Assembly: GCA_030037955.1 (NCBI GenBank)
Contig: JASHPT010000013.1
Coordinates: 1 to 41,937, forward strand
Length of the DNA: 41,937 bases
Reading direction: 5' to 3'
Origin: Thermoplasmata archaeon
GTDB lineage: Archaea > Thermoplasmatota > Thermoplasmata > Lutacidiplasmatales > UBA184
Shown: piece after piece, positions 1-41,937 of the stretch
How positions within the stretch are numbered: the first letter of the stretch is position 1
How the letters are laid out: the number at the start of each line of letters is the position of its first letter
The notes under the pieces: model-generated
Seen by the model: only the letters and a program-made list of their open reading frames with translations
Databases searched by the model: none
Told to the model about the DNA's origin: nothing
Made by a program: the position numbers and the translations under genes

Positions 1-275
1 CCGCCCTGCCGGAACCAGACGTTGTAGCCGAAGTCCCGGCCGAACCGTCGATAGGCGTCGACGGATTCCCGGGCGAGGCGCACCGTCGCCCGGGTCTCCC
101 ATTGCTGGCGGACCCCGCCCCCGTTGCGTCCCGAGGAACCGTTGGAGAGCCAGCCCCGGTCGACCACCGTGATCGGTCCGGCCCCGGCCCGGGCGAGATG
201 GTAGGCCGTGAACAGGCCGACGATGCCGGCCCCGATGATCACCACACGCCGCGGCGACCGCGAGGGGCCGCTCAT
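1..275 (-). CDS. FAD-dependent oxidoreductase (DAO / sarcosine oxidase beta type), partial
   Basis: Only the first 91 codons are in the window; the rest lies beyond the left edge. The protein opens with a basic stretch and then a dinucleotide-binding fold whose GAGIVG motif (about residues 20-25) binds the FAD ADP moiety. An acidic residue ending strand 2 follows, then a Ser/Gly/Arg-rich SSGRNGGG segment typical of DAO-family flavin-attachment regions. The family oxidises secondary or tertiary amines such as sarcosine, proline or hydroxyproline. Its ATG overlaps the stop of the upstream alpha-like gene as ATGA, so the two are very likely translationally coupled subunits of one cytoplasmic dehydrogenase. 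Family is secure; substrate unknown. Confidence 0.85.
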   Translation of the reverse strand, partial: MSGPSRSPRRVVIIGAGIVGLFTAYHLARAGAGPITVVDRGWLSNGSSGRNGGGVRQQWETRATVRLARESVDAYRRFGRDFGYNVWFRQG

Positions 276-1927
276 CCGCCCTCCGACGCCGGTACCGGCA
301 GTCCGGCCAGGGCGCCGAGCGGCGTGGGGATCACCGGCGGCCGCTGTCGGATGTATCCGACCTCCGGCGGCGGCCGTCCCTCCAGGATCGACAGCAGGAG
401 GAGCCCGTCCGGGAGACAGTACCGGCCCTGGCAGAGACCGGTTCCCAGGCCCGTGTACCGCTTGATCACCTCCAGGCCCCGGTATCCGTGGGCCACGGCC
501 TCCCGTACTTCGCGGACGAGGACGTCCTCGCAGGGGCAGAGCACCTGCTTCTGCCAGCCGGTCGGAATCGTCAGCAGCTCCCGATAGTATCCCTCGAGCT
601 CGTGCGGCCCGTCCGGCGCCCGCTCGACCGGCGGAGGCACGGATCTCCCGAGGATCGCATCCGCAGCGGCGAAGGCGCTGGCCTCGGCCGCGACGCCGTC
701 CGCGAAGCCGGCCACCTCTCCGACCGCGTACAGACCGGGTACCGAGGTCTGACTCCCGGGTCCGAGGACCGGAAAGTACCCCCCGGCAGTCCCTCGCCAC
801 TGCATCTGGGCGCCGGACTGGAACAGCAGCTGGTTGTGCGGGAGCCGCCGGTGCGCGAGGACAACGGCATCGACCGAGACAGAGAACTCCGCACCGCCCC
901 CGCGGGCCCGGAGACGGACGCGTCGAATCCGGCTCCGTCCGGTCGCCTCGATCACCAGGGTTCGCGGGTAGAGCGGGATCGAGAGCTCGGAGGCCCGACG
1001 CGTCACTTCGGGGGAGATCGCTCCCGGCGCGACGACCGCTTCCGTGTGGACGCCGAAGCGGTCGAGCATCTCGGCGGCCCGCGCCCCCCCGCCCACCAGG
1101 AGAGCGCGTCGGAACGGCGGCGACCGATCGCCGGGGGCCATCGCCAGGGCCGCCTCGGCGGTCATGACCCCGGGACGGTCGTTGCCCGCGAACAGTAACG
1201 ACGCGTCGTACGCGCCGGTGGCCGCGATCACGGTGGTGGCGCGCACCAGTCGACCATGGTCCGGCTCCTCCAGCGTCACCATCTCGAACGGCCGCCCGGC
1301 GCCGGAGCGCGGCGGGGGCAGGAACACCGCCGTGGTCCGGGGAAAGAGCGTCACCCCCGGCGGCGGGGCCGGGATCGGACCCCGGTCCAGGATCGCGACG
1401 GCCCGACCCGCCTCCTGGAGGCGCGTACAGGCCTGCCGACCCGCCGGACCCGCGCCCAGTACCAGCGTGTCGAGCTCCACGGCCGGGACCGGTGAAGGGA
1501 CCGTCGGCGGCGAGTCCGGGGCGATCGGCCCGTACCCGGCGAGACGGCGAACCACCCGTTGATACCACGGAGTCGCCCACGCGGGCCGCCGAAAGCCGTG
1601 GAGGGTGTCGAGCCCCCGCGGAAAGACGAGGTCCAGCAGGCCCATCAGGTCGTACCGGGTCGAGGGCCACCCGTTCGACAGCGTGACCGAGTCGGCCGGG
1701 GAGGGAACGTACCGGCAGGCTCGAACGTTCGGTTGGCCGTTCACTCGCACGAGGCAGCTCGTGCAGTGGCCGATGCCGCACAGCGGCGCACGAGGCCGAT
1801 GATACCGGATCGAGCGCTGCAGGATCGGGAGGCCCCGACGCGACAGGTGCTGGAGCAGCGTCTCCCCGGCATCGGCGGCCTGCGCTCGACCCTCGAAACG
1901 GAAAGCGGTCGGCCGGTCGGGTTCCAT
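272..1927 (-). CDS. Sarcosine/proline-type dehydrogenase alpha-like subunit: 2Fe-2S + FAD + BFD-like domains
   Basis: The 551-residue protein has three modules. An N-terminal plant-type 2Fe-2S domain has Cys50, Cys55, Cys58 and Cys71 (CX4CX2CX12C). A pyridine nucleotide-disulphide-type FAD domain starts at GAGPAG (158-163). A C-terminal BFD-like domain has Cys464, Cys466, Cys499 and Cys504, a second Fe-S site. This layout fuses what are separate small and large subunits in heterotetrameric sarcosine oxidases, opine/D-hydroxyproline dehydrogenases and HcnABC-like enzymes. It would pass electrons from the flavin of the downstream beta subunit (ATGA overlap) to an acceptor. A TATA-like box at 1956-1964 (minus) puts transcription start a few bases before this ATG. 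Substrate cannot be told from sequence. Confidence 0.88.
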   Translation of the reverse strand: MEPDRPTAFRFEGRAQAADAGETLLQHLSRRGLPILQRSIRYHRPRAPLCGIGHCTSCLVRVNGQPNVRACRYVPSPADSVTLSNGWPSTRYDLMGLLDLVFPRGLDTLHGFRRPAWATPWYQRVVRRLAGYGPIAPDSPPTVPSPVPAVELDTLVLGAGPAGRQACTRLQEAGRAVAILDRGPIPAPPPGVTLFPRTTAVFLPPPRSGAGRPFEMVTLEEPDHGRLVRATTVIAATGAYDASLLFAGNDRPGVMTAEAALAMAPGDRSPPFRRALLVGGGARAAEMLDRFGVHTEAVVAPGAISPEVTRRASELSIPLYPRTLVIEATGRSRIRRVRLRARGGGAEFSVSVDAVVLAHRRLPHNQLLFQSGAQMQWRGTAGGYFPVLGPGSQTSVPGLYAVGEVAGFADGVAAEASAFAAADAILGRSVPPPVERAPDGPHELEGYYRELLTIPTGWQKQVLCPCEDVLVREVREAVAHGYRGLEVIKRYTGLGTGLCQGRYCLPDGLLLLSILEGRPPPEVGYIRQRPPVIPTPLGALAGLPVPASEGG

Positions 1928-1955
1928 GAGAGAGCGGCTCGGCGACGAAGAGGGG

Positions 1956-1964
1956 CTATTTGAG
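1956..1964 (-). promoter_or_regulatory. TATA-like box for the alpha-like dehydrogenase operon
   Basis: Read on the minus strand it is CTCAAATAG, the most AT-rich stretch before the ATG at 1927. Its centre is about 33 bases upstream of the start codon, implying a leader of only a few nucleotides. Assigned by position and composition only. Confidence 0.5.
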
Positions 1965-2055
1965 ACGCACCGCCTCGAAGCCCCGCGAGGGGCCCGGCGG
2001 GGGTCGGCCCTCGGAAACCGGGGCCGAAAACCATCGAAGGATGGCGTCGAACCAG

Positions 2056-2065
2056 TATCTATATA
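2056..2065 (+). promoter_or_regulatory. TATA box of the phoU-like gene
   Basis: TATCTATATA stands out in a G+C-rich background and is centred about 33 bases before the ATG at 2094. This gives a predicted near-leaderless transcript, the commonest arrangement in this window. Confidence 0.65.
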
Positions 2066-2093
2066 GACTCAGGACTGGTCGCGCGGCCTACCG

Positions 2094-3176
2094 ATGCGTA
2101 CCGCAGATGGGGGCGAGGCCCGGAGGATCCAGAAGACCGGTGGCTCGACGTTCATCGTGTCGCTGCCGAAGGCGTGGGTGGTCGGACGCGGACTGGGCTC
2201 CGGCGATGTCCTGCTCTTCCACGGCGCTCCGGACGGGTCGCTGACGGTACGGGCCGAGAGCGGCGTCCCCGGGGAGACCCCCCGACGGCAGCTCGGGGTG
2301 TCGAACGACATGGATCCGGAGCATCTGTTCCGGCTGCTGGTGGCGGAATACATCGCCGGCGCGCCGCTGCTCGAGATCCGCACCGAGGGCCGGATGAACG
2401 CGCGCACCCGCGAGATCGTCCGGAACTTCGCGCAGCGGATGATCGGCCCCGAGATCCTCGAGGAAACGGCGGACGGGGTCGTCCTGCAGGACGTCATCGG
2501 CCCGAACCCGCTCCCGATCGCCTCGGTGATTCGGCGCATGTACCAGATGGTCCGTGCGATGCAGGTCGACGCCATGGCGGCGTTCCACGCCCGGGACCTG
2601 TCGATCGCGCGGGACGTCATCGAGCGCGACTGGGAGGTCGACCGTCTCCACTGGTTCATCGGGAAGCAGATCACGTCGGCGCTGCGCGACGGCCGGGTGC
2701 TGAGCTCGATCGGGCTCACCCTGCCCGAGTGCGCCACCTATCTCCTCGCCTCCCGGGTGCTCGAGCGGATCGCCGACCATGCGGTCCGGATCGCCGAGAC
2801 CGTGCCGCTCCTGGGGAAGGAGCCGATCCCGGCGAGCGTTCTGGCCGAGCTGGACCGGCTGGCCCATGCCGCCGCGGACGGCCTCACCGGAGCGATCGAC
2901 AGTCTCTCGAACGAGGACATCCCCAAGGCGAACGACGTGCTCGACGCTGCCGCCCGGGTCACCCGGGAGCGGGAGACCATCCTCAAGGAGCTCACGAAGA
3001 AGCGGGGGCGGCTCGCGGTCGCCCTGGCCTACGTCCTCGAGAGCCTGGAGCGGAGCGCTTTCTACGCCAGCGACCTCGCCGAGATCGCGATCAACCACAC
3101 CGTCCAGCACACCGCCCAGGCGGCGCTCGGCCCCGTCACCGCACCGACACCGATGACGGCCCGGGCCCCGACCTGA
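2094..3176 (+). CDS. phoU: Phosphate-uptake regulator, AbrB/SpoVT-PhoU fusion
   Basis: This 360-residue archaeal PhoU carries an N-terminal SpoVT/AbrB-like swapped-hairpin DNA-binding domain. Residues about 10-45 contain the typical RRIQKTGGSTFIVSLPKAW signature. Two PhoU helical bundle repeats follow (about 115-205 and 215-320), with conserved E/D-rich helix segments such as RDVIERDWEVD and ERIADHAVRIAE that bind metal clusters in PhoU proteins. Bacterial PhoU controls the Pst transporter and PhoR. The archaeal fusion probably acts directly on DNA as a phosphate-responsive regulator. No pst genes are adjacent. It is divergent from the amine dehydrogenase and has its own TATA box. Confidence 0.9.
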   Translation: MRTADGGEARRIQKTGGSTFIVSLPKAWVVGRGLGSGDVLLFHGAPDGSLTVRAESGVPGETPRRQLGVSNDMDPEHLFRLLVAEYIAGAPLLEIRTEGRMNARTREIVRNFAQRMIGPEILEETADGVVLQDVIGPNPLPIASVIRRMYQMVRAMQVDAMAAFHARDLSIARDVIERDWEVDRLHWFIGKQITSALRDGRVLSSIGLTLPECATYLLASRVLERIADHAVRIAETVPLLGKEPIPASVLAELDRLAHAAADGLTGAIDSLSNEDIPKANDVLDAAARVTRERETILKELTKKRGRLAVALAYVLESLERSAFYASDLAEIAINHTVQHTAQAALGPVTAPTPMTARAPT

Positions 3177-3221
3177 GCCGGCAAGCCCCCTCCCTATACT
3201 CCTCTATAGCTGGGTCGCAGT

Positions 3222-4358
3222 CTACCCGGCCGCCCGGTTCCAGAGCGTTGTAAGCTCGTCCGCGGAGGGGATCCGCGGGTTCGCGCCGAAGGAAGTCGAC
3301 GCACGAACGTCCGGTAGCCAGTCGGCCATCGAGGCACGCAGGCTCCCGACATCCACCCCGGCGGCGGCGAGCGTGGGGGGCACCCCCAGCCGCTCGTTCA
3401 GGCGCCGGAACCAGCCGGCGAAGGCCGGGGCACGCTGGACGGTGGCGGGGCCGACGAGCGGAGCCAGGGAGCCGTAGGCGTCGCGAGCCGCCGGGAAGTT
3501 GAACTCGAGGACGTGGGGCAACAGCACCGCGACCAGCCGACCATGCGAGAGCGGAACGCGGCCGCCCAGCGCGTGGGCGAGGGCATGCACGAGACCCGTC
3601 TGGGCGTTGGACGCCGACAGGCCGGCCATGGTCGCCGCGTAGTGGATCCGGCCCCGGAGCTCGAGATCGTCCGGATGCTCCAGGACCTCCGGCAGCCGGG
3701 CCCCGAGGGTGTGGACGGCCTCCCGAGCCAGTCCATCGGTCATCGGCGTGGACCAGGACGAGCCCAACGCTTCGAGGGCGTGGGCGAGCGCGTCGAGCCC
3801 GGAGTCCACGGTCACCGGCGGAGGCATGGTCGCCGGGAGGGTCGGGTCCAGCAGCGCCCAGTCCGGGACCAGCTCCCGCGAGGCGAGTTCGACCGGATGT
3901 CCGTTCGCCTCCCAGAAGTGGGCGGTCCACGATACCTCGCTGCCGCTGCCGCTGGTCGTGGGGATGCCGACGAGGCGCGCCCGGTCCCGGAGGCGGAGCT
4001 CGGACAGCGGGGTCAGGTGGGGCAGGTCGAGATCCGGGCGGGCATACCGGCACCAGATCCCCTTCGAGGTGTCGAGCGTGCTGCCGCCGCCGACCGCGAC
4101 GATCCAGTCCGGCCCAAAGTCGGAGGCGAGCCGAGCGCCGTCCTCCAGGGAGTCGAGGGTCGGAGCGATCCGTACGTGACGGACGGACTCAACCTCGCCC
4201 CCCTCCTTGAGCAGCTCCTCTCGGACCCGTCGGTCGCCTCCGCGCTCCGCGACGGTCGGGTCGACGACGAGCAGCGTTCGACGCGCCCCGAGCGAACTCA
4301 GCTGTTCGATGCTCCCCGGTCCGAGGCAGATTCGGGGCGCCGTGAAGAAACCGATCAT
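3222..4358 (-). CDS. Iron-containing alcohol dehydrogenase
   Basis: The 378-residue protein has the two-domain group III (iron) alcohol dehydrogenase layout. The N-terminal NAD(P) domain has the GGGSTLD motif (90-96). The C-terminal helical domain carries the four expected metal ligands, Asp189, His193, His258 and His272, plus conserved His262. The spacings (4, then 65, 4 and 10) match FucO-type enzymes. It should reduce aldehydes or ketones, or oxidise alcohols, with NAD(P) in the cytoplasm. It lies 36 bases downstream of the Fur-like gene on the same strand, so the two may be co-transcribed. Convergent with phoU. Substrate unknown. Confidence 0.9.
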   Translation of the reverse strand: MIGFFTAPRICLGPGSIEQLSSLGARRTLLVVDPTVAERGGDRRVREELLKEGGEVESVRHVRIAPTLDSLEDGARLASDFGPDWIVAVGGGSTLDTSKGIWCRYARPDLDLPHLTPLSELRLRDRARLVGIPTTSGSGSEVSWTAHFWEANGHPVELASRELVPDWALLDPTLPATMPPPVTVDSGLDALAHALEALGSSWSTPMTDGLAREAVHTLGARLPEVLEHPDDLELRGRIHYAATMAGLSASNAQTGLVHALAHALGGRVPLSHGRLVAVLLPHVLEFNFPAARDAYGSLAPLVGPATVQRAPAFAGWFRRLNERLGVPPTLAAAGVDVGSLRASMADWLPDVRASTSFGANPRIPSADELTTLWNRAAG

Positions 4359-4394
4359 CCGCGTGGTCGTCGCGACGGTGCCCGCCCGGCGGCG

Positions 4395-4730
4395 TTAGCG
4401 CTTGCCTTCTCGGCATCGGGGACACTCCCCGGTGACGGAGAACGTGACCCCGTCCACCTCCCACTCGCGGGGACGCCGACCGGAGATCTCGGTCAACAAG
4501 TGCCGGTCGAGCTCGGTGAGCTCGAGCTCGGCGATGCGGCCACACCGGTGGCAGATGAGATGCCCATGTGGCGTGTCCGGCGCCTCCGGCGATACCGCGA
4601 CGCCGGGCGGGAGACTCCCCGGGACGACCGGCCTCGGCGCACGCGGGTGCCGTACGGCGTCGCCGGACCGCCGGCCCCGGGGCGCCGGAGCGTGGCGCTG
4701 CGGCTGTCCCTTGACTCTCCGAGCGGCCAC
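4395..4730 (-). CDS. Fur-like protein lacking a recognisable DNA-binding domain
   Basis: The last 60 or so residues are clearly the dimerisation/metal-binding domain of the Fur/PerR family. HGHLICHRCGRIAEL is followed by a second CPRC pair near the C terminus, giving two CXXC zinc sites. The roughly 45 residues before it are Arg/Pro-rich and do not look like the winged helix of Fur; the protein is about 111 residues against 130-150 in the family. The GTG start at 4730 follows a TATA-like box (minus, 4763-4770) at about 37 bases. An ATG at 4738 is better placed but opens another frame. It could be a degenerate regulator, a frameshifted fur, or a zinc-binding partner protein. Confidence 0.55.
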   Translation of the reverse strand: MAARRVKGQPQRHAPAPRGRRSGDAVRHPRAPRPVVPGSLPPGVAVSPEAPDTPHGHLICHRCGRIAELELTELDRHLLTEISGRRPREWEVDGVTFSVTGECPRCREGKR

Positions 4731-4858
4731 TCCATCACCGTCCGGCGTGCCCGACGCGTTCCCCTTATTTGACAGGGCGTCCGCCGGAACTCGGGTTCGC
4801 CCGCGGTGGCTCGTGCGCCACGCCCTCTCTAAATCCCGGGAGCCGTTCATCCATCTCC

Positions 4859-5224
4859 GTGAGCGGCGACGGGCGAGGAGCGCGGCCGGCCCGGCTAACG
4901 ATCGTGCTGGCGGACTGGTGCCCGCACTGCGTCCCGCTCTCCGAGGTGAAGACCCAGGAGCTCGGCCGGCGTCTGGGGGTGCCCGTACGTCGGCTCGACA
5001 TCGACGACCGCGACCAGGAACGCGAGGCCGATGCCCTCGTGGAGCGGTACGGGGATTGGTCGCCCGATTACCTGATCCCTCAGGTGTTCCTCGAGTGGTC
5101 GGACGGTCGCGTCGAGCATCTGCTGACCGGCTTCCCCGAAGGGGTGTCGCGAACGCGACGCGCGTGGGAGGACCTCTTTCACAGCGATTGGCTCCGGCAG
5201 CTGTCTCCAGCCACTCCCGCATGA
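4859..5224 (+). CDS. Thioredoxin/glutaredoxin-like protein with CPHC motif
   Basis: A small protein of 121 residues plus stop with a thioredoxin-like start: beta strand TIVLADW, the CPHC redox motif at about 21-24, then a long helix, a second strand VRRLDID and the cis-Pro-like turn IPQVFL. CPHC is the active site of DsbA/glutaredoxin-type proteins. There is no signal peptide, so it acts in the cytoplasm. The GTG at 4859 is preferred over the ATG at 4769 because the fold starts right after it and a TATA-like CTCTAAAT lies about 28 bases upstream. Its stop overlaps the next ATG (ATGA), tying it to the Cys-rich protein downstream. Confidence 0.7.
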   Translation: MSGDGRGARPARLTIVLADWCPHCVPLSEVKTQELGRRLGVPVRRLDIDDRDQEREADALVERYGDWSPDYLIPQVFLEWSDGRVEHLLTGFPEGVSRTRRAWEDLFHSDWLRQLSPATPA

Positions 5225-5712
5225 GGACCTCCCGCCCGGCCGCGTCGCTCTACGTACCCGCCGCCTCCGGCCGGTGTCTCTACCACTGTACGGCGCGTAC
5301 GCGACCCCATCTCCTCTCGACGCCCCGTCGCCGGATCGGTTGGGTCTACGCCTGTCCGGCCGGCACGGTCTCCACGGCGGTACTGCTCGGGAATGCCCGG
5401 CGCCCTTCGCCGGCCGCCGCGCGTCGGTTCCTCCAGTCCCGGTTGTTCCGGCCGGAGCGGGTCAGTCTCCGGGACCTTCGGGCGGCCACCCGGCATGGGC
5501 CGGAGCTCGGTCTGCCGACGGAGCGGGCCCTGGAGGGCCGCCCGTCAGCGATCCGGCTCCTGTACTGGCGGAGGTACCCGCGCAAGGCCGGCCGCCGGTA
5601 CTCCTACCTCTACGCCTGCTTCCGGCACGGAGCCGGCGACGTCCGGCTTTACGCGGCCACGTCGGACCGAATCCACTGTCCCTGGTGTACGGCCCGGAAC
5701 ACCCGGTCCTAG
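5221..5712 (+). CDS. Unknown Cys-rich, probable zinc-binding protein
   Basis: 163 residues, very basic, in no family I recognise. It seems to contain two related halves. Each has an aromatic-Tyr-Ala-Cys turn (VYACP and LYACF), and there are two close Cys pairs, CLYHC near residue 19 and CPWC near the C terminus. Together these resemble treble-clef or zinc-ribbon knuckles. Its ATG overlaps the stop of the CPHC thioredoxin-like gene, so the two are probably made together. A redox partner/substrate pairing is a reasonable but untested inference. Its TAG stop sits inside a CTAG shared with the convergent gene. Confidence 0.65.
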   Translation: MRTSRPAASLYVPAASGRCLYHCTARTRPHLLSTPRRRIGWVYACPAGTVSTAVLLGNARRPSPAAARRFLQSRLFRPERVSLRDLRAATRHGPELGLPTERALEGRPSAIRLLYWRRYPRKAGRRYSYLYACFRHGAGDVRLYAATSDRIHCPWCTARNTRS

Positions 5713-6272
5713 CCGAGGGCGCCCGTCGAGCCCGCGTCCAGGGGGAGCCGCGCCTCGCTCTCCAGGATGGCACGCGCGTCGGCCAACGGGGTCCGCACGT
5801 GGCGGGGACCGCCGCTGGCCCGCTGGTCGAGCTCCATCATCCGCTTCGCCAGCCATTCGAATTCTGCGAAGATGAGCGGGTCGTGGCTCTCCGACCTCCA
5901 CTTCCCGAGCAGGTCGGCCGGCTCCGTGATCAAGACGAAGTAGCCGGTGATCCAGGTGCCAAAGGCGCTCCAGACGAGGCGCTCATCGAGGGCACCGGTA
6001 TGGGTCAGGGACCCGATCAGCTGGAAGAACAGCCCCACCTCCCAGTTGTCCGGCTCCTCCCCGCGGTCGGGTCGGAGGAGCCAGCTGCTCAGCTCCCGCC
6101 GGGCCTGCCGGAGACGCGGGCTGAAGAAGCGCTCCCGAAGGTCGAGCAGCGTCGACGCGGAGTGTAGCCGCTGGGTCTGCCGGAGCTGCCAGTAGGCGAA
6201 GGCCAGGGTGCCGACAACCAGCACCCAGGTGCCGACCAGGGCGGCCCACGTGATCCAGTCGAAGCTCGCCAC
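5709..6272 (-). CDS. Membrane-anchored protein of unknown function (DUF4760-like)
   Basis: 187 residues with one N-terminal membrane helix (about 8-29) followed by a soluble, helical, charged domain of about 150 residues. The motifs STLLDLRERFFSPRLRQARREL and the later FEWLAKRMMELD resemble bacterial one-TM DUF4760-type proteins, for which no role is established. With a single N-terminal helix the bulk probably faces the cytoplasm. A TATA-like ACTATACG on the minus strand lies about 25 bases before the ATG. Its stop overlaps that of the convergent Cys-rich gene. Function unknown. Confidence 0.7.
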   Translation of the reverse strand: MASFDWITWAALVGTWVLVVGTLAFAYWQLRQTQRLHSASTLLDLRERFFSPRLRQARRELSSWLLRPDRGEEPDNWEVGLFFQLIGSLTHTGALDERLVWSAFGTWITGYFVLITEPADLLGKWRSESHDPLIFAEFEWLAKRMMELDQRASGGPRHVRTPLADARAILESEARLPLDAGSTGALG

Positions 6273-6326
6273 CGGCGCGGCATCCCGTCCGAAGCGTATA
6301 GTCTGCGGTGCCCCGTCGCCCGGCCG

Positions 6327-6899
6327 CTACGTCGCGGCCTGACGCAGATGCCGTCGCACCGCGTCCAGGGGCGCGACCCGGCCCTCGGCCCGGCAGAGGA
6401 TCAGGGCTCCCTCCACCGCCGACACCGTGACGGTCGCCAGCGCGCGGGCCCGGGGACGCCGAAGTCCCCGGTCGACGAGCTGGGACGTCAAGAGATCGGT
6501 CCAGGAACGGAAGCCAGCCCGCACCGCCGATTGCAGAGCGACCTCCGGGGAGAGGCTGCCGATCGCCACCGCGGCGATCGGGCACCCGGCCCGGCAGTGC
6601 GAGGAGACGACCGACCGCCGAAAGAAGTCCACGAAGTGGGTGAGGGCTCCCGCCGGCGTACGAGAGGGACACGCCCGCTGGTAGGAGAGCACCTGGTCGG
6701 CGGTCCATTCCACCGAGTCCCGTACGAGCTGGGCCTTCCCACCGGGAAAATAGTAGTAGATCGAGCCGCGCGGGGCCCCACTGTGGGCGAGGACCTCGGA
6801 AAAGGAGGTCGCCGTCACCCCGTGGGCACCCAGGAGGACCGCCGCGCTCTCGACCATCCGACCACGCCCCGCACCGCGCCCTGAGGATCGTGTCGGCAT
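6327..6899 (-). CDS. TetR/AcrR-family transcriptional regulator
   Basis: 190 residues. The N-terminal helix-turn-helix is standard TetR: VESAAVLLGAHG, then TSFSEVLAHSGAPRGSIYYYF, with the recognition helix ending in the family's YYYFPGGK signature. The C-terminal ligand domain contains the CRAGCPIAAVA segment of the YxaF/LmrA subgroup, which senses small organic molecules. The ATG at 6899 is chosen because the HTH starts just after it; longer upstream frames run over the divergent gene. It is divergent from a tautomerase, and the 84-base gap holds a perfect 16-base palindrome likely to be its operator, suggesting control of both genes. Confidence 0.87.
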   Translation of the reverse strand: MPTRSSGRGAGRGRMVESAAVLLGAHGVTATSFSEVLAHSGAPRGSIYYYFPGGKAQLVRDSVEWTADQVLSYQRACPSRTPAGALTHFVDFFRRSVVSSHCRAGCPIAAVAIGSLSPEVALQSAVRAGFRSWTDLLTSQLVDRGLRRPRARALATVTVSAVEGALILCRAEGRVAPLDAVRRHLRQAAT

Positions 6900-6942
6900 G
6901 AGAACCGGCTCCGAAGTGGAGCGCGGCAGGGAAGGACCACCA

Positions 6943-6962
6943 ACTATATGACGCGCGTCATA
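6943..6962. promoter_or_regulatory. Divergent promoter with a perfect 16-bp palindrome (probable TetR operator)
   Basis: A TATA-like ACTATATG (6943-6950) can be read on both strands. It overlaps the perfect palindrome TATGACGCGCGTCATA (6947-6962). A repressor dimer here would block TBP and the start sites of both the tautomerase gene (start 6984) and the tetR gene (start 6899). Position between a TetR gene and its divergent neighbour supports an operator. Confidence 0.65.
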
Positions 6963-6983
6963 ATCGTCGCCGCCGGGTTCACC

Positions 6984-7430
6984 ATGCCGATGATCGATGT
7001 CTACTGTGCAACAGGTACCTTTGCCGACCCGCATGCCGTGGCCCGCGACCTCGCGGCGGCGGTGATGAAGTGGGAGAAGGTTCCCCGCCTCCCGTTGTTC
7101 CAGAAGAACACCGCGGCCTTCGTGCACGAGCTACCCGCGGGTGCCATCTCGAACGTGGACGGCGACAGCAACTACGTCCGCGTACAGGTCCTCACCCCGG
7201 TGGGGGTCCTCGACCGGGACAAGCAGCTCGGGGTCGTGAGCGAGCTCACCCAGATCGTGGCAGCGGCTGCGCACGACCCGACGCTCAGTCAACGGACCTG
7301 GGTGCTGATCACCGAGTCTCCGGAGGGGGGCTGGGGGATCAACGGCCACGCCAACACCGGCGCGGACATCGCGCAGGCCGCGAGGGCGCAGATCGCTGCG
7401 CTCGGCGCCGGCGGGAAAGGCTCGACCTAG
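6984..7430 (+). CDS. Tautomerase superfamily protein (4-oxalocrotonate tautomerase-like)
   Basis: The ATG at 6984 is chosen over 6948 because it yields Met-Pro, and the tautomerase family needs an N-terminal Pro1 as catalytic base after Met removal. The start MPMIDVYC fits that. The product is 148 residues, about twice the size of 4-OT monomers, in the range of MSAD/cis-CaaD-like or two-unit members. Later features include DSNYVRVQVLT and a C-terminal RTWVLITE strand. Such enzymes tautomerise or dehalogenate small enol/keto acids. Divergent TetR control suggests induction by a metabolite or xenobiotic. Substrate unknown. Confidence 0.75.
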   Translation: MPMIDVYCATGTFADPHAVARDLAAAVMKWEKVPRLPLFQKNTAAFVHELPAGAISNVDGDSNYVRVQVLTPVGVLDRDKQLGVVSELTQIVAAAAHDPTLSQRTWVLITESPEGGWGINGHANTGADIAQAARAQIAALGAGGKGST

Positions 7431-7573
7431 TCGTTCGACGGCTCGGCGGTGCCGCCGGCTCTACGAGCGCCGACGGTTCCCGTTGGTGTGCGGGGGAAGC
7501 GCGTCGTCGAGGGTTCGGAGTCCGGCGCCCAACGGTCCACCCGGAGCTGGGGCCTCCGGGTCGGGAGCCGGTG

Positions 7574-8536
7574 CTACGCGAAGTGAAACCGGGTGCCCAC
7601 GCTCGACTCGAGGTAGGCCGCGGGAAACCGGCGCGCGAGCTCCTGGCGCGCCTTCCAGCCGGTACAGTGGCCGGGCACGAGGACGTCCGGGTGGAGCCTC
7701 TCCAGCTCGGCGACCGTGGGCGCGATCACCGGCTCGAAGAGCGGTCCCGTGAGATGGAATCCCCCCAGGGCGGCATGAACCCGGTCGACGCCGGTCGATC
7801 GTTGGGCGCTCCGCAGGATGTTGATCATGCCGGCGTGGCCGCAGCCCGAGACCACGACGAGTCCTTTTCCCCTCACGTCGCAGGCCAGGTACTGGTCATC
7901 CCAGACCATCGGGTCAGGCTCCCAGCCGCTCGCGCCCCGGGCCCACTGGATCGGGAAGCCCTTCTCGAACGCGGTCACGCGCTCGACCCGTCCCGACACC
8001 AAGGCCGTCTCGCCGAACAGGTAGGTGGGCCCTTCCCGCTCCCGGAGGTCGACGTCCGCCGCGGCCAGCATCGACCGGTCGGGGGGCGGCAGGTTGACCT
8101 CCGCGCCGGTGGGGAAGACGAGCTTCCGCGTCCGCCACGCGTCGGGGTGAAGGATCAGTGGAAGGCGCTTCCTCCCGACCGTACGCAACAGGCCTTCCAA
8201 CCCGCCGTGATGGTCGCCATGTCCGTGGGAGAGGACGATCGACGCGACGGCCCGGAGCGAGGGGCCGAGGACCTCGAGGTTGTGGGAGAGGGCATCGCTC
8301 GAGAGTCCCGCGTCGTAGAGGATCCGCGTCTCCGCACCGTTCGCGCGGATCGTGACGAGGGCGGAGAACCCGTGCTCGGCCCGTAGGTGGGGGCCTGCCG
8401 TCCAATCCCCGGGGACCGGGGGGCGGGTAGCGTGGGCCTCGTTTGGCAGGAAGAGGTCGAGAGAGTTGTCGACGAGGATCGTGACGTCGACCGAATCGAC
8501 CGGCCTCAGCCGGACCGTGCCGGGTACGGTGTCCAT
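7574..8536 (-). CDS. Metallo-beta-lactamase-fold hydrolase (COG1237-like)
   Basis: 320 residues. The N terminus VDVTILVDNSLDLFLP and the metal motif SHGHGDHHGG (an HXHXDH site) match the COG1237 branch of the metallo-beta-lactamase superfamily. That branch contains the methanogen beta-ribofuranosylaminobenzene 5'-phosphate synthase-like proteins and dihydropteridine-related hydrolases. Further ligands are seen in VVSGCGHAG and in VPGHCTGW near the C terminus. The ATG at 8536 fits the family start; a longer frame would run back through the tRNA-Leu gene. It lies 63 bases downstream of tRNA-Leu on the same strand with no obvious TATA box between, so read-through is possible. Confidence 0.83.
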   Translation of the reverse strand: MDTVPGTVRLRPVDSVDVTILVDNSLDLFLPNEAHATRPPVPGDWTAGPHLRAEHGFSALVTIRANGAETRILYDAGLSSDALSHNLEVLGPSLRAVASIVLSHGHGDHHGGLEGLLRTVGRKRLPLILHPDAWRTRKLVFPTGAEVNLPPPDRSMLAAADVDLREREGPTYLFGETALVSGRVERVTAFEKGFPIQWARGASGWEPDPMVWDDQYLACDVRGKGLVVVSGCGHAGMINILRSAQRSTGVDRVHAALGGFHLTGPLFEPVIAPTVAELERLHPDVLVPGHCTGWKARQELARRFPAAYLESSVGTRFHFA

Positions 8537-8599
8537 CGGGTATCGGATCCTCGCAGCCGCCGACGGGCCCGACGCAGTACCTCCCAAAGTCGTTTGAGG

Positions 8600-8684
8600 T
8601 GCGGGGAGAGGGATTTGAACCCACGAACTCCTACGAGACCAGACCCTGAATCTGGCGCCTTTGACCAGGCTGGGCGATCCCCGC
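8600..8684 (-). tRNA. tRNA-Leu (anticodon CAG)
   Basis: An 85-base class II tRNA. The acceptor GCGGGGA pairs with TCCCCGC, and the discriminator is A. The anticodon arm is CCAGA-TTCAGGG-TCTGG with anticodon CAG, and a long variable arm carries a CTC/GAG stem. The T arm GTGGG-TTCAAAT-CCCTC has a U:U mismatch at 50:64. CCA is not encoded and there is no intron. It reads CTG leucine codons. Confidence 0.93.
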
Positions 8685-8732
8685 GCGCCGGTTGGGTATC
8701 GCCCGGGAATATCAAGTGCTCGGGGCGGACGG

Positions 8733-9548
8733 CTAGGCCGGCGCGGACCGGGCGGTAGTGGCCTTCCGGCCCGGCTCGAGCATCTGCAGCGCCTCCCGAG
8801 CCGTGGCCTTCTCGTGCACGATCGCACGGATGGCCTGGATCATCGCCACGGGGTGGTCGGATTGCCAGATGTTGCGTCCCATGTCCACCCCGATCGCGCC
8901 CTTGGCCATCGCCCCCTCGCACAGGTCGAGGACGGCCCGGTCCGAGTCGAGCTTCGGGCCGCCCGCCACGACCAGCGGGACGGGGCATCCCTCCACGACC
9001 TTCTCGAAGTTCTCACAGTAGTAGGTCTTGACCAGGTGGGCGCCCAGCTCCGCGGAGACCCGGCAGGCGAGGGAGAGATACCGGGCGTCCCGCTTCTCGA
9101 GCTCCTTGCCGACCGCCGTGATCGCCATCACCGGCATGCCCATCGCCTCCCCCTCATCGACCAGCTCGCCCAGAGAAACGAGCGACTGGTGCTCGTGCGG
9201 GGCGCCGACGAAGACCGACAGCGCCACCGCGGCGACGTTCAGCCGAAGCGCCTCCTCCATCGAGGTGGTGATCGCCTCGTCGCTGAGGTCCTCCTGGAGC
9301 ACCGTGACGCCCCCCGACACGCGCAGAACGACCGGAACGTCGGAGGTCGCAGGGATCGAGCGCCGGAGTACCCCTCGGGTGACGGCGATCGCATCCGCGA
9401 ACGGGAGCAGCGGTTCCAGCGTCGTCCGAGGATTCTCGAGGCGTCGGGTCGGTCCCATGAAATACCCGTGGTCGGCCGCCAGCATGACGGTGTGACCAGT
9501 GCTCGGCTTGACGAACCGAGCCATCCGGTTCTGCAGACCCCAGTCCAT
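8733..9548 (-). CDS. lsrF: LsrF-like class I aldolase/thiolase (3-hydroxy-5-phosphonooxypentane-2,4-dione thiolase family)
   Basis: 271 residues closely resembling LsrF along most of their length. The start MDWGLQNRMARFVKPSTGHT, then MLAADHGYFMGPT, TRGVLR, HEHQSLV and the Schiff-base region LVKTYY (Lys174) are all present, as is the phosphate-binding GVDMGRNIWQS segment. In enteric bacteria LsrF ends AI-2 breakdown by thiolysis of phosphorylated pentanedione. No other lsr gene is nearby, so in this archaeon it may instead act as a DeoC/FbaB-like aldolase or in aromatic precursor synthesis. A TATA-like CCTTTAAG (minus, 9581-9588) lies about 36 bases upstream. Confidence 0.82.
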   Translation of the reverse strand: MDWGLQNRMARFVKPSTGHTVMLAADHGYFMGPTRRLENPRTTLEPLLPFADAIAVTRGVLRRSIPATSDVPVVLRVSGGVTVLQEDLSDEAITTSMEEALRLNVAAVALSVFVGAPHEHQSLVSLGELVDEGEAMGMPVMAITAVGKELEKRDARYLSLACRVSAELGAHLVKTYYCENFEKVVEGCPVPLVVAGGPKLDSDRAVLDLCEGAMAKGAIGVDMGRNIWQSDHPVAMIQAIRAIVHEKATAREALQMLEPGRKATTARSAPA

Positions 9549-9580
9549 GCGCTCCCTCGACCCGTTAGTCCGAGGGCTCC

Positions 9581-9588
9581 CTTAAAGG
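9581..9588 (-). promoter_or_regulatory. TATA-like box of the lsrF-like gene
   Basis: CCTTTAAG on the minus strand, about 36 bases before the ATG at 9548 and the only AT-rich stretch between the gene and the Lrp stop. Called by position and composition. Confidence 0.5.
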
Positions 9589-9604
9589 CGTTTCCGGGGC
9601 CTGT

Positions 9605-10084
9605 CTACACCGGGGCCGGTCGGGAGGAGAGCGGGACCCGTCGGTCCTCCTTGACCCGGTTCAGCACCACCTGGGTGCTCGTTCGCTCGACATACGGGTC
9701 CTGGAGGGTGTGCTTCACGAACCGGTCGAGGTCTCGTCGGTCCCGGAATCGTCCGATGATGAGGGCGTCGAACTCGCCGGTCACGTCGTAGATCGCATAG
9801 GCCCGGGGGTCGCGGCCGAGCCGTTCCTCGACCTCGCGGAGCTTGCCTTTCAGGATCCGGATGCCGATCGTCGCCCAGAGGTCCCATCCGAGGAGCTCGT
9901 CGTCGAGGAGCGGGATGTAGCCCCGGACGACCCCCAGCTTCTCCAGGCGCTCCAGCCGGTGGCTGATCGTCGTCGGCGACACACGGAGCCGGCGGGCGAT
10001 CTCCCGGTCGCTGCGGCGCGCGTTGATGTTGAGCTCCTGGAGCAGGGAGCGGTCGAGGTCGTCCACGGCGGACGTTTGACCCAT
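9605..10084 (-). CDS. Lrp/AsnC-family transcriptional regulator
   Basis: 159 residues. The N-terminal winged helix runs from DDLDRSLLQELNINARRS through the helix-turn-helix REIARRLRVSPTTISHRLERLEKLG. A RAM/AsnC ligand domain follows (about 65-150), with the VTGEFDALIIGRF strand-helix typical of amino-acid-sensing Lrp proteins. The ATG at 10084 gives the standard length. It is divergent from a glutamine synthetase gene, and the gap holds three TGTCC-type boxes, suggesting that it senses amino-acid or nitrogen status and regulates itself and glnA. Ligand not identifiable. Confidence 0.9.
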   Translation of the reverse strand: MGQTSAVDDLDRSLLQELNINARRSDREIARRLRVSPTTISHRLERLEKLGVVRGYIPLLDDELLGWDLWATIGIRILKGKLREVEERLGRDPRAYAIYDVTGEFDALIIGRFRDRRDLDRFVKHTLQDPYVERTSTQVVLNRVKEDRRVPLSSRPAPV

Positions 10085-10150
10085 GGGACACCAATTGCTT
10101 TCGACTATGTCCATTGAATATTTGTGGATTGGGATGAATGTCCAATTCCG
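10084..10150. promoter_or_regulatory. lrp-glnA divergent promoter region with three TGTCC-type boxes
   Basis: GGACA at 10087-10091 (TGTCC on minus), TGTCCATTG at 10109-10117 and TGTCCAATT at 10139-10147 recur in a stretch much richer in A+T than its surroundings. GAATATTTG (10116-10124) can serve as the glnA TATA box and GGACATAGTC on the minus strand as the lrp one. The repeated boxes around both start sites are candidate Lrp sites. Confidence 0.5.
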
Positions 10151-10199
10151 TCGGCGCAGGGTTGATGTAGCGAGATGCGGTCGGAGGGGCGAGGGCGGC

Positions 10200-11681
10200 A
10201 TGTCGGACGAGACGGCGGGCGAGAGCGCGAGGGCCGGCATCAGCGAGGCGAAGGCGGCGGAGATCCTCTCGGGTCTCAAGGCCCGGAATATCCGGTGGGT
10301 CGAGATCTTCTACACGGATATTCTGGGCGGTTTCAATCACCTCCACCTGCCGGTGGACGCGCTCGAGCCGGACTCGTTCGTGACCGGGATCCCCAAGCTC
10401 GACGGCTCCTCGGTTCGTGGCTTTCAGGAGATCTACGAATCCGACATGGTCCTGCTCCCGGACCCGAGCACGCTCGCTACCCTGCCCTGGGGCGGTGCGG
10501 GAACCGGTAGCGTTCGGTTCATCGCGGACATCCTGATGGGCGGGACCCGCGCGCCGTATCCTCGGGACCCCCGGGGCATCGCCCGAAGGACGGTCCAGGT
10601 GCTCGAGTCGGCCGGGTACGACCGCTCGTACTGGGGGCCGGAGATCGAGTTCTTCGTCTTCGATGCGGTCCGGCTGCTGCCCTCCGCGGATGCCGTCCGG
10701 GACGCCTGGAGCGGCGCCGGCTACCTGATCGACAGCTCGGAGGCGCCGTGGCAGGAGCAGGACGGCCACGGGTCCATCCGGTTCAAGGAGGGGTACCACC
10801 GGGGAGCTCCCTCGGACCAGCTGCAGGACCTCCGCAGCGAGATGTGCAACATCCTGGTGGACGATTTCCACATCAAGGTCGACGCCCACCACCACGAGGT
10901 CGGCACGGCCGGACAGGCGGAGATCAACATCCGGTTCGACGAACTCATCCCGTCCGCGGACCACGTGCAGGACGTTCGCTTCGTGATCAAGAACGTCGCG
11001 CGGCAACACGGCAAGATCGCCACGTTCATGCCGAAGCCGGTCTACGGCGACAACGGGCTCGGCCTCCACACCAACCAATCGCTCTGGAGCAAGGGCACGA
11101 ACGTCTTCTACGACGCGGCCGACCCCTACGCGGAGATCAGCCAGACCTGCCGGTACTACATCGGCGGCCTGCTCGAGCACGCCCGGGCGCTCTGCGCGAT
11201 CACGAACCCGATCACGAACTCCTACCGCCGCCTGGTTCCCGGCTTCGAGGCCCCGGTCTTCATCGCCTACAGCAAGGCGAACCGGTCGGCCAACGTGCGG
11301 ATTCCCTTCTATCTCAAGGGGCATCCGGCCGCGAAGCGGCTCGAGTACCGGACCCCGGACTCGTCGGCCAACATCTACCTGGTCGAGGCGGCGCTCGCGC
11401 TGGCCGGCCTCGACGGGATCCGGCGAAAGATCGACCCGGGCAACCCGGTGGACACGGACATCTACAAGCTCTCACCGGAGAAGCGTCGCGAGCTCGGGAT
11501 CCGGGAGCTGCCCGGGTCGCTCGGGGAGGCGCTCGAGTGCCTCGCCTCCGACCACGCCTTCCTGGCGCCGGCCTTCTCCGACTCCTTCCTCGAGGCGTAC
11601 CGCGAGCTCAAGCACGAGGAGCAGCTGCAGCTGAACCTCCGTCCGCACCCGTACGAGTTCTACCGGTACCTCGACGTGTAA
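10200..11681 (+). CDS. glnA: Glutamine synthetase family protein (GlnA type I)
   Basis: 493 residues, near the usual 440-470 of archaeal GS-I with a short extra N terminus. The family blocks are present: latch loop LDGSSVRGF (68-75), first metal Glu in GPEIEFF (147-152), metal region HHEVGTAGQAE (230-241), ATP region KPVYGDNGLGLH (279-290), the NPITNSYRRLVPG loop and EYRTPDSSAN. It should ligate ammonia to glutamate using ATP in the cytoplasm. Two departures are odd: the second His of the MHXH motif is Asn292, and the RXPDPSANPY motif reads RTPDSSANIY, so a GS-like ligase with another substrate is possible. ATG at 10200 is preferred; GGAGGGG lies 10-17 bases upstream. Confidence 0.85.
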   Translation: MSDETAGESARAGISEAKAAEILSGLKARNIRWVEIFYTDILGGFNHLHLPVDALEPDSFVTGIPKLDGSSVRGFQEIYESDMVLLPDPSTLATLPWGGAGTGSVRFIADILMGGTRAPYPRDPRGIARRTVQVLESAGYDRSYWGPEIEFFVFDAVRLLPSADAVRDAWSGAGYLIDSSEAPWQEQDGHGSIRFKEGYHRGAPSDQLQDLRSEMCNILVDDFHIKVDAHHHEVGTAGQAEINIRFDELIPSADHVQDVRFVIKNVARQHGKIATFMPKPVYGDNGLGLHTNQSLWSKGTNVFYDAADPYAEISQTCRYYIGGLLEHARALCAITNPITNSYRRLVPGFEAPVFIAYSKANRSANVRIPFYLKGHPAAKRLEYRTPDSSANIYLVEAALALAGLDGIRRKIDPGNPVDTDIYKLSPEKRRELGIRELPGSLGEALECLASDHAFLAPAFSDSFLEAYRELKHEEQLQLNLRPHPYEFYRYLDV

Positions 11682-11726
11682 CGCCGGTCCGGGAGCGGTT
11701 TAACGGGGGCCGGGCTGGGTCCCGGC

Positions 11727-13286
11727 GTGAGCGCTCCGGTCGACCGGGCGTGGGTCAACGGCCGGGTCTTCACCGGAACGGGCTTCGCCGAGGCGTTCCT
11801 GGTCGAGGGCGGCGAGGTCCGGGCCGTCGGGCCGGACGATGCGGTCCGGCGGGCCAAAGGGACCGGAGCCGACGTGGTCGACCTCCGGGGCCGACTCGTG
11901 ATACCGGGGCTGATCGACCTCCATGTGCATCTCACGGACACGGTGCTCGAGCGGGAGGGGGTCGACCTCCGGGGAACTCGCTCGCGGGAGGAACTCTGGG
12001 CCCGGGTGAGGGCCGGCATGGACCGGGCCGGTCCCGGACCGCTGGTCGGGGTGGGCTGGGACTCCTCCCTCTGGCCCGACGGCCAGGACCCGACTCGGGA
12101 GGAACTGGACCGGATTCTCGTCGACCGCCCGCTGATCCTCTTCCAGGTGAGCATGCACGCCGCGGTGCTCAACTCCGTGGCACTCCAGGCTCTCGGGATC
12201 GAGGAAGGGGTCACCGACCCGCCCGGCGGGGCGTTCGGCCGATCCCGCGACGGCCGGTTGAACGGTCTCCTGTACGATGCGGCCATGGCTCGTCTCAGCG
12301 ACCCGACGACCGCGGGGGTCTGGGTCCGCCAGCATCTCGACGCCTATCGGCGACTGCTGCGCGAGGCGGCAGCCCTGGGCCTGACCACGCTCTGTCCGGT
12401 GCTGGCCTCGCCGTCGGAGGTGGAAGGTGTCGCTCAGATCGCGGCGCAGGAGCTCCCGGTACGGGTCCGGTTCTACCTGGACCTCCGGGACCTCGGGGCC
12501 TTCTCCCGGTTGCCGCGACCTGCCGAGAACGCTGGCTGGCGTGTTACCGGAGTGAAGGCCATCACCGACGGGGCGTTCGGAACGCGAACGGCGTGGCTCG
12601 AGTCCCCCTACGCAGACCGACCGGGGGATGCCGGTTTCCCGATATGGACCGACGAGGAGCTCCAGGCGAGTCTCCGGTCCGCCGCCGAGGTCGGTCTCAC
12701 GCCGGCGCTCCATGCGATCGGGGACCGGGCGCTGGCCCGCGTGCTGTCGGTACTCGACAACGTCCCGACGGCCGGAACGCCCAGGATCGAGCACGCCTCG
12801 TTGACGCCGCCGTCCCTGTGGCCGCGGCTGGAACGGCAGAGGCCGAACCTCGTGGTCGAGCCTCACTTTGTAGAGACGGACCGCTGGCTGGTCCGCCGGT
12901 TGGGAGCCGACCGCGCCCGATGGACCTACGCGTTCCGTACGCTCTGGGACCGGGGATTGGTCCTGGGAGGGGCCAGCGACTCCCCGGTCGAGCCGCTCGA
13001 CCCGTGGACCGGGATCCGGGCCGCCGTAGACCGGGTGCCCCGGTCGGACTTCGGTCGGCTCACGGCGTCCGAGCGGCTCGCGCCCATCGAGGCCTTCCAG
13101 CTCTACACCCGGAACGCCGGCCCGATCCTCGGGGAGCCCGGGCTCGGACAGCTCGCCGTCGGGAGCCCGGCGGACTTCGTACTGACCTCCGCCACCTCGC
13201 TCGACGGGGCCCTCGCGGTGGGGTGGCCGGCCGTGGCGGAGACGTGGGTGGGCGGTCGCCGGAGCTTCCCCGCGTCAGCGGCATAA
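11727..13286 (+). CDS. Amidohydrolase (YtcJ/NfdA-like, metal-dependent)
   Basis: 519 residues. A small N-terminal beta-sandwich holds WVNGRVFTG. The TIM-barrel metal motif LIDLHVHL (about 66-73), the ITDGAFGTRTAWL block, LHAIGDRA, IEHASL and the C-terminal metal/Asp region ASDSPVEPLDPW follow. This is the signature order of COG1574 amidohydrolases such as N-substituted formamide deformylase. They hydrolyse amide or imine bonds of small molecules in the cytoplasm. The GTG start at 11727 lies about 25 bases after a TATA-like GGTTTAAC at 11697-11704, so the mRNA is probably leaderless. True substrate unknown. Confidence 0.85.
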   Translation: MSAPVDRAWVNGRVFTGTGFAEAFLVEGGEVRAVGPDDAVRRAKGTGADVVDLRGRLVIPGLIDLHVHLTDTVLEREGVDLRGTRSREELWARVRAGMDRAGPGPLVGVGWDSSLWPDGQDPTREELDRILVDRPLILFQVSMHAAVLNSVALQALGIEEGVTDPPGGAFGRSRDGRLNGLLYDAAMARLSDPTTAGVWVRQHLDAYRRLLREAAALGLTTLCPVLASPSEVEGVAQIAAQELPVRVRFYLDLRDLGAFSRLPRPAENAGWRVTGVKAITDGAFGTRTAWLESPYADRPGDAGFPIWTDEELQASLRSAAEVGLTPALHAIGDRALARVLSVLDNVPTAGTPRIEHASLTPPSLWPRLERQRPNLVVEPHFVETDRWLVRRLGADRARWTYAFRTLWDRGLVLGGASDSPVEPLDPWTGIRAAVDRVPRSDFGRLTASERLAPIEAFQLYTRNAGPILGEPGLGQLAVGSPADFVLTSATSLDGALAVGWPAVAETWVGGRRSFPASAA

Positions 13287-13318
13287 GGCGCCGAAGCTCA
13301 GGGGCCCGCGATCCCTCG

Positions 13319-13885
13319 ATGAGTGGCGTGGCCCCGGTGCCTGCGTTCAAGGTCTTCTCGCCCACGATGCGGGTCGACGCGCTGTTGGGAGACTGGCGGG
13401 CCGAGCTGCCGGTCGAACTGAGTGCGGAGGAGCGGGAGGCCCAGCTCTACGACCGGGCCTGGACCGAGTACCTCGCTGGGGACTACGGCTTCGGCCTCTG
13501 GTGCTGGCACGAGACGGACCGGCTCACGAACTCGTTCAATGGTAGCGTCAAGGAGGTCACGCGCGTCCTCGGCCCCGGACACTTCTTCGGCTTCTCCCAC
13601 CGTCGGGCCGTGGCGGAGAAGATCCCTCTCGATCGGATCCACCGGCCGCGAAAGGGGGAGATGAGCACGCCTCGGCCGGAGGCGATCGTGCTGGCCAACT
13701 ACCAGCTCCTCTGCACGTACCTGGTCCACGCCAAGCTCGGAGATGCGAAGGCGAAAGCCCAGTTCGAGATTGCCCTGCTCGACCTCGAGGACCGCCGGCG
13801 CACGGACCCGTACCTCCGGTTCTTCGAGACCTTCCGCGACCTGCTCGATCGCTCGGCCAAGCCCTCCGCCGCCCAAGCCCCCTAG
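13319..13885 (+). CDS. Conserved-looking protein of unknown function
   Basis: 188 residues, soluble, mainly helical, in no family I can name. Distinct stretches are a Trp-rich segment DYGFGLWCWHETDRLTNSF, an HFFGFSHRRAVAE segment and a long C-terminal helical pair. The ATG at 13319 is preceded by a TATA-like GCATAAGG about 35 bases upstream and TruA follows after 19 bases, so this gene and truA may be one unit. High-GC codon use like its neighbours supports a real gene. No catalytic motif is evident. Confidence 0.65.
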   Translation: MSGVAPVPAFKVFSPTMRVDALLGDWRAELPVELSAEEREAQLYDRAWTEYLAGDYGFGLWCWHETDRLTNSFNGSVKEVTRVLGPGHFFGFSHRRAVAEKIPLDRIHRPRKGEMSTPRPEAIVLANYQLLCTYLVHAKLGDAKAKAQFEIALLDLEDRRRTDPYLRFFETFRDLLDRSAKPSAAQAP

Positions 13886-13904
13886 CCGGACCGCACGTTC
13901 GTCG

Positions 13905-14750
13905 ATGACGACCACGACCTGGCTCGTCCGGTTCGGCTACGACGGAGAGGGATTCGCCGGGTGGGCTCGGCAGCCCGGGCGTCGCACGGTCGAGGGTACG
14001 CTGCGCGACGCGATCCCGCGTGTCGGCGTGGCGCCGACGGCCGAGTCGGCGGGTCTGGCGGTCGCCAGCCGAACCGACCGCGGGGTGAGCGCCCGAGCCA
14101 ATGCGCTGGTCCTTCGCTCCGCGCTGCCGGCGGCGGCCGTGCTCCGGGCCCTCAACGGGGCGGCGCCGGATATCTACTGCACCGCCATCGCGCCCGTTCC
14201 GCCGGATTTCTCTCCGAGGTCAGCCTCGGGCCGATGGTACCGGTACTTTGAGCCGGCGGAGGGCTGGCATCTCTCCCGGTGGCGGTCGGCCGCCTCGAGG
14301 TTTCAGGGGGAGGTCGACGCTCGCTCGTTCGGTCGGGACCTTCCGGTCGACCGACCAACCTGGCGGACCCTGGAGAGTGTCCAGGTGCACCGAGCCGGGC
14401 GCGACTGGCTGGTCGTCGACGTGAAGGCGCCGTCGTTCGTCTGGGGAATGGTCCGCAAGATCGTCGCAGCCCTGCGAGCGGTGGACCACGGGTCGCTCGC
14501 CCTCGACCGGCTGACAAGAGCTCTCCGGGGAGAGCTCCGGCTGACTCTACCGCTGGCCGAGCCTGAGCGGCTGGTGCTCTGGGAGGTGCAGTATCCGCTG
14601 CCCTGGGTCCGCGAGTGGACCGGCCCCAACCGGGCCCAGTCGCGGCATCTTCGGCACGTGGTTGCCCACGGTCGTCTGCGGAGCACGATCGGCCACCAGC
14701 TGCCCGGGGCGGATCGCCTCGGCACCCCGGGGCCCCGGCCCGCCGCCTAG
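13905..14750 (+). CDS. truA: tRNA pseudouridine synthase TruA
   Basis: 281 residues. The N terminus FGYDGEGFAGWARQPG and the catalytic loop ASRTDRGVSA with nucleophile Asp58 identify TruA, which makes pseudouridine at positions 38-40 in the anticodon stem-loop. The RWYRYF segment and the C-terminal FVWGMVRKIVAAL complete the catalytic domain. The ATG at 13905 gives the standard start. A poorly conserved C-terminal tail of about 40 residues follows, ending in an AAA-PRPAA-type low-complexity end. Its TAG stop lies within CTAG, shared with the convergent reductase gene. Confidence 0.9.
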   Translation: MTTTTWLVRFGYDGEGFAGWARQPGRRTVEGTLRDAIPRVGVAPTAESAGLAVASRTDRGVSARANALVLRSALPAAAVLRALNGAAPDIYCTAIAPVPPDFSPRSASGRWYRYFEPAEGWHLSRWRSAASRFQGEVDARSFGRDLPVDRPTWRTLESVQVHRAGRDWLVVDVKAPSFVWGMVRKIVAALRAVDHGSLALDRLTRALRGELRLTLPLAEPERLVLWEVQYPLPWVREWTGPNRAQSRHLRHVVAHGRLRSTIGHQLPGADRLGTPGPRPAA

Positions 14751-15655
14751 GTCGGACTGAGCAGGCGGTTCCAGTCCTGCTCGCTCGCCCACTCGCCGAA
14801 GCGGTGCCACCCGACCTCCGGGTAGTCGTGGCGGAGGCGCGCAATGTCGACCCCGTATCCGTGCTGACCGAGCCACTCGGTCATCTTGGCCATGTCCGGG
14901 CTGCGGGCCCGGAGCGCATCCAGCGGGACGGCTTGCAGCCGGACCGGTCGGCCCAGTTGCTGGCTCAGCGTGGTGGCCAACTGGGCCGGGCTCAGCTCGT
15001 CCCCAGCGACCTCCACGCGTTGACCGCGGAATCGACCCGATCCTTCGAGGACGAGGGTGTCGAAGGCGGCGAGGTCCTCGAGAGCGATCATCTGCACGGG
15101 CTTCTCCGCCGGCACGCCCGAGGCGTAGGCTCCCTGCCGGAGCGTGGGAAGCGCGAACGGTGCGACGACGTTCTCCATGAACGCGACCGGAGCGACGATC
15201 GCGAACGGCAGGCCACTGCTGCGGAGGTGATGCTCGACGGCAAACTTGCTGTCGAAGTGCGGGATCCCGGTGTGCTGGCTCGCCGACGCGACGGAGGAGT
15301 AGAGGACGAACGGGACGTCTGCGGCCCGCAGTCCGTCGATGGCGGACTCGCCTTGGCGCTGTTCCGTCTCGGCGCCCGCGACGGGGGTTCCCATCAGGAA
15401 CGCCGCGTCCACGAGCTGGGCTGCCCGTTCGACGGAGGCGGGGTCGTCGAAGCTGCCCGGGAACACCTCGACACCCTGAGCCTGCAACGCCTTCGCACCG
15501 GGCGAGGAGCGGTCGCGAACGAGCGCGCGCAGCCGATGCCCCCGTGCCTTGAGACGCCGCAGAAGGGTGCCTCCCTGCTGTCCCGTCGCTCCGGTGACGA
15601 GAATGTGCAGGGACCGGTCCGCGATCATGTGCACGGCGGACTTCGAGGAGGGCAT
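14747..15655 (-). CDS. NmrA-like NAD(P)-binding protein
   Basis: 302 residues. A Rossmann fold opens with ILVTGATGQQGGTLLRRL (TGXXGXXG). LRALVRDRSS, the VEVFPGSFDD strand and VLYSSVASAS then match the NmrA-like/atypical SDR group. The normal YXXXK is replaced by the HFDSKFAVE segment, as in NmrA proteins that sense NAD(P) redox state or act as quinone or ketone reductases. The ATG at 15655 is preferred to the longer frame because the nucleotide fold begins 14 residues later and the longer frame would overlap the divergent membrane gene; ATG 15628 is possible. Convergent with truA through a shared CTAG. Confidence 0.83.
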   Translation of the reverse strand: MPSSKSAVHMIADRSLHILVTGATGQQGGTLLRRLKARGHRLRALVRDRSSPGAKALQAQGVEVFPGSFDDPASVERAAQLVDAAFLMGTPVAGAETEQRQGESAIDGLRAADVPFVLYSSVASASQHTGIPHFDSKFAVEHHLRSSGLPFAIVAPVAFMENVVAPFALPTLRQGAYASGVPAEKPVQMIALEDLAAFDTLVLEGSGRFRGQRVEVAGDELSPAQLATTLSQQLGRPVRLQAVPLDALRARSPDMAKMTEWLGQHGYGVDIARLRHDYPEVGWHRFGEWASEQDWNRLLSPT

Positions 15656-15785
15656 GGGGCGGGCGACTCTCGACGGCGGAAAGCATTGACGCCCGGCGCT
15701 CCGAACGCGCCGCCGCGCACTACGGGCCTGTCGCCGCCTTGAAGTATCCCGGAACCGAAGTTCTGTGCGCGAGGCGCAGGTCACG

Positions 15786-16841
15786 ATGCAAGGACCCCTC
15801 TCGAGCTCGCCCGTGCCGCCTACGACCGCGGCGGGCGGCCGGCTCGTCTTGGCTCGGACCTGGTACCGGCGTCACCGGCCGGCGCTCGTCCTCGTGGGCC
15901 TGTCGATCCTGATCCCGGAGCTCCTTACCGGATCCACGCGCGTCGCATCTCTCCTCAACCCGGTCGCGGACCTGTTCCTGCTCGGGCTCTACGGAGGCGG
16001 CGTGCTGGTGATCCGGGAGGTCACGCTGCGGTGGAATCGGGGGTGGGCCCCGGTCCTGCTGCTCGGGGGAGCCTACGCGATCGTGGAAGAGGGCCTGGGA
16101 ACGAAGACGTTCTTTGACTGGGCGGAGATCGGGCGGCCGGACTTCGGGCCGTACACCCACTGGGCGGGGGTCAATTGGGTTTGGGTCGGCGAGCTCACGG
16201 TCTTCCACGCCGTGTTCAGCATCGCTCTCCCGATCGCACTTACCGGACTGCTGTTCCCGACGGTGCGTACGGTTCGCTTCCTCTCGGACCGCGGAGTGGC
16301 GTGGACCTTCGGGGCCTATCTGGTGACCGTGACCGCGATGTTCTTCCTCTTCGTGCGGTCCTTCACGCTCTCCCCTACGCTCCTGCTCGCCTGCCTGGTC
16401 TCTATCCTCGGCCTCGCGCTCGCCGCGTGGCAGATCCCCGCCGACTGGCTTCGGCCCCGGACGCTGGAACCGGTCCTGAGTCCGCGCGCGGCGTTCTGGC
16501 TCGGCGCCGCATTCGTGTGGGGCTTCTTCGTCATCTTTCTGGGGCTGCCCGGCCGGTTCCAGGACCCGTTCCTCACCGTCGCCGTCGGGTGGGCCTACTC
16601 CCTCGCCTGTCTCTGGATCGTGCGGGCCCGGTTCGGAGAACGGAGGCACGATTCCCAGGTAGCATACCTCTGCCTGGGGCTGCTGACGTTCTTCGTCGCG
16701 TTCGCGACCCTCGAGGAGTTTCTCGGGGACCTGTTCGCCTTTCTGGCGATCGGAGCGGTGCTGTATCTCATGGTCCACCTGTTCCGCATGTACCGGCCGG
16801 CCGATGCGGCTCCGAGGATCCCGGCGGGAGCTGCCGCATAA
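15786..16841 (+). CDS. Polytopic membrane protein of unknown function
   Basis: 351 residues from the ATG at 15786 (GTG at 15765 would add seven). About ten membrane helices are spread over the whole length. Charged residues inside membrane-proximal segments, such as GAYAIVEEGLGTKTFFDWAEIG and VFHAVFSIALP, are reminiscent of CPBP-like or other intramembrane enzymes, but I do not see the CPBP EEXXXR motif. A TATA-like AAGTATCC at 15742-15749 puts transcription start near 15772, favouring the ATG. Divergent from the NmrA-like gene. Function unknown. Confidence 0.75.
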   Translation: MQGPLSSSPVPPTTAAGGRLVLARTWYRRHRPALVLVGLSILIPELLTGSTRVASLLNPVADLFLLGLYGGGVLVIREVTLRWNRGWAPVLLLGGAYAIVEEGLGTKTFFDWAEIGRPDFGPYTHWAGVNWVWVGELTVFHAVFSIALPIALTGLLFPTVRTVRFLSDRGVAWTFGAYLVTVTAMFFLFVRSFTLSPTLLLACLVSILGLALAAWQIPADWLRPRTLEPVLSPRAAFWLGAAFVWGFFVIFLGLPGRFQDPFLTVAVGWAYSLACLWIVRARFGERRHDSQVAYLCLGLLTFFVAFATLEEFLGDLFAFLAIGAVLYLMVHLFRMYRPADAAPRIPAGAAA

Positions 16842-16994
16842 CGCGCCACCGTGGCTCGGCCCCTCCGGACCGGGTGAACCCCACGCTCGGGCTACGGTCA
16901 TTAGGGGCGGGCCCTTCCTCCCGCCGGTGGATCAGATGAGCCACGTTGGGACGAACCGGACTTCTGCCCGGTACGACCCCGGTACCGGGCGTCC

Positions 16995-17744
16995 ATGACG
17001 GCCCCCGGGGTCCTCGCCGGTCGTCGGGTCGTGGTCACCGGGGCGGGCCGAGGCTTGGGCCGAGCGTTCTCCATCGTCGCGGCCGATGAGGGAGCGCACC
17101 TGGTACTGATGGGGCGCGACCCCACCAAGCTCGAGGCGGTCGCCTCGGACATCGCAGCGCGTACCGGCGACGCGGTCGAAACGGTCCGATGCGATCTCGC
17201 TGACCCTGAGAGCGTCGGTCGTGCGTGCAGAACCACGCTGGACCGGAACTCGACGGTGGATTTGCTGGTGAATAACGGAGCCCCTTGGCTGTCCGGCAAA
17301 CTCGCCGACCTGAGCGATTCCGCCATCGTCGCGACCGTGACAGCCGCAGGCGCCGGAACGCTCCTCGTAACGAAGGGGCTTCTCCCGGGCCTCCGGAAGT
17401 CCGCCGCCGCCGACATCGTGAACATCGTGTCGACGTCGGGACTGCGGGGCCGGGAACCCGGGGTTGCGTCGGTCGCCTTTACCGCCGCCAAGTTCGCCCA
17501 GGCCGGGATCAGCGAACATCTGGCCGCGGAGCTGAGGGCGCAGGGGATCCGGGTGACGGCGATCTATCCTCCGGACTTCGACAACACGGACCCGCTCCAG
17601 CCGGAGTGGCAGGCCGGCCGGAGTCCGGCCCCCGGGGCGCGCCTCAGCAATCGGGAGGTGGTCGCAGCGATCCTGTTCGCCGTAACGGCCCCCCGGGTCT
17701 GCGCCTACACCGAGATCGTTCTCGCGAACATGGGGCAGCCATGA
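16995..17744 (+). CDS. Short-chain dehydrogenase/reductase with Tyr-to-Phe active site
   Basis: 249 residues of classical SDR length. The cofactor motif TGAGRGLG (15-22), the LVNNGA structural motif (91-96) and catalytic Ser146 are present. In the YXXXK motif the Tyr is Phe162 (FTAAK, Lys166). Classical SDRs need this Tyr as proton donor, so reduction by the usual mechanism is doubtful. It could be a non-catalytic NAD(P) sensor, use an alternative residue, or have lost activity. The frame and codon use are otherwise intact. It lies between two membrane-protein genes on the same strand without obvious coupling. No function assigned. Confidence 0.82.
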   Translation: MTAPGVLAGRRVVVTGAGRGLGRAFSIVAADEGAHLVLMGRDPTKLEAVASDIAARTGDAVETVRCDLADPESVGRACRTTLDRNSTVDLLVNNGAPWLSGKLADLSDSAIVATVTAAGAGTLLVTKGLLPGLRKSAAADIVNIVSTSGLRGREPGVASVAFTAAKFAQAGISEHLAAELRAQGIRVTAIYPPDFDNTDPLQPEWQAGRSPAPGARLSNREVVAAILFAVTAPRVCAYTEIVLANMGQP

Positions 17745-17891
17745 GCACCTTCCGGGCGCACGCCCATCCCCATTGAACCGCGCGGGGGAGTCTCTCGTAA
17801 GCCCCCACGCCGCCGTCGCGTTAGTACACGTGGAGCGCACTGCTTTGGGGCCGCACGTTCAGCGCCCTGGCCGGGGGGAAGGCCACCGGCC

Positions 17892-19199
17892 ATGAACGAT
17901 GTCGCGGCGCTCCTCCTCATCCTCACCGTTGGGGGAGTAATCCTTCGGCAGCTGCTGCGCCGGGGACCACCGATCTGGGTGATCTTTGCGGCGGGGGCGT
18001 TCCTGATGGTCGCCACCGAGGCCCTGCCCGTGAATGGCGCCACCGCGGCCATCGGGGCCAACGTACCGATCCTGGTGTTCCTGTTCTCGCTCTTCCTGTT
18101 CGCGACCGCGCTCGATGCGGCCGGAGCCCTGGAGCACCTGGCCCGCTGGATCCTCGGACGGGCTCGCCGCTGGGCCGATGTTCCGATGGTGCTCTTTGTC
18201 GCATTCGCACTCCTGTCGGCGTTCATCCTCAACGATGCACTCGTCCTCATCGGGGTCCCCCTGCTCTTCCTGGTCGCCCGTCGGATCCAGACCTCGCCGG
18301 AGCCGCTGCTCCTGACCCTGGCGTTCTCCGTGACCGTGGGCAGCGTACTGACCCCGTTTGGGAACCCGCAGAACCTGCTCGTCTCCTTGGACAGCGGGGT
18401 GGCCGCGCCGGTCGCGACCTTCCTGCGGTATCTCCTCGTGCCGACGGTCGTGAACATCCTCCTGGGAGGCCTGTACCTCCGGTACGTGTTCGGTCGGCCG
18501 CTGGCCCGGGAACTGGAGGCCCGCGGTACCGCGCTGGCGACCCCGGTACCTTTCTTCCCGGCAGGGGACCTGCTCCCACGGATTCTCCGGCATCCGGTGC
18601 TGGTGATCTTCCCGGTCACGATGATTGGACTGGTCACCGCGGACCTCGTGGCCGCGTACACGGGGGGTCCCGCGGTGCCGCTCTACGCGGTCGCCCTCGG
18701 CGCCGCCCTCGTAATGCTGGTCGCAAGTCCGGGGCGCTCGAGCCTGCTCGGCCGGGTCGACTGGTCGATACTGATCCTGTTCGCGGGCCTGTTCGTGGTC
18801 GTCGCGGGGGCCGTCAACGGTGGCGTCGTCGCGGCGCTGGAGCACGTCTTTCCGATTCCCGGACCGAGCGACCGGGTGGCCGCGCTCGGCGCGATACTCC
18901 TGACGAGTATCGGAGGGCCACAACTGGTGAGCAACGTGCCGTGGGTGGGTCTCCAGATCGCGCTCCTGCACGGCCTCGGCTACGGGAGTGCCACGCCCTG
19001 GGCCTGGATGGCGCTCGCCGCCGGGAGCACCCTCGCGGGCAACTTCACCCTCCTGGGAGCGGCGAGCAATCTGATCGTCGTGGAGCAGGCGGAGCGCGCC
19101 GGTCTACGGATCGGTCTCCGGTCCTTCGTCCGGGTGGGCCTGCCTCTGACGGGAATCACGGTCGGGGTGCTGTTCCTGTGCCTCTGGGCCGGCCTCTGA
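17892..19199 (+). CDS. ArsB/NhaD/SLC13-type anion transporter
   Basis: 435 residues with about 11-12 membrane helices and no signal peptide. FSLFLFATALDAAGALEHLA, then the re-entrant loops ILNDALVLIGVPLL and GSVLTPFGNPQNLLVS (compare the GNPQN/GNATNL loop of arsenite and NhaD transporters), and a second such loop GSTLAGNFTLLGAASNLIV in the C-terminal half, mark the two inverted repeats of the ion-transporter superfamily. The likely substrate is an anion such as arsenite or a dicarboxylate, or Na+/H+ exchange. No ars genes adjoin it. Confidence 0.83.
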   Translation: MNDVAALLLILTVGGVILRQLLRRGPPIWVIFAAGAFLMVATEALPVNGATAAIGANVPILVFLFSLFLFATALDAAGALEHLARWILGRARRWADVPMVLFVAFALLSAFILNDALVLIGVPLLFLVARRIQTSPEPLLLTLAFSVTVGSVLTPFGNPQNLLVSLDSGVAAPVATFLRYLLVPTVVNILLGGLYLRYVFGRPLARELEARGTALATPVPFFPAGDLLPRILRHPVLVIFPVTMIGLVTADLVAAYTGGPAVPLYAVALGAALVMLVASPGRSSLLGRVDWSILILFAGLFVVVAGAVNGGVVAALEHVFPIPGPSDRVAALGAILLTSIGGPQLVSNVPWVGLQIALLHGLGYGSATPWAWMALAAGSTLAGNFTLLGAASNLIVVEQAERAGLRIGLRSFVRVGLPLTGITVGVLFLCLWAGL

Positions 19200-19243
19200 A
19201 CCGATCGGCCGGCAGGAGCGCCGGGGGTGGGCGCTAATGCCTC

Positions 19244-20542
19244 GTGGCTCGTGACGGTGCCGTGGGGATCGGCGGGGCACAGACCGACGGGGCGGCGTCG
19301 CCGCCGGTGGATCGATTCTCCTTTTCGTACACGTTTGGGGGGGTCTGGCTCGCCTACGCGGGCTACGGAATCCTCCTCGCGGTACTGCCGCTGGCCGAGC
19401 TTGCCGAAGGCGGCGGGCCACTGCTCGCGACACTGGTCGTCGGCGCTCCCTTGCTGGCCCAGACCGTGTCCTCGTGGGGATGGGGGTGGCTCGCCGACCG
19501 CACCGGCGCGCGCCGGGTTCCGCTCGTCGTGGCGATGCTGCTCCAGGTACCCCTCTTCGCCGTGTTCCCTGTCCTCGATGCCGCGGGCCTGTTCGCGGTC
19601 CGCATCGTCCAGAGCGGCCTGTTTGGGGCCGTCGTGCTCGCCACCACCCAGGCGACCGAAGACCGATCGGCGTCCGCGGCGTTTCGGCTCGGTCGGTTGC
19701 AGCTCGCCCAGAATGCGGGAATGTTGCTCGGGGTGGTCGTTGCCATTCCCATCCTCCTCGGCAGCGGCTTCCACCTCGCATCCTCGGCTGGCTGGGAGCT
19801 CGTGGCACTGCTGGGCGGGTCCAGCGGCCTGTCGGCGGTGGTATTCGGTCTGGCCGGCGACTCAGTCAGTGCGAAGCCGGCGACGGCGCCCGCACAGTTC
19901 ACTCCGACGACCAACCCGGGAGTGTTTGGGCTCGCCGGCGCCACGACAGCGGTCTCGTCGGTTCGCTACATCGCCGTCACGGCGATTCCCGTGTACCTGG
20001 CCAGCAGTCTCGGGAACCACGGGCTCTTCGGGATACCGGCCAATACGACCGTGCAGCTGGCGGTCTGGGTGGCGGTCTCCTCGACGCTGAACCTGCTCGC
20101 GTCGCCGTTCTCCGGTCGGTGGGCCGAGACCTCCCAGACCCGACGTCGGAGCCTCCTGGCGTTCGCGCTGGTCTACTCCGTGATCTGGACCGCGATCGCG
20201 GTATCGCCGACGTATCCGGTCGTGTTCGCGGTGTGGAGCCTTCCGGTCGCCGTCTTCTTCACGGTGGCCGGTGTGCGCGAGGCCGCCTTCCTGAGCGCCC
20301 CCTCCCAACGGGGTCGGGCCGTGGGTTTGCTCACGGCCGCCTTCAACCTTGGAGGCCTCGTCGGAGGCGTGGTCGCAGGCGTGCTGCTCGCCCGGGCCGT
20401 CCCGGTCCAGACGGTCTTCGTGGTGGCTGCGATCGGAAGTCTCCTGGCCGCCCTCCTGTTCCTGCCCGGGATCCTCCGTCGTTCCGAGCCGTCGGGACCG
20501 GTCCCCGAGACGGGGCAGGGGGCCTCATCCAGTCAGAAGTGA
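19244..20542 (+). CDS. Major facilitator superfamily transporter
   Basis: 432 residues with 12 predicted membrane helices in two bundles of six and a cytoplasmic loop near residue 210. The motif-A-like GWGWLADRTGARRVPL between helices 2 and 3, and SPFSGRWAETSQTRRR in the second half, place it in the MFS. Helix 11-12 repeats GLVGGVVAGVLLARAVP. The substrate is not evident; the general layout fits drug or metabolite efflux. The GTG at 19244 is the first start, but GTG 19262 lies about 26 bases after a TATA-like GCTAATGC and could be the real, leaderless one. The 3' end overlaps the HAD gene by 18 bases. Confidence 0.83.
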   Translation: MARDGAVGIGGAQTDGAASPPVDRFSFSYTFGGVWLAYAGYGILLAVLPLAELAEGGGPLLATLVVGAPLLAQTVSSWGWGWLADRTGARRVPLVVAMLLQVPLFAVFPVLDAAGLFAVRIVQSGLFGAVVLATTQATEDRSASAAFRLGRLQLAQNAGMLLGVVVAIPILLGSGFHLASSAGWELVALLGGSSGLSAVVFGLAGDSVSAKPATAPAQFTPTTNPGVFGLAGATTAVSSVRYIAVTAIPVYLASSLGNHGLFGIPANTTVQLAVWVAVSSTLNLLASPFSGRWAETSQTRRRSLLAFALVYSVIWTAIAVSPTYPVVFAVWSLPVAVFFTVAGVREAAFLSAPSQRGRAVGLLTAAFNLGGLVGGVVAGVLLARAVPVQTVFVVAAIGSLLAALLFLPGILRRSEPSGPVPETGQGASSSQK

Positions 20543-21265
20543 CGGGAGCCCCTGGAGATCGGGGAGCGTGTACGTGGCCCGAAGAGCTGCCGGAGGCCGG
20601 AGGCCGTACCGGTTGACCCAGACGGTTCGAATGCCCAGGGCATCGGCCGGGACGATGTCGTGGAACAGGCTCTGGGCCACATGGAGCACATCGGTGGGGG
20701 ACGTCGACGTGTCGCGGAAGAACCTCGTCCAGTGGGCGGGCGCCGGCTTGTAGGAGTGCACGTCCTCCGCCGTGACGACGCCGTCCACCTCGAGGGAACT
20801 TCGGCGTATCGTCTCGGAGAGAAGGTCCCGGTCTACGTTGGACAGTATGTAGCGGCGGACCCCTCGCCGCCCGAGGTCGCGGAGCACCTCCGCCGTGTCC
20901 GGAAATGCCGGCCACGACGGCAGGCTGGTAGCGAACTCGCGGGCCGCCGAGTCGGACAGCGGGGCGCCGAGTCGGTCGGCCGCTCGGAGGGCCGAAGCGG
21001 CGAGGATGTCCCGGTAGGGAGCGTAGCTGCCTTCGAGTTCTCGTTCGGCCGCATCGTAGACCGGAAACACGCGTCGCGAGCCCTTCAGACCCGCCGCCCG
21101 CAGCCGGTTTCCAAGGTTCTCCTCGATCCCTCTCTGCCAATCGATGAGCGTTCCGTAGCAGTCGAAGGTGCAGGCCCGGACGGGGACGGCGCGCCGACTC
21201 CGATCCTCGGGTCGAACCCGCCGCACCGGAGCTGATTCAGCGTCCCGTGGCTCGGTCACTCCCAT
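20525..21265 (-). CDS. HAD-superfamily hydrolase (2-haloacid dehalogenase-like)
   Basis: 246 residues from the ATG at 21265. Motif I is FDCYGTLID with nucleophile Asp35, motif II is LSNVDRD, the Lys motif lies in HSYKPAP, and a late acidic region HDIVPADALG follows. The inserted helical cap with WQRGIEENL and the FDCYGTLID wording are typical of type II haloacid dehalogenases and related phosphatases. A TATA-like GAATCTTATG on the minus strand centred near 21295 gives a transcript starting at the 21265 ATG, so the longer frame from 21292 is unlikely. Substrate undefined. Confidence 0.85.
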   Translation of the reverse strand: MGVTEPRDAESAPVRRVRPEDRSRRAVPVRACTFDCYGTLIDWQRGIEENLGNRLRAAGLKGSRRVFPVYDAAERELEGSYAPYRDILAASALRAADRLGAPLSDSAAREFATSLPSWPAFPDTAEVLRDLGRRGVRRYILSNVDRDLLSETIRRSSLEVDGVVTAEDVHSYKPAPAHWTRFFRDTSTSPTDVLHVAQSLFHDIVPADALGIRTVWVNRYGLRPPAALRATYTLPDLQGLPSLLTG

Positions 21266-21372
21266 CGACCGGAGCGCACGTCGGCGGTCCATAAGATTCG
21301 TCCGCGTCGCCGCGAGCAGAGCCGTTATCCTGCGTGAGCGCGTGAGGCGCGGTCGGTCGGCTCGAGGACGAG

Positions 21373-21915
21373 ATGCCGAGAGCGCCCGTGCGCAGGATCA
21401 CCCGCTTCACGGTGATGGCGACACTGCAAGCCGCCCGCGCGCGGCAGCTCGGCCTGGCCCAGGACTCGGCGTATTCCTGGGGGCTCAACCGGGCCATCTT
21501 CTATGCGGCCGCCAAGCGCGGCTTCGGGGGAAGCCGGAGCGCGCCGCCGGAGGGGAGGACCGGGTCGGCGCCGGAACCCGAGAAGAACCTGTATTCGCTC
21601 GGCAACGACGAGGCGTACCGGGACCCGTCGTCCCCGACCCTGCGCTTCACGATCGGCGGGGAGACCCAGACCCCCGAGGCATTCCAGCGTCAGGTCGCCG
21701 CGCGCTTCGGCGACGAAGCCAATTTTGACCGAGCCTGGAAGGAGGCCATGAGCATCATGGAAGGATTCGACGAGCGGACCCTCCGGTCGGGTCGAGACTT
21801 TTACGGAGTGGTCTACAAGCCCCGCCGGGATGCGCTGGTCGCGAAATGGTCCAAGGAGTTCCTTGGTGTCTCGGTCGAGCCTCCGGTCCGGCGGTCAGGG
21901 AGCTCCCGAGCGTAG
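21373..21915 (+). CDS. Small basic protein of unknown function
   Basis: 180 residues with an ATG at 21373, some 40 bases after a TATA-like CGTTATCC. The N-terminal half is Arg-rich and regular: RITRFTVMATLQAARARQLG, then DSAYSWGLNRAIFYAAAKRGFG. The middle is a Gly/Pro/Ser linker and the C-terminal half is helical, ending in DALVAKWSKEF. The dense aromatic and basic pattern in the first half looks conserved and may bind nucleic acid, but I recognise no family. It ends just before the broken amidohydrolase remnant and the AT-rich island. Confidence 0.65.
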   Translation: MPRAPVRRITRFTVMATLQAARARQLGLAQDSAYSWGLNRAIFYAAAKRGFGGSRSAPPEGRTGSAPEPEKNLYSLGNDEAYRDPSSPTLRFTIGGETQTPEAFQRQVAARFGDEANFDRAWKEAMSIMEGFDERTLRSGRDFYGVVYKPRRDALVAKWSKEFLGVSVEPPVRRSGSSRA

Positions 21916-21935
21916 AGCCCGGGAGGCGGAGGCTC

Positions 21936-22083
21936 CTATCCTGAGGGCCCGAGCACACCGGTGGCATCGTCCCGCCAAATGGGTTCGCTGTCCGGGTCGG
22001 AAATCTCCCGAGCCCCGACCATCCCAAGGGACTCGGTCAGGGAGTAGTTGGGCCAGTCGAGGCCGAAGATCAGTTTGCTCTGT
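21936..22083 (-). pseudogene. C-terminal remnant of an amidohydrolase (TIM-barrel metal-dependent hydrolase)
   Basis: About 48 codons in frame on the minus strand, beginning KLIFGLDWPNYSLTESLGM and ending with a DDATGVLG-type tail before TAG at 21936-21938. This is the usual end of amidohydrolase-2-type proteins (I-F-G-D-W-P-N strand, then NAARLLGL-like helix). Just upstream of the Lys codon the frame meets TAA (22084-22086) and composition turns AT-richer, so the gene was broken there. No start codon or barrel metal motif remains. Confidence 0.55.
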
Positions 22084-22166
22084 TAGGCCACCAAAGCTAG
22101 GGCAAGGGCAAGCTTCTCGACGCTCCGCTGACGAGTATGGGCGGCGTACAGGGGGACCGGCTAGAG

Positions 22167-22245
22167 GAGTCCCGCCCACTCGATTCACACATTGGGTCTC
22201 TTGTTGGCGACACTCGCAGATTCCTAGCTGGGAGGAGCGGGACTC
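22167..22245. repeat. 9-bp inverted repeat in a non-coding stretch
   Basis: GAGTCCCGC at 22167-22175 is matched by its reverse complement at 22237-22245. It lies in the 22084-22311 stretch, where I see no gene: short frames here lack any recognisable protein and good promoters. It might form a weak hairpin, but the 61-base loop makes this doubtful. Confidence 0.35.
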
Positions 22246-22311
22246 ACCGAGTCGCTCGTCGCGACAGGCCCCCCCGAATGCTAAAACGCTTCGAGGGCTC
22301 AGCTAAATCTT

Positions 22312-23691
22312 GTGGCCGCTGTTCCTGCGGTACTGATTTTCGTAGTGATTAGCGTGCTAAGCCCGATGGGACACTTCGCCGGCAATACCGAAGCTTCGCC
22401 GGGAGTAGGAGTCGCTCCCGTCGCAGACCCACCGGCAAACAGTTCTGCCGATCCCTCTGCCTTTACAGAACTTGGCCCTTCTAACGTCCTAAGCAACGCT
22501 GTCCTCCCCGGAAACAGGACCGCCGCGGTCTTGGGCAACAGGACGTCTTCGGCCGACCCACACTGGTTCTTTGGAGTGGCAGACGAAAGCACGAATGAAA
22601 CGACAAGCGCGATTTTCTTCAACATAACGACTCCGGAGGGGTTCTCGCAGAGCGATACCGTTTACGCGGCTGCATCGACGTGGGACACTGCAAACGTCTA
22701 CGATCAAGAGGGAATTATCGTAGGCTCTTGGGATGTAACGAACACCAGCGCGCCGTGTTCCGGTAGCAACACTTGGTGCGCCTACTTCAGTACATGCTGG
22801 GGGTCTACGACCAATACTAACTGCACTGCATCATCAGGGGCGTGGTACACCTACGAATACCTCCTCGACCCGAACACAAAGTATGAGGAGGAGATGCAAC
22901 TGGTAGAGCTTGGGCACGGCATCACCCTGTTCAACGGATATCTTTACTACATGGGCCCCAGCAACGCTCATACTCTTCTAGATTCCTTCACCGAGTACCG
23001 CTACGGAGAAATTCAATTCTTCCTCGGCTGGCACTACTGCCTCACGACCTACCCTTCCTGCGTGCCCGAGTATGAGCCAGTGGGTTTTACGGTCTACGAG
23101 GAAATCTATGGCACCAACTCGGTCGAGCCCTTTCCGGCATTTAACTTCCATACCAACATTTCTGTCCCGGCGGGCACTCAGTTCAATTGGGGATGGTTCC
23201 ATGCCGCAGCCGCAGGCTCATCCTACCCTCCGGGGCCTGACTATTCATGCAACCAGAATCAGCGCGTAAACCAGGCGGTCCAGTGCACGTACAGCTTTAG
23301 CGGCGGCAGAGAGTCGATAAATATCGATAACCTACCATATCAAGTCTGGCTTGGGAATCCTTTCGGCGCAAACATGTACTACGTGGAGGTGGTCTGCGCT
23401 GAGTGTTCGTTCTCGTTCGGAGTTTCCATGGATCCGTTGGCAGACCTCACCGGCGGCATCCCGGTTTCGTATTACTACAATTACTGCACCCTGCCCTGCT
23501 CGGATGTAACTTTCAGTCCGTCTTTCTCTACCGTTCAATCTCCCGGTTCGGGGCCGAACGGCTACTTCGACGTGAGCGCATCTTGGCCTGGGGTGAACTC
23601 GTACGTAATGAGTCTCTACGCTGAGGACGAGAATGCAACCAATGGGCCTATCTACTTCATCAGCCAGTATGTCCTCGTCGTCTCGATGTAA
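22312..23691 (+). CDS. Exported Cys- and Asn-rich protein of unknown function
   Basis: 459 residues beginning with a hydrophobic segment (3-20) that looks like a signal peptide or anchor. A long extracellular-type region follows with about a dozen N-X-S/T sequons, many Tyr/Trp/Phe and 14 Cys, several in close pairs (CSGSNTWC, CAECS, CTLPC). This composition fits an S-layer-associated or secreted, disulphide-bonded glycoprotein. I see no catalytic motif. The GTG at 22312 lies about 28 bases after a TATA-like GCTAAAAC (22280-22287), giving a leaderless mRNA. Codon and base use differ from the neighbours, suggesting transfer. Fold unknown; lectin-like or glutamic-peptidase-like beta folds are possible but unproven. 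Confidence 0.7.
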   Translation: MAAVPAVLIFVVISVLSPMGHFAGNTEASPGVGVAPVADPPANSSADPSAFTELGPSNVLSNAVLPGNRTAAVLGNRTSSADPHWFFGVADESTNETTSAIFFNITTPEGFSQSDTVYAAASTWDTANVYDQEGIIVGSWDVTNTSAPCSGSNTWCAYFSTCWGSTTNTNCTASSGAWYTYEYLLDPNTKYEEEMQLVELGHGITLFNGYLYYMGPSNAHTLLDSFTEYRYGEIQFFLGWHYCLTTYPSCVPEYEPVGFTVYEEIYGTNSVEPFPAFNFHTNISVPAGTQFNWGWFHAAAAGSSYPPGPDYSCNQNQRVNQAVQCTYSFSGGRESINIDNLPYQVWLGNPFGANMYYVEVVCAECSFSFGVSMDPLADLTGGIPVSYYYNYCTLPCSDVTFSPSFSTVQSPGSGPNGYFDVSASWPGVNSYVMSLYAEDENATNGPIYFISQYVLVVSM

Positions 23692-23809
23692 CCCGACCCC
23701 CATTGCTAGGGGGTGCCCGATCTAATCTGTCACGCAGCAGAGCTTGGAGGCGAGTACGACCGACGAGGCAGATTGCCGCGCGATCCCCAGCACCCTTCCC
23801 CACAGCGGA

Positions 23810-24355
23810 GTGCCGAAGCGGCGAAAGAGAACCTATGTTGTGCTGGGCCTCGCTGTGGCAGCGGCTGTTGTCGTTTCGCTCACAGTTTACGGGCTTGTCG
23901 GTCTAATGGCGCACCCCAATTCCCATAGTACCGCACCTTGTTGCCTTGCTGGGCTGGGTGCCATTTCAAACGACTCCTCGGGGGACTCGGCTGCCTACGC
24001 CATTGTAGTCCTGGGGGGTTCGCCTGATCCAATGACTAACTTCTCCTTTTCCGCGGCCTTCACGAGTCCCCTCCCGATTGCCTCTGTCTGCGTTGCCTCG
24101 ACCTCCGGCCAAGCGATAGGGACATGGGTGGCGTCCGTTTGGAGCACTAACGGCACGTCGGGGGCGTGTTCCGCGACCGCCCGCACAGCCCCGGCTTCGG
24201 GGTCCATTCTCAGCGACGGCGACCAGCTGTATTTCTACTTCGGATCCGGCGTGCTGGGTGGTGTGCCGGTCGGAACGGCCTTCACAATTTCGGCTTCTGG
24301 CCCCTACGCGGGTGCAGATAGCGAAACACTCGGCCCGTTGTCATCGGACTCTTAG
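23810..24355 (+). CDS. Membrane-anchored extracellular protein of unknown function
   Basis: From the GTG at 23810 the product has 181 residues: a basic start PKRRKRTY, one hydrophobic helix (about 9-33), then a Ser/Thr/Gly/Ala-rich domain with N-X-S/T sites, a CC pair near residue 44 and two later Cys. The basic-then-hydrophobic start recalls archaeal pilin-like or N-anchored surface proteins, but the helix lacks a clear class III cleavage site. A TTG at 23744 would add 22 unlikely residues. It follows the larger exported protein in the same AT-rich island and may work at the same place. No family recognised. Confidence 0.55.
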   Translation: MPKRRKRTYVVLGLAVAAAVVVSLTVYGLVGLMAHPNSHSTAPCCLAGLGAISNDSSGDSAAYAIVVLGGSPDPMTNFSFSAAFTSPLPIASVCVASTSGQAIGTWVASVWSTNGTSGACSATARTAPASGSILSDGDQLYFYFGSGVLGGVPVGTAFTISASGPYAGADSETLGPLSSDS

Positions 24356-24547
24356 CCGCTCCCCATTCAGAGCGCCCTCCACCGCTAGCCTGTATGCGTT
24401 GGCTGTAACTGTCGATTCATGGGCCACGCAATCCCCCCTGACCTGCGGGCTTGACGCGGTACGGAACCACTCGAGGCCGACGCAGTCCACCGACGATGTC
24501 GGTGCGAGAGTTAGCACGGAAGAGTGGGCATCAGGTCGTCTGTGGGA

Positions 24548-24648
24548 TGCTCCCGCCGGGATTTGAACCCGGGTTGGAGGGTGTCCTTGGCGGGGTGCGT
24601 CCCCGCCTCGAAGGCCCTCTATCCTTGACCGGACTAGACTACGGGAGC
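24548..24648 (-). tRNA. tRNA-Glu (anticodon TTC) with a 26-nt intron
   Basis: Acceptor GCTCCCG pairs with CGGGAGC, discriminator A, T arm CCGGG-TTCAAAT-CCCGG. The anticodon stem GAGGG/CCCTC encloses CCTT-CGA, a 7-bp intron hairpin, then AAGG-ACA: a 4-bp helix flanked by two 3-base bulges, the strict archaeal bulge-helix-bulge. Cutting after the second base of each bulge removes 26 bases at position 37/38 and leaves the loop CCTTCGA with anticodon TTC. Position 33 is then C rather than the near-universal U. CCA is not encoded. Confidence 0.9.
24583..24608 (-). other. tRNA-Glu intron (bulge-helix-bulge type)
   Basis: The 26-base intron contains the hairpin GGCGGGG-ACGCA-CCCCGCC and ends AAGG-AC. 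Boundaries follow the standard splicing-endonuclease rule at two 3-base bulges (CGA and ACA) separated by four base pairs, and coincide with the canonical 37/38 site. Confidence 0.85.
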
Positions 24649-24696
24649 TCCTCGTGCGGTGGAGCGCCGGGGCTTATCCACCTTCGGGCGCCGGGG

Positions 24697-26001
24697 TCAG
24701 CCGACCCGTTCCCAGCGCTCCAGCTTCTGCACCTGGCCGAGCGTGCTCCCCCGCTGGATCTCCTCGCGGACCCGGTTCTCGTGCTCGAGGACATCGAGCG
24801 CCCGGTTGGCGATCTCCTGCGCCCGTTCCCTCGGCACGACGACCAGCCCCGACGCGTCTCCCACGATCCAATCGCCGGGCCGGACCCGTTGCCCACCGAC
24901 GATCACCTCCACGCCGATCTCCCCGTGGCCCTTCGGCTCGCCGGCGTTCGGGGAGAGGGATCGGCTGAAGACCGGAAACCCGAGCGCCAGGATCGCGTCG
25001 ATGTCCCGGGCCGCCCCGTCGATGACGACGCCCGACACCTTGCGCACGTGCGCGCTCCACGACGCGAGCTCTCCCCAGATCGCGGTCGTTCCGCCTCCCG
25101 CGTCGACCACGATCACGTCGCCGGGACCGGCGCGGTCGATGGCTTCCACCGGTTTGGCCCAGTCCCCGTCCCGCGTCACGACCGTGACGGCCGGGCCGGC
25201 CATCCGGAAGTTCGGGTCGGTGTGATGCGGGAGAAGCCCGTGGAGGGCCCCCTTCCGCTGCAGGGCGTCACTGATGTTCGGGGTGGAGACCTTGAGGAAC
25301 GCCTGCCGGATGTCGGCCTCGCTGACCCGATGGAACAGCTCGGTCGCCACTTCCGTCCGGGTTTCGATTGCCTCCCGGATTTGACGCGTCGCCGCGGCCA
25401 CGTCCGGGCTCTTCGTGATCGCGCCCCCGACGATCAGAATCTGCGCGCCGGCCCGGGTCGCCTGCGCGACGGTCTCTGAGTTCAGGCCTCCCGCCACCGC
25501 CACCGGAATCGGAGATCCTTTCGCCAGCGCCTCGAGGGCAGCGAACGGGGTCTTGCCGGCCATCTGCATGTCGATCCCGATGTGCCAGCACACGGCGGCC
25601 GCTCCGAGCTCCGCACACCGCTTCGCGCGGGCCACCGGGTCCGATACGTTGAGCAGGTCCACCATGATCTCGGCGCCGTACTTCTCCCCCCCTCGAACGG
25701 CGTCCGCGATCGTGTCGTCGTCCGCGGCGCCCAGGACCGTGACCAGGTCGGCGCCGGCCTTGGCGGCGATCTCGACCTCGAACGCCCCCGTGTCCATCAC
25801 CTTGAGGTCGGCGACGATCCGACGGTTCGGAAACGCGCGCTTGAGCTCCCGAACCGCGTCCAGCCCCTCGCTCTTGACGAGCGGGGTCCCCGCCTCCACC
25901 CAATCCGCTCCGCCGTCAACGGCCTCCTTGGCCGCTTGAAGCGCCCGGGACAGATTCTCGAAGTCGAGTGCGACCTGGAGAATCGGATGGTCGAGCTTCA
26001 C
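24697..26001 (-). CDS. hps: 3-hexulose-6-phosphate synthase fused to an RraA-like domain
   Basis: 434 residues in two domains. Residues 1-210 are a 3-hexulose-6-phosphate synthase: ALDFENL, VEAGTPLVKSEG and the OMP-decarboxylase-type DLKVMD active site (Asp65, Lys67, Asp70), with phosphate loop VAVAGGLN and GAQILIVGGAI. Residues about 230-434 are RraA/aldolase-like: STPNISDAL, GPGDVIVVDAGGG, VVIDGAARD and WIVGDASGLVVVP. In archaea HPS runs the ribulose monophosphate pathway backwards to make ribulose 5-phosphate (and formaldehyde) for nucleotide synthesis. The RraA part's role is unsettled. A GTG start at 26001 is set by the TATA box 26023-26030. Confidence 0.92.
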   Translation of the reverse strand: MKLDHPILQVALDFENLSRALQAAKEAVDGGADWVEAGTPLVKSEGLDAVRELKRAFPNRRIVADLKVMDTGAFEVEIAAKAGADLVTVLGAADDDTIADAVRGGEKYGAEIMVDLLNVSDPVARAKRCAELGAAAVCWHIGIDMQMAGKTPFAALEALAKGSPIPVAVAGGLNSETVAQATRAGAQILIVGGAITKSPDVAAATRQIREAIETRTEVATELFHRVSEADIRQAFLKVSTPNISDALQRKGALHGLLPHHTDPNFRMAGPAVTVVTRDGDWAKPVEAIDRAGPGDVIVVDAGGGTTAIWGELASWSAHVRKVSGVVIDGAARDIDAILALGFPVFSRSLSPNAGEPKGHGEIGVEVIVGGQRVRPGDWIVGDASGLVVVPRERAQEIANRALDVLEHENRVREEIQRGSTLGQVQKLERWERVG

Positions 26002-26022
26002 GGGCCATCGAGGCGTTGCGGA

Positions 26023-26030
26023 CTATAAAC
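26023..26030. promoter_or_regulatory. Single TATA box serving two divergent leaderless genes
   Basis: CTATAAAC on plus (GTTTATAG on minus) is the only AT-rich element between the GTG of hps-rraA at 26001 (minus) and the GTG of the methyltransferase at 26054 (plus). Its centre (26026.5) is about 26 bases from the first codon and 27 from the second, the normal TATA-to-start distance in both directions. Confidence 0.6.
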
Positions 26031-26053
26031 GGTAAGCCGCGTACCCCGCTCCC

Positions 26054-26839
26054 GTGGTCCCTCCGGGTACGGTCCGCGTCCTCGCCGGCGATGCCCGGAT
26101 GATGCGACGCGTCGACACCGCCTCGGTCGCGCTCGTGGTCACCTCTCCGCCGTACCCCATGATCGCCCAGTGGGACGAGCTGTTCGCGAGCTGGGGAGCG
26201 ACGAGGTTCGACGCGATGCATCGCGAACTGGATCGCGTATGGGCCCAATGCGCCCGGGTCCTGGTCCCGGGGGGTCTCCTGACGGTGAACATCGGCGACG
26301 CCCTGAGGACCGTGGAGGGCGAGTTCCGGCTATGGCCGAACCATGCGCGCGTGACACAGGCGGCCGTCGGCCTCGGGCTGAGTGCCCTCCCGTACATCCT
26401 GTGGAGGAAGCCGACCAACAAGCCGAATGCCTTCCTCGGCTCCGGGTTCCTTCCTCCGAACGCCTACGTGACCCTCGACTGCGAGTTCATCCTCGTGTTT
26501 CGCAAGGGCGGACTCCGTCGCTTCCCGGCCGGCTCCAAGGATCGGCACCGGAGCCAGTATACCAAGGCCGAACGGGACCGGTGGTTCAGCCAGGTCTGGG
26601 ACGGCATCCGCGGTCGTTCGCAGACGCAGCCCGGGGGCCGGACGGCCGCCTTCCCGCCGGAGATCCCGCGGAGGCTGATCCGGATGTTCTCGGTCGTCGG
26701 CGACACGGTGCTGGATCCCTTCGCCGGGACGGGGACGACTCTCTGGGAGGCGTCCAAGCTGGGCCGACACGCGATCGGGGTCGAGCTCGACCCCGCGCGC
26801 GTGCGGGCGCTCCGGCGGGCAGTGGCCGGCCGCCACTAG
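26054..26839 (+). CDS. DNA (cytosine-N4-specific or adenine-N6) methyltransferase, orphan
   Basis: 261 residues. Catalytic motif IV TSPPYPM is near residue 30-36 and the SAM-binding motif I DPFAGTGTT near 223-231. This order (IV before I) is the beta class, and the SPPY form is usual for N4-cytosine enzymes. A target-recognition stretch of about 110 residues lies between. It transfers a methyl group from S-adenosylmethionine to DNA. No restriction endonuclease gene adjoins it, so it is an orphan methylase, perhaps marking self DNA. It sits immediately beside, and convergent with, the type IV secretion-like operon, which may be chance or functional. Confidence 0.87.
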   Translation: MVPPGTVRVLAGDARMMRRVDTASVALVVTSPPYPMIAQWDELFASWGATRFDAMHRELDRVWAQCARVLVPGGLLTVNIGDALRTVEGEFRLWPNHARVTQAAVGLGLSALPYILWRKPTNKPNAFLGSGFLPPNAYVTLDCEFILVFRKGGLRRFPAGSKDRHRSQYTKAERDRWFSQVWDGIRGRSQTQPGGRTAAFPPEIPRRLIRMFSVVGDTVLDPFAGTGTTLWEASKLGRHAIGVELDPARVRALRRAVAGRH

Positions 26840-26849
26840 GCCGCCGGGC

Positions 26850-27365
26850 CTAGAGCTTGCGGTGCCCGACCTCTTCCTCGACGGCCCGCTGAAGGTACTT
26901 GAGGGAGGCGTCCGAGAGCCGGTCCATGTGGAGCAACAGATAGTGGAGATAGATCCGCTCCGGACGGCGGGATGGGCCGGGAGTGTGGGGGCGCGTCCCC
27001 GGGGTCGGGGGCTCGGGGCTGGGGCCCATCTCGTCGAGCGTCGGCTGGTGGTGCTCGTGCGCGGTCCCGTGGAAGCTTCGACCGGTCTCGCCCACCAGCG
27101 GTGGGTGGATCCGGGCCACCGGGTCGTCGACCCACTGCGCATCCCCATCGTCCTCGGAGATCGTCGCGGTCGACGCCGCCAGCTTCGGAGCCCCCGGGCT
27201 CGCCGGGGGAGGGACGGCCTTGAGAAAGGGATGGGCCGGGCGGTCGGGGTCCTGCATGTCCTCGATGGAGCGTCCGGTGACGTCCTCGACGATGTGCCGG
27301 AGGTTCCAGGAGTCACGCCGACGGCGTGCCGGCCCCTCCTGAGTCGCCGGGGCGATCTCCGCCAT
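26850..27365 (-). CDS. Pro-rich protein of unknown function, last gene of the secretion-like operon
   Basis: 171 residues. The N-terminal third has a short helical part NLRHIVEDVTGRSIEDMQ, the middle is Pro/Ser/Gly/Thr-rich and probably disordered, and the C terminus is a compact helical region LHYLLLHMDRLSDASLKYLQRAVEEE. It resembles an adaptor with a flexible linker. The ATG at 27365 overlaps the end of the VirB4-like gene by 53 bases; a later ATG within the helical part would shorten the overlap. Its place at the end of the operon suggests a cytoplasmic partner of the ATPase. No family recognised. Confidence 0.6.
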   Translation of the reverse strand: MAEIAPATQEGPARRRRDSWNLRHIVEDVTGRSIEDMQDPDRPAHPFLKAVPPPASPGAPKLAASTATISEDDGDAQWVDDPVARIHPPLVGETGRSFHGTAHEHHQPTLDEMGPSPEPPTPGTRPHTPGPSRRPERIYLHYLLLHMDRLSDASLKYLQRAVEEEVGHRKL

Positions 27366-29085
27366 CGAGGGGAGCCTCCCGGGCCGGCGGACTTAAACGT
27401 GCCGTTCGAGCCGAACTGGGGTCCGCGTCGGGTCGGTCCGTAGCCTCCCCCCGGGTCCCTTGCAGACACTCGTATTCCGGCGTGGTCGCCACGACGGCCA
27501 GCGGGAGGTGCTGCGGGCCGAATCGCAACAGCCCCTCCGAGTAGCCGGCCTCCGCGGGAAGGCGGGCGTTCGGAAGCCAGCCGGCCTCGGCGGCCGTGAG
27601 GCGGAAGAACTCGCAGGCCTGCGAGGATACCTCGTTCAACCGCAAGAGCAGGGTGGCGCGCAGGTTCCGAAGCAGCGACCGCCCCGGGGCCGTCGCAAGG
27701 AAGTCGTCCGGGCTCTGGCTCAGGACCAGCACCCCTGCCCGGTAATGCCGGACGTGCCGGACCAGCTGGTCGAAGAACTCCAGGGTCGCAGGGTGCCGTG
27801 TGAGGTAGTGCGCCTCGTCGATGACGACGAGCTTGGGACGGTCATCCGCCCGGAGCCGAGCCATGAGGGCGTCCAGCGCATAGGTCAGGTGGAACGGAAG
27901 CTGCTCGACCGGGACGTCGTGAAGGTCGAGGTCGAGCGGCGACCCGTCGAGCGCCACCGTTGTGGGCCCATCCAGATACCGAAGGGATCCCGCCGAGAAG
28001 ACCGTAAGGAGATCCTGGAGCCGGTCCTCACCGGGTCGGCCGCCGAGCTCCTGGATCAGGTCCGACCACTCGGGTACCGGCGCCCGACCGCGATAGAGTC
28101 GGCTCACCGCGGTGTCGAGCCGGGAGGCTTCCGCGTCGGAGAGACTGGGGAAGAGTGCCCGGAGCATGGTGCCGACCCGGGCGGCCTTCGCCTCGCGGTC
28201 CCCGCCGGTCGAAATGGGGTCGAGCGGGTTGAGATGGCCAGAGCCCCGGGCCCCCAGGTCGAGGACGACGCCCCCGAGTCGTCGTGTGAGGCTCGCGAAC
28301 TCTCCCAGGGGGTCGACAAAGAACACCTGGGTATCGGGCTCGGTCCAGCGGGAGCGAAGGGACCACAGAGCGGCGGCGAAGGACTTTCCGGAACCGGTGC
28401 CTCCAAAGAGACCCCACGACTGGCTGCTGTGGGACCATCGGTCGAGGAAGATCGGATTGGCGTCGGCCAGCAGGAGTCCGACCAGGATCCCATGCGGCTC
28501 GTGGATTCCCTCATCCACGAAGGGAAACAGGGCGGACACCGCGTCGGTGGGCAGGGTGTGCCAGTATCCCGTCGGCCGGGGGCCGCGGTCCGGCAGCGGA
28601 GGATCCCGCGGCAACAACCCGATCTCGAAGGTCGGGATCCGGCACCGGAAGCCGAGCTCGTTCAGCCGGTGCACCAGTTTCCGCCGGAGCTGTTCCGCCC
28701 GGGCCCGCCCGTTGGCGTAGGCGTGAAAACTGATCCCCGTGGTCCAGAGGTCCTGGTCCCGGGCGGCGACCCGGGCGGCGAGGTCGCGGGCGCTCTCGGC
28801 GTCGTGCGCCAGTTCGGACGGGCGTGCACCCGGGCGGTTCACCCGGGTCTCGAGGTCGGCCTCGGCGGTGGCCGCCGCCTTCTCGGCGAGGCTGAGGGCC
28901 TCTCCCCGAGGCAGCCGATGGAGCGTGACCTGGAGCTCGGCGGCTTCGGACGTCGGAAGCACGGTCCCCAGGAATCCGAAGGGGACGGCCGCCGGGAGGT
29001 CGGTCACGAGGACCGGCGCATCGACGCGGGTCCCGAGAGAGGCCCAGCTCCGGCCCTCCGACAAGCGCTCCGAGGTCCCGGGCAT
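27313..29085 (-). CDS. virB4: VirB4/HerA-like secretion ATPase
   Basis: 590 residues. The N-terminal domain (about 1-200) is variable and beta-rich as in VirB4/TraC proteins. The RecA-like motor has Walker A GGTGSGKS (228-235), a VFFVDPLGEF strand, Walker B LVVIDEAH (419-426) and a sensor-like VLVLSQSPDD. The family's HLNPLDP segment is also present. VirB4/CedB ATPases power pilus assembly or DNA movement at the membrane. The C-terminal tail of about 60 residues is Pro/Arg-rich. It follows a four-helix membrane gene by one base (29087 to 29085), so co-translation is likely. No VirD4 or relaxase is nearby. Confidence 0.88.
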   Translation of the reverse strand: MPGTSERLSEGRSWASLGTRVDAPVLVTDLPAAVPFGFLGTVLPTSEAAELQVTLHRLPRGEALSLAEKAAATAEADLETRVNRPGARPSELAHDAESARDLAARVAARDQDLWTTGISFHAYANGRARAEQLRRKLVHRLNELGFRCRIPTFEIGLLPRDPPLPDRGPRPTGYWHTLPTDAVSALFPFVDEGIHEPHGILVGLLLADANPIFLDRWSHSSQSWGLFGGTGSGKSFAAALWSLRSRWTEPDTQVFFVDPLGEFASLTRRLGGVVLDLGARGSGHLNPLDPISTGGDREAKAARVGTMLRALFPSLSDAEASRLDTAVSRLYRGRAPVPEWSDLIQELGGRPGEDRLQDLLTVFSAGSLRYLDGPTTVALDGSPLDLDLHDVPVEQLPFHLTYALDALMARLRADDRPKLVVIDEAHYLTRHPATLEFFDQLVRHVRHYRAGVLVLSQSPDDFLATAPGRSLLRNLRATLLLRLNEVSSQACEFFRLTAAEAGWLPNARLPAEAGYSEGLLRFGPQHLPLAVVATTPEYECLQGTRGEATDRPDADPSSARTARLSPPAREAPLDGGDRPGDSGGAGTPSA

Positions 29086-29086
29086 G

Positions 29087-29446
29087 TCAGTGGAGCACCC
29101 CCGCGACTCGGGAGAGTGGCCAGAGACTCACCGCCAGCGCCATCATGGACCACACCGCGCTCGAGGGGACGATCGCCTCCGCCACGCCGGCACCGAGCCA
29201 GCCGGCCAGTCCCACGGCCGCCAGCGGCCAGAGCCGCCGAGCCTCGTACCCGGTGGACCGCCGGGTCCGGAACATCCGAACGGCCCGCATCCAGACGATG
29301 ACGGTCGCCAGCACCGAGAGGCACAGGACGGCGCCCCGGAGCGGAGGCCACGCGAGGGTCCCGGCGGTCGCGAGGACGGCACCGACCACTGAGGCCGGGA
29401 GCGGGTCGACATCTCCCGGTCCGCCCGCCGGAAGCTGGCCGCTCAT
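29087..29446 (-). CDS. Small polytopic membrane protein of the secretion-like operon
   Basis: 119 residues with four hydrophobic segments: about 17-34, 37-54, 70-87 and 92-112. A basic loop MRAVRMFRTRRSTGYEARR lies between the second and third. No family is evident. Its ATG overlaps the stop of the PrgI-like gene (ATGA at 29443-29446) and its stop is followed one base later by the VirB4 start, so it is embedded in the operon. By position it may be part of the inner-membrane complex (a VirB3/VirB8-like place), but the sequence itself does not show this. Confidence 0.7.
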   Translation of the reverse strand: MSGQLPAGGPGDVDPLPASVVGAVLATAGTLAWPPLRGAVLCLSVLATVIVWMRAVRMFRTRRSTGYEARRLWPLAAVGLAGWLGAGVAEAIVPSSAVWSMMALAVSLWPLSRVAGVLH

Positions 29447-30162
29447 CGGGACCCCGACCCTCCGATCCGGCCGGCCCGCCGGTCACCGGTGTCGAGGTCC
29501 GCGGGAATGCCGAGCCTCCGGAGAGCGCCGAGCATCTCCTCGGTCGCGTCCTGGGCCTCCGGCCCGCCGGCTCCGAGTTTCAGCTCGACCCGTCGGTGGA
29601 GTCGGGAGGCGAGTAGCAGCCGCACCAGCTCGCGGTAGGAGGTCAACGCCTCCCGATCCGCCGTCCCTATCGGGCGATCGGCCGGCAGGTAGGGGAGCGA
29701 GGAAAAACGCTCGGCGGACACGCGGATGGCTACCGGGCCATCGAGGGCGCTGAGCGCGGCCCGCCATCCGGCGAAGAGACGTTGCAATTCGTCGGGCGGC
29801 AGATATGCGACGGGTACGCCACGGGCCCGGATGCGCCGGTCGGCCGCATCGGGGAGCCCCCGATGTCGCGGCCGTCGCCCCACGGGGTCGCCCAGGGTTG
29901 TGCGCAGACCGTATCGCACGTAGCCGAGGGCGTACTCGTCGAGGGGCTGTCCCTCGACCCGGACGAAGGCGAGGAGCGCGCCGACCCCTAGGAAGGGGAG
30001 CCAGAGCACCGCCGTACTGGCAGCTGCGACAATGGCGCCGACGATCGTCGCGGAGAGGAAGGTCACGAGCCCCCGGCCCGAAGTGAACGGGCCCAGGTGG
30101 AGGCTCCGGTCGGAGAGGGTGAGGAATGGGATCTCGCCAAGGCGGCCGGTGTCCTCGACCAC
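29443..30162 (-). CDS. PrgI/VirB3-like membrane protein with C-terminal soluble domain
   Basis: 239 residues from the GTG at 30162, which has a clear ribosome-binding site (GGAGGAG, about 6 bases upstream). The first 80 residues have the PrgI-family layout: IPFLTLSDRSLHLG before two membrane helices (about 29-66), then FVRVEGQPLDEYALGYVRYG. In Gram-positive conjugation systems PrgI-type proteins fill the VirB3 place beside VirB4. The remaining 150 residues form a soluble domain of unknown type, with SSLPYLPADRPIG and a long helix-rich part. ATGA overlap with the next gene. The longer open frame upstream overlaps the VirB6-like gene and is rejected. Confidence 0.72.
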   Translation of the reverse strand: MVEDTGRLGEIPFLTLSDRSLHLGPFTSGRGLVTFLSATIVGAIVAAASTAVLWLPFLGVGALLAFVRVEGQPLDEYALGYVRYGLRTTLGDPVGRRPRHRGLPDAADRRIRARGVPVAYLPPDELQRLFAGWRAALSALDGPVAIRVSAERFSSLPYLPADRPIGTADREALTSYRELVRLLLASRLHRRVELKLGAGGPEAQDATEEMLGALRRLGIPADLDTGDRRAGRIGGSGSR

Positions 30163-30175
30163 GGCTCCTCCACTC
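30152..30175 (-). promoter_or_regulatory. Shine-Dalgarno site deciding the PrgI-like start
   Basis: On the minus strand GGAGGAG sits about 6 bases before the GTG at 30162, inside the 11-base gap after the VirB6-like stop. This is one of few clear SD sites in the window, as expected for an internal operon gene in an otherwise leaderless genome. Confidence 0.55.
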
Positions 30176-31340
30176 AGGGCCGGGTCCGGGCCGGCGCAGG
30201 CGGCGAAGCGCCGGTCCGGGCGGGATGGCCGGGCACGGGCGGCGTGGCCGGCGTGGGATGCTGAAAGTGTCGAATGAGCTGACGAGAGCCCTGGGCCACG
30301 GCGTGCCCGGCACCGAGAGCGATGCCGCCCGGGAGAGGGGCCTTCCCGAACTGATTGGCGACCGACCGGACCGCCGACCCGACTTGAGCGGCGCGGCCGG
30401 TCGAGCTCGACGCGGTGGCCAAGGAGTTCGTCGTGCCCTGGGAGGTCAGCGAGGCCACGACCAGGCCGCGCTGGAGCCCGCCCGTGAGGGTAGCCCCGGC
30501 GGACGGGAAGCCCATGCCCCCGAGCTGGGCCCGGGAGAGCGAGACCAGATACGGGGACCCGACGGCGATCGAAAGGTACGCCAGCACGAGAAGGATGGAC
30601 GAGGAGCCGACGGCCAGCTCGAGGGGGACGAGCATCACGGCAGGCACAAAGGCGAGCTCGACCAGGAGGCTCCATCCGCGACGCGCGAGGGCGGCGAACG
30701 GAGGAAGCGCCCACAGGAGCGTGAAGAGCGGGAGCAGGACGACCAGTACGGCGATCATCGCGTCCCGCAGCGCCACCACGGTCGCGAGCGCGAGGACCAT
30801 CGAGAACAGGGCGAAGCTCACGACGAAGGCCAGTACCCCGTTGTCCCACGAGAACACAGCGCCGCCCAGCGGGACCAGATTTCCCCAGTTCCGCCAGGCG
30901 CCTCCGTCGAATCCTGAGAGCAGATGGAATGCGTCGCCGCCGACGTCGAGCAGTGCCGCCAGGATGGGGATGGTGAAGTTCGCGCCCAGTATGGCCACGA
31001 CCAACCGGGGGAGCAGGGACTCCATCCCGACGCCCACCCGGTACGAGAACGACCGGACCAGGTACAGCGCGGCGACGCCGACCAGGACGAGAGCGACACT
31101 GGGGTCCACCAGGTTCGTGACGAGGAAATCGCTGAAGCGAACCGCGACAGCGAGGAAACCCTCGCCCGCGCCCGGATGAGCCAGCGAGGGATACAGCGAG
31201 GGAGCGGACAGCTCGGGAACGACCAGGTTGTTGTACGTGGGCTGGATGATGACGTTCAGGATCGCGGTGCCGGCGGCGAACAGGGCGAACAGGATGGCCT
31301 GTACGATCGCATTCCAGTCAATGGAGTTCCAATCGACCAT
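30174..31340 (-). CDS. VirB6/TrbL-like polytopic membrane protein
   Basis: 388 residues with about seven membrane helices in residues 10-285, a periplasmic-type acidic/aromatic loop around DGGAWRNWGN, and a cytoplasmic tail of about 100 residues rich in Ser, Thr, Gly and Pro. Helices with small residues (VALVLVGVAALYLV and others) and a central helix pair around RDAMIAVLVVLLPLFTLLW resemble VirB6/TrbL and the crenarchaeal CedA channel-like proteins. These form the conduit of type IV secretion or DNA import. It lies 18 bases downstream of the VirB2-like gene. Homology is structural in style rather than motif-based. Confidence 0.75.
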   Translation of the reverse strand: MVDWNSIDWNAIVQAILFALFAAGTAILNVIIQPTYNNLVVPELSAPSLYPSLAHPGAGEGFLAVAVRFSDFLVTNLVDPSVALVLVGVAALYLVRSFSYRVGVGMESLLPRLVVAILGANFTIPILAALLDVGGDAFHLLSGFDGGAWRNWGNLVPLGGAVFSWDNGVLAFVVSFALFSMVLALATVVALRDAMIAVLVVLLPLFTLLWALPPFAALARRGWSLLVELAFVPAVMLVPLELAVGSSSILLVLAYLSIAVGSPYLVSLSRAQLGGMGFPSAGATLTGGLQRGLVVASLTSQGTTNSLATASSSTGRAAQVGSAVRSVANQFGKAPLPGGIALGAGHAVAQGSRQLIRHFQHPTPATPPVPGHPARTGASPPAPARTRP

Positions 31341-31358
31341 GGAGCCCCGCCGTCCCGC

Positions 31359-31739
31359 TCAGGTCCCGGTCACGACCCAGTTGGCGAGTGCCCAGATCAG
31401 ACCGCTGATCGCGCCCACGAAGAGCAGCGTGCCGATGAGCGCGTCCCGGGCCCGCTCCTTCGCCAGGACCTTCTTCATCGAGTCGTGAGAGAACCAGCTC
31501 AGCGCGACGCGGGCCCAGACCAGCGAGAGGAGACCTCCGCCGGCCACCGCCGCTAGGGTCACCAGGCGGCCCACGGCGGCACTAAAGTTGGTCACGGCCG
31601 GGTTCGTGTCCGTCACGCCAGGGAACTCGACATGGCCGAGGGTCGCGGCCGGGAGGCCCGTTCCCGTGATCGAGGTCGACAGCGCGACGAGGACGGCGCC
31701 GGTGACGGTGAGGAAGCGCAGGGAGAGGAGACCGTTCAT
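31359..31739 (-). CDS. VirB2/CedA1-like small membrane protein (pilin candidate)
   Basis: 126 residues. An N-terminal hydrophobic segment (about 6-30) could be a signal peptide. A polar stretch GHVEFPGVTDTNPAVTNFS follows, then two long hydrophobic helices (about 55-83 and 100-123) joined by a short basic loop HDSMKKVLAKERARD. Two hydrophobic helices around a short basic loop is the layout of VirB2/TrbC pilins and of CedA1/TedC. The ATG overlaps the stop of the exported Ig-repeat gene (ATGA). If the signal peptide is removed, a mature pilin of about 95 residues results. Sequence identity to known pilins cannot be claimed. Confidence 0.7.
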   Translation of the reverse strand: MNGLLSLRFLTVTGAVLVALSTSITGTGLPAATLGHVEFPGVTDTNPAVTNFSAAVGRLVTLAAVAGGGLLSLVWARVALSWFSHDSMKKVLAKERARDALIGTLLFVGAISGLIWALANWVVTGT

Positions 31740-33319
31740 GGCGGTGCCTCCGGGCGAGTCGGGCCCCGCCAGCGAAGGACCTGGTCCGAGCCGGGACCGG
31801 CCTCCTCCGTCACGAGCCCCGTCTGGAGGAGCGTCTGCAATGCCGTGGACACCGCGTCGCTGGACTCCCCGGCCTCTTCGCCAAGGAGGAGCAGGGTCTC
31901 CCGGTCGAGGACCTGTTCTCTCTCGAGGATCGAGCGTACCGTCGGCAGGGCCGATGGGGCTCGCGCCGAATCGGGGGCGGCGCGCCGGTGATGCCGCCAC
32001 CGGAACAGGGCCAGCGTCCCCGCGATGGCGACCAGGACACAGAGGGCGACGACGCCCGCCGCCGAGGTCTCGGAGGACCCGGACGACGGATCGGGGGTCC
32101 GGTCGACGAGCACCTGCTGAGTCGCAGTCCAGGAAGCGCCCAGCGCATCGGTCACGTCGATGTGCTCGACGTAGACTCCGGGGGCGCTCGGCTCGAACGC
32201 TTCGCGAAGGATCGTCGGAACGGAGAGCGACCCGTTCGCTTCCTCGCCATCGGAGAGCGTCATCCGATAGGCATAGGGTGGCACCCCCCCGGCCACCCCC
32301 AGCATGACCTCGAATGCGTCGCCGGGACCCGCCGGCCCATCCGTAACGTTCACCCCGAGCGGCGGAACGACCGTGACCACCGTCGTGGCGTTGTCCGGGA
32401 CGCCGAGCCCATCGAGGAGGGACAGGTTCAGGGTCGCGGCACCGGCCTGCAGGAAGGTCAGGTTCCAGGAGTACAGCCCATCGCTCGGGAAAGCGCCCGA
32501 GGAGGCCGTTCCCGGACGTAGGGGGAGCGTGCTCGAGAGCGTCCAGCGGAACGGCGGCGTCCCCGCGGCGACCAGCACGGTCGTCGCGGTGGGGTATCCC
32601 ACCTCCGCCACGAGCGAGGCCGGCATCAGACGGACCAGCCCCGGAGGTACGACCGTTACCGGTGGGAGGTCAACACTGAAGACCGCTCCCAGGGAGTCCA
32701 CCACGTGCGCTTCGACGTAGGCGGGACCCGGGCTTCCGAAGTCGAGGACCTCCGAGTAATTCCCGTCCTGGGACGCGACGAAGCTTCCGGCGCCACCGCC
32801 GTCCGTCGCATTCCAAGTGACGTTCAGCGGGGGGACCCCGCCCTCGACGTGCAAGAACCACGGCACAGGTGTATTCTCCTCGACCTGACCGAAGGCCATG
32901 GTGGCGGCGAGCGAAGGGGGTGGAACGATCTGGATGGAGACGGCGGCTCCTTCGTCCGTCCCGCTCGGCATCTCCACCCGAAGCGTGACGTCGAGGAGAC
33001 CGGGAGCCTCGGGCGTGAAGGTCCAGGTGGGGCCCGTGTGGCCCGTGCCCACGTTGTCCGTCCAGATGCATACGAACGGGACCGGGGCGGGTCCCTCGAC
33101 AAACGCCGACAGCTCCAGCGGGTATCCCACATCGTCGGGGTTGGCCGAGACATGGATGCCGACGTCGAGGCCGCCGGAATCCGGCGCGCTGGCCGCGAAC
33201 GCGCCCGGCGTCCAGAAGAGCAGCAGGCAGAACGGCAGCACCGGGATCAGCACCCAGGCCTTGCGGACGTTCCTCGATCGCCTTCCAGTTCCAAACGCCC
33301 GGTTGGGCCCCGACGGCAT
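31736..33319 (-). CDS. Exported Ig/PKD-like repeat protein with membrane helix and winged-helix-like cytoplasmic tail
   Basis: 527 residues, first gene of the secretion-like operon. A signal peptide (about 20-43, ending FAASA) leads into four to five Ig/PKD-type beta repeats of about 80 residues, marked by recurrent GGVPPL/GTPPF turns and N-X-S/T sites. One membrane helix (423-439) is followed by a basic stop-transfer RWRHHRR and an 80-residue cytoplasmic part. That part has a TVRSILEREQVLDRETLLLL and ALQTLLQTGLVTEE pattern, like a winged-helix domain. The outside part probably binds a surface or DNA partner; the inside part could signal or bind DNA. TATA box at 33351-33358 and ATG at 33319 set the start. 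Confidence 0.75.
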   Translation of the reverse strand: MPSGPNRAFGTGRRSRNVRKAWVLIPVLPFCLLLFWTPGAFAASAPDSGGLDVGIHVSANPDDVGYPLELSAFVEGPAPVPFVCIWTDNVGTGHTGPTWTFTPEAPGLLDVTLRVEMPSGTDEGAAVSIQIVPPPSLAATMAFGQVEENTPVPWFLHVEGGVPPLNVTWNATDGGGAGSFVASQDGNYSEVLDFGSPGPAYVEAHVVDSLGAVFSVDLPPVTVVPPGLVRLMPASLVAEVGYPTATTVLVAAGTPPFRWTLSSTLPLRPGTASSGAFPSDGLYSWNLTFLQAGAATLNLSLLDGLGVPDNATTVVTVVPPLGVNVTDGPAGPGDAFEVMLGVAGGVPPYAYRMTLSDGEEANGSLSVPTILREAFEPSAPGVYVEHIDVTDALGASWTATQQVLVDRTPDPSSGSSETSAAGVVALCVLVAIAGTLALFRWRHHRRAAPDSARAPSALPTVRSILEREQVLDRETLLLLGEEAGESSDAVSTALQTLLQTGLVTEEAGPGSDQVLRWRGPTRPEAPP

Positions 33320-33350
33320 CTGACCACCCCGAGGAAAAACCGGGGGTGGG

Positions 33351-33358
33351 GTATTTTC
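33351..33358 (-). promoter_or_regulatory. TATA box of the secretion-like operon
   Basis: GAAAATAC on the minus strand, in a 71-base gap after the fibrillarin stop, centred about 35 bases before the ATG at 33319. It suggests the seven-gene run has its own promoter rather than depending on ridA-flpA. Confidence 0.55.
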
Positions 33359-33390
33359 GTCCGGGTCGCTCGATGAACGATGAGAGGTGC

Positions 33391-34050
33391 CTACGTCCTC
33401 CGCAGGACGAGGGCGACATGGTCCCGAGAAAATGGGCCGAGGGCCCGCTGGTCCACGACCGACCATCCCTGCCGCGTCAGGAGCTCCCGGGTATCGGCCA
33501 CGACCGCGGCCGTCGGTTTGCGCTGGGTCACCGACCGGACCTTGAGCATGAGCATTCCCGAGCCGTCGCGTACGAGGCAGCTGCTGGCATTCTCCAGGAA
33601 GACCTCGGCCTGGTTGCGCTGAGCCAGGTCCTGGTACAGGAAGTCGACCGGGCCGACGTCGGCGGCGTACCGTTCCGGTAACTGGGCGTCGGCGAGGATC
33701 GGGAACAGGTTGGCCCGCCGGCGGGACAGGCCCAGCAGGGTGCCGAAAGTACTCGCGCTCTTCTCGATCGCGAAGAGCTCGCTGTCCGGCAGGAGGTCGG
33801 AGAGGTGGCTCAACGTGGTGCCGTGCGCGGCGCCCAGGTAGAGCACGCGACGGGGGTGGTCGAAGGGAAGTCGGCTCGCTCCGTTCGTGAGATAGGCGGC
33901 GAGCTTCGACCGCCACGGGTCCCACCGTCGGAACTCGTCACTCCCCTCCCGAACCAGCTCCTCTCCGTAGACGCGCTCCCCGGGTCGGAGGTTCCGGGTA
34001 TAGAGCTCGCGACCCCGCTGGAGCAGGCCGTCTCTCTCGAACGCGCTCAT
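33391..34050 (-). CDS. flpA: Fibrillarin-like rRNA/tRNA 2'-O-methyltransferase
   Basis: 219 residues, a complete archaeal fibrillarin. N-terminal ERVYGEELV and FRRWDPWRSKLAAYL, SAM motif I VLYLGAAHGTTLSHLSD, the AIEKSAS acidic strand, VDFLYQDLAQRNQ and the C-terminal PFSRDHVALVL match the family. It is the catalytic subunit of box C/D sRNPs (with Nop5 and L7Ae), methylating ribose 2'-O positions in rRNA and tRNA. Its usual nop5 partner is not in view. It lies 8 bases after ridA on the same strand, forming a two-gene unit. ATG at 34050 matches the family start; longer frames are spurious. Confidence 0.93.
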   Translation of the reverse strand: MSAFERDGLLQRGRELYTRNLRPGERVYGEELVREGSDEFRRWDPWRSKLAAYLTNGASRLPFDHPRRVLYLGAAHGTTLSHLSDLLPDSELFAIEKSASTFGTLLGLSRRRANLFPILADAQLPERYAADVGPVDFLYQDLAQRNQAEVFLENASSCLVRDGSGMLMLKVRSVTQRKPTAAVVADTRELLTRQGWSVVDQRALGPFSRDHVALVLRRT

Positions 34051-34058
34051 CGGTCCGG

Positions 34059-34529
34059 TCAGCCCTCGGTGAGGGCGACCTGAACCTCCACCTCGACCGG
34101 TGCGTTCAGGGGCAACACGGCCACACCGATGGCGGCGCGCGCGGGCCGTCCCCGGTCTCCGAAGAGCGAGACGAGGATCTCCGTCGCACCGTTCGCGACG
34201 TCGTGCTGCCGGTCGAAGGTCGGCGCGGAGGCGACGTAGACCACTACGCGGACCACCCGGTCGATCCGGTCGAGTGACCCGAGCGCAGCGTGGAGCGCGC
34301 TCAACGCCTGGAGGGTAGCCTCCCGCGCGACCTCCTGGGCGGTCTCTGGGGTCACGTCCCGGCCCACGAGTCCGGGGTGCCATACGACGCCGTCCCGTCG
34401 CACGATCTGACCAGAGACCCAGGCAAACCCCTGGTTCACGACGACCGAGGTGTAGGTCCCCGCCGGCTGGGGCGGCGCCGGCAGCTTCACGCCCAGCTCC
34501 TGCAATCGCTCGGTCGGGGTGGCGCCCAC
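34059..34529 (-). CDS. ridA: RidA/YjgF-family protein
   Basis: 156 residues. The RidA signature GVAVLPLNAPVEVEVQVAL near the C terminus and the GFAWVSGQI and ATLQALSALHAALGSLDRI blocks place it in the RidA/YjgF/UK114 family. The classic catalytic Arg of RidA would lie in the ARAAIGVAVLP segment (Arg in RPARAAIG); its presence fits deaminase activity on reactive 2-aminoacrylate and related imines. The family forms cytoplasmic trimers. The GTG at 34529 lies about 26 bases after a TATA-like GCCTTTTGG, so it is leaderless. Eight bases separate it from flpA. Confidence 0.87.
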   Translation of the reverse strand: MGATPTERLQELGVKLPAPPQPAGTYTSVVVNQGFAWVSGQIVRRDGVVWHPGLVGRDVTPETAQEVAREATLQALSALHAALGSLDRIDRVVRVVVYVASAPTFDRQHDVANGATEILVSLFGDRGRPARAAIGVAVLPLNAPVEVEVQVALTEG

Positions 34530-34630
34530 GCCCGTCGGACTCCCGGTAGAGCCAAAAGGCTATGCCGGCGGCCTCTCGTGCGACTGCGGGAGGGAAGCGT
34601 AAAGGGCCGCCCGGTGTCGAGGGGATCGGC

Positions 34631-34948
34631 ATGGCCTCCCTGTTCCGCCGATTCCGGAAGGACAAGAAGGAAGAGCCTGCAGCCTCCGACTCCGCGTCCA
34701 GCCCGACCTCCGAGCCGACGGCTGAACCGGTCCCGCCGGCCTCTCCTCCGGAGCCGCCGGCCCCGCCTCCTTCGGACCCTGAACCGCAGCCCGAGATCGC
34801 TCCCGAGAGCCCCCCACCCCCCCTCCCGACCGCGACGTCCGCGACGACCTCGCTCGCGGCCGGCGCCCCCGGGGCGGAGTGCTTTCTCTGTGGCACCCCG
34901 TTGCAGGACCACTTCTGTCCGAAGTGCCAGATGACGTGGACCGAATGA
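34631..34948 (+). CDS. Small zinc-ribbon protein with Pro/Glu linker
   Basis: 105 residues. A basic amphipathic start MASLFRRFRKDKKEE is followed by a long Pro/Glu/Ser-rich linker, probably disordered, and a C-terminal zinc ribbon CFLCGTPLQDHFCPKC (CXXC-X9-CXXC). The ATG at 34631 is used because a TATA-like GCGTAAAGG lies about 28 bases upstream; the earlier ATG at 34562 runs into the ridA promoter. Similar short tail-ribbon proteins are common in archaea and have no assigned role; the start may bind a membrane or nucleic acid. Confidence 0.7.
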   Translation: MASLFRRFRKDKKEEPAASDSASSPTSEPTAEPVPPASPPEPPAPPPSDPEPQPEIAPESPPPPLPTATSATTSLAAGAPGAECFLCGTPLQDHFCPKCQMTWTE

Positions 34949-35071
34949 GACGCTTCAGGCTCCGGAAGACCGGCGAACGTGCCATCCGCCCGGCCGCCAC
35001 TCTTTTGTCAAAGAGAGCGGTAGATTCCTATCAAGGAGCACCCGCATCCCCCCGACCTAGCCGGTGGTAGA

Positions 35072-36709
35072 CTGGGAACTTCAGACGCCGAATCGGAACT
35101 CTCGGCCCTCGAGCGTCAGGTCGTCGACCACCTGTTCGTACTCTCGCCCACAGCGGGCGTCGGCTCGGGGCTCCACCAGTACGATGGGCTGCTGCCGGAC
35201 CTCCGTCGCGAAGCGACCGACCCCTGGGCATCGACGGCGGACCGGCTCCTCGGGCAACTTCGGGACGTTCCGTCCGACCGCCTCTCGGGAGACCGTCGAT
35301 ACGACCAGGTGCTGCTCGAGATGGGCCTTGAGAATTCTCTCTTCGACCTCCGGGACTCTCGGGACTACGACCTCAACCCGATGGCGCACGTGGGGGGACT
35401 CTCCCTAACCCCCTACACGGTCCGTCCGTACGCGCCCCTCGGGGTCCGGGTCGATGCCATGCACCGACACCTCACCGGCGTGCCCCTCGCCCTCACCCGG
35501 GGACTGGAGCGACTCGCGTCGGCCGTGCCGGCTCCGTTCGTCCGCCTCTCCATCGGCATCGCTCGGGGGCTGGAGGCGAACTACCGGGCCGTCGACCCGG
35601 TCGTGCGGTCCCTGGGCGATGCCGCGGTCGAGCGGATTCGCGAGGTTCGCGATCCGGCGACCGAGGCGGTCCGGGCGTTCGCGCGGCGGCTCGAAGAGGA
35701 GTGGCTCCCCCGGGCCACCCAAGACTTCCCGCTCGGGCGGGAGAAGTTCGAGCGGCTTCTCTGGGTACGGGAGCGGGTCCGGGTCCCGATCGACGACCTC
35801 CTCCGAGCCGGGCGAGCGGACCTCGAGCACAATCAGGCGCGGCTTCGGGCCATCGCCGCGGCCGCCGATCCGCCCACCGATGCGCGGGGACTGCTCGATC
35901 GCGCCGCGGCGACCCACGCCGGGCCCGCCGAGCTCATCGACCGGGCCCGGCGGTTCGTCGAGGAGATGAAGCTCTTCGTCCGAGAGAAGGAACTCGCCAC
36001 GATCCCCGAGCCCTCGGTCTGCCGAGTCGAGGAGACCCCGCCCGACCACCGGGGCCTGTCGACCGCGAGCATGAACTCGCCCGGACCGTTCGAGACGACC
36101 GGGGAGGAGGGCATGTACTTCGTCACCCCGGCGGACACGACCTGGTCGGCCGAGACCCAAGAGCAGTGGCTTCGGTCGTTCAACGACAGTGTGCTGCGGA
36201 ACGTCACGGCCCACGAGGTCTATCCGGGACACTTCCTCCAGTTTCTGCACATGCGCAAATCTCCGGGCAGCCTGGCCCGAAAGATCGTCAGTTCCAACGC
36301 CTTCATCGAGGGCTGGGCCCACTACGCGGAGCAGGTGGTCATCGAACAGGGTCTCGGCGCGGGTGCGCCGGAGGCCGAGGCCGCCCAGCTGTACGACGCC
36401 CTCCTTCGGGATTGCCGGCTGATCTCGGCCGTCGGCCTCCACACCCAGGGGATGACCGTCGCCCAGTCGACCGAGCTGTTCGAACGGGAGGGCCTCTGCG
36501 AACCGATCGTGGCTCAGCGCGAGGCCGGCCGCGGAACCTACGACCCGGTCTACTTCGGATACACGCTGGGAAAGCTGTCCATCCTCGAGGCTCGTCGCCA
36601 TCACCTCCAGTCCCGCTTCGGAGGATCGCTCCGGGCGTTCCACGACCGCGTGCTCAGCTTTGGGGCGCCGCCGGTGGGGTTCCTCGACGAGCTCCTGCGC
36701 GCATCGTAG
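35072..36709 (+). CDS. DUF885 metallopeptidase-like protein; start probably CTG
   Basis: The frame to 36709 contains the complete DUF885 fold, including the N-terminal family motif GLHQYDGLLPD, the HEVYPGH zinc-like site (about residue 380), NAFIEGWAHYAEQ and the C-terminal GTYDPVYFGYTLGK. DUF885 proteins are putative zinc carboxypeptidase-like enzymes. The first canonical start, GTG at 35309, would cut off the conserved first 80 residues. Upstream, the same frame stays open to TAG at 35021 with no ATG, GTG or TTG. CTG at 35072 begins just before the fold and is the best start; a frameshift near 35064 is the alternative. Confidence 0.72.
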   Translation: MGTSDAESELSALERQVVDHLFVLSPTAGVGSGLHQYDGLLPDLRREATDPWASTADRLLGQLRDVPSDRLSGDRRYDQVLLEMGLENSLFDLRDSRDYDLNPMAHVGGLSLTPYTVRPYAPLGVRVDAMHRHLTGVPLALTRGLERLASAVPAPFVRLSIGIARGLEANYRAVDPVVRSLGDAAVERIREVRDPATEAVRAFARRLEEEWLPRATQDFPLGREKFERLLWVRERVRVPIDDLLRAGRADLEHNQARLRAIAAAADPPTDARGLLDRAAATHAGPAELIDRARRFVEEMKLFVREKELATIPEPSVCRVEETPPDHRGLSTASMNSPGPFETTGEEGMYFVTPADTTWSAETQEQWLRSFNDSVLRNVTAHEVYPGHFLQFLHMRKSPGSLARKIVSSNAFIEGWAHYAEQVVIEQGLGAGAPEAEAAQLYDALLRDCRLISAVGLHTQGMTVAQSTELFEREGLCEPIVAQREAGRGTYDPVYFGYTLGKLSILEARRHHLQSRFGGSLRAFHDRVLSFGAPPVGFLDELLRAS

Positions 36710-36733
36710 GTCCCTCCGGGCGGGGAGTGCGCG

Positions 36734-37222
36734 CTACGCCGTGGCGCCGCAGGTAGGACAGCGGCCGCGGCTCTCGTCGTACGTGGACCGACAGTACGGA
36801 CAGCGCATCAGCACGGTCGGGACCGCCGGCGATGGAGGCACATGCACCTGGACCGTGATCGGTGGGGGGCCGCCTCCCAGGGTGGGCGGAGGGGTGTCGC
36901 GCTTCGCCCCCGCGAAGAACTGCCGCCAGACCTCCGGATGGTCGACCACGAAATCGACCTCGCCCCGGTGGGTCTGGAAGCGCAGACGGGAGGAGTCCAG
37001 GAACCGGATCCGTAACCTCGGGCGGTTCACGTGGGCGTCGCTGATCATGTCGAGCGGCAGGTCCAGCAACGTCGAGGTCGACCCCGCGCGGATCAGGCCG
37101 GACCGGGTCACCTCGAACACCAGCCGGTAGTTCGTGAGGAACAGGAGACCCGAGGTCTTCTGGTGGGTCAGCGACGTGGCGGGTCCTTGCGTCAGGACCT
37201 TCTCGCCGCGGTGAAGAATCAT
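36734..37222 (-). CDS. GRAM/PH-like domain protein with C-terminal zinc ribbon
   Basis: 162 residues. Residues 1-105 look like a GRAM/PH-type beta barrel: ILHRGEKVLTQGPATSL, TSGLLFLTNYRLVFE, LLDLPLDMISD and then the C-terminal helix HPEVWRQFFAGAKR. A Pro/Gly linker leads to a zinc ribbon CPYCRSTYDESRGRCPTC. Such domains bind membranes or proteins; the ribbon may be a protein-interaction end. The ATG at 37222 gives a natural start of the barrel. It lies 46 bases downstream of another zinc-ribbon gene on the same strand, so they may be expressed together. Role unknown. Confidence 0.72.
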   Translation of the reverse strand: MILHRGEKVLTQGPATSLTHQKTSGLLFLTNYRLVFEVTRSGLIRAGSTSTLLDLPLDMISDAHVNRPRLRIRFLDSSRLRFQTHRGEVDFVVDHPEVWRQFFAGAKRDTPPPTLGGGPPPITVQVHVPPSPAVPTVLMRCPYCRSTYDESRGRCPTCGATA

Positions 37223-37268
37223 GGTCCCTACGGCCGCGTCCCTACGGTCCGATCCCCGGACGTCGGGC

Positions 37269-37586
37269 TCACTGTCCCTTCTTGCCCTTCTGGAGATCCT
37301 TCCCGAGGTTCTCCAATTCCTTACTGACCTCGTGCACCGCCTTCCGGGTCAGGTCCGTGACGTCGCGTACGGCGAGCTTCGCCTCGCCCAGGGCCGCCTT
37401 GCCGGTCCTCTTCGCCTCCGCGACCACGGCTCGGGTCGTTTCGACGGTCGTCGATGCGGCCCGGTGCACCGACCCGCCGGATCGAGGGGCGGTCGGTGGA
37501 GGTGGGGGAAGTACGGCCGGACGGCCGCAGGCGGGGCACGCGTTCGCGCCGGACGGGATGACCGCTCCACACCCATCGCAGTTCAT
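37269..37586 (-). CDS. Zinc ribbon plus amphipathic-helix protein
   Basis: 105 residues. An N-terminal zinc ribbon CDGCGAVIPSGANACPAC is followed by a Pro linker and a C-terminal charged helix of about 60 residues with an apolar face, able to lie along a membrane or form a coil. The ATG at 37586 is directly before the ribbon. Candidate TATA elements lie 20-45 bases upstream, including the palindromic CCATATGG at 37624-37631, which might also serve the divergent peptidase gene. Function not recognisable. Confidence 0.68.
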   Translation of the reverse strand: MNCDGCGAVIPSGANACPACGRPAVLPPPPPTAPRSGGSVHRAASTTVETTRAVVAEAKRTGKAALGEAKLAVRDVTDLTRKAVHEVSKELENLGKDLQKGKKGQ

Positions 37587-37716
37587 GCGCGTCGCTCCGG
37601 GGACCAAGGTATCGTTCGCGGGCCCATATGGAGGTTCCCCCGCGCGCGGAGGCGGTCCGGGCGGTGCCGGGTGGTCCTCATCTGGCGCATGAGCGTGGGG
37701 GCTCCCGGCGTGCCCC

Positions 37717-38622
37717 ATGGAGGACCAGGAAGGCTTCGTGTCCATCCTCGGCTACCAGCAGTACTACCGGATCGCGGGGCCCTCCGAGGCCCGCGCGACC
37801 GTGGTCACGCTCCACGGAGGCCCCGGCAGCAGCCACCATTACCTGCTCTCGATGCGCGACCTGGCCCGGTGGGGGTACCGGGTCATCTTCTTCGACCAGG
37901 TGGGGTGCGGAAGCTCGGAGGTTCCCCCGGGCACGGACCGGTTCAGCCTCGAGCATAACGTCGAGGAGACGGAGGCGATCCGTCAGCAGCTCGGCCACGG
38001 AAAGGTCCACCTGATCGGTTCCAGCTACGGGGGACTCCTCGCGCTCGCCTACGCGATCAAGTATCAGCAGAACCTCCGGAGCCTCATCACCGTCGGCGGA
38101 CTGGCCGATGTGCCGTTCGCCACCGCGGAGATGGCCCGCCTCATCGACGAGATGCCCCCGGAGGACGCCCAGGCGATCCGGGTCCATGGAGGCCGGGGAG
38201 AGTTCCAGCACCCGGACTACGTTCGGGCTACGCAGCGCTTCTACCACACCTACCTGTGTCGGTTGCCCACATGGCCGCCCGAGCTCACGAAGTCGCTCCA
38301 GCTCGGGGACGAGCGGCCGGTCTACCGGTACATGAACGGCCCGAACGAGTTCACGATCACCGGCACGATCCGGGACATTGACCTCCGAGCCCAGCTTCCG
38401 ACGATCCACGTGCCGACGCTCGTCCTGGGAGGGAAGTACGACGAGGTGACACCCGCCGTCGCGGAGCAGATCCACACCGGCATCCCGGGCTCCCGACGCG
38501 TCACCTTCCCGGCGAGTTCGCATACTCCGTTCTGGGAGGAACGGGAGGCATTCATGTCGACCGTCGCGGCGTTCCTCGCGGACGTGGACGGACGCGCCGG
38601 TCCGGGGTCGACCCGAACGTAG
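37717..38622 (+). CDS. pip: Proline iminopeptidase (tricorn-interacting F1-like)
   Basis: 301 residues of alpha/beta-hydrolase fold. The oxyanion motif HGGPG (33-37), nucleophile elbow GSSYGG with Ser103, Asp242 in GGKYDEVTP and His269 in SSHTPFW complete the Ser-Asp-His triad. The N-terminal YYRIAGPSEARATVVTL and the cap region are as in proline iminopeptidases. It releases N-terminal proline and other residues from short peptides in the cytoplasm; in Thermoplasma the F1 factor does this after tricorn protease. No tricorn gene is in view. ATG at 37717 gives a full-length protein. Confidence 0.9.
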   Translation: MEDQEGFVSILGYQQYYRIAGPSEARATVVTLHGGPGSSHHYLLSMRDLARWGYRVIFFDQVGCGSSEVPPGTDRFSLEHNVEETEAIRQQLGHGKVHLIGSSYGGLLALAYAIKYQQNLRSLITVGGLADVPFATAEMARLIDEMPPEDAQAIRVHGGRGEFQHPDYVRATQRFYHTYLCRLPTWPPELTKSLQLGDERPVYRYMNGPNEFTITGTIRDIDLRAQLPTIHVPTLVLGGKYDEVTPAVAEQIHTGIPGSRRVTFPASSHTPFWEEREAFMSTVAAFLADVDGRAGPGSTRT

Positions 38623-38648
38623 AAACGGTCGAACCCGGATTCCGGGAC

Positions 38649-39314
38649 GTGGCGGACGACCACCGGCCGCCGGCGTGGGACCAGTACTGGGCCACCGTCG
38701 AGGGGCAGCTCTCCGCCGGTCCCAGCGGGTTCGTCCGATGGGCCCTCCCGTACCTCCAGTCCGCGCCCGGCACGGATCTCGTGGAGGTCGGCTCGGGGGC
38801 CGGACGGGACATGGGCTTCCTCTTGGAGCAGGGATTCTCGGTCCGCGGCGTCGATTTCTCCTCCGAAGCGGTCCGCATCGCGCGGCAGTTCCTAGCGACG
38901 CTGGCCCCGGACGTGTCGGCCCGGGGTCATGTCGAGGTCGGAGAGGCCGGAGCCTATGTGGCCGGACTCCCGGAAGGCAGTCTCTCGGGGGTCGTGGGCC
39001 TGGTCCTCTACGAGACATTCTCCGACCCGGAACGGACCGGGCTCTTCCGCGGCATCGCCCGGGCGCTGCGGCCTGGCGGGGTCCACCTGTGGTGCGTGCG
39101 GGACGACGCCCATCCGCTGCGGGAGAAGGTGGCGATGGTCCCGCCGAACCAGGGAGGTCCGTCGGGTCGCGTGGTCGAGCACACGTTCTTTGCCCGGTCC
39201 CACTGCGATGCCCTCACATCCCTCGGTTTCGAGCGGGTGGCGCTCGAACCCCGACCCGAAACCCACTACTTCTTCGTGGCCGACCGAAAACCGGTCGCGT
39301 CCGTCCCTCAGTGA
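38649..39314 (+). CDS. Class I SAM-dependent methyltransferase
   Basis: 221 residues. Motif I DLVEVGSGAGRDMGFLLEQG, the acidic strand VRGVDFS, a motif II/III region LSGVVGLVLYETFSD and motif IV RALRPGGVHLWCVR are a standard class I Rossmann methyltransferase. The C-terminal part around LTSLGFERVALEPR completes the sheet. No substrate-specific motif is evident. The GTG at 38649 follows the peptidase by 26 bases with a weak TATA-like GTAGAAACG in between. Its stop overlaps the end of the convergent VOC gene by 7 bases. Confidence 0.83.
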   Translation: MADDHRPPAWDQYWATVEGQLSAGPSGFVRWALPYLQSAPGTDLVEVGSGAGRDMGFLLEQGFSVRGVDFSSEAVRIARQFLATLAPDVSARGHVEVGEAGAYVAGLPEGSLSGVVGLVLYETFSDPERTGLFRGIARALRPGGVHLWCVRDDAHPLREKVAMVPPNQGGPSGRVVEHTFFARSHCDALTSLGFERVALEPRPETHYFFVADRKPVASVPQ

Positions 39315-39685
39315 CGTCGCGTGGGGTGCACGACCTCGATCCAGATCCCGTCCGGGTCCGCGACGTAGGCCATGTCGTACTCCTCGGCGTGCTCGACCTC
39401 ACGGACCACCCGGCCGCCGAGTTCGACCAGGCGCGAGGCCGTGGCCTCGACGTCGTCCACCTCGAACGCGAGGTGGTCGAGCTCGCTCCCGGCCGTGTAC
39501 CGGGAGGAGGGGTACCAGTTCAGCTCGAGCAGCTGGTGCCCGCCCGGTGTACGCAGGGTCGCGGTCTCACCCCCCGTGGACGCGACCAACCCGCGGTCCA
39601 CCACCTCCATGCCGAGGCCCTCCCGGTAGAACCGGAGCGAGCGCTCGAGGTCCGTGACCTCGACGCCCGTGTAGAGGAACTTCAT
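39308..39685 (-). CDS. VOC-family (glyoxalase/bleomycin-resistance-like) protein
   Basis: 125 residues, one glyoxalase-I-like unit pair: TGVEVTDLERSLRFYREGLGMEVV, LLELNWYP, ELDHLAFEVDDVEATASRL and DPDGIWIEVVHP. The metal-binding pattern His/Glu of lactoylglutathione lyases is partly present (LDHLAF, IEVV). Family members act as lactoylglutathione lyases, methylmalonyl-CoA epimerases or dioxygenases. No partner gene helps choose. It is soluble. ATG at 39685. Confidence 0.87.
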   Translation of the reverse strand: MKFLYTGVEVTDLERSLRFYREGLGMEVVDRGLVASTGGETATLRTPGGHQLLELNWYPSSRYTAGSELDHLAFEVDDVEATASRLVELGGRVVREVEHAEEYDMAYVADPDGIWIEVVHPTRRH

Positions 39686-39759
39686 CTCCGGGCGAGAAGG
39701 CCCGGCGGACCATCAACCTGCCGGGGACCCCGAGGGGTCCGCCGTGCCGCGGGAGCGGC

Positions 39760-40164
39760 TCAGCGGATGGCCTTCGCGCCGGCCTCGGCGACGGCGTGGT
39801 CGTTCTCGACCGTGCTTCCGCTGACGCCGATGGCCCCGATGATCTCGCCCTGGGCGTTCTTGATCGGCACGCCACCCGGGAAGGTGATCAGGCCCTCGTT
39901 GGAGTGCTCGATGGCGAACAGCGGGCCGCCCGGCTGGGACAGCTTGCCGAGCTCTCCGCTATTCATGTTGAAGAATCGGGCCGTGCGGGCCTTCTTGTGC
40001 GCGATATCGATGCTGCCGATCCACGCCTCGTCCATCCGGATGAATCCCTTGAGATTGGCTCCGGCGTCGACGATGGCGATGTCCATTTTGGTCTTGAGTT
40101 CCTGCGCCTTTTTCATCGCGGCTTCGAGTGCGGTCCAGGCCTGCGTGTGCGTGATGTCTGCCAT
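39760..40164 (-). CDS. GlcG/HbpS family heme-binding-like protein
   Basis: 134 residues with the GlcG/HbpS profile: [43 protein letters not shown], the [19 protein letters not shown] turn and a C-terminal [12 protein letters not shown] helix. Members bind heme or corrinoids, or have an unknown metabolic role; they are often paired with oxidoreductases. It lies 98 bases downstream of the zinc alcohol dehydrogenase end and on the same strand, with its own TATA-like GTGGTAAGTAGG about 38 bases upstream. No signal peptide. Confidence 0.85.
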
Positions 40165-40262
40165 GAGGACTCCCCGGAGCCGGGCAGCGGAACGGCCTAC
40201 TTACCACTTCCGCGACCGGTCCCCCGGGAGGCCCGGCGGACGCTGGGCTTCGAGGAAGAGAC

Positions 40263-41408
40263 CTACGGCTGGAGCACGACCTTGATGATGCCACCCACGC
40301 GCTTGTCGAACTGTTCGTAGAGCTTGGGAGCGTTCTCGAGCGGCTCCCGGTGCGTCACCACGATCGACGGGTCCACCCGGCCGTTCTCGATCGCCCGCAT
40401 GAGATACCGGTTGTAGTTCTTCACATTGCACTGCCCCATCCGGAACCCGAGCTCCCGCGTGAAGGCGGCGCCGAGCGGGAAGCTGACGCGCCCCTCCTTG
40501 TCCTGCGGCGTCGGCGCGAAGAGGCCGGGCATCCCGATCACCGCACCCTTCTTCGCGACCTTCATGAGCGTCTCGAGCACGACGAGCGGCTTCGCCTCGA
40601 CCTTCGGGCCGGGCGCGATCACGCCCTTGCCGGTCGCCTCGTAGCCCACGGCCTCGACACAGGCATCCGCCCCCGCCCCGCCGGTGTCGTCCAGGACCCG
40701 CTGGACGGGGTCCTCCTTGTCGACGTTGACCGCCGTGGCGCCGATCTTCTTGGCCATCGCCAGCCGCTCCGGGACCCGGTCGAAGGCGTAGACCTTGGCG
40801 GCGCCGCGGAGCAGCGCGGCCATCTGGGCCATGAGGCCCACCGGGCCGCAGCCCCCGACGGCCACAATGTGACCGGGCTTGACCCCGGCGATATCGCATC
40901 CGAAATAGCCGGTCGGGAAGATGTCCGCGAGGAGGACCGCCTGGTCGTCCCGAACGCCGTCCGGGATCTTGAGACACATCGAGTCGCCGTACGGCACCCG
41001 CAGGTACTCGGCCTGCCCGCCGTCGAACCCTCCGAGCAGCTTCGCGTAGCCGAAGGCGGCGCCCGGGCCCTTCGGATAGAACGGGTTCGCGTTGTCGCAC
41101 ATCGACCAGAGGCCGCTGTTGCAGAACTCGCAGGCCCCGCAGCTGATGTTGAACGGCACCACGACCCGGTCGCCCTTCTTGACCCAGTGAACGGCCGGAC
41201 CGACCTCGTCGACGACGCCCACGTTCTCGTGGCCCAGGATCTGGCCCGGGAGGTCGGGCGCGATGAGGCCGTGGTACAGGTGCAGGTCCGACCCGCAGAT
41301 GCATGTGGCGGTGATCTTGAGCACGACGTCGGTCGCGTCATTGACCTTCGGCTTCGGCTTGTCCTCGATGGCCAGCTGGTACGGCCCCTTGTAGACGTTC
41401 GCCTTCAG
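40263..41408 (-). CDS. Zinc-dependent alcohol/formaldehyde dehydrogenase; start probably CTG
   Basis: 381 residues if started at CTG 41408, read as MKANVYKGPYQ, the normal start of the family. The only canonical start, GTG at 41324, would drop 28 conserved residues. Catalytic zinc ligands Cys38, His60 and Glu61 (LGHEN), structural zinc Cys90, Cys93, Cys96 and Cys104, and the Rossmann GGCGPVGLMAQMAAL are complete. The insert-rich layout matches glutathione-independent formaldehyde dehydrogenase-like enzymes. It oxidises an alcohol or aldehyde with NAD in the cytoplasm. A TATA-like GATTAAGT at 41441-41448 supports transcription starting about 10 bases before the CTG. Confidence 0.88.
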   Translation of the reverse strand: MKANVYKGPYQLAIEDKPKPKVNDATDVVLKITATCICGSDLHLYHGLIAPDLPGQILGHENVGVVDEVGPAVHWVKKGDRVVVPFNISCGACEFCNSGLWSMCDNANPFYPKGPGAAFGYAKLLGGFDGGQAEYLRVPYGDSMCLKIPDGVRDDQAVLLADIFPTGYFGCDIAGVKPGHIVAVGGCGPVGLMAQMAALLRGAAKVYAFDRVPERLAMAKKIGATAVNVDKEDPVQRVLDDTGGAGADACVEAVGYEATGKGVIAPGPKVEAKPLVVLETLMKVAKKGAVIGMPGLFAPTPQDKEGRVSFPLGAAFTRELGFRMGQCNVKNYNRYLMRAIENGRVDPSIVVTHREPLENAPKLYEQFDKRVGGIIKVVLQP

Positions 41409-41442
41409 AAAATCACCCGGCCCGGAGTCGGGACGTCCCTAC

Positions 41443-41937
41443 TTAATCGTTCGGTCGGGGGCCCGCGACCTCCTCGGAACCCGGGCGCCTCGCGGGGGCC
41501 CGGTTCGGCACTACGGCCGCGAGCGCGGGCAGTGTCGCGATCGCCAGGAGCCCGAAGAGGATCCATCCCCCGGTGTAACTCGTATGCACGACGACCAGGG
41601 CGAAGAGGACGGCGGCTCCACCGCCCGCGACCACCTGCCCCGTCTCGAGAAACCCGATCGCGACCGCCGAGCCGCCGTCCCGGACCTCCGGGAAGTGCGA
41701 GGGCATCTCGAAGAAGATCGGAATGGTCGCGCCGGCCAGCAGCCCCAGCAGAGCGAACTCGGCGACGAGCTCCGCCTCGTCGAGGAATGGGATGGCGACC
41801 GCCAGAGCCCCGAAGGCGGCCGTGACGACGGCTCCGACCCATCTCCGGTCGCGCCCCCGCTCCCCGATCCAGGTCCCGAACACACTCCCCGGGATCGTCG
41901 CGGCGAGGCCCACCGCCCCGAGGAGTCCGGCGAGTCC
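41443..41937 (-). CDS. MFS-type transporter, partial (C-terminal half)
   Basis: The last 164 codons of a polytopic membrane protein that continues beyond the right edge. About five helices are visible, including GLAGLLGAVGLAATIPGSVFGTW, a basic ERGRDRRW loop of motif-A type at the start of a helix, IFFEMPSHFPEVRDGGSAVAIGFL and a final helix before the Arg/Pro-rich tail. The helix-loop spacing suits a major facilitator. The substrate cannot be judged from this half. Its end lies within 35 bases of the alcohol dehydrogenase start, on the same strand, so the two could be in one transcript. Confidence 0.7.
   Translation of the reverse strand, partial: GLAGLLGAVGLAATIPGSVFGTWIGERGRDRRWVGAVVTAAFGALAVAIPFLDEAELVAEFALLGLLAGATIPIFFEMPSHFPEVRDGGSAVAIGFLETGQVVAGGGAAVLFALVVVHTSYTGGWILFGLLAIATLPALAAVVPNRAPARRPGSEEVAGPRPND

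Follow-up and report, generated by a model that had tools for sequence, protein, structure and literature searches.

Systems related to the locus

Two archaeal systems, Ced and Ted, provide the precedents for domestication of VirB2-, VirB4- and VirB6-type components for DNA transfer, and Beltran et al. state that, to their knowledge, domestication of the conjugation apparatus for this purpose is unreported outside these two (PMC9905601). The locus described here carries the same minimal VirB2, VirB4 and VirB6 set. It occupies positions 26850-33319 of the minus strand of the window, the 41,937-nucleotide stretch of DNA that was analysed, and comprises the following features:

33320..33390, minus strand: 71-nt gap between fibrillarin and g1, a possible promoter, with an AT-rich gaaaatac at 33351-33358 (reading of the sequence only)
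31736..33319, minus strand: g1, exported surface protein, 527 aa (TM scan, weak domain matches, alignment)
31359..31739, minus strand: g2, VirB2/TedC-type T4SS pilin, 126 aa, a signal peptide-like helix and two long helices
30174..31340, minus strand: g3, predicted VirB6-type channel protein, 388 aa (AlphaFold model, fold matches)
29443..30162, minus strand: g4, predicted VirB3/PrgI domain and first part of the VirB4 N-terminal domain, 239 aa, GTG start
29087..29446, minus strand: g5, small multi-helix membrane protein, 119 aa, placed between the VirB4 halves
27313..29085, minus strand: g6, predicted VirB4 ATPase, rest of the N-terminal domain and motor domain, 590 aa (profile matches)
26850..27365, minus strand: g7, soluble Pro-rich protein, 171 aa, overlapping g6 by 53 nt

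Ted, from the Thermoproteales (TedA, TedB and TedC; PMC9905601), was compared by description only, and resembles the operon in having a chromosomally encoded VirB2-like pilin with a signal peptide, a VirB6-like channel, a VirB4-type motor and no relaxase. Unlike Ted, the locus has no recognised ParA/MinD, HerA or Rad50 genes, its VirB4 is split and has a VirB3/PrgI domain joined to the N-terminal part, it includes the additional genes g1, g5 and g7, and the coupling-type ATPases are unlinked. Ced, from the Sulfolobales (CedA, CedA1, CedA2, CedB, CedD and CedE; PMC11868833), likewise has a pilin, a VirB6-type channel and a VirB4-superfamily motor, and in it the VirB4 N-terminal domain is distributed over CedB and CedD, as it is over g4 and g6 here. 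However, CedB and CedD each contain an ATPase domain, whereas g4 does not; the operon also differs from Ced in that g6 fits conjugative VirB4 rather than CedB, the pilin has a signal-like helix and the lineage is another one.

Within the Thermoplasmata, T4SS components of Cuniculiplasma divulgatum (CSP5_1185-1189) were annotated in 2016 (PMC5155288). There too VirB4 (arCOG04034) is clustered with multipass membrane proteins and a VirD4-family ATPase lies elsewhere in the genome, and by published annotation CSP5_1185-1189 is likely to be equivalent to the loci analysed here. The suggestion in an earlier note on this DNA, that no Ced system is known to have been described in the lineage, therefore needs narrowing: VirB4 clusters were already annotated, although they were given no functional interpretation, and the locus is a T4SS of a known kind in which it is this variant that is new. 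The Patescibacteria T4SS, derived from MPF-FATA, is also chromosomal and mostly relaxase-free, with PrgI, VirB4, VirB6 and VirB2-like pilins, the latter in tandem arrays in some, but it is bacterial, no VirB3-VirB4 fusions were found and a role in host interaction is proposed (PMC12102498). Archaeal conjugative plasmids and ICEs of Sulfolobus and Thaumarchaeota share homologues of VirB4, VirB6, VirB3 and VirD4/TraG; unlike the operon they are mobile, and they carry VirB4 and VirD4 together on the element (PMC6563490).

Components of the operon

All seven minus-strand genes are present and tightly spaced, as the earlier note had described. The sequence shows ATGA overlaps between g1 and g2 and between g4 and g5, gaps of 18 nt (g2-g3), 11 nt (g3-g4) and 1 nt (g5-g6), and a 53-nt overlap of g6 and g7. 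At 70% GC, with 86 ORFs per 12 kb, long reading frames come cheaply, so that conservation is the real test of the seven genes, and the same order is found in relatives. No DNA-handling gene was found inside the operon. VirB4 profile, VirB6 fold and pilin family matches support its identification as a compact Thermoplasmatota T4SS with VirB2-, VirB3-, VirB4- and VirB6-type parts.

The pilin family PF18895 (T4SS_pilin) was matched by 20 of 31 g2 homologues, the best at 6.9e-9, with the g2 of the window itself below threshold, and the g2 model places helices at 47-82 and 87-124. These features make g2 the VirB2-type pilin of the system; a Foldseek search of the hairpin against the PDB gave nothing significant. 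For g3 (AlphaFold model, pLDDT 79), the best five PDB fold matches are all TrwI/VirB6 of R388, including 7o3v_F (prob 1.00, E 0.021), at TM-scores of 0.23-0.38, and they identify g3 computationally as the polytopic VirB6-type channel protein. The VirB6-like character proposed earlier is thus retained, with six helices by hydropathy scan in place of the seven first counted. Searched against PDB sequences, the VirB6 profile weakly matched only the TrwL (VirB2) pilin (profile positions 66-124, E 0.064); a comparison of the operon's own pilin with its own VirB6, as a test for a pilin-like stretch within VirB6 of the sort that CedA has in containing CedA1, was not significant. Among the PDB sequences, no chain of CedA1 or TedC was matched by either the pilin or the VirB6 profile.

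The motor is divided. The g4 product has a weak PrgI match (E 0.053) and a match to SCO6880 (E 0.0053), and its profile aligns with residues ~46-281 of fused VirB3-VirB4 proteins from mobile elements, the second part of which is matched by the g6 profile. VirB3-VirB4 is therefore split into g4 and g6, with the membrane protein gene g5 between them; some genomes of family f6 likewise encode these two parts separately, while others have them as one fused protein. The PrgI/VirB3-like assignment made earlier for g4 is consistent with its profile as the predicted inner-membrane partner, but the label is incomplete: the C-terminal half of g4 supplies the beginning of VirB4 that g6 lacks.

Profile matches indicate that g6 is a VirB4-family ATPase (PDB 4ag5 VirB4, 7e-37 over 350 positions; NCBIfam CD1110 VirB4, 1.1e-33, for g6 as P0006), and the GSGK and DEA motifs are invariant. 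An identity of the HerA type was considered and rejected, the VirB4 models being far better, so that only the first half of the earlier VirB4/HerA label holds. The match to CedD is only 9e-8, through a short motif, and CedB (NCBIfam NF041017) was not reported at E<=1. The motor is thus, as judged from profiles, a VirB4 of the conjugative FATA type and not CedB, which removes the Ced-like motor from the original proposal.

Among the remaining proteins, g1 has an N-terminal signal or TM segment at ~18-36 and a second TM at ~421-439 (TM scan), enclosing a PKD/Ig-like ectodomain (PKD match E 6.6e-4, below cut-off). An alignment from 14 loci shows a short cytoplasmic C-terminal domain after the TM, which in our reading may follow a winged-helix-like pattern. 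There is also a weak match to PamR, a CPR pilus protein, on which a literature search found nothing. The g5 protein evolves fast, but all family loci examined, and two loci of another family, have a small membrane ORF between g4 and g6. The g7 gene is kept at the same place in most family loci; family profile searches gave no match for its product.

These surface features bear on the possibility that the machine is an attachment pilus or delivers protein, with a substrate other than DNA, as in Patescibacteria, where relaxase-less chromosomal T4SSs with VirB2-like pilins and tandem arrays are proposed to be non-conjugative (PMC12102498). The large PKD-type ectodomain of g1, its PamR match and a tandem array of pilin-like genes in one relative (L076) would fit such a role. 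We nevertheless consider it improbable: the coupling ATPases described below are of the DNA-type TrwB/TraG family, though able to recruit protein substrates, and no effector-like gene was noticed in passing beside the cluster.

Chromosomal fixation and coupling ATPases

Seven genera, all from a single family of the archaeal order Lutacidiplasmatales, keep the operon order. In genus g1, three other loci examined have homologues of all seven proteins in the same order; in loci of genera g2 and g4 six of the seven proteins are recognised by sequence, and in genera g3, g5, g6 and g7 the pilin-VirB6-PrgI-VirB4 core. VirB4 was found in 81 of 101 genomes from the order, or in 31 of 39 when only those of high quality are counted, and the pilin-VirB6-VirB3/4 core extends to other Thermoplasmata, including complete single-contig genomes. 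The neighbourhood RidA-fibrillarin-[g1-g7]-methyltransferase-HPS/RraA is common to genera g1, g2 and g4. The conserved fibrillarin and DNA methyltransferase beside the operon may be bystanders.

Homology of the parts to conjugation machinery, the report of an archaeal ICE from Aciduliprofundum boonei (PMC3158045) and the real mobile elements with VirB4 and a coupling protein in genera g3 and g7 speak for an integrated conjugative element, intact or in decay. This reading is strongly disfavoured and very improbable. The searches described below, which found neither a relaxase nor a linked coupling protein, count against it. The same neighbours persist across three genera, indicating long-term conservation, and VirB4 groups by host family in the tree with 100/100 support, while mobile copies from the same family fall in a clade apart and are accompanied by a coupling protein of their own. 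Between two genera compared, the mobile copies are 74-84% identical and the fixed copies only 59%. The host-like tree and the separate mobile clade make the locus look domesticated, fixed and vertically inherited.

Family profile searches of the locus found no coupling protein inside it, and the MobP-type relaxase PF03432 was found in 0 of 28 genomes. This agrees with the earlier note as regards the relaxase, and from both absences the note had argued for import. The coupling protein, however, is absent from the locus only. A TrwB/TraG-like ATPase is encoded on another contig of the same genome (G000:C165:20234-22504) and in 90 others, making 91 of the 101 genomes of the order, and this unlinked ATPase exceeds the cut-off for TrwB_AAD_bind. 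A second TrwB/TraG-like family adjoins the cluster in two relatives, G040 and G054, and lies ~30 kb away in others. Absence of a coupling protein had first been favoured by PF02534 (1/61 over cut-off), and was overturned by PF12696 in relatives and by alignment of the unlinked family A7. In several f6 genomes with VirB6, including three in one contig, no TrwB match was found; a class-wide table of TrwB against VirB6 was not used for co-occurrence, as many PF10412 matches cover a short P-loop stretch only. Since archaeal conjugative elements lack known relaxases anyway (PMC9905601, PMC3158045), the absence of one is uninformative, and the import inference, having had the two absences as its premises, is weakened.

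A dedicated Ced-like importer, with a recipient VirB6 channel, a VirB4 import motor and neither coupling protein nor donor function, would share with this locus its minimal component set, its vertically inherited chromosomal position and the lack of a relaxase and of a linked coupling protein. Ced itself is induced by DNA damage and imports DNA. We regard such an importer as unlikely here given the coupling-type ATPases in the same genomes and, in G040 and G054, beside the cluster, the conjugative type of the predicted motor, and the coupling-type or FtsK/HerA-type ATPase found directly after virB4 in Archaeoglobi and family f13.

A proposed machine for DNA exchange

We favour, with slightly more confidence than doubt, a domesticated minimal T4SS whose most likely task is to pass cellular DNA from one cell to another, within a species or among related ones. 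The computation itself establishes the pilin, VirB6, VirB3 and VirB4 identities, the split, the fixed vertical locus and the unlinked coupling-type ATPases; joint action of the parts, DNA as the substrate and the roles of g1, g5 and g7 are inferred. The parts presumably work together: the g2 pilin and the g3 channel would build the pilus and the passage through the membrane, with VirB4 supplying the power through g4 (VirB3 and the start of VirB4) and g6 (the rest and the motor), and g1 may recognise or hold partner cells while its cytoplasmic tail may signal inward. With genes for TrwB/TraG-like ATPases at other loci of these genomes, a donor role is possible, and cells may feed DNA into the machine when acting as donors, besides taking it up. 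DNA exchange is our best guess, with import as one candidate mode; points against it are that other relaxase-less T4SSs transport proteins or act in attachment (PMC3158045, PMC12102498), that the operon has no DNA-handling gene, and that several f6 genomes with VirB6 gave no TrwB match.

More tentatively, and with doubt somewhat outweighing confidence, the locus may represent a domestication independent of those that gave Ced and Ted and present in much of the class Thermoplasmata. It would have a split VirB3-VirB4 motor, its own surface receptor and coupling ATPases from other loci, and through it cells would act as dedicated donors and recipients of chromosomal DNA with no need of a plasmid. 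If this is true, the domestication step would have taken place in a further major branch of the archaea, or have reached it by spread, and soil archaea known from metagenomes only would have a route for chromosomal exchange, testable in the culturable Thermoplasma, Cuniculiplasma and Aciduliprofundum. The presence of a fixed locus and mobile elements in one family would then offer a natural pair for studying how such a machine is captured.

A tightly packed locus conserved across genera

Between 33319 and 26850 the minus strand carries seven genes, overlapping or separated by short gaps as read from the sequence, and are referred to as gene g1 (surface protein), g2 (pilin), g3 (VirB6), g4 (VirB3/PrgI with the start of VirB4), g5 (membrane protein), g6 (VirB4) and g7 (proline-rich protein).

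Features of the locus and its flanks
Minus strand: fibrillarin gene, 71 nt upstream of the operon
Minus strand: gene g1/gene g2, ATGA overlap
Minus strand: gene g2 to gene g3, gap of 18 nt
Minus strand: gene g3 to gene g4, gap of 11 nt
Minus strand: gene g4/gene g5, ATGA overlap
Minus strand: gene g5 to gene g6, gap of 1 nt
Minus strand: gene g6/gene g7, overlap of 53 nt
26054-26839, plus strand: DNA methyltransferase-like gene with a TSPPY motif; it converges on gene g7 and ends 10 nt from it
22312-23691 and 23744-24355, plus strand: exported-protein ORFs in a low-GC stretch

The low-GC stretch (21500-24400) has a GC content of 0.57 against 0.70 in its surroundings. At 70% GC the window abounds in spurious ORFs, and conservation is therefore the deciding criterion for whether a gene is real. 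Related contigs come from Thermoplasmata MAGs, one of them covered by the study of Lutacidiplasmatales (PMC9287336), and the window is assigned to that family and order. VirB4 is found in 81 of the 101 genomes of the order, and comparison with relatives, over as much as 19 kb, shows the gene order kept across all seven VirB4-bearing genera of the family, bearing out the seven-gene operon claimed in the earlier note and the conserved order it had proposed to look for. The flanking genes correspond in genera g1, g2 and g4 (RidA, fibrillarin, cluster, methyltransferase, HPS/RraA), the methyltransferase keeping its place beside the cluster. The sequence of gene g5 is scarcely recognizable beyond its own genus, and a small membrane ORF occupies its gap in every family locus examined.

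Component identities and the split VirB3-VirB4

The VirB4, VirB2-like and VirB6-like assignments made from the sequence alone are upheld. The gene g6 profile matches solved VirB4 (4ag5) over 350 positions (7e-37), and among NCBIfam models the protein matches conjugative VirB4 of the CD1110 family (1.1e-33) and, within a short motif, CedD (9e-8), with no match to CedB; by these profiles it is a VirB4. For the AlphaFold model of gene g3 (mean pLDDT 79), the top five PDB fold matches are all to TrwI/VirB6 from plasmid R388, the best with probability 1.00 but an E of only 0.021 and low TM-scores. T4SS_pilin (PF18895) is matched in 20 of 31 gene g2 homologues (best 6.9e-9), the window's own protein being unmatched, and the predicted gene g2 model has, besides a signal-like helix, a pair of long helices.

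Taken alone, gene g4 gives weak PrgI and SCO6880 matches. Mobile VirB4 proteins of the same family, found on putative elements, are fused VirB3-VirB4 of ~870 aa, the first part matched by the gene g4 profile and the remainder by that of gene g6, and some family f6 genomes encode the two parts as separate ORFs, others as a single one. Because the profiles tile the fused proteins and both variants occur in f6, genes g4 and g6 are, at the level of sequence, one VirB3-VirB4 cut inside the VirB4 N-terminal domain, with gene g5 encoded between the halves. CedB and CedD also divide this domain between them (PMC11868833), but each retains an ATPase domain, and gene g4 has none.

Across the phylum, the VirB6 profile matches 64 of 390 genomes, every one of them from a family within the same class. 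Around nearly all matches examined, pilin, VirB6 and VirB4 are grouped in the same order, accompanied by PrgI where recognizable; complete genomes of 1,486,778, 1,584,804 and 1,564,906 bp carry the grouping, the first with five pilin-like genes in tandem. At locus L076 (G133:C1), five tandem pilin-like genes precede VirB6, several with long Gly/Trp-rich N-terminal parts.

Coupling ATPases, relaxase, and fixed and mobile copies

The earlier note read the locus as a system for import or pilus assembly, lacking coupling protein and relaxase. Family searches find neither within the locus, although the absence of a coupling protein does not extend to the genome. Many relatives carry TraG-D_C matches at sites other than the cluster, and an alignment of the unlinked TrwB/TraG-like family finds a coupling-type ATPase in 91 of the 101 genomes of the order, a count that takes in some genomes matched only by a second, more distant ATPase family. 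The window's own genome has one at G000:C165:20234-22504 (E 1.6e-160), with TrwB_AAD_bind above cut-off; there it adjoins KaiC-like ATPase genes (L129), an arrangement that recurs in several relatives. The second family is convergent with gene g7 in G040 and G054 and ~30 kb from the cluster in G014 and G028, lying in G028 ~4-7 kb past the point corresponding to the window's left end. At L133 and L134 a second-family gene has close to it another PKD-type surface protein, a relative of gene g1. In family f13 and Archaeoglobi an ATPase directly follows virB4, matching TrwB and VirD4 models in the latter; Archaeoglobi loci L068 and L069 encode a g4-like protein, VirB4 and a VirD4-like ATPase consecutively. 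These coupling-type ATPases may serve the machine encoded by the window's locus. MobP-type relaxases were found in none of 28 genomes, but this says little, since archaeal conjugative systems lack known relaxases (PMC9905601, PMC3158045).

In the VirB4 tree the family's copies fixed at the chromosomal locus form one clade (100/100), broadly resolved by genus, and monophyly is likewise recovered for each of the families f5, f6 and f13. A distinct clade (100/99), closer to bacterial and Archaeoglobi sequences, holds the mobile copies from genera g3 and g7. Between these genera mobile copies share 74-84% identity and fixed copies only 59%, the pattern predicted for mobile copies that pass from one genus to another. 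The mobile copies lie mainly on short contigs, most adjoining a TraG/TrwB-type coupling protein of ~1,150 aa. Five such loci (L043, L044, L051, L094, L095), with fused VirB3-VirB4 and usually VirB6-like and ~1,150-aa coupling proteins, mostly on short contigs, are probable undescribed conjugative elements of Lutacidiplasmatales. The window's locus looks domesticated, not mobile.

A probable domesticated DNA-exchange machine

Ced and Ted are the known domesticated archaeal systems (PMC9905601, PMC11868833). An ICE is reported in A. boonei (PMC3158045), and in Cuniculiplasma clusters that combine VirB4 with membrane proteins are annotated, as is a VirD4-family ATPase encoded separately (PMC5155288); in the open-access literature we found no paper that treats the Thermoplasmata system as domesticated for DNA exchange. 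Pilin and VirB6 would form a conduit powered by VirB4, the machine being fixed in the chromosome and DNA-type coupling ATPases acting in trans. The main rival is a role in attachment or protein secretion. We prefer DNA exchange to pure import because conduit and VirB4 are chromosomally fixed and the DNA-type coupling ATPases would act in trans; a cellular DNA-exchange machine is probably the better fit.
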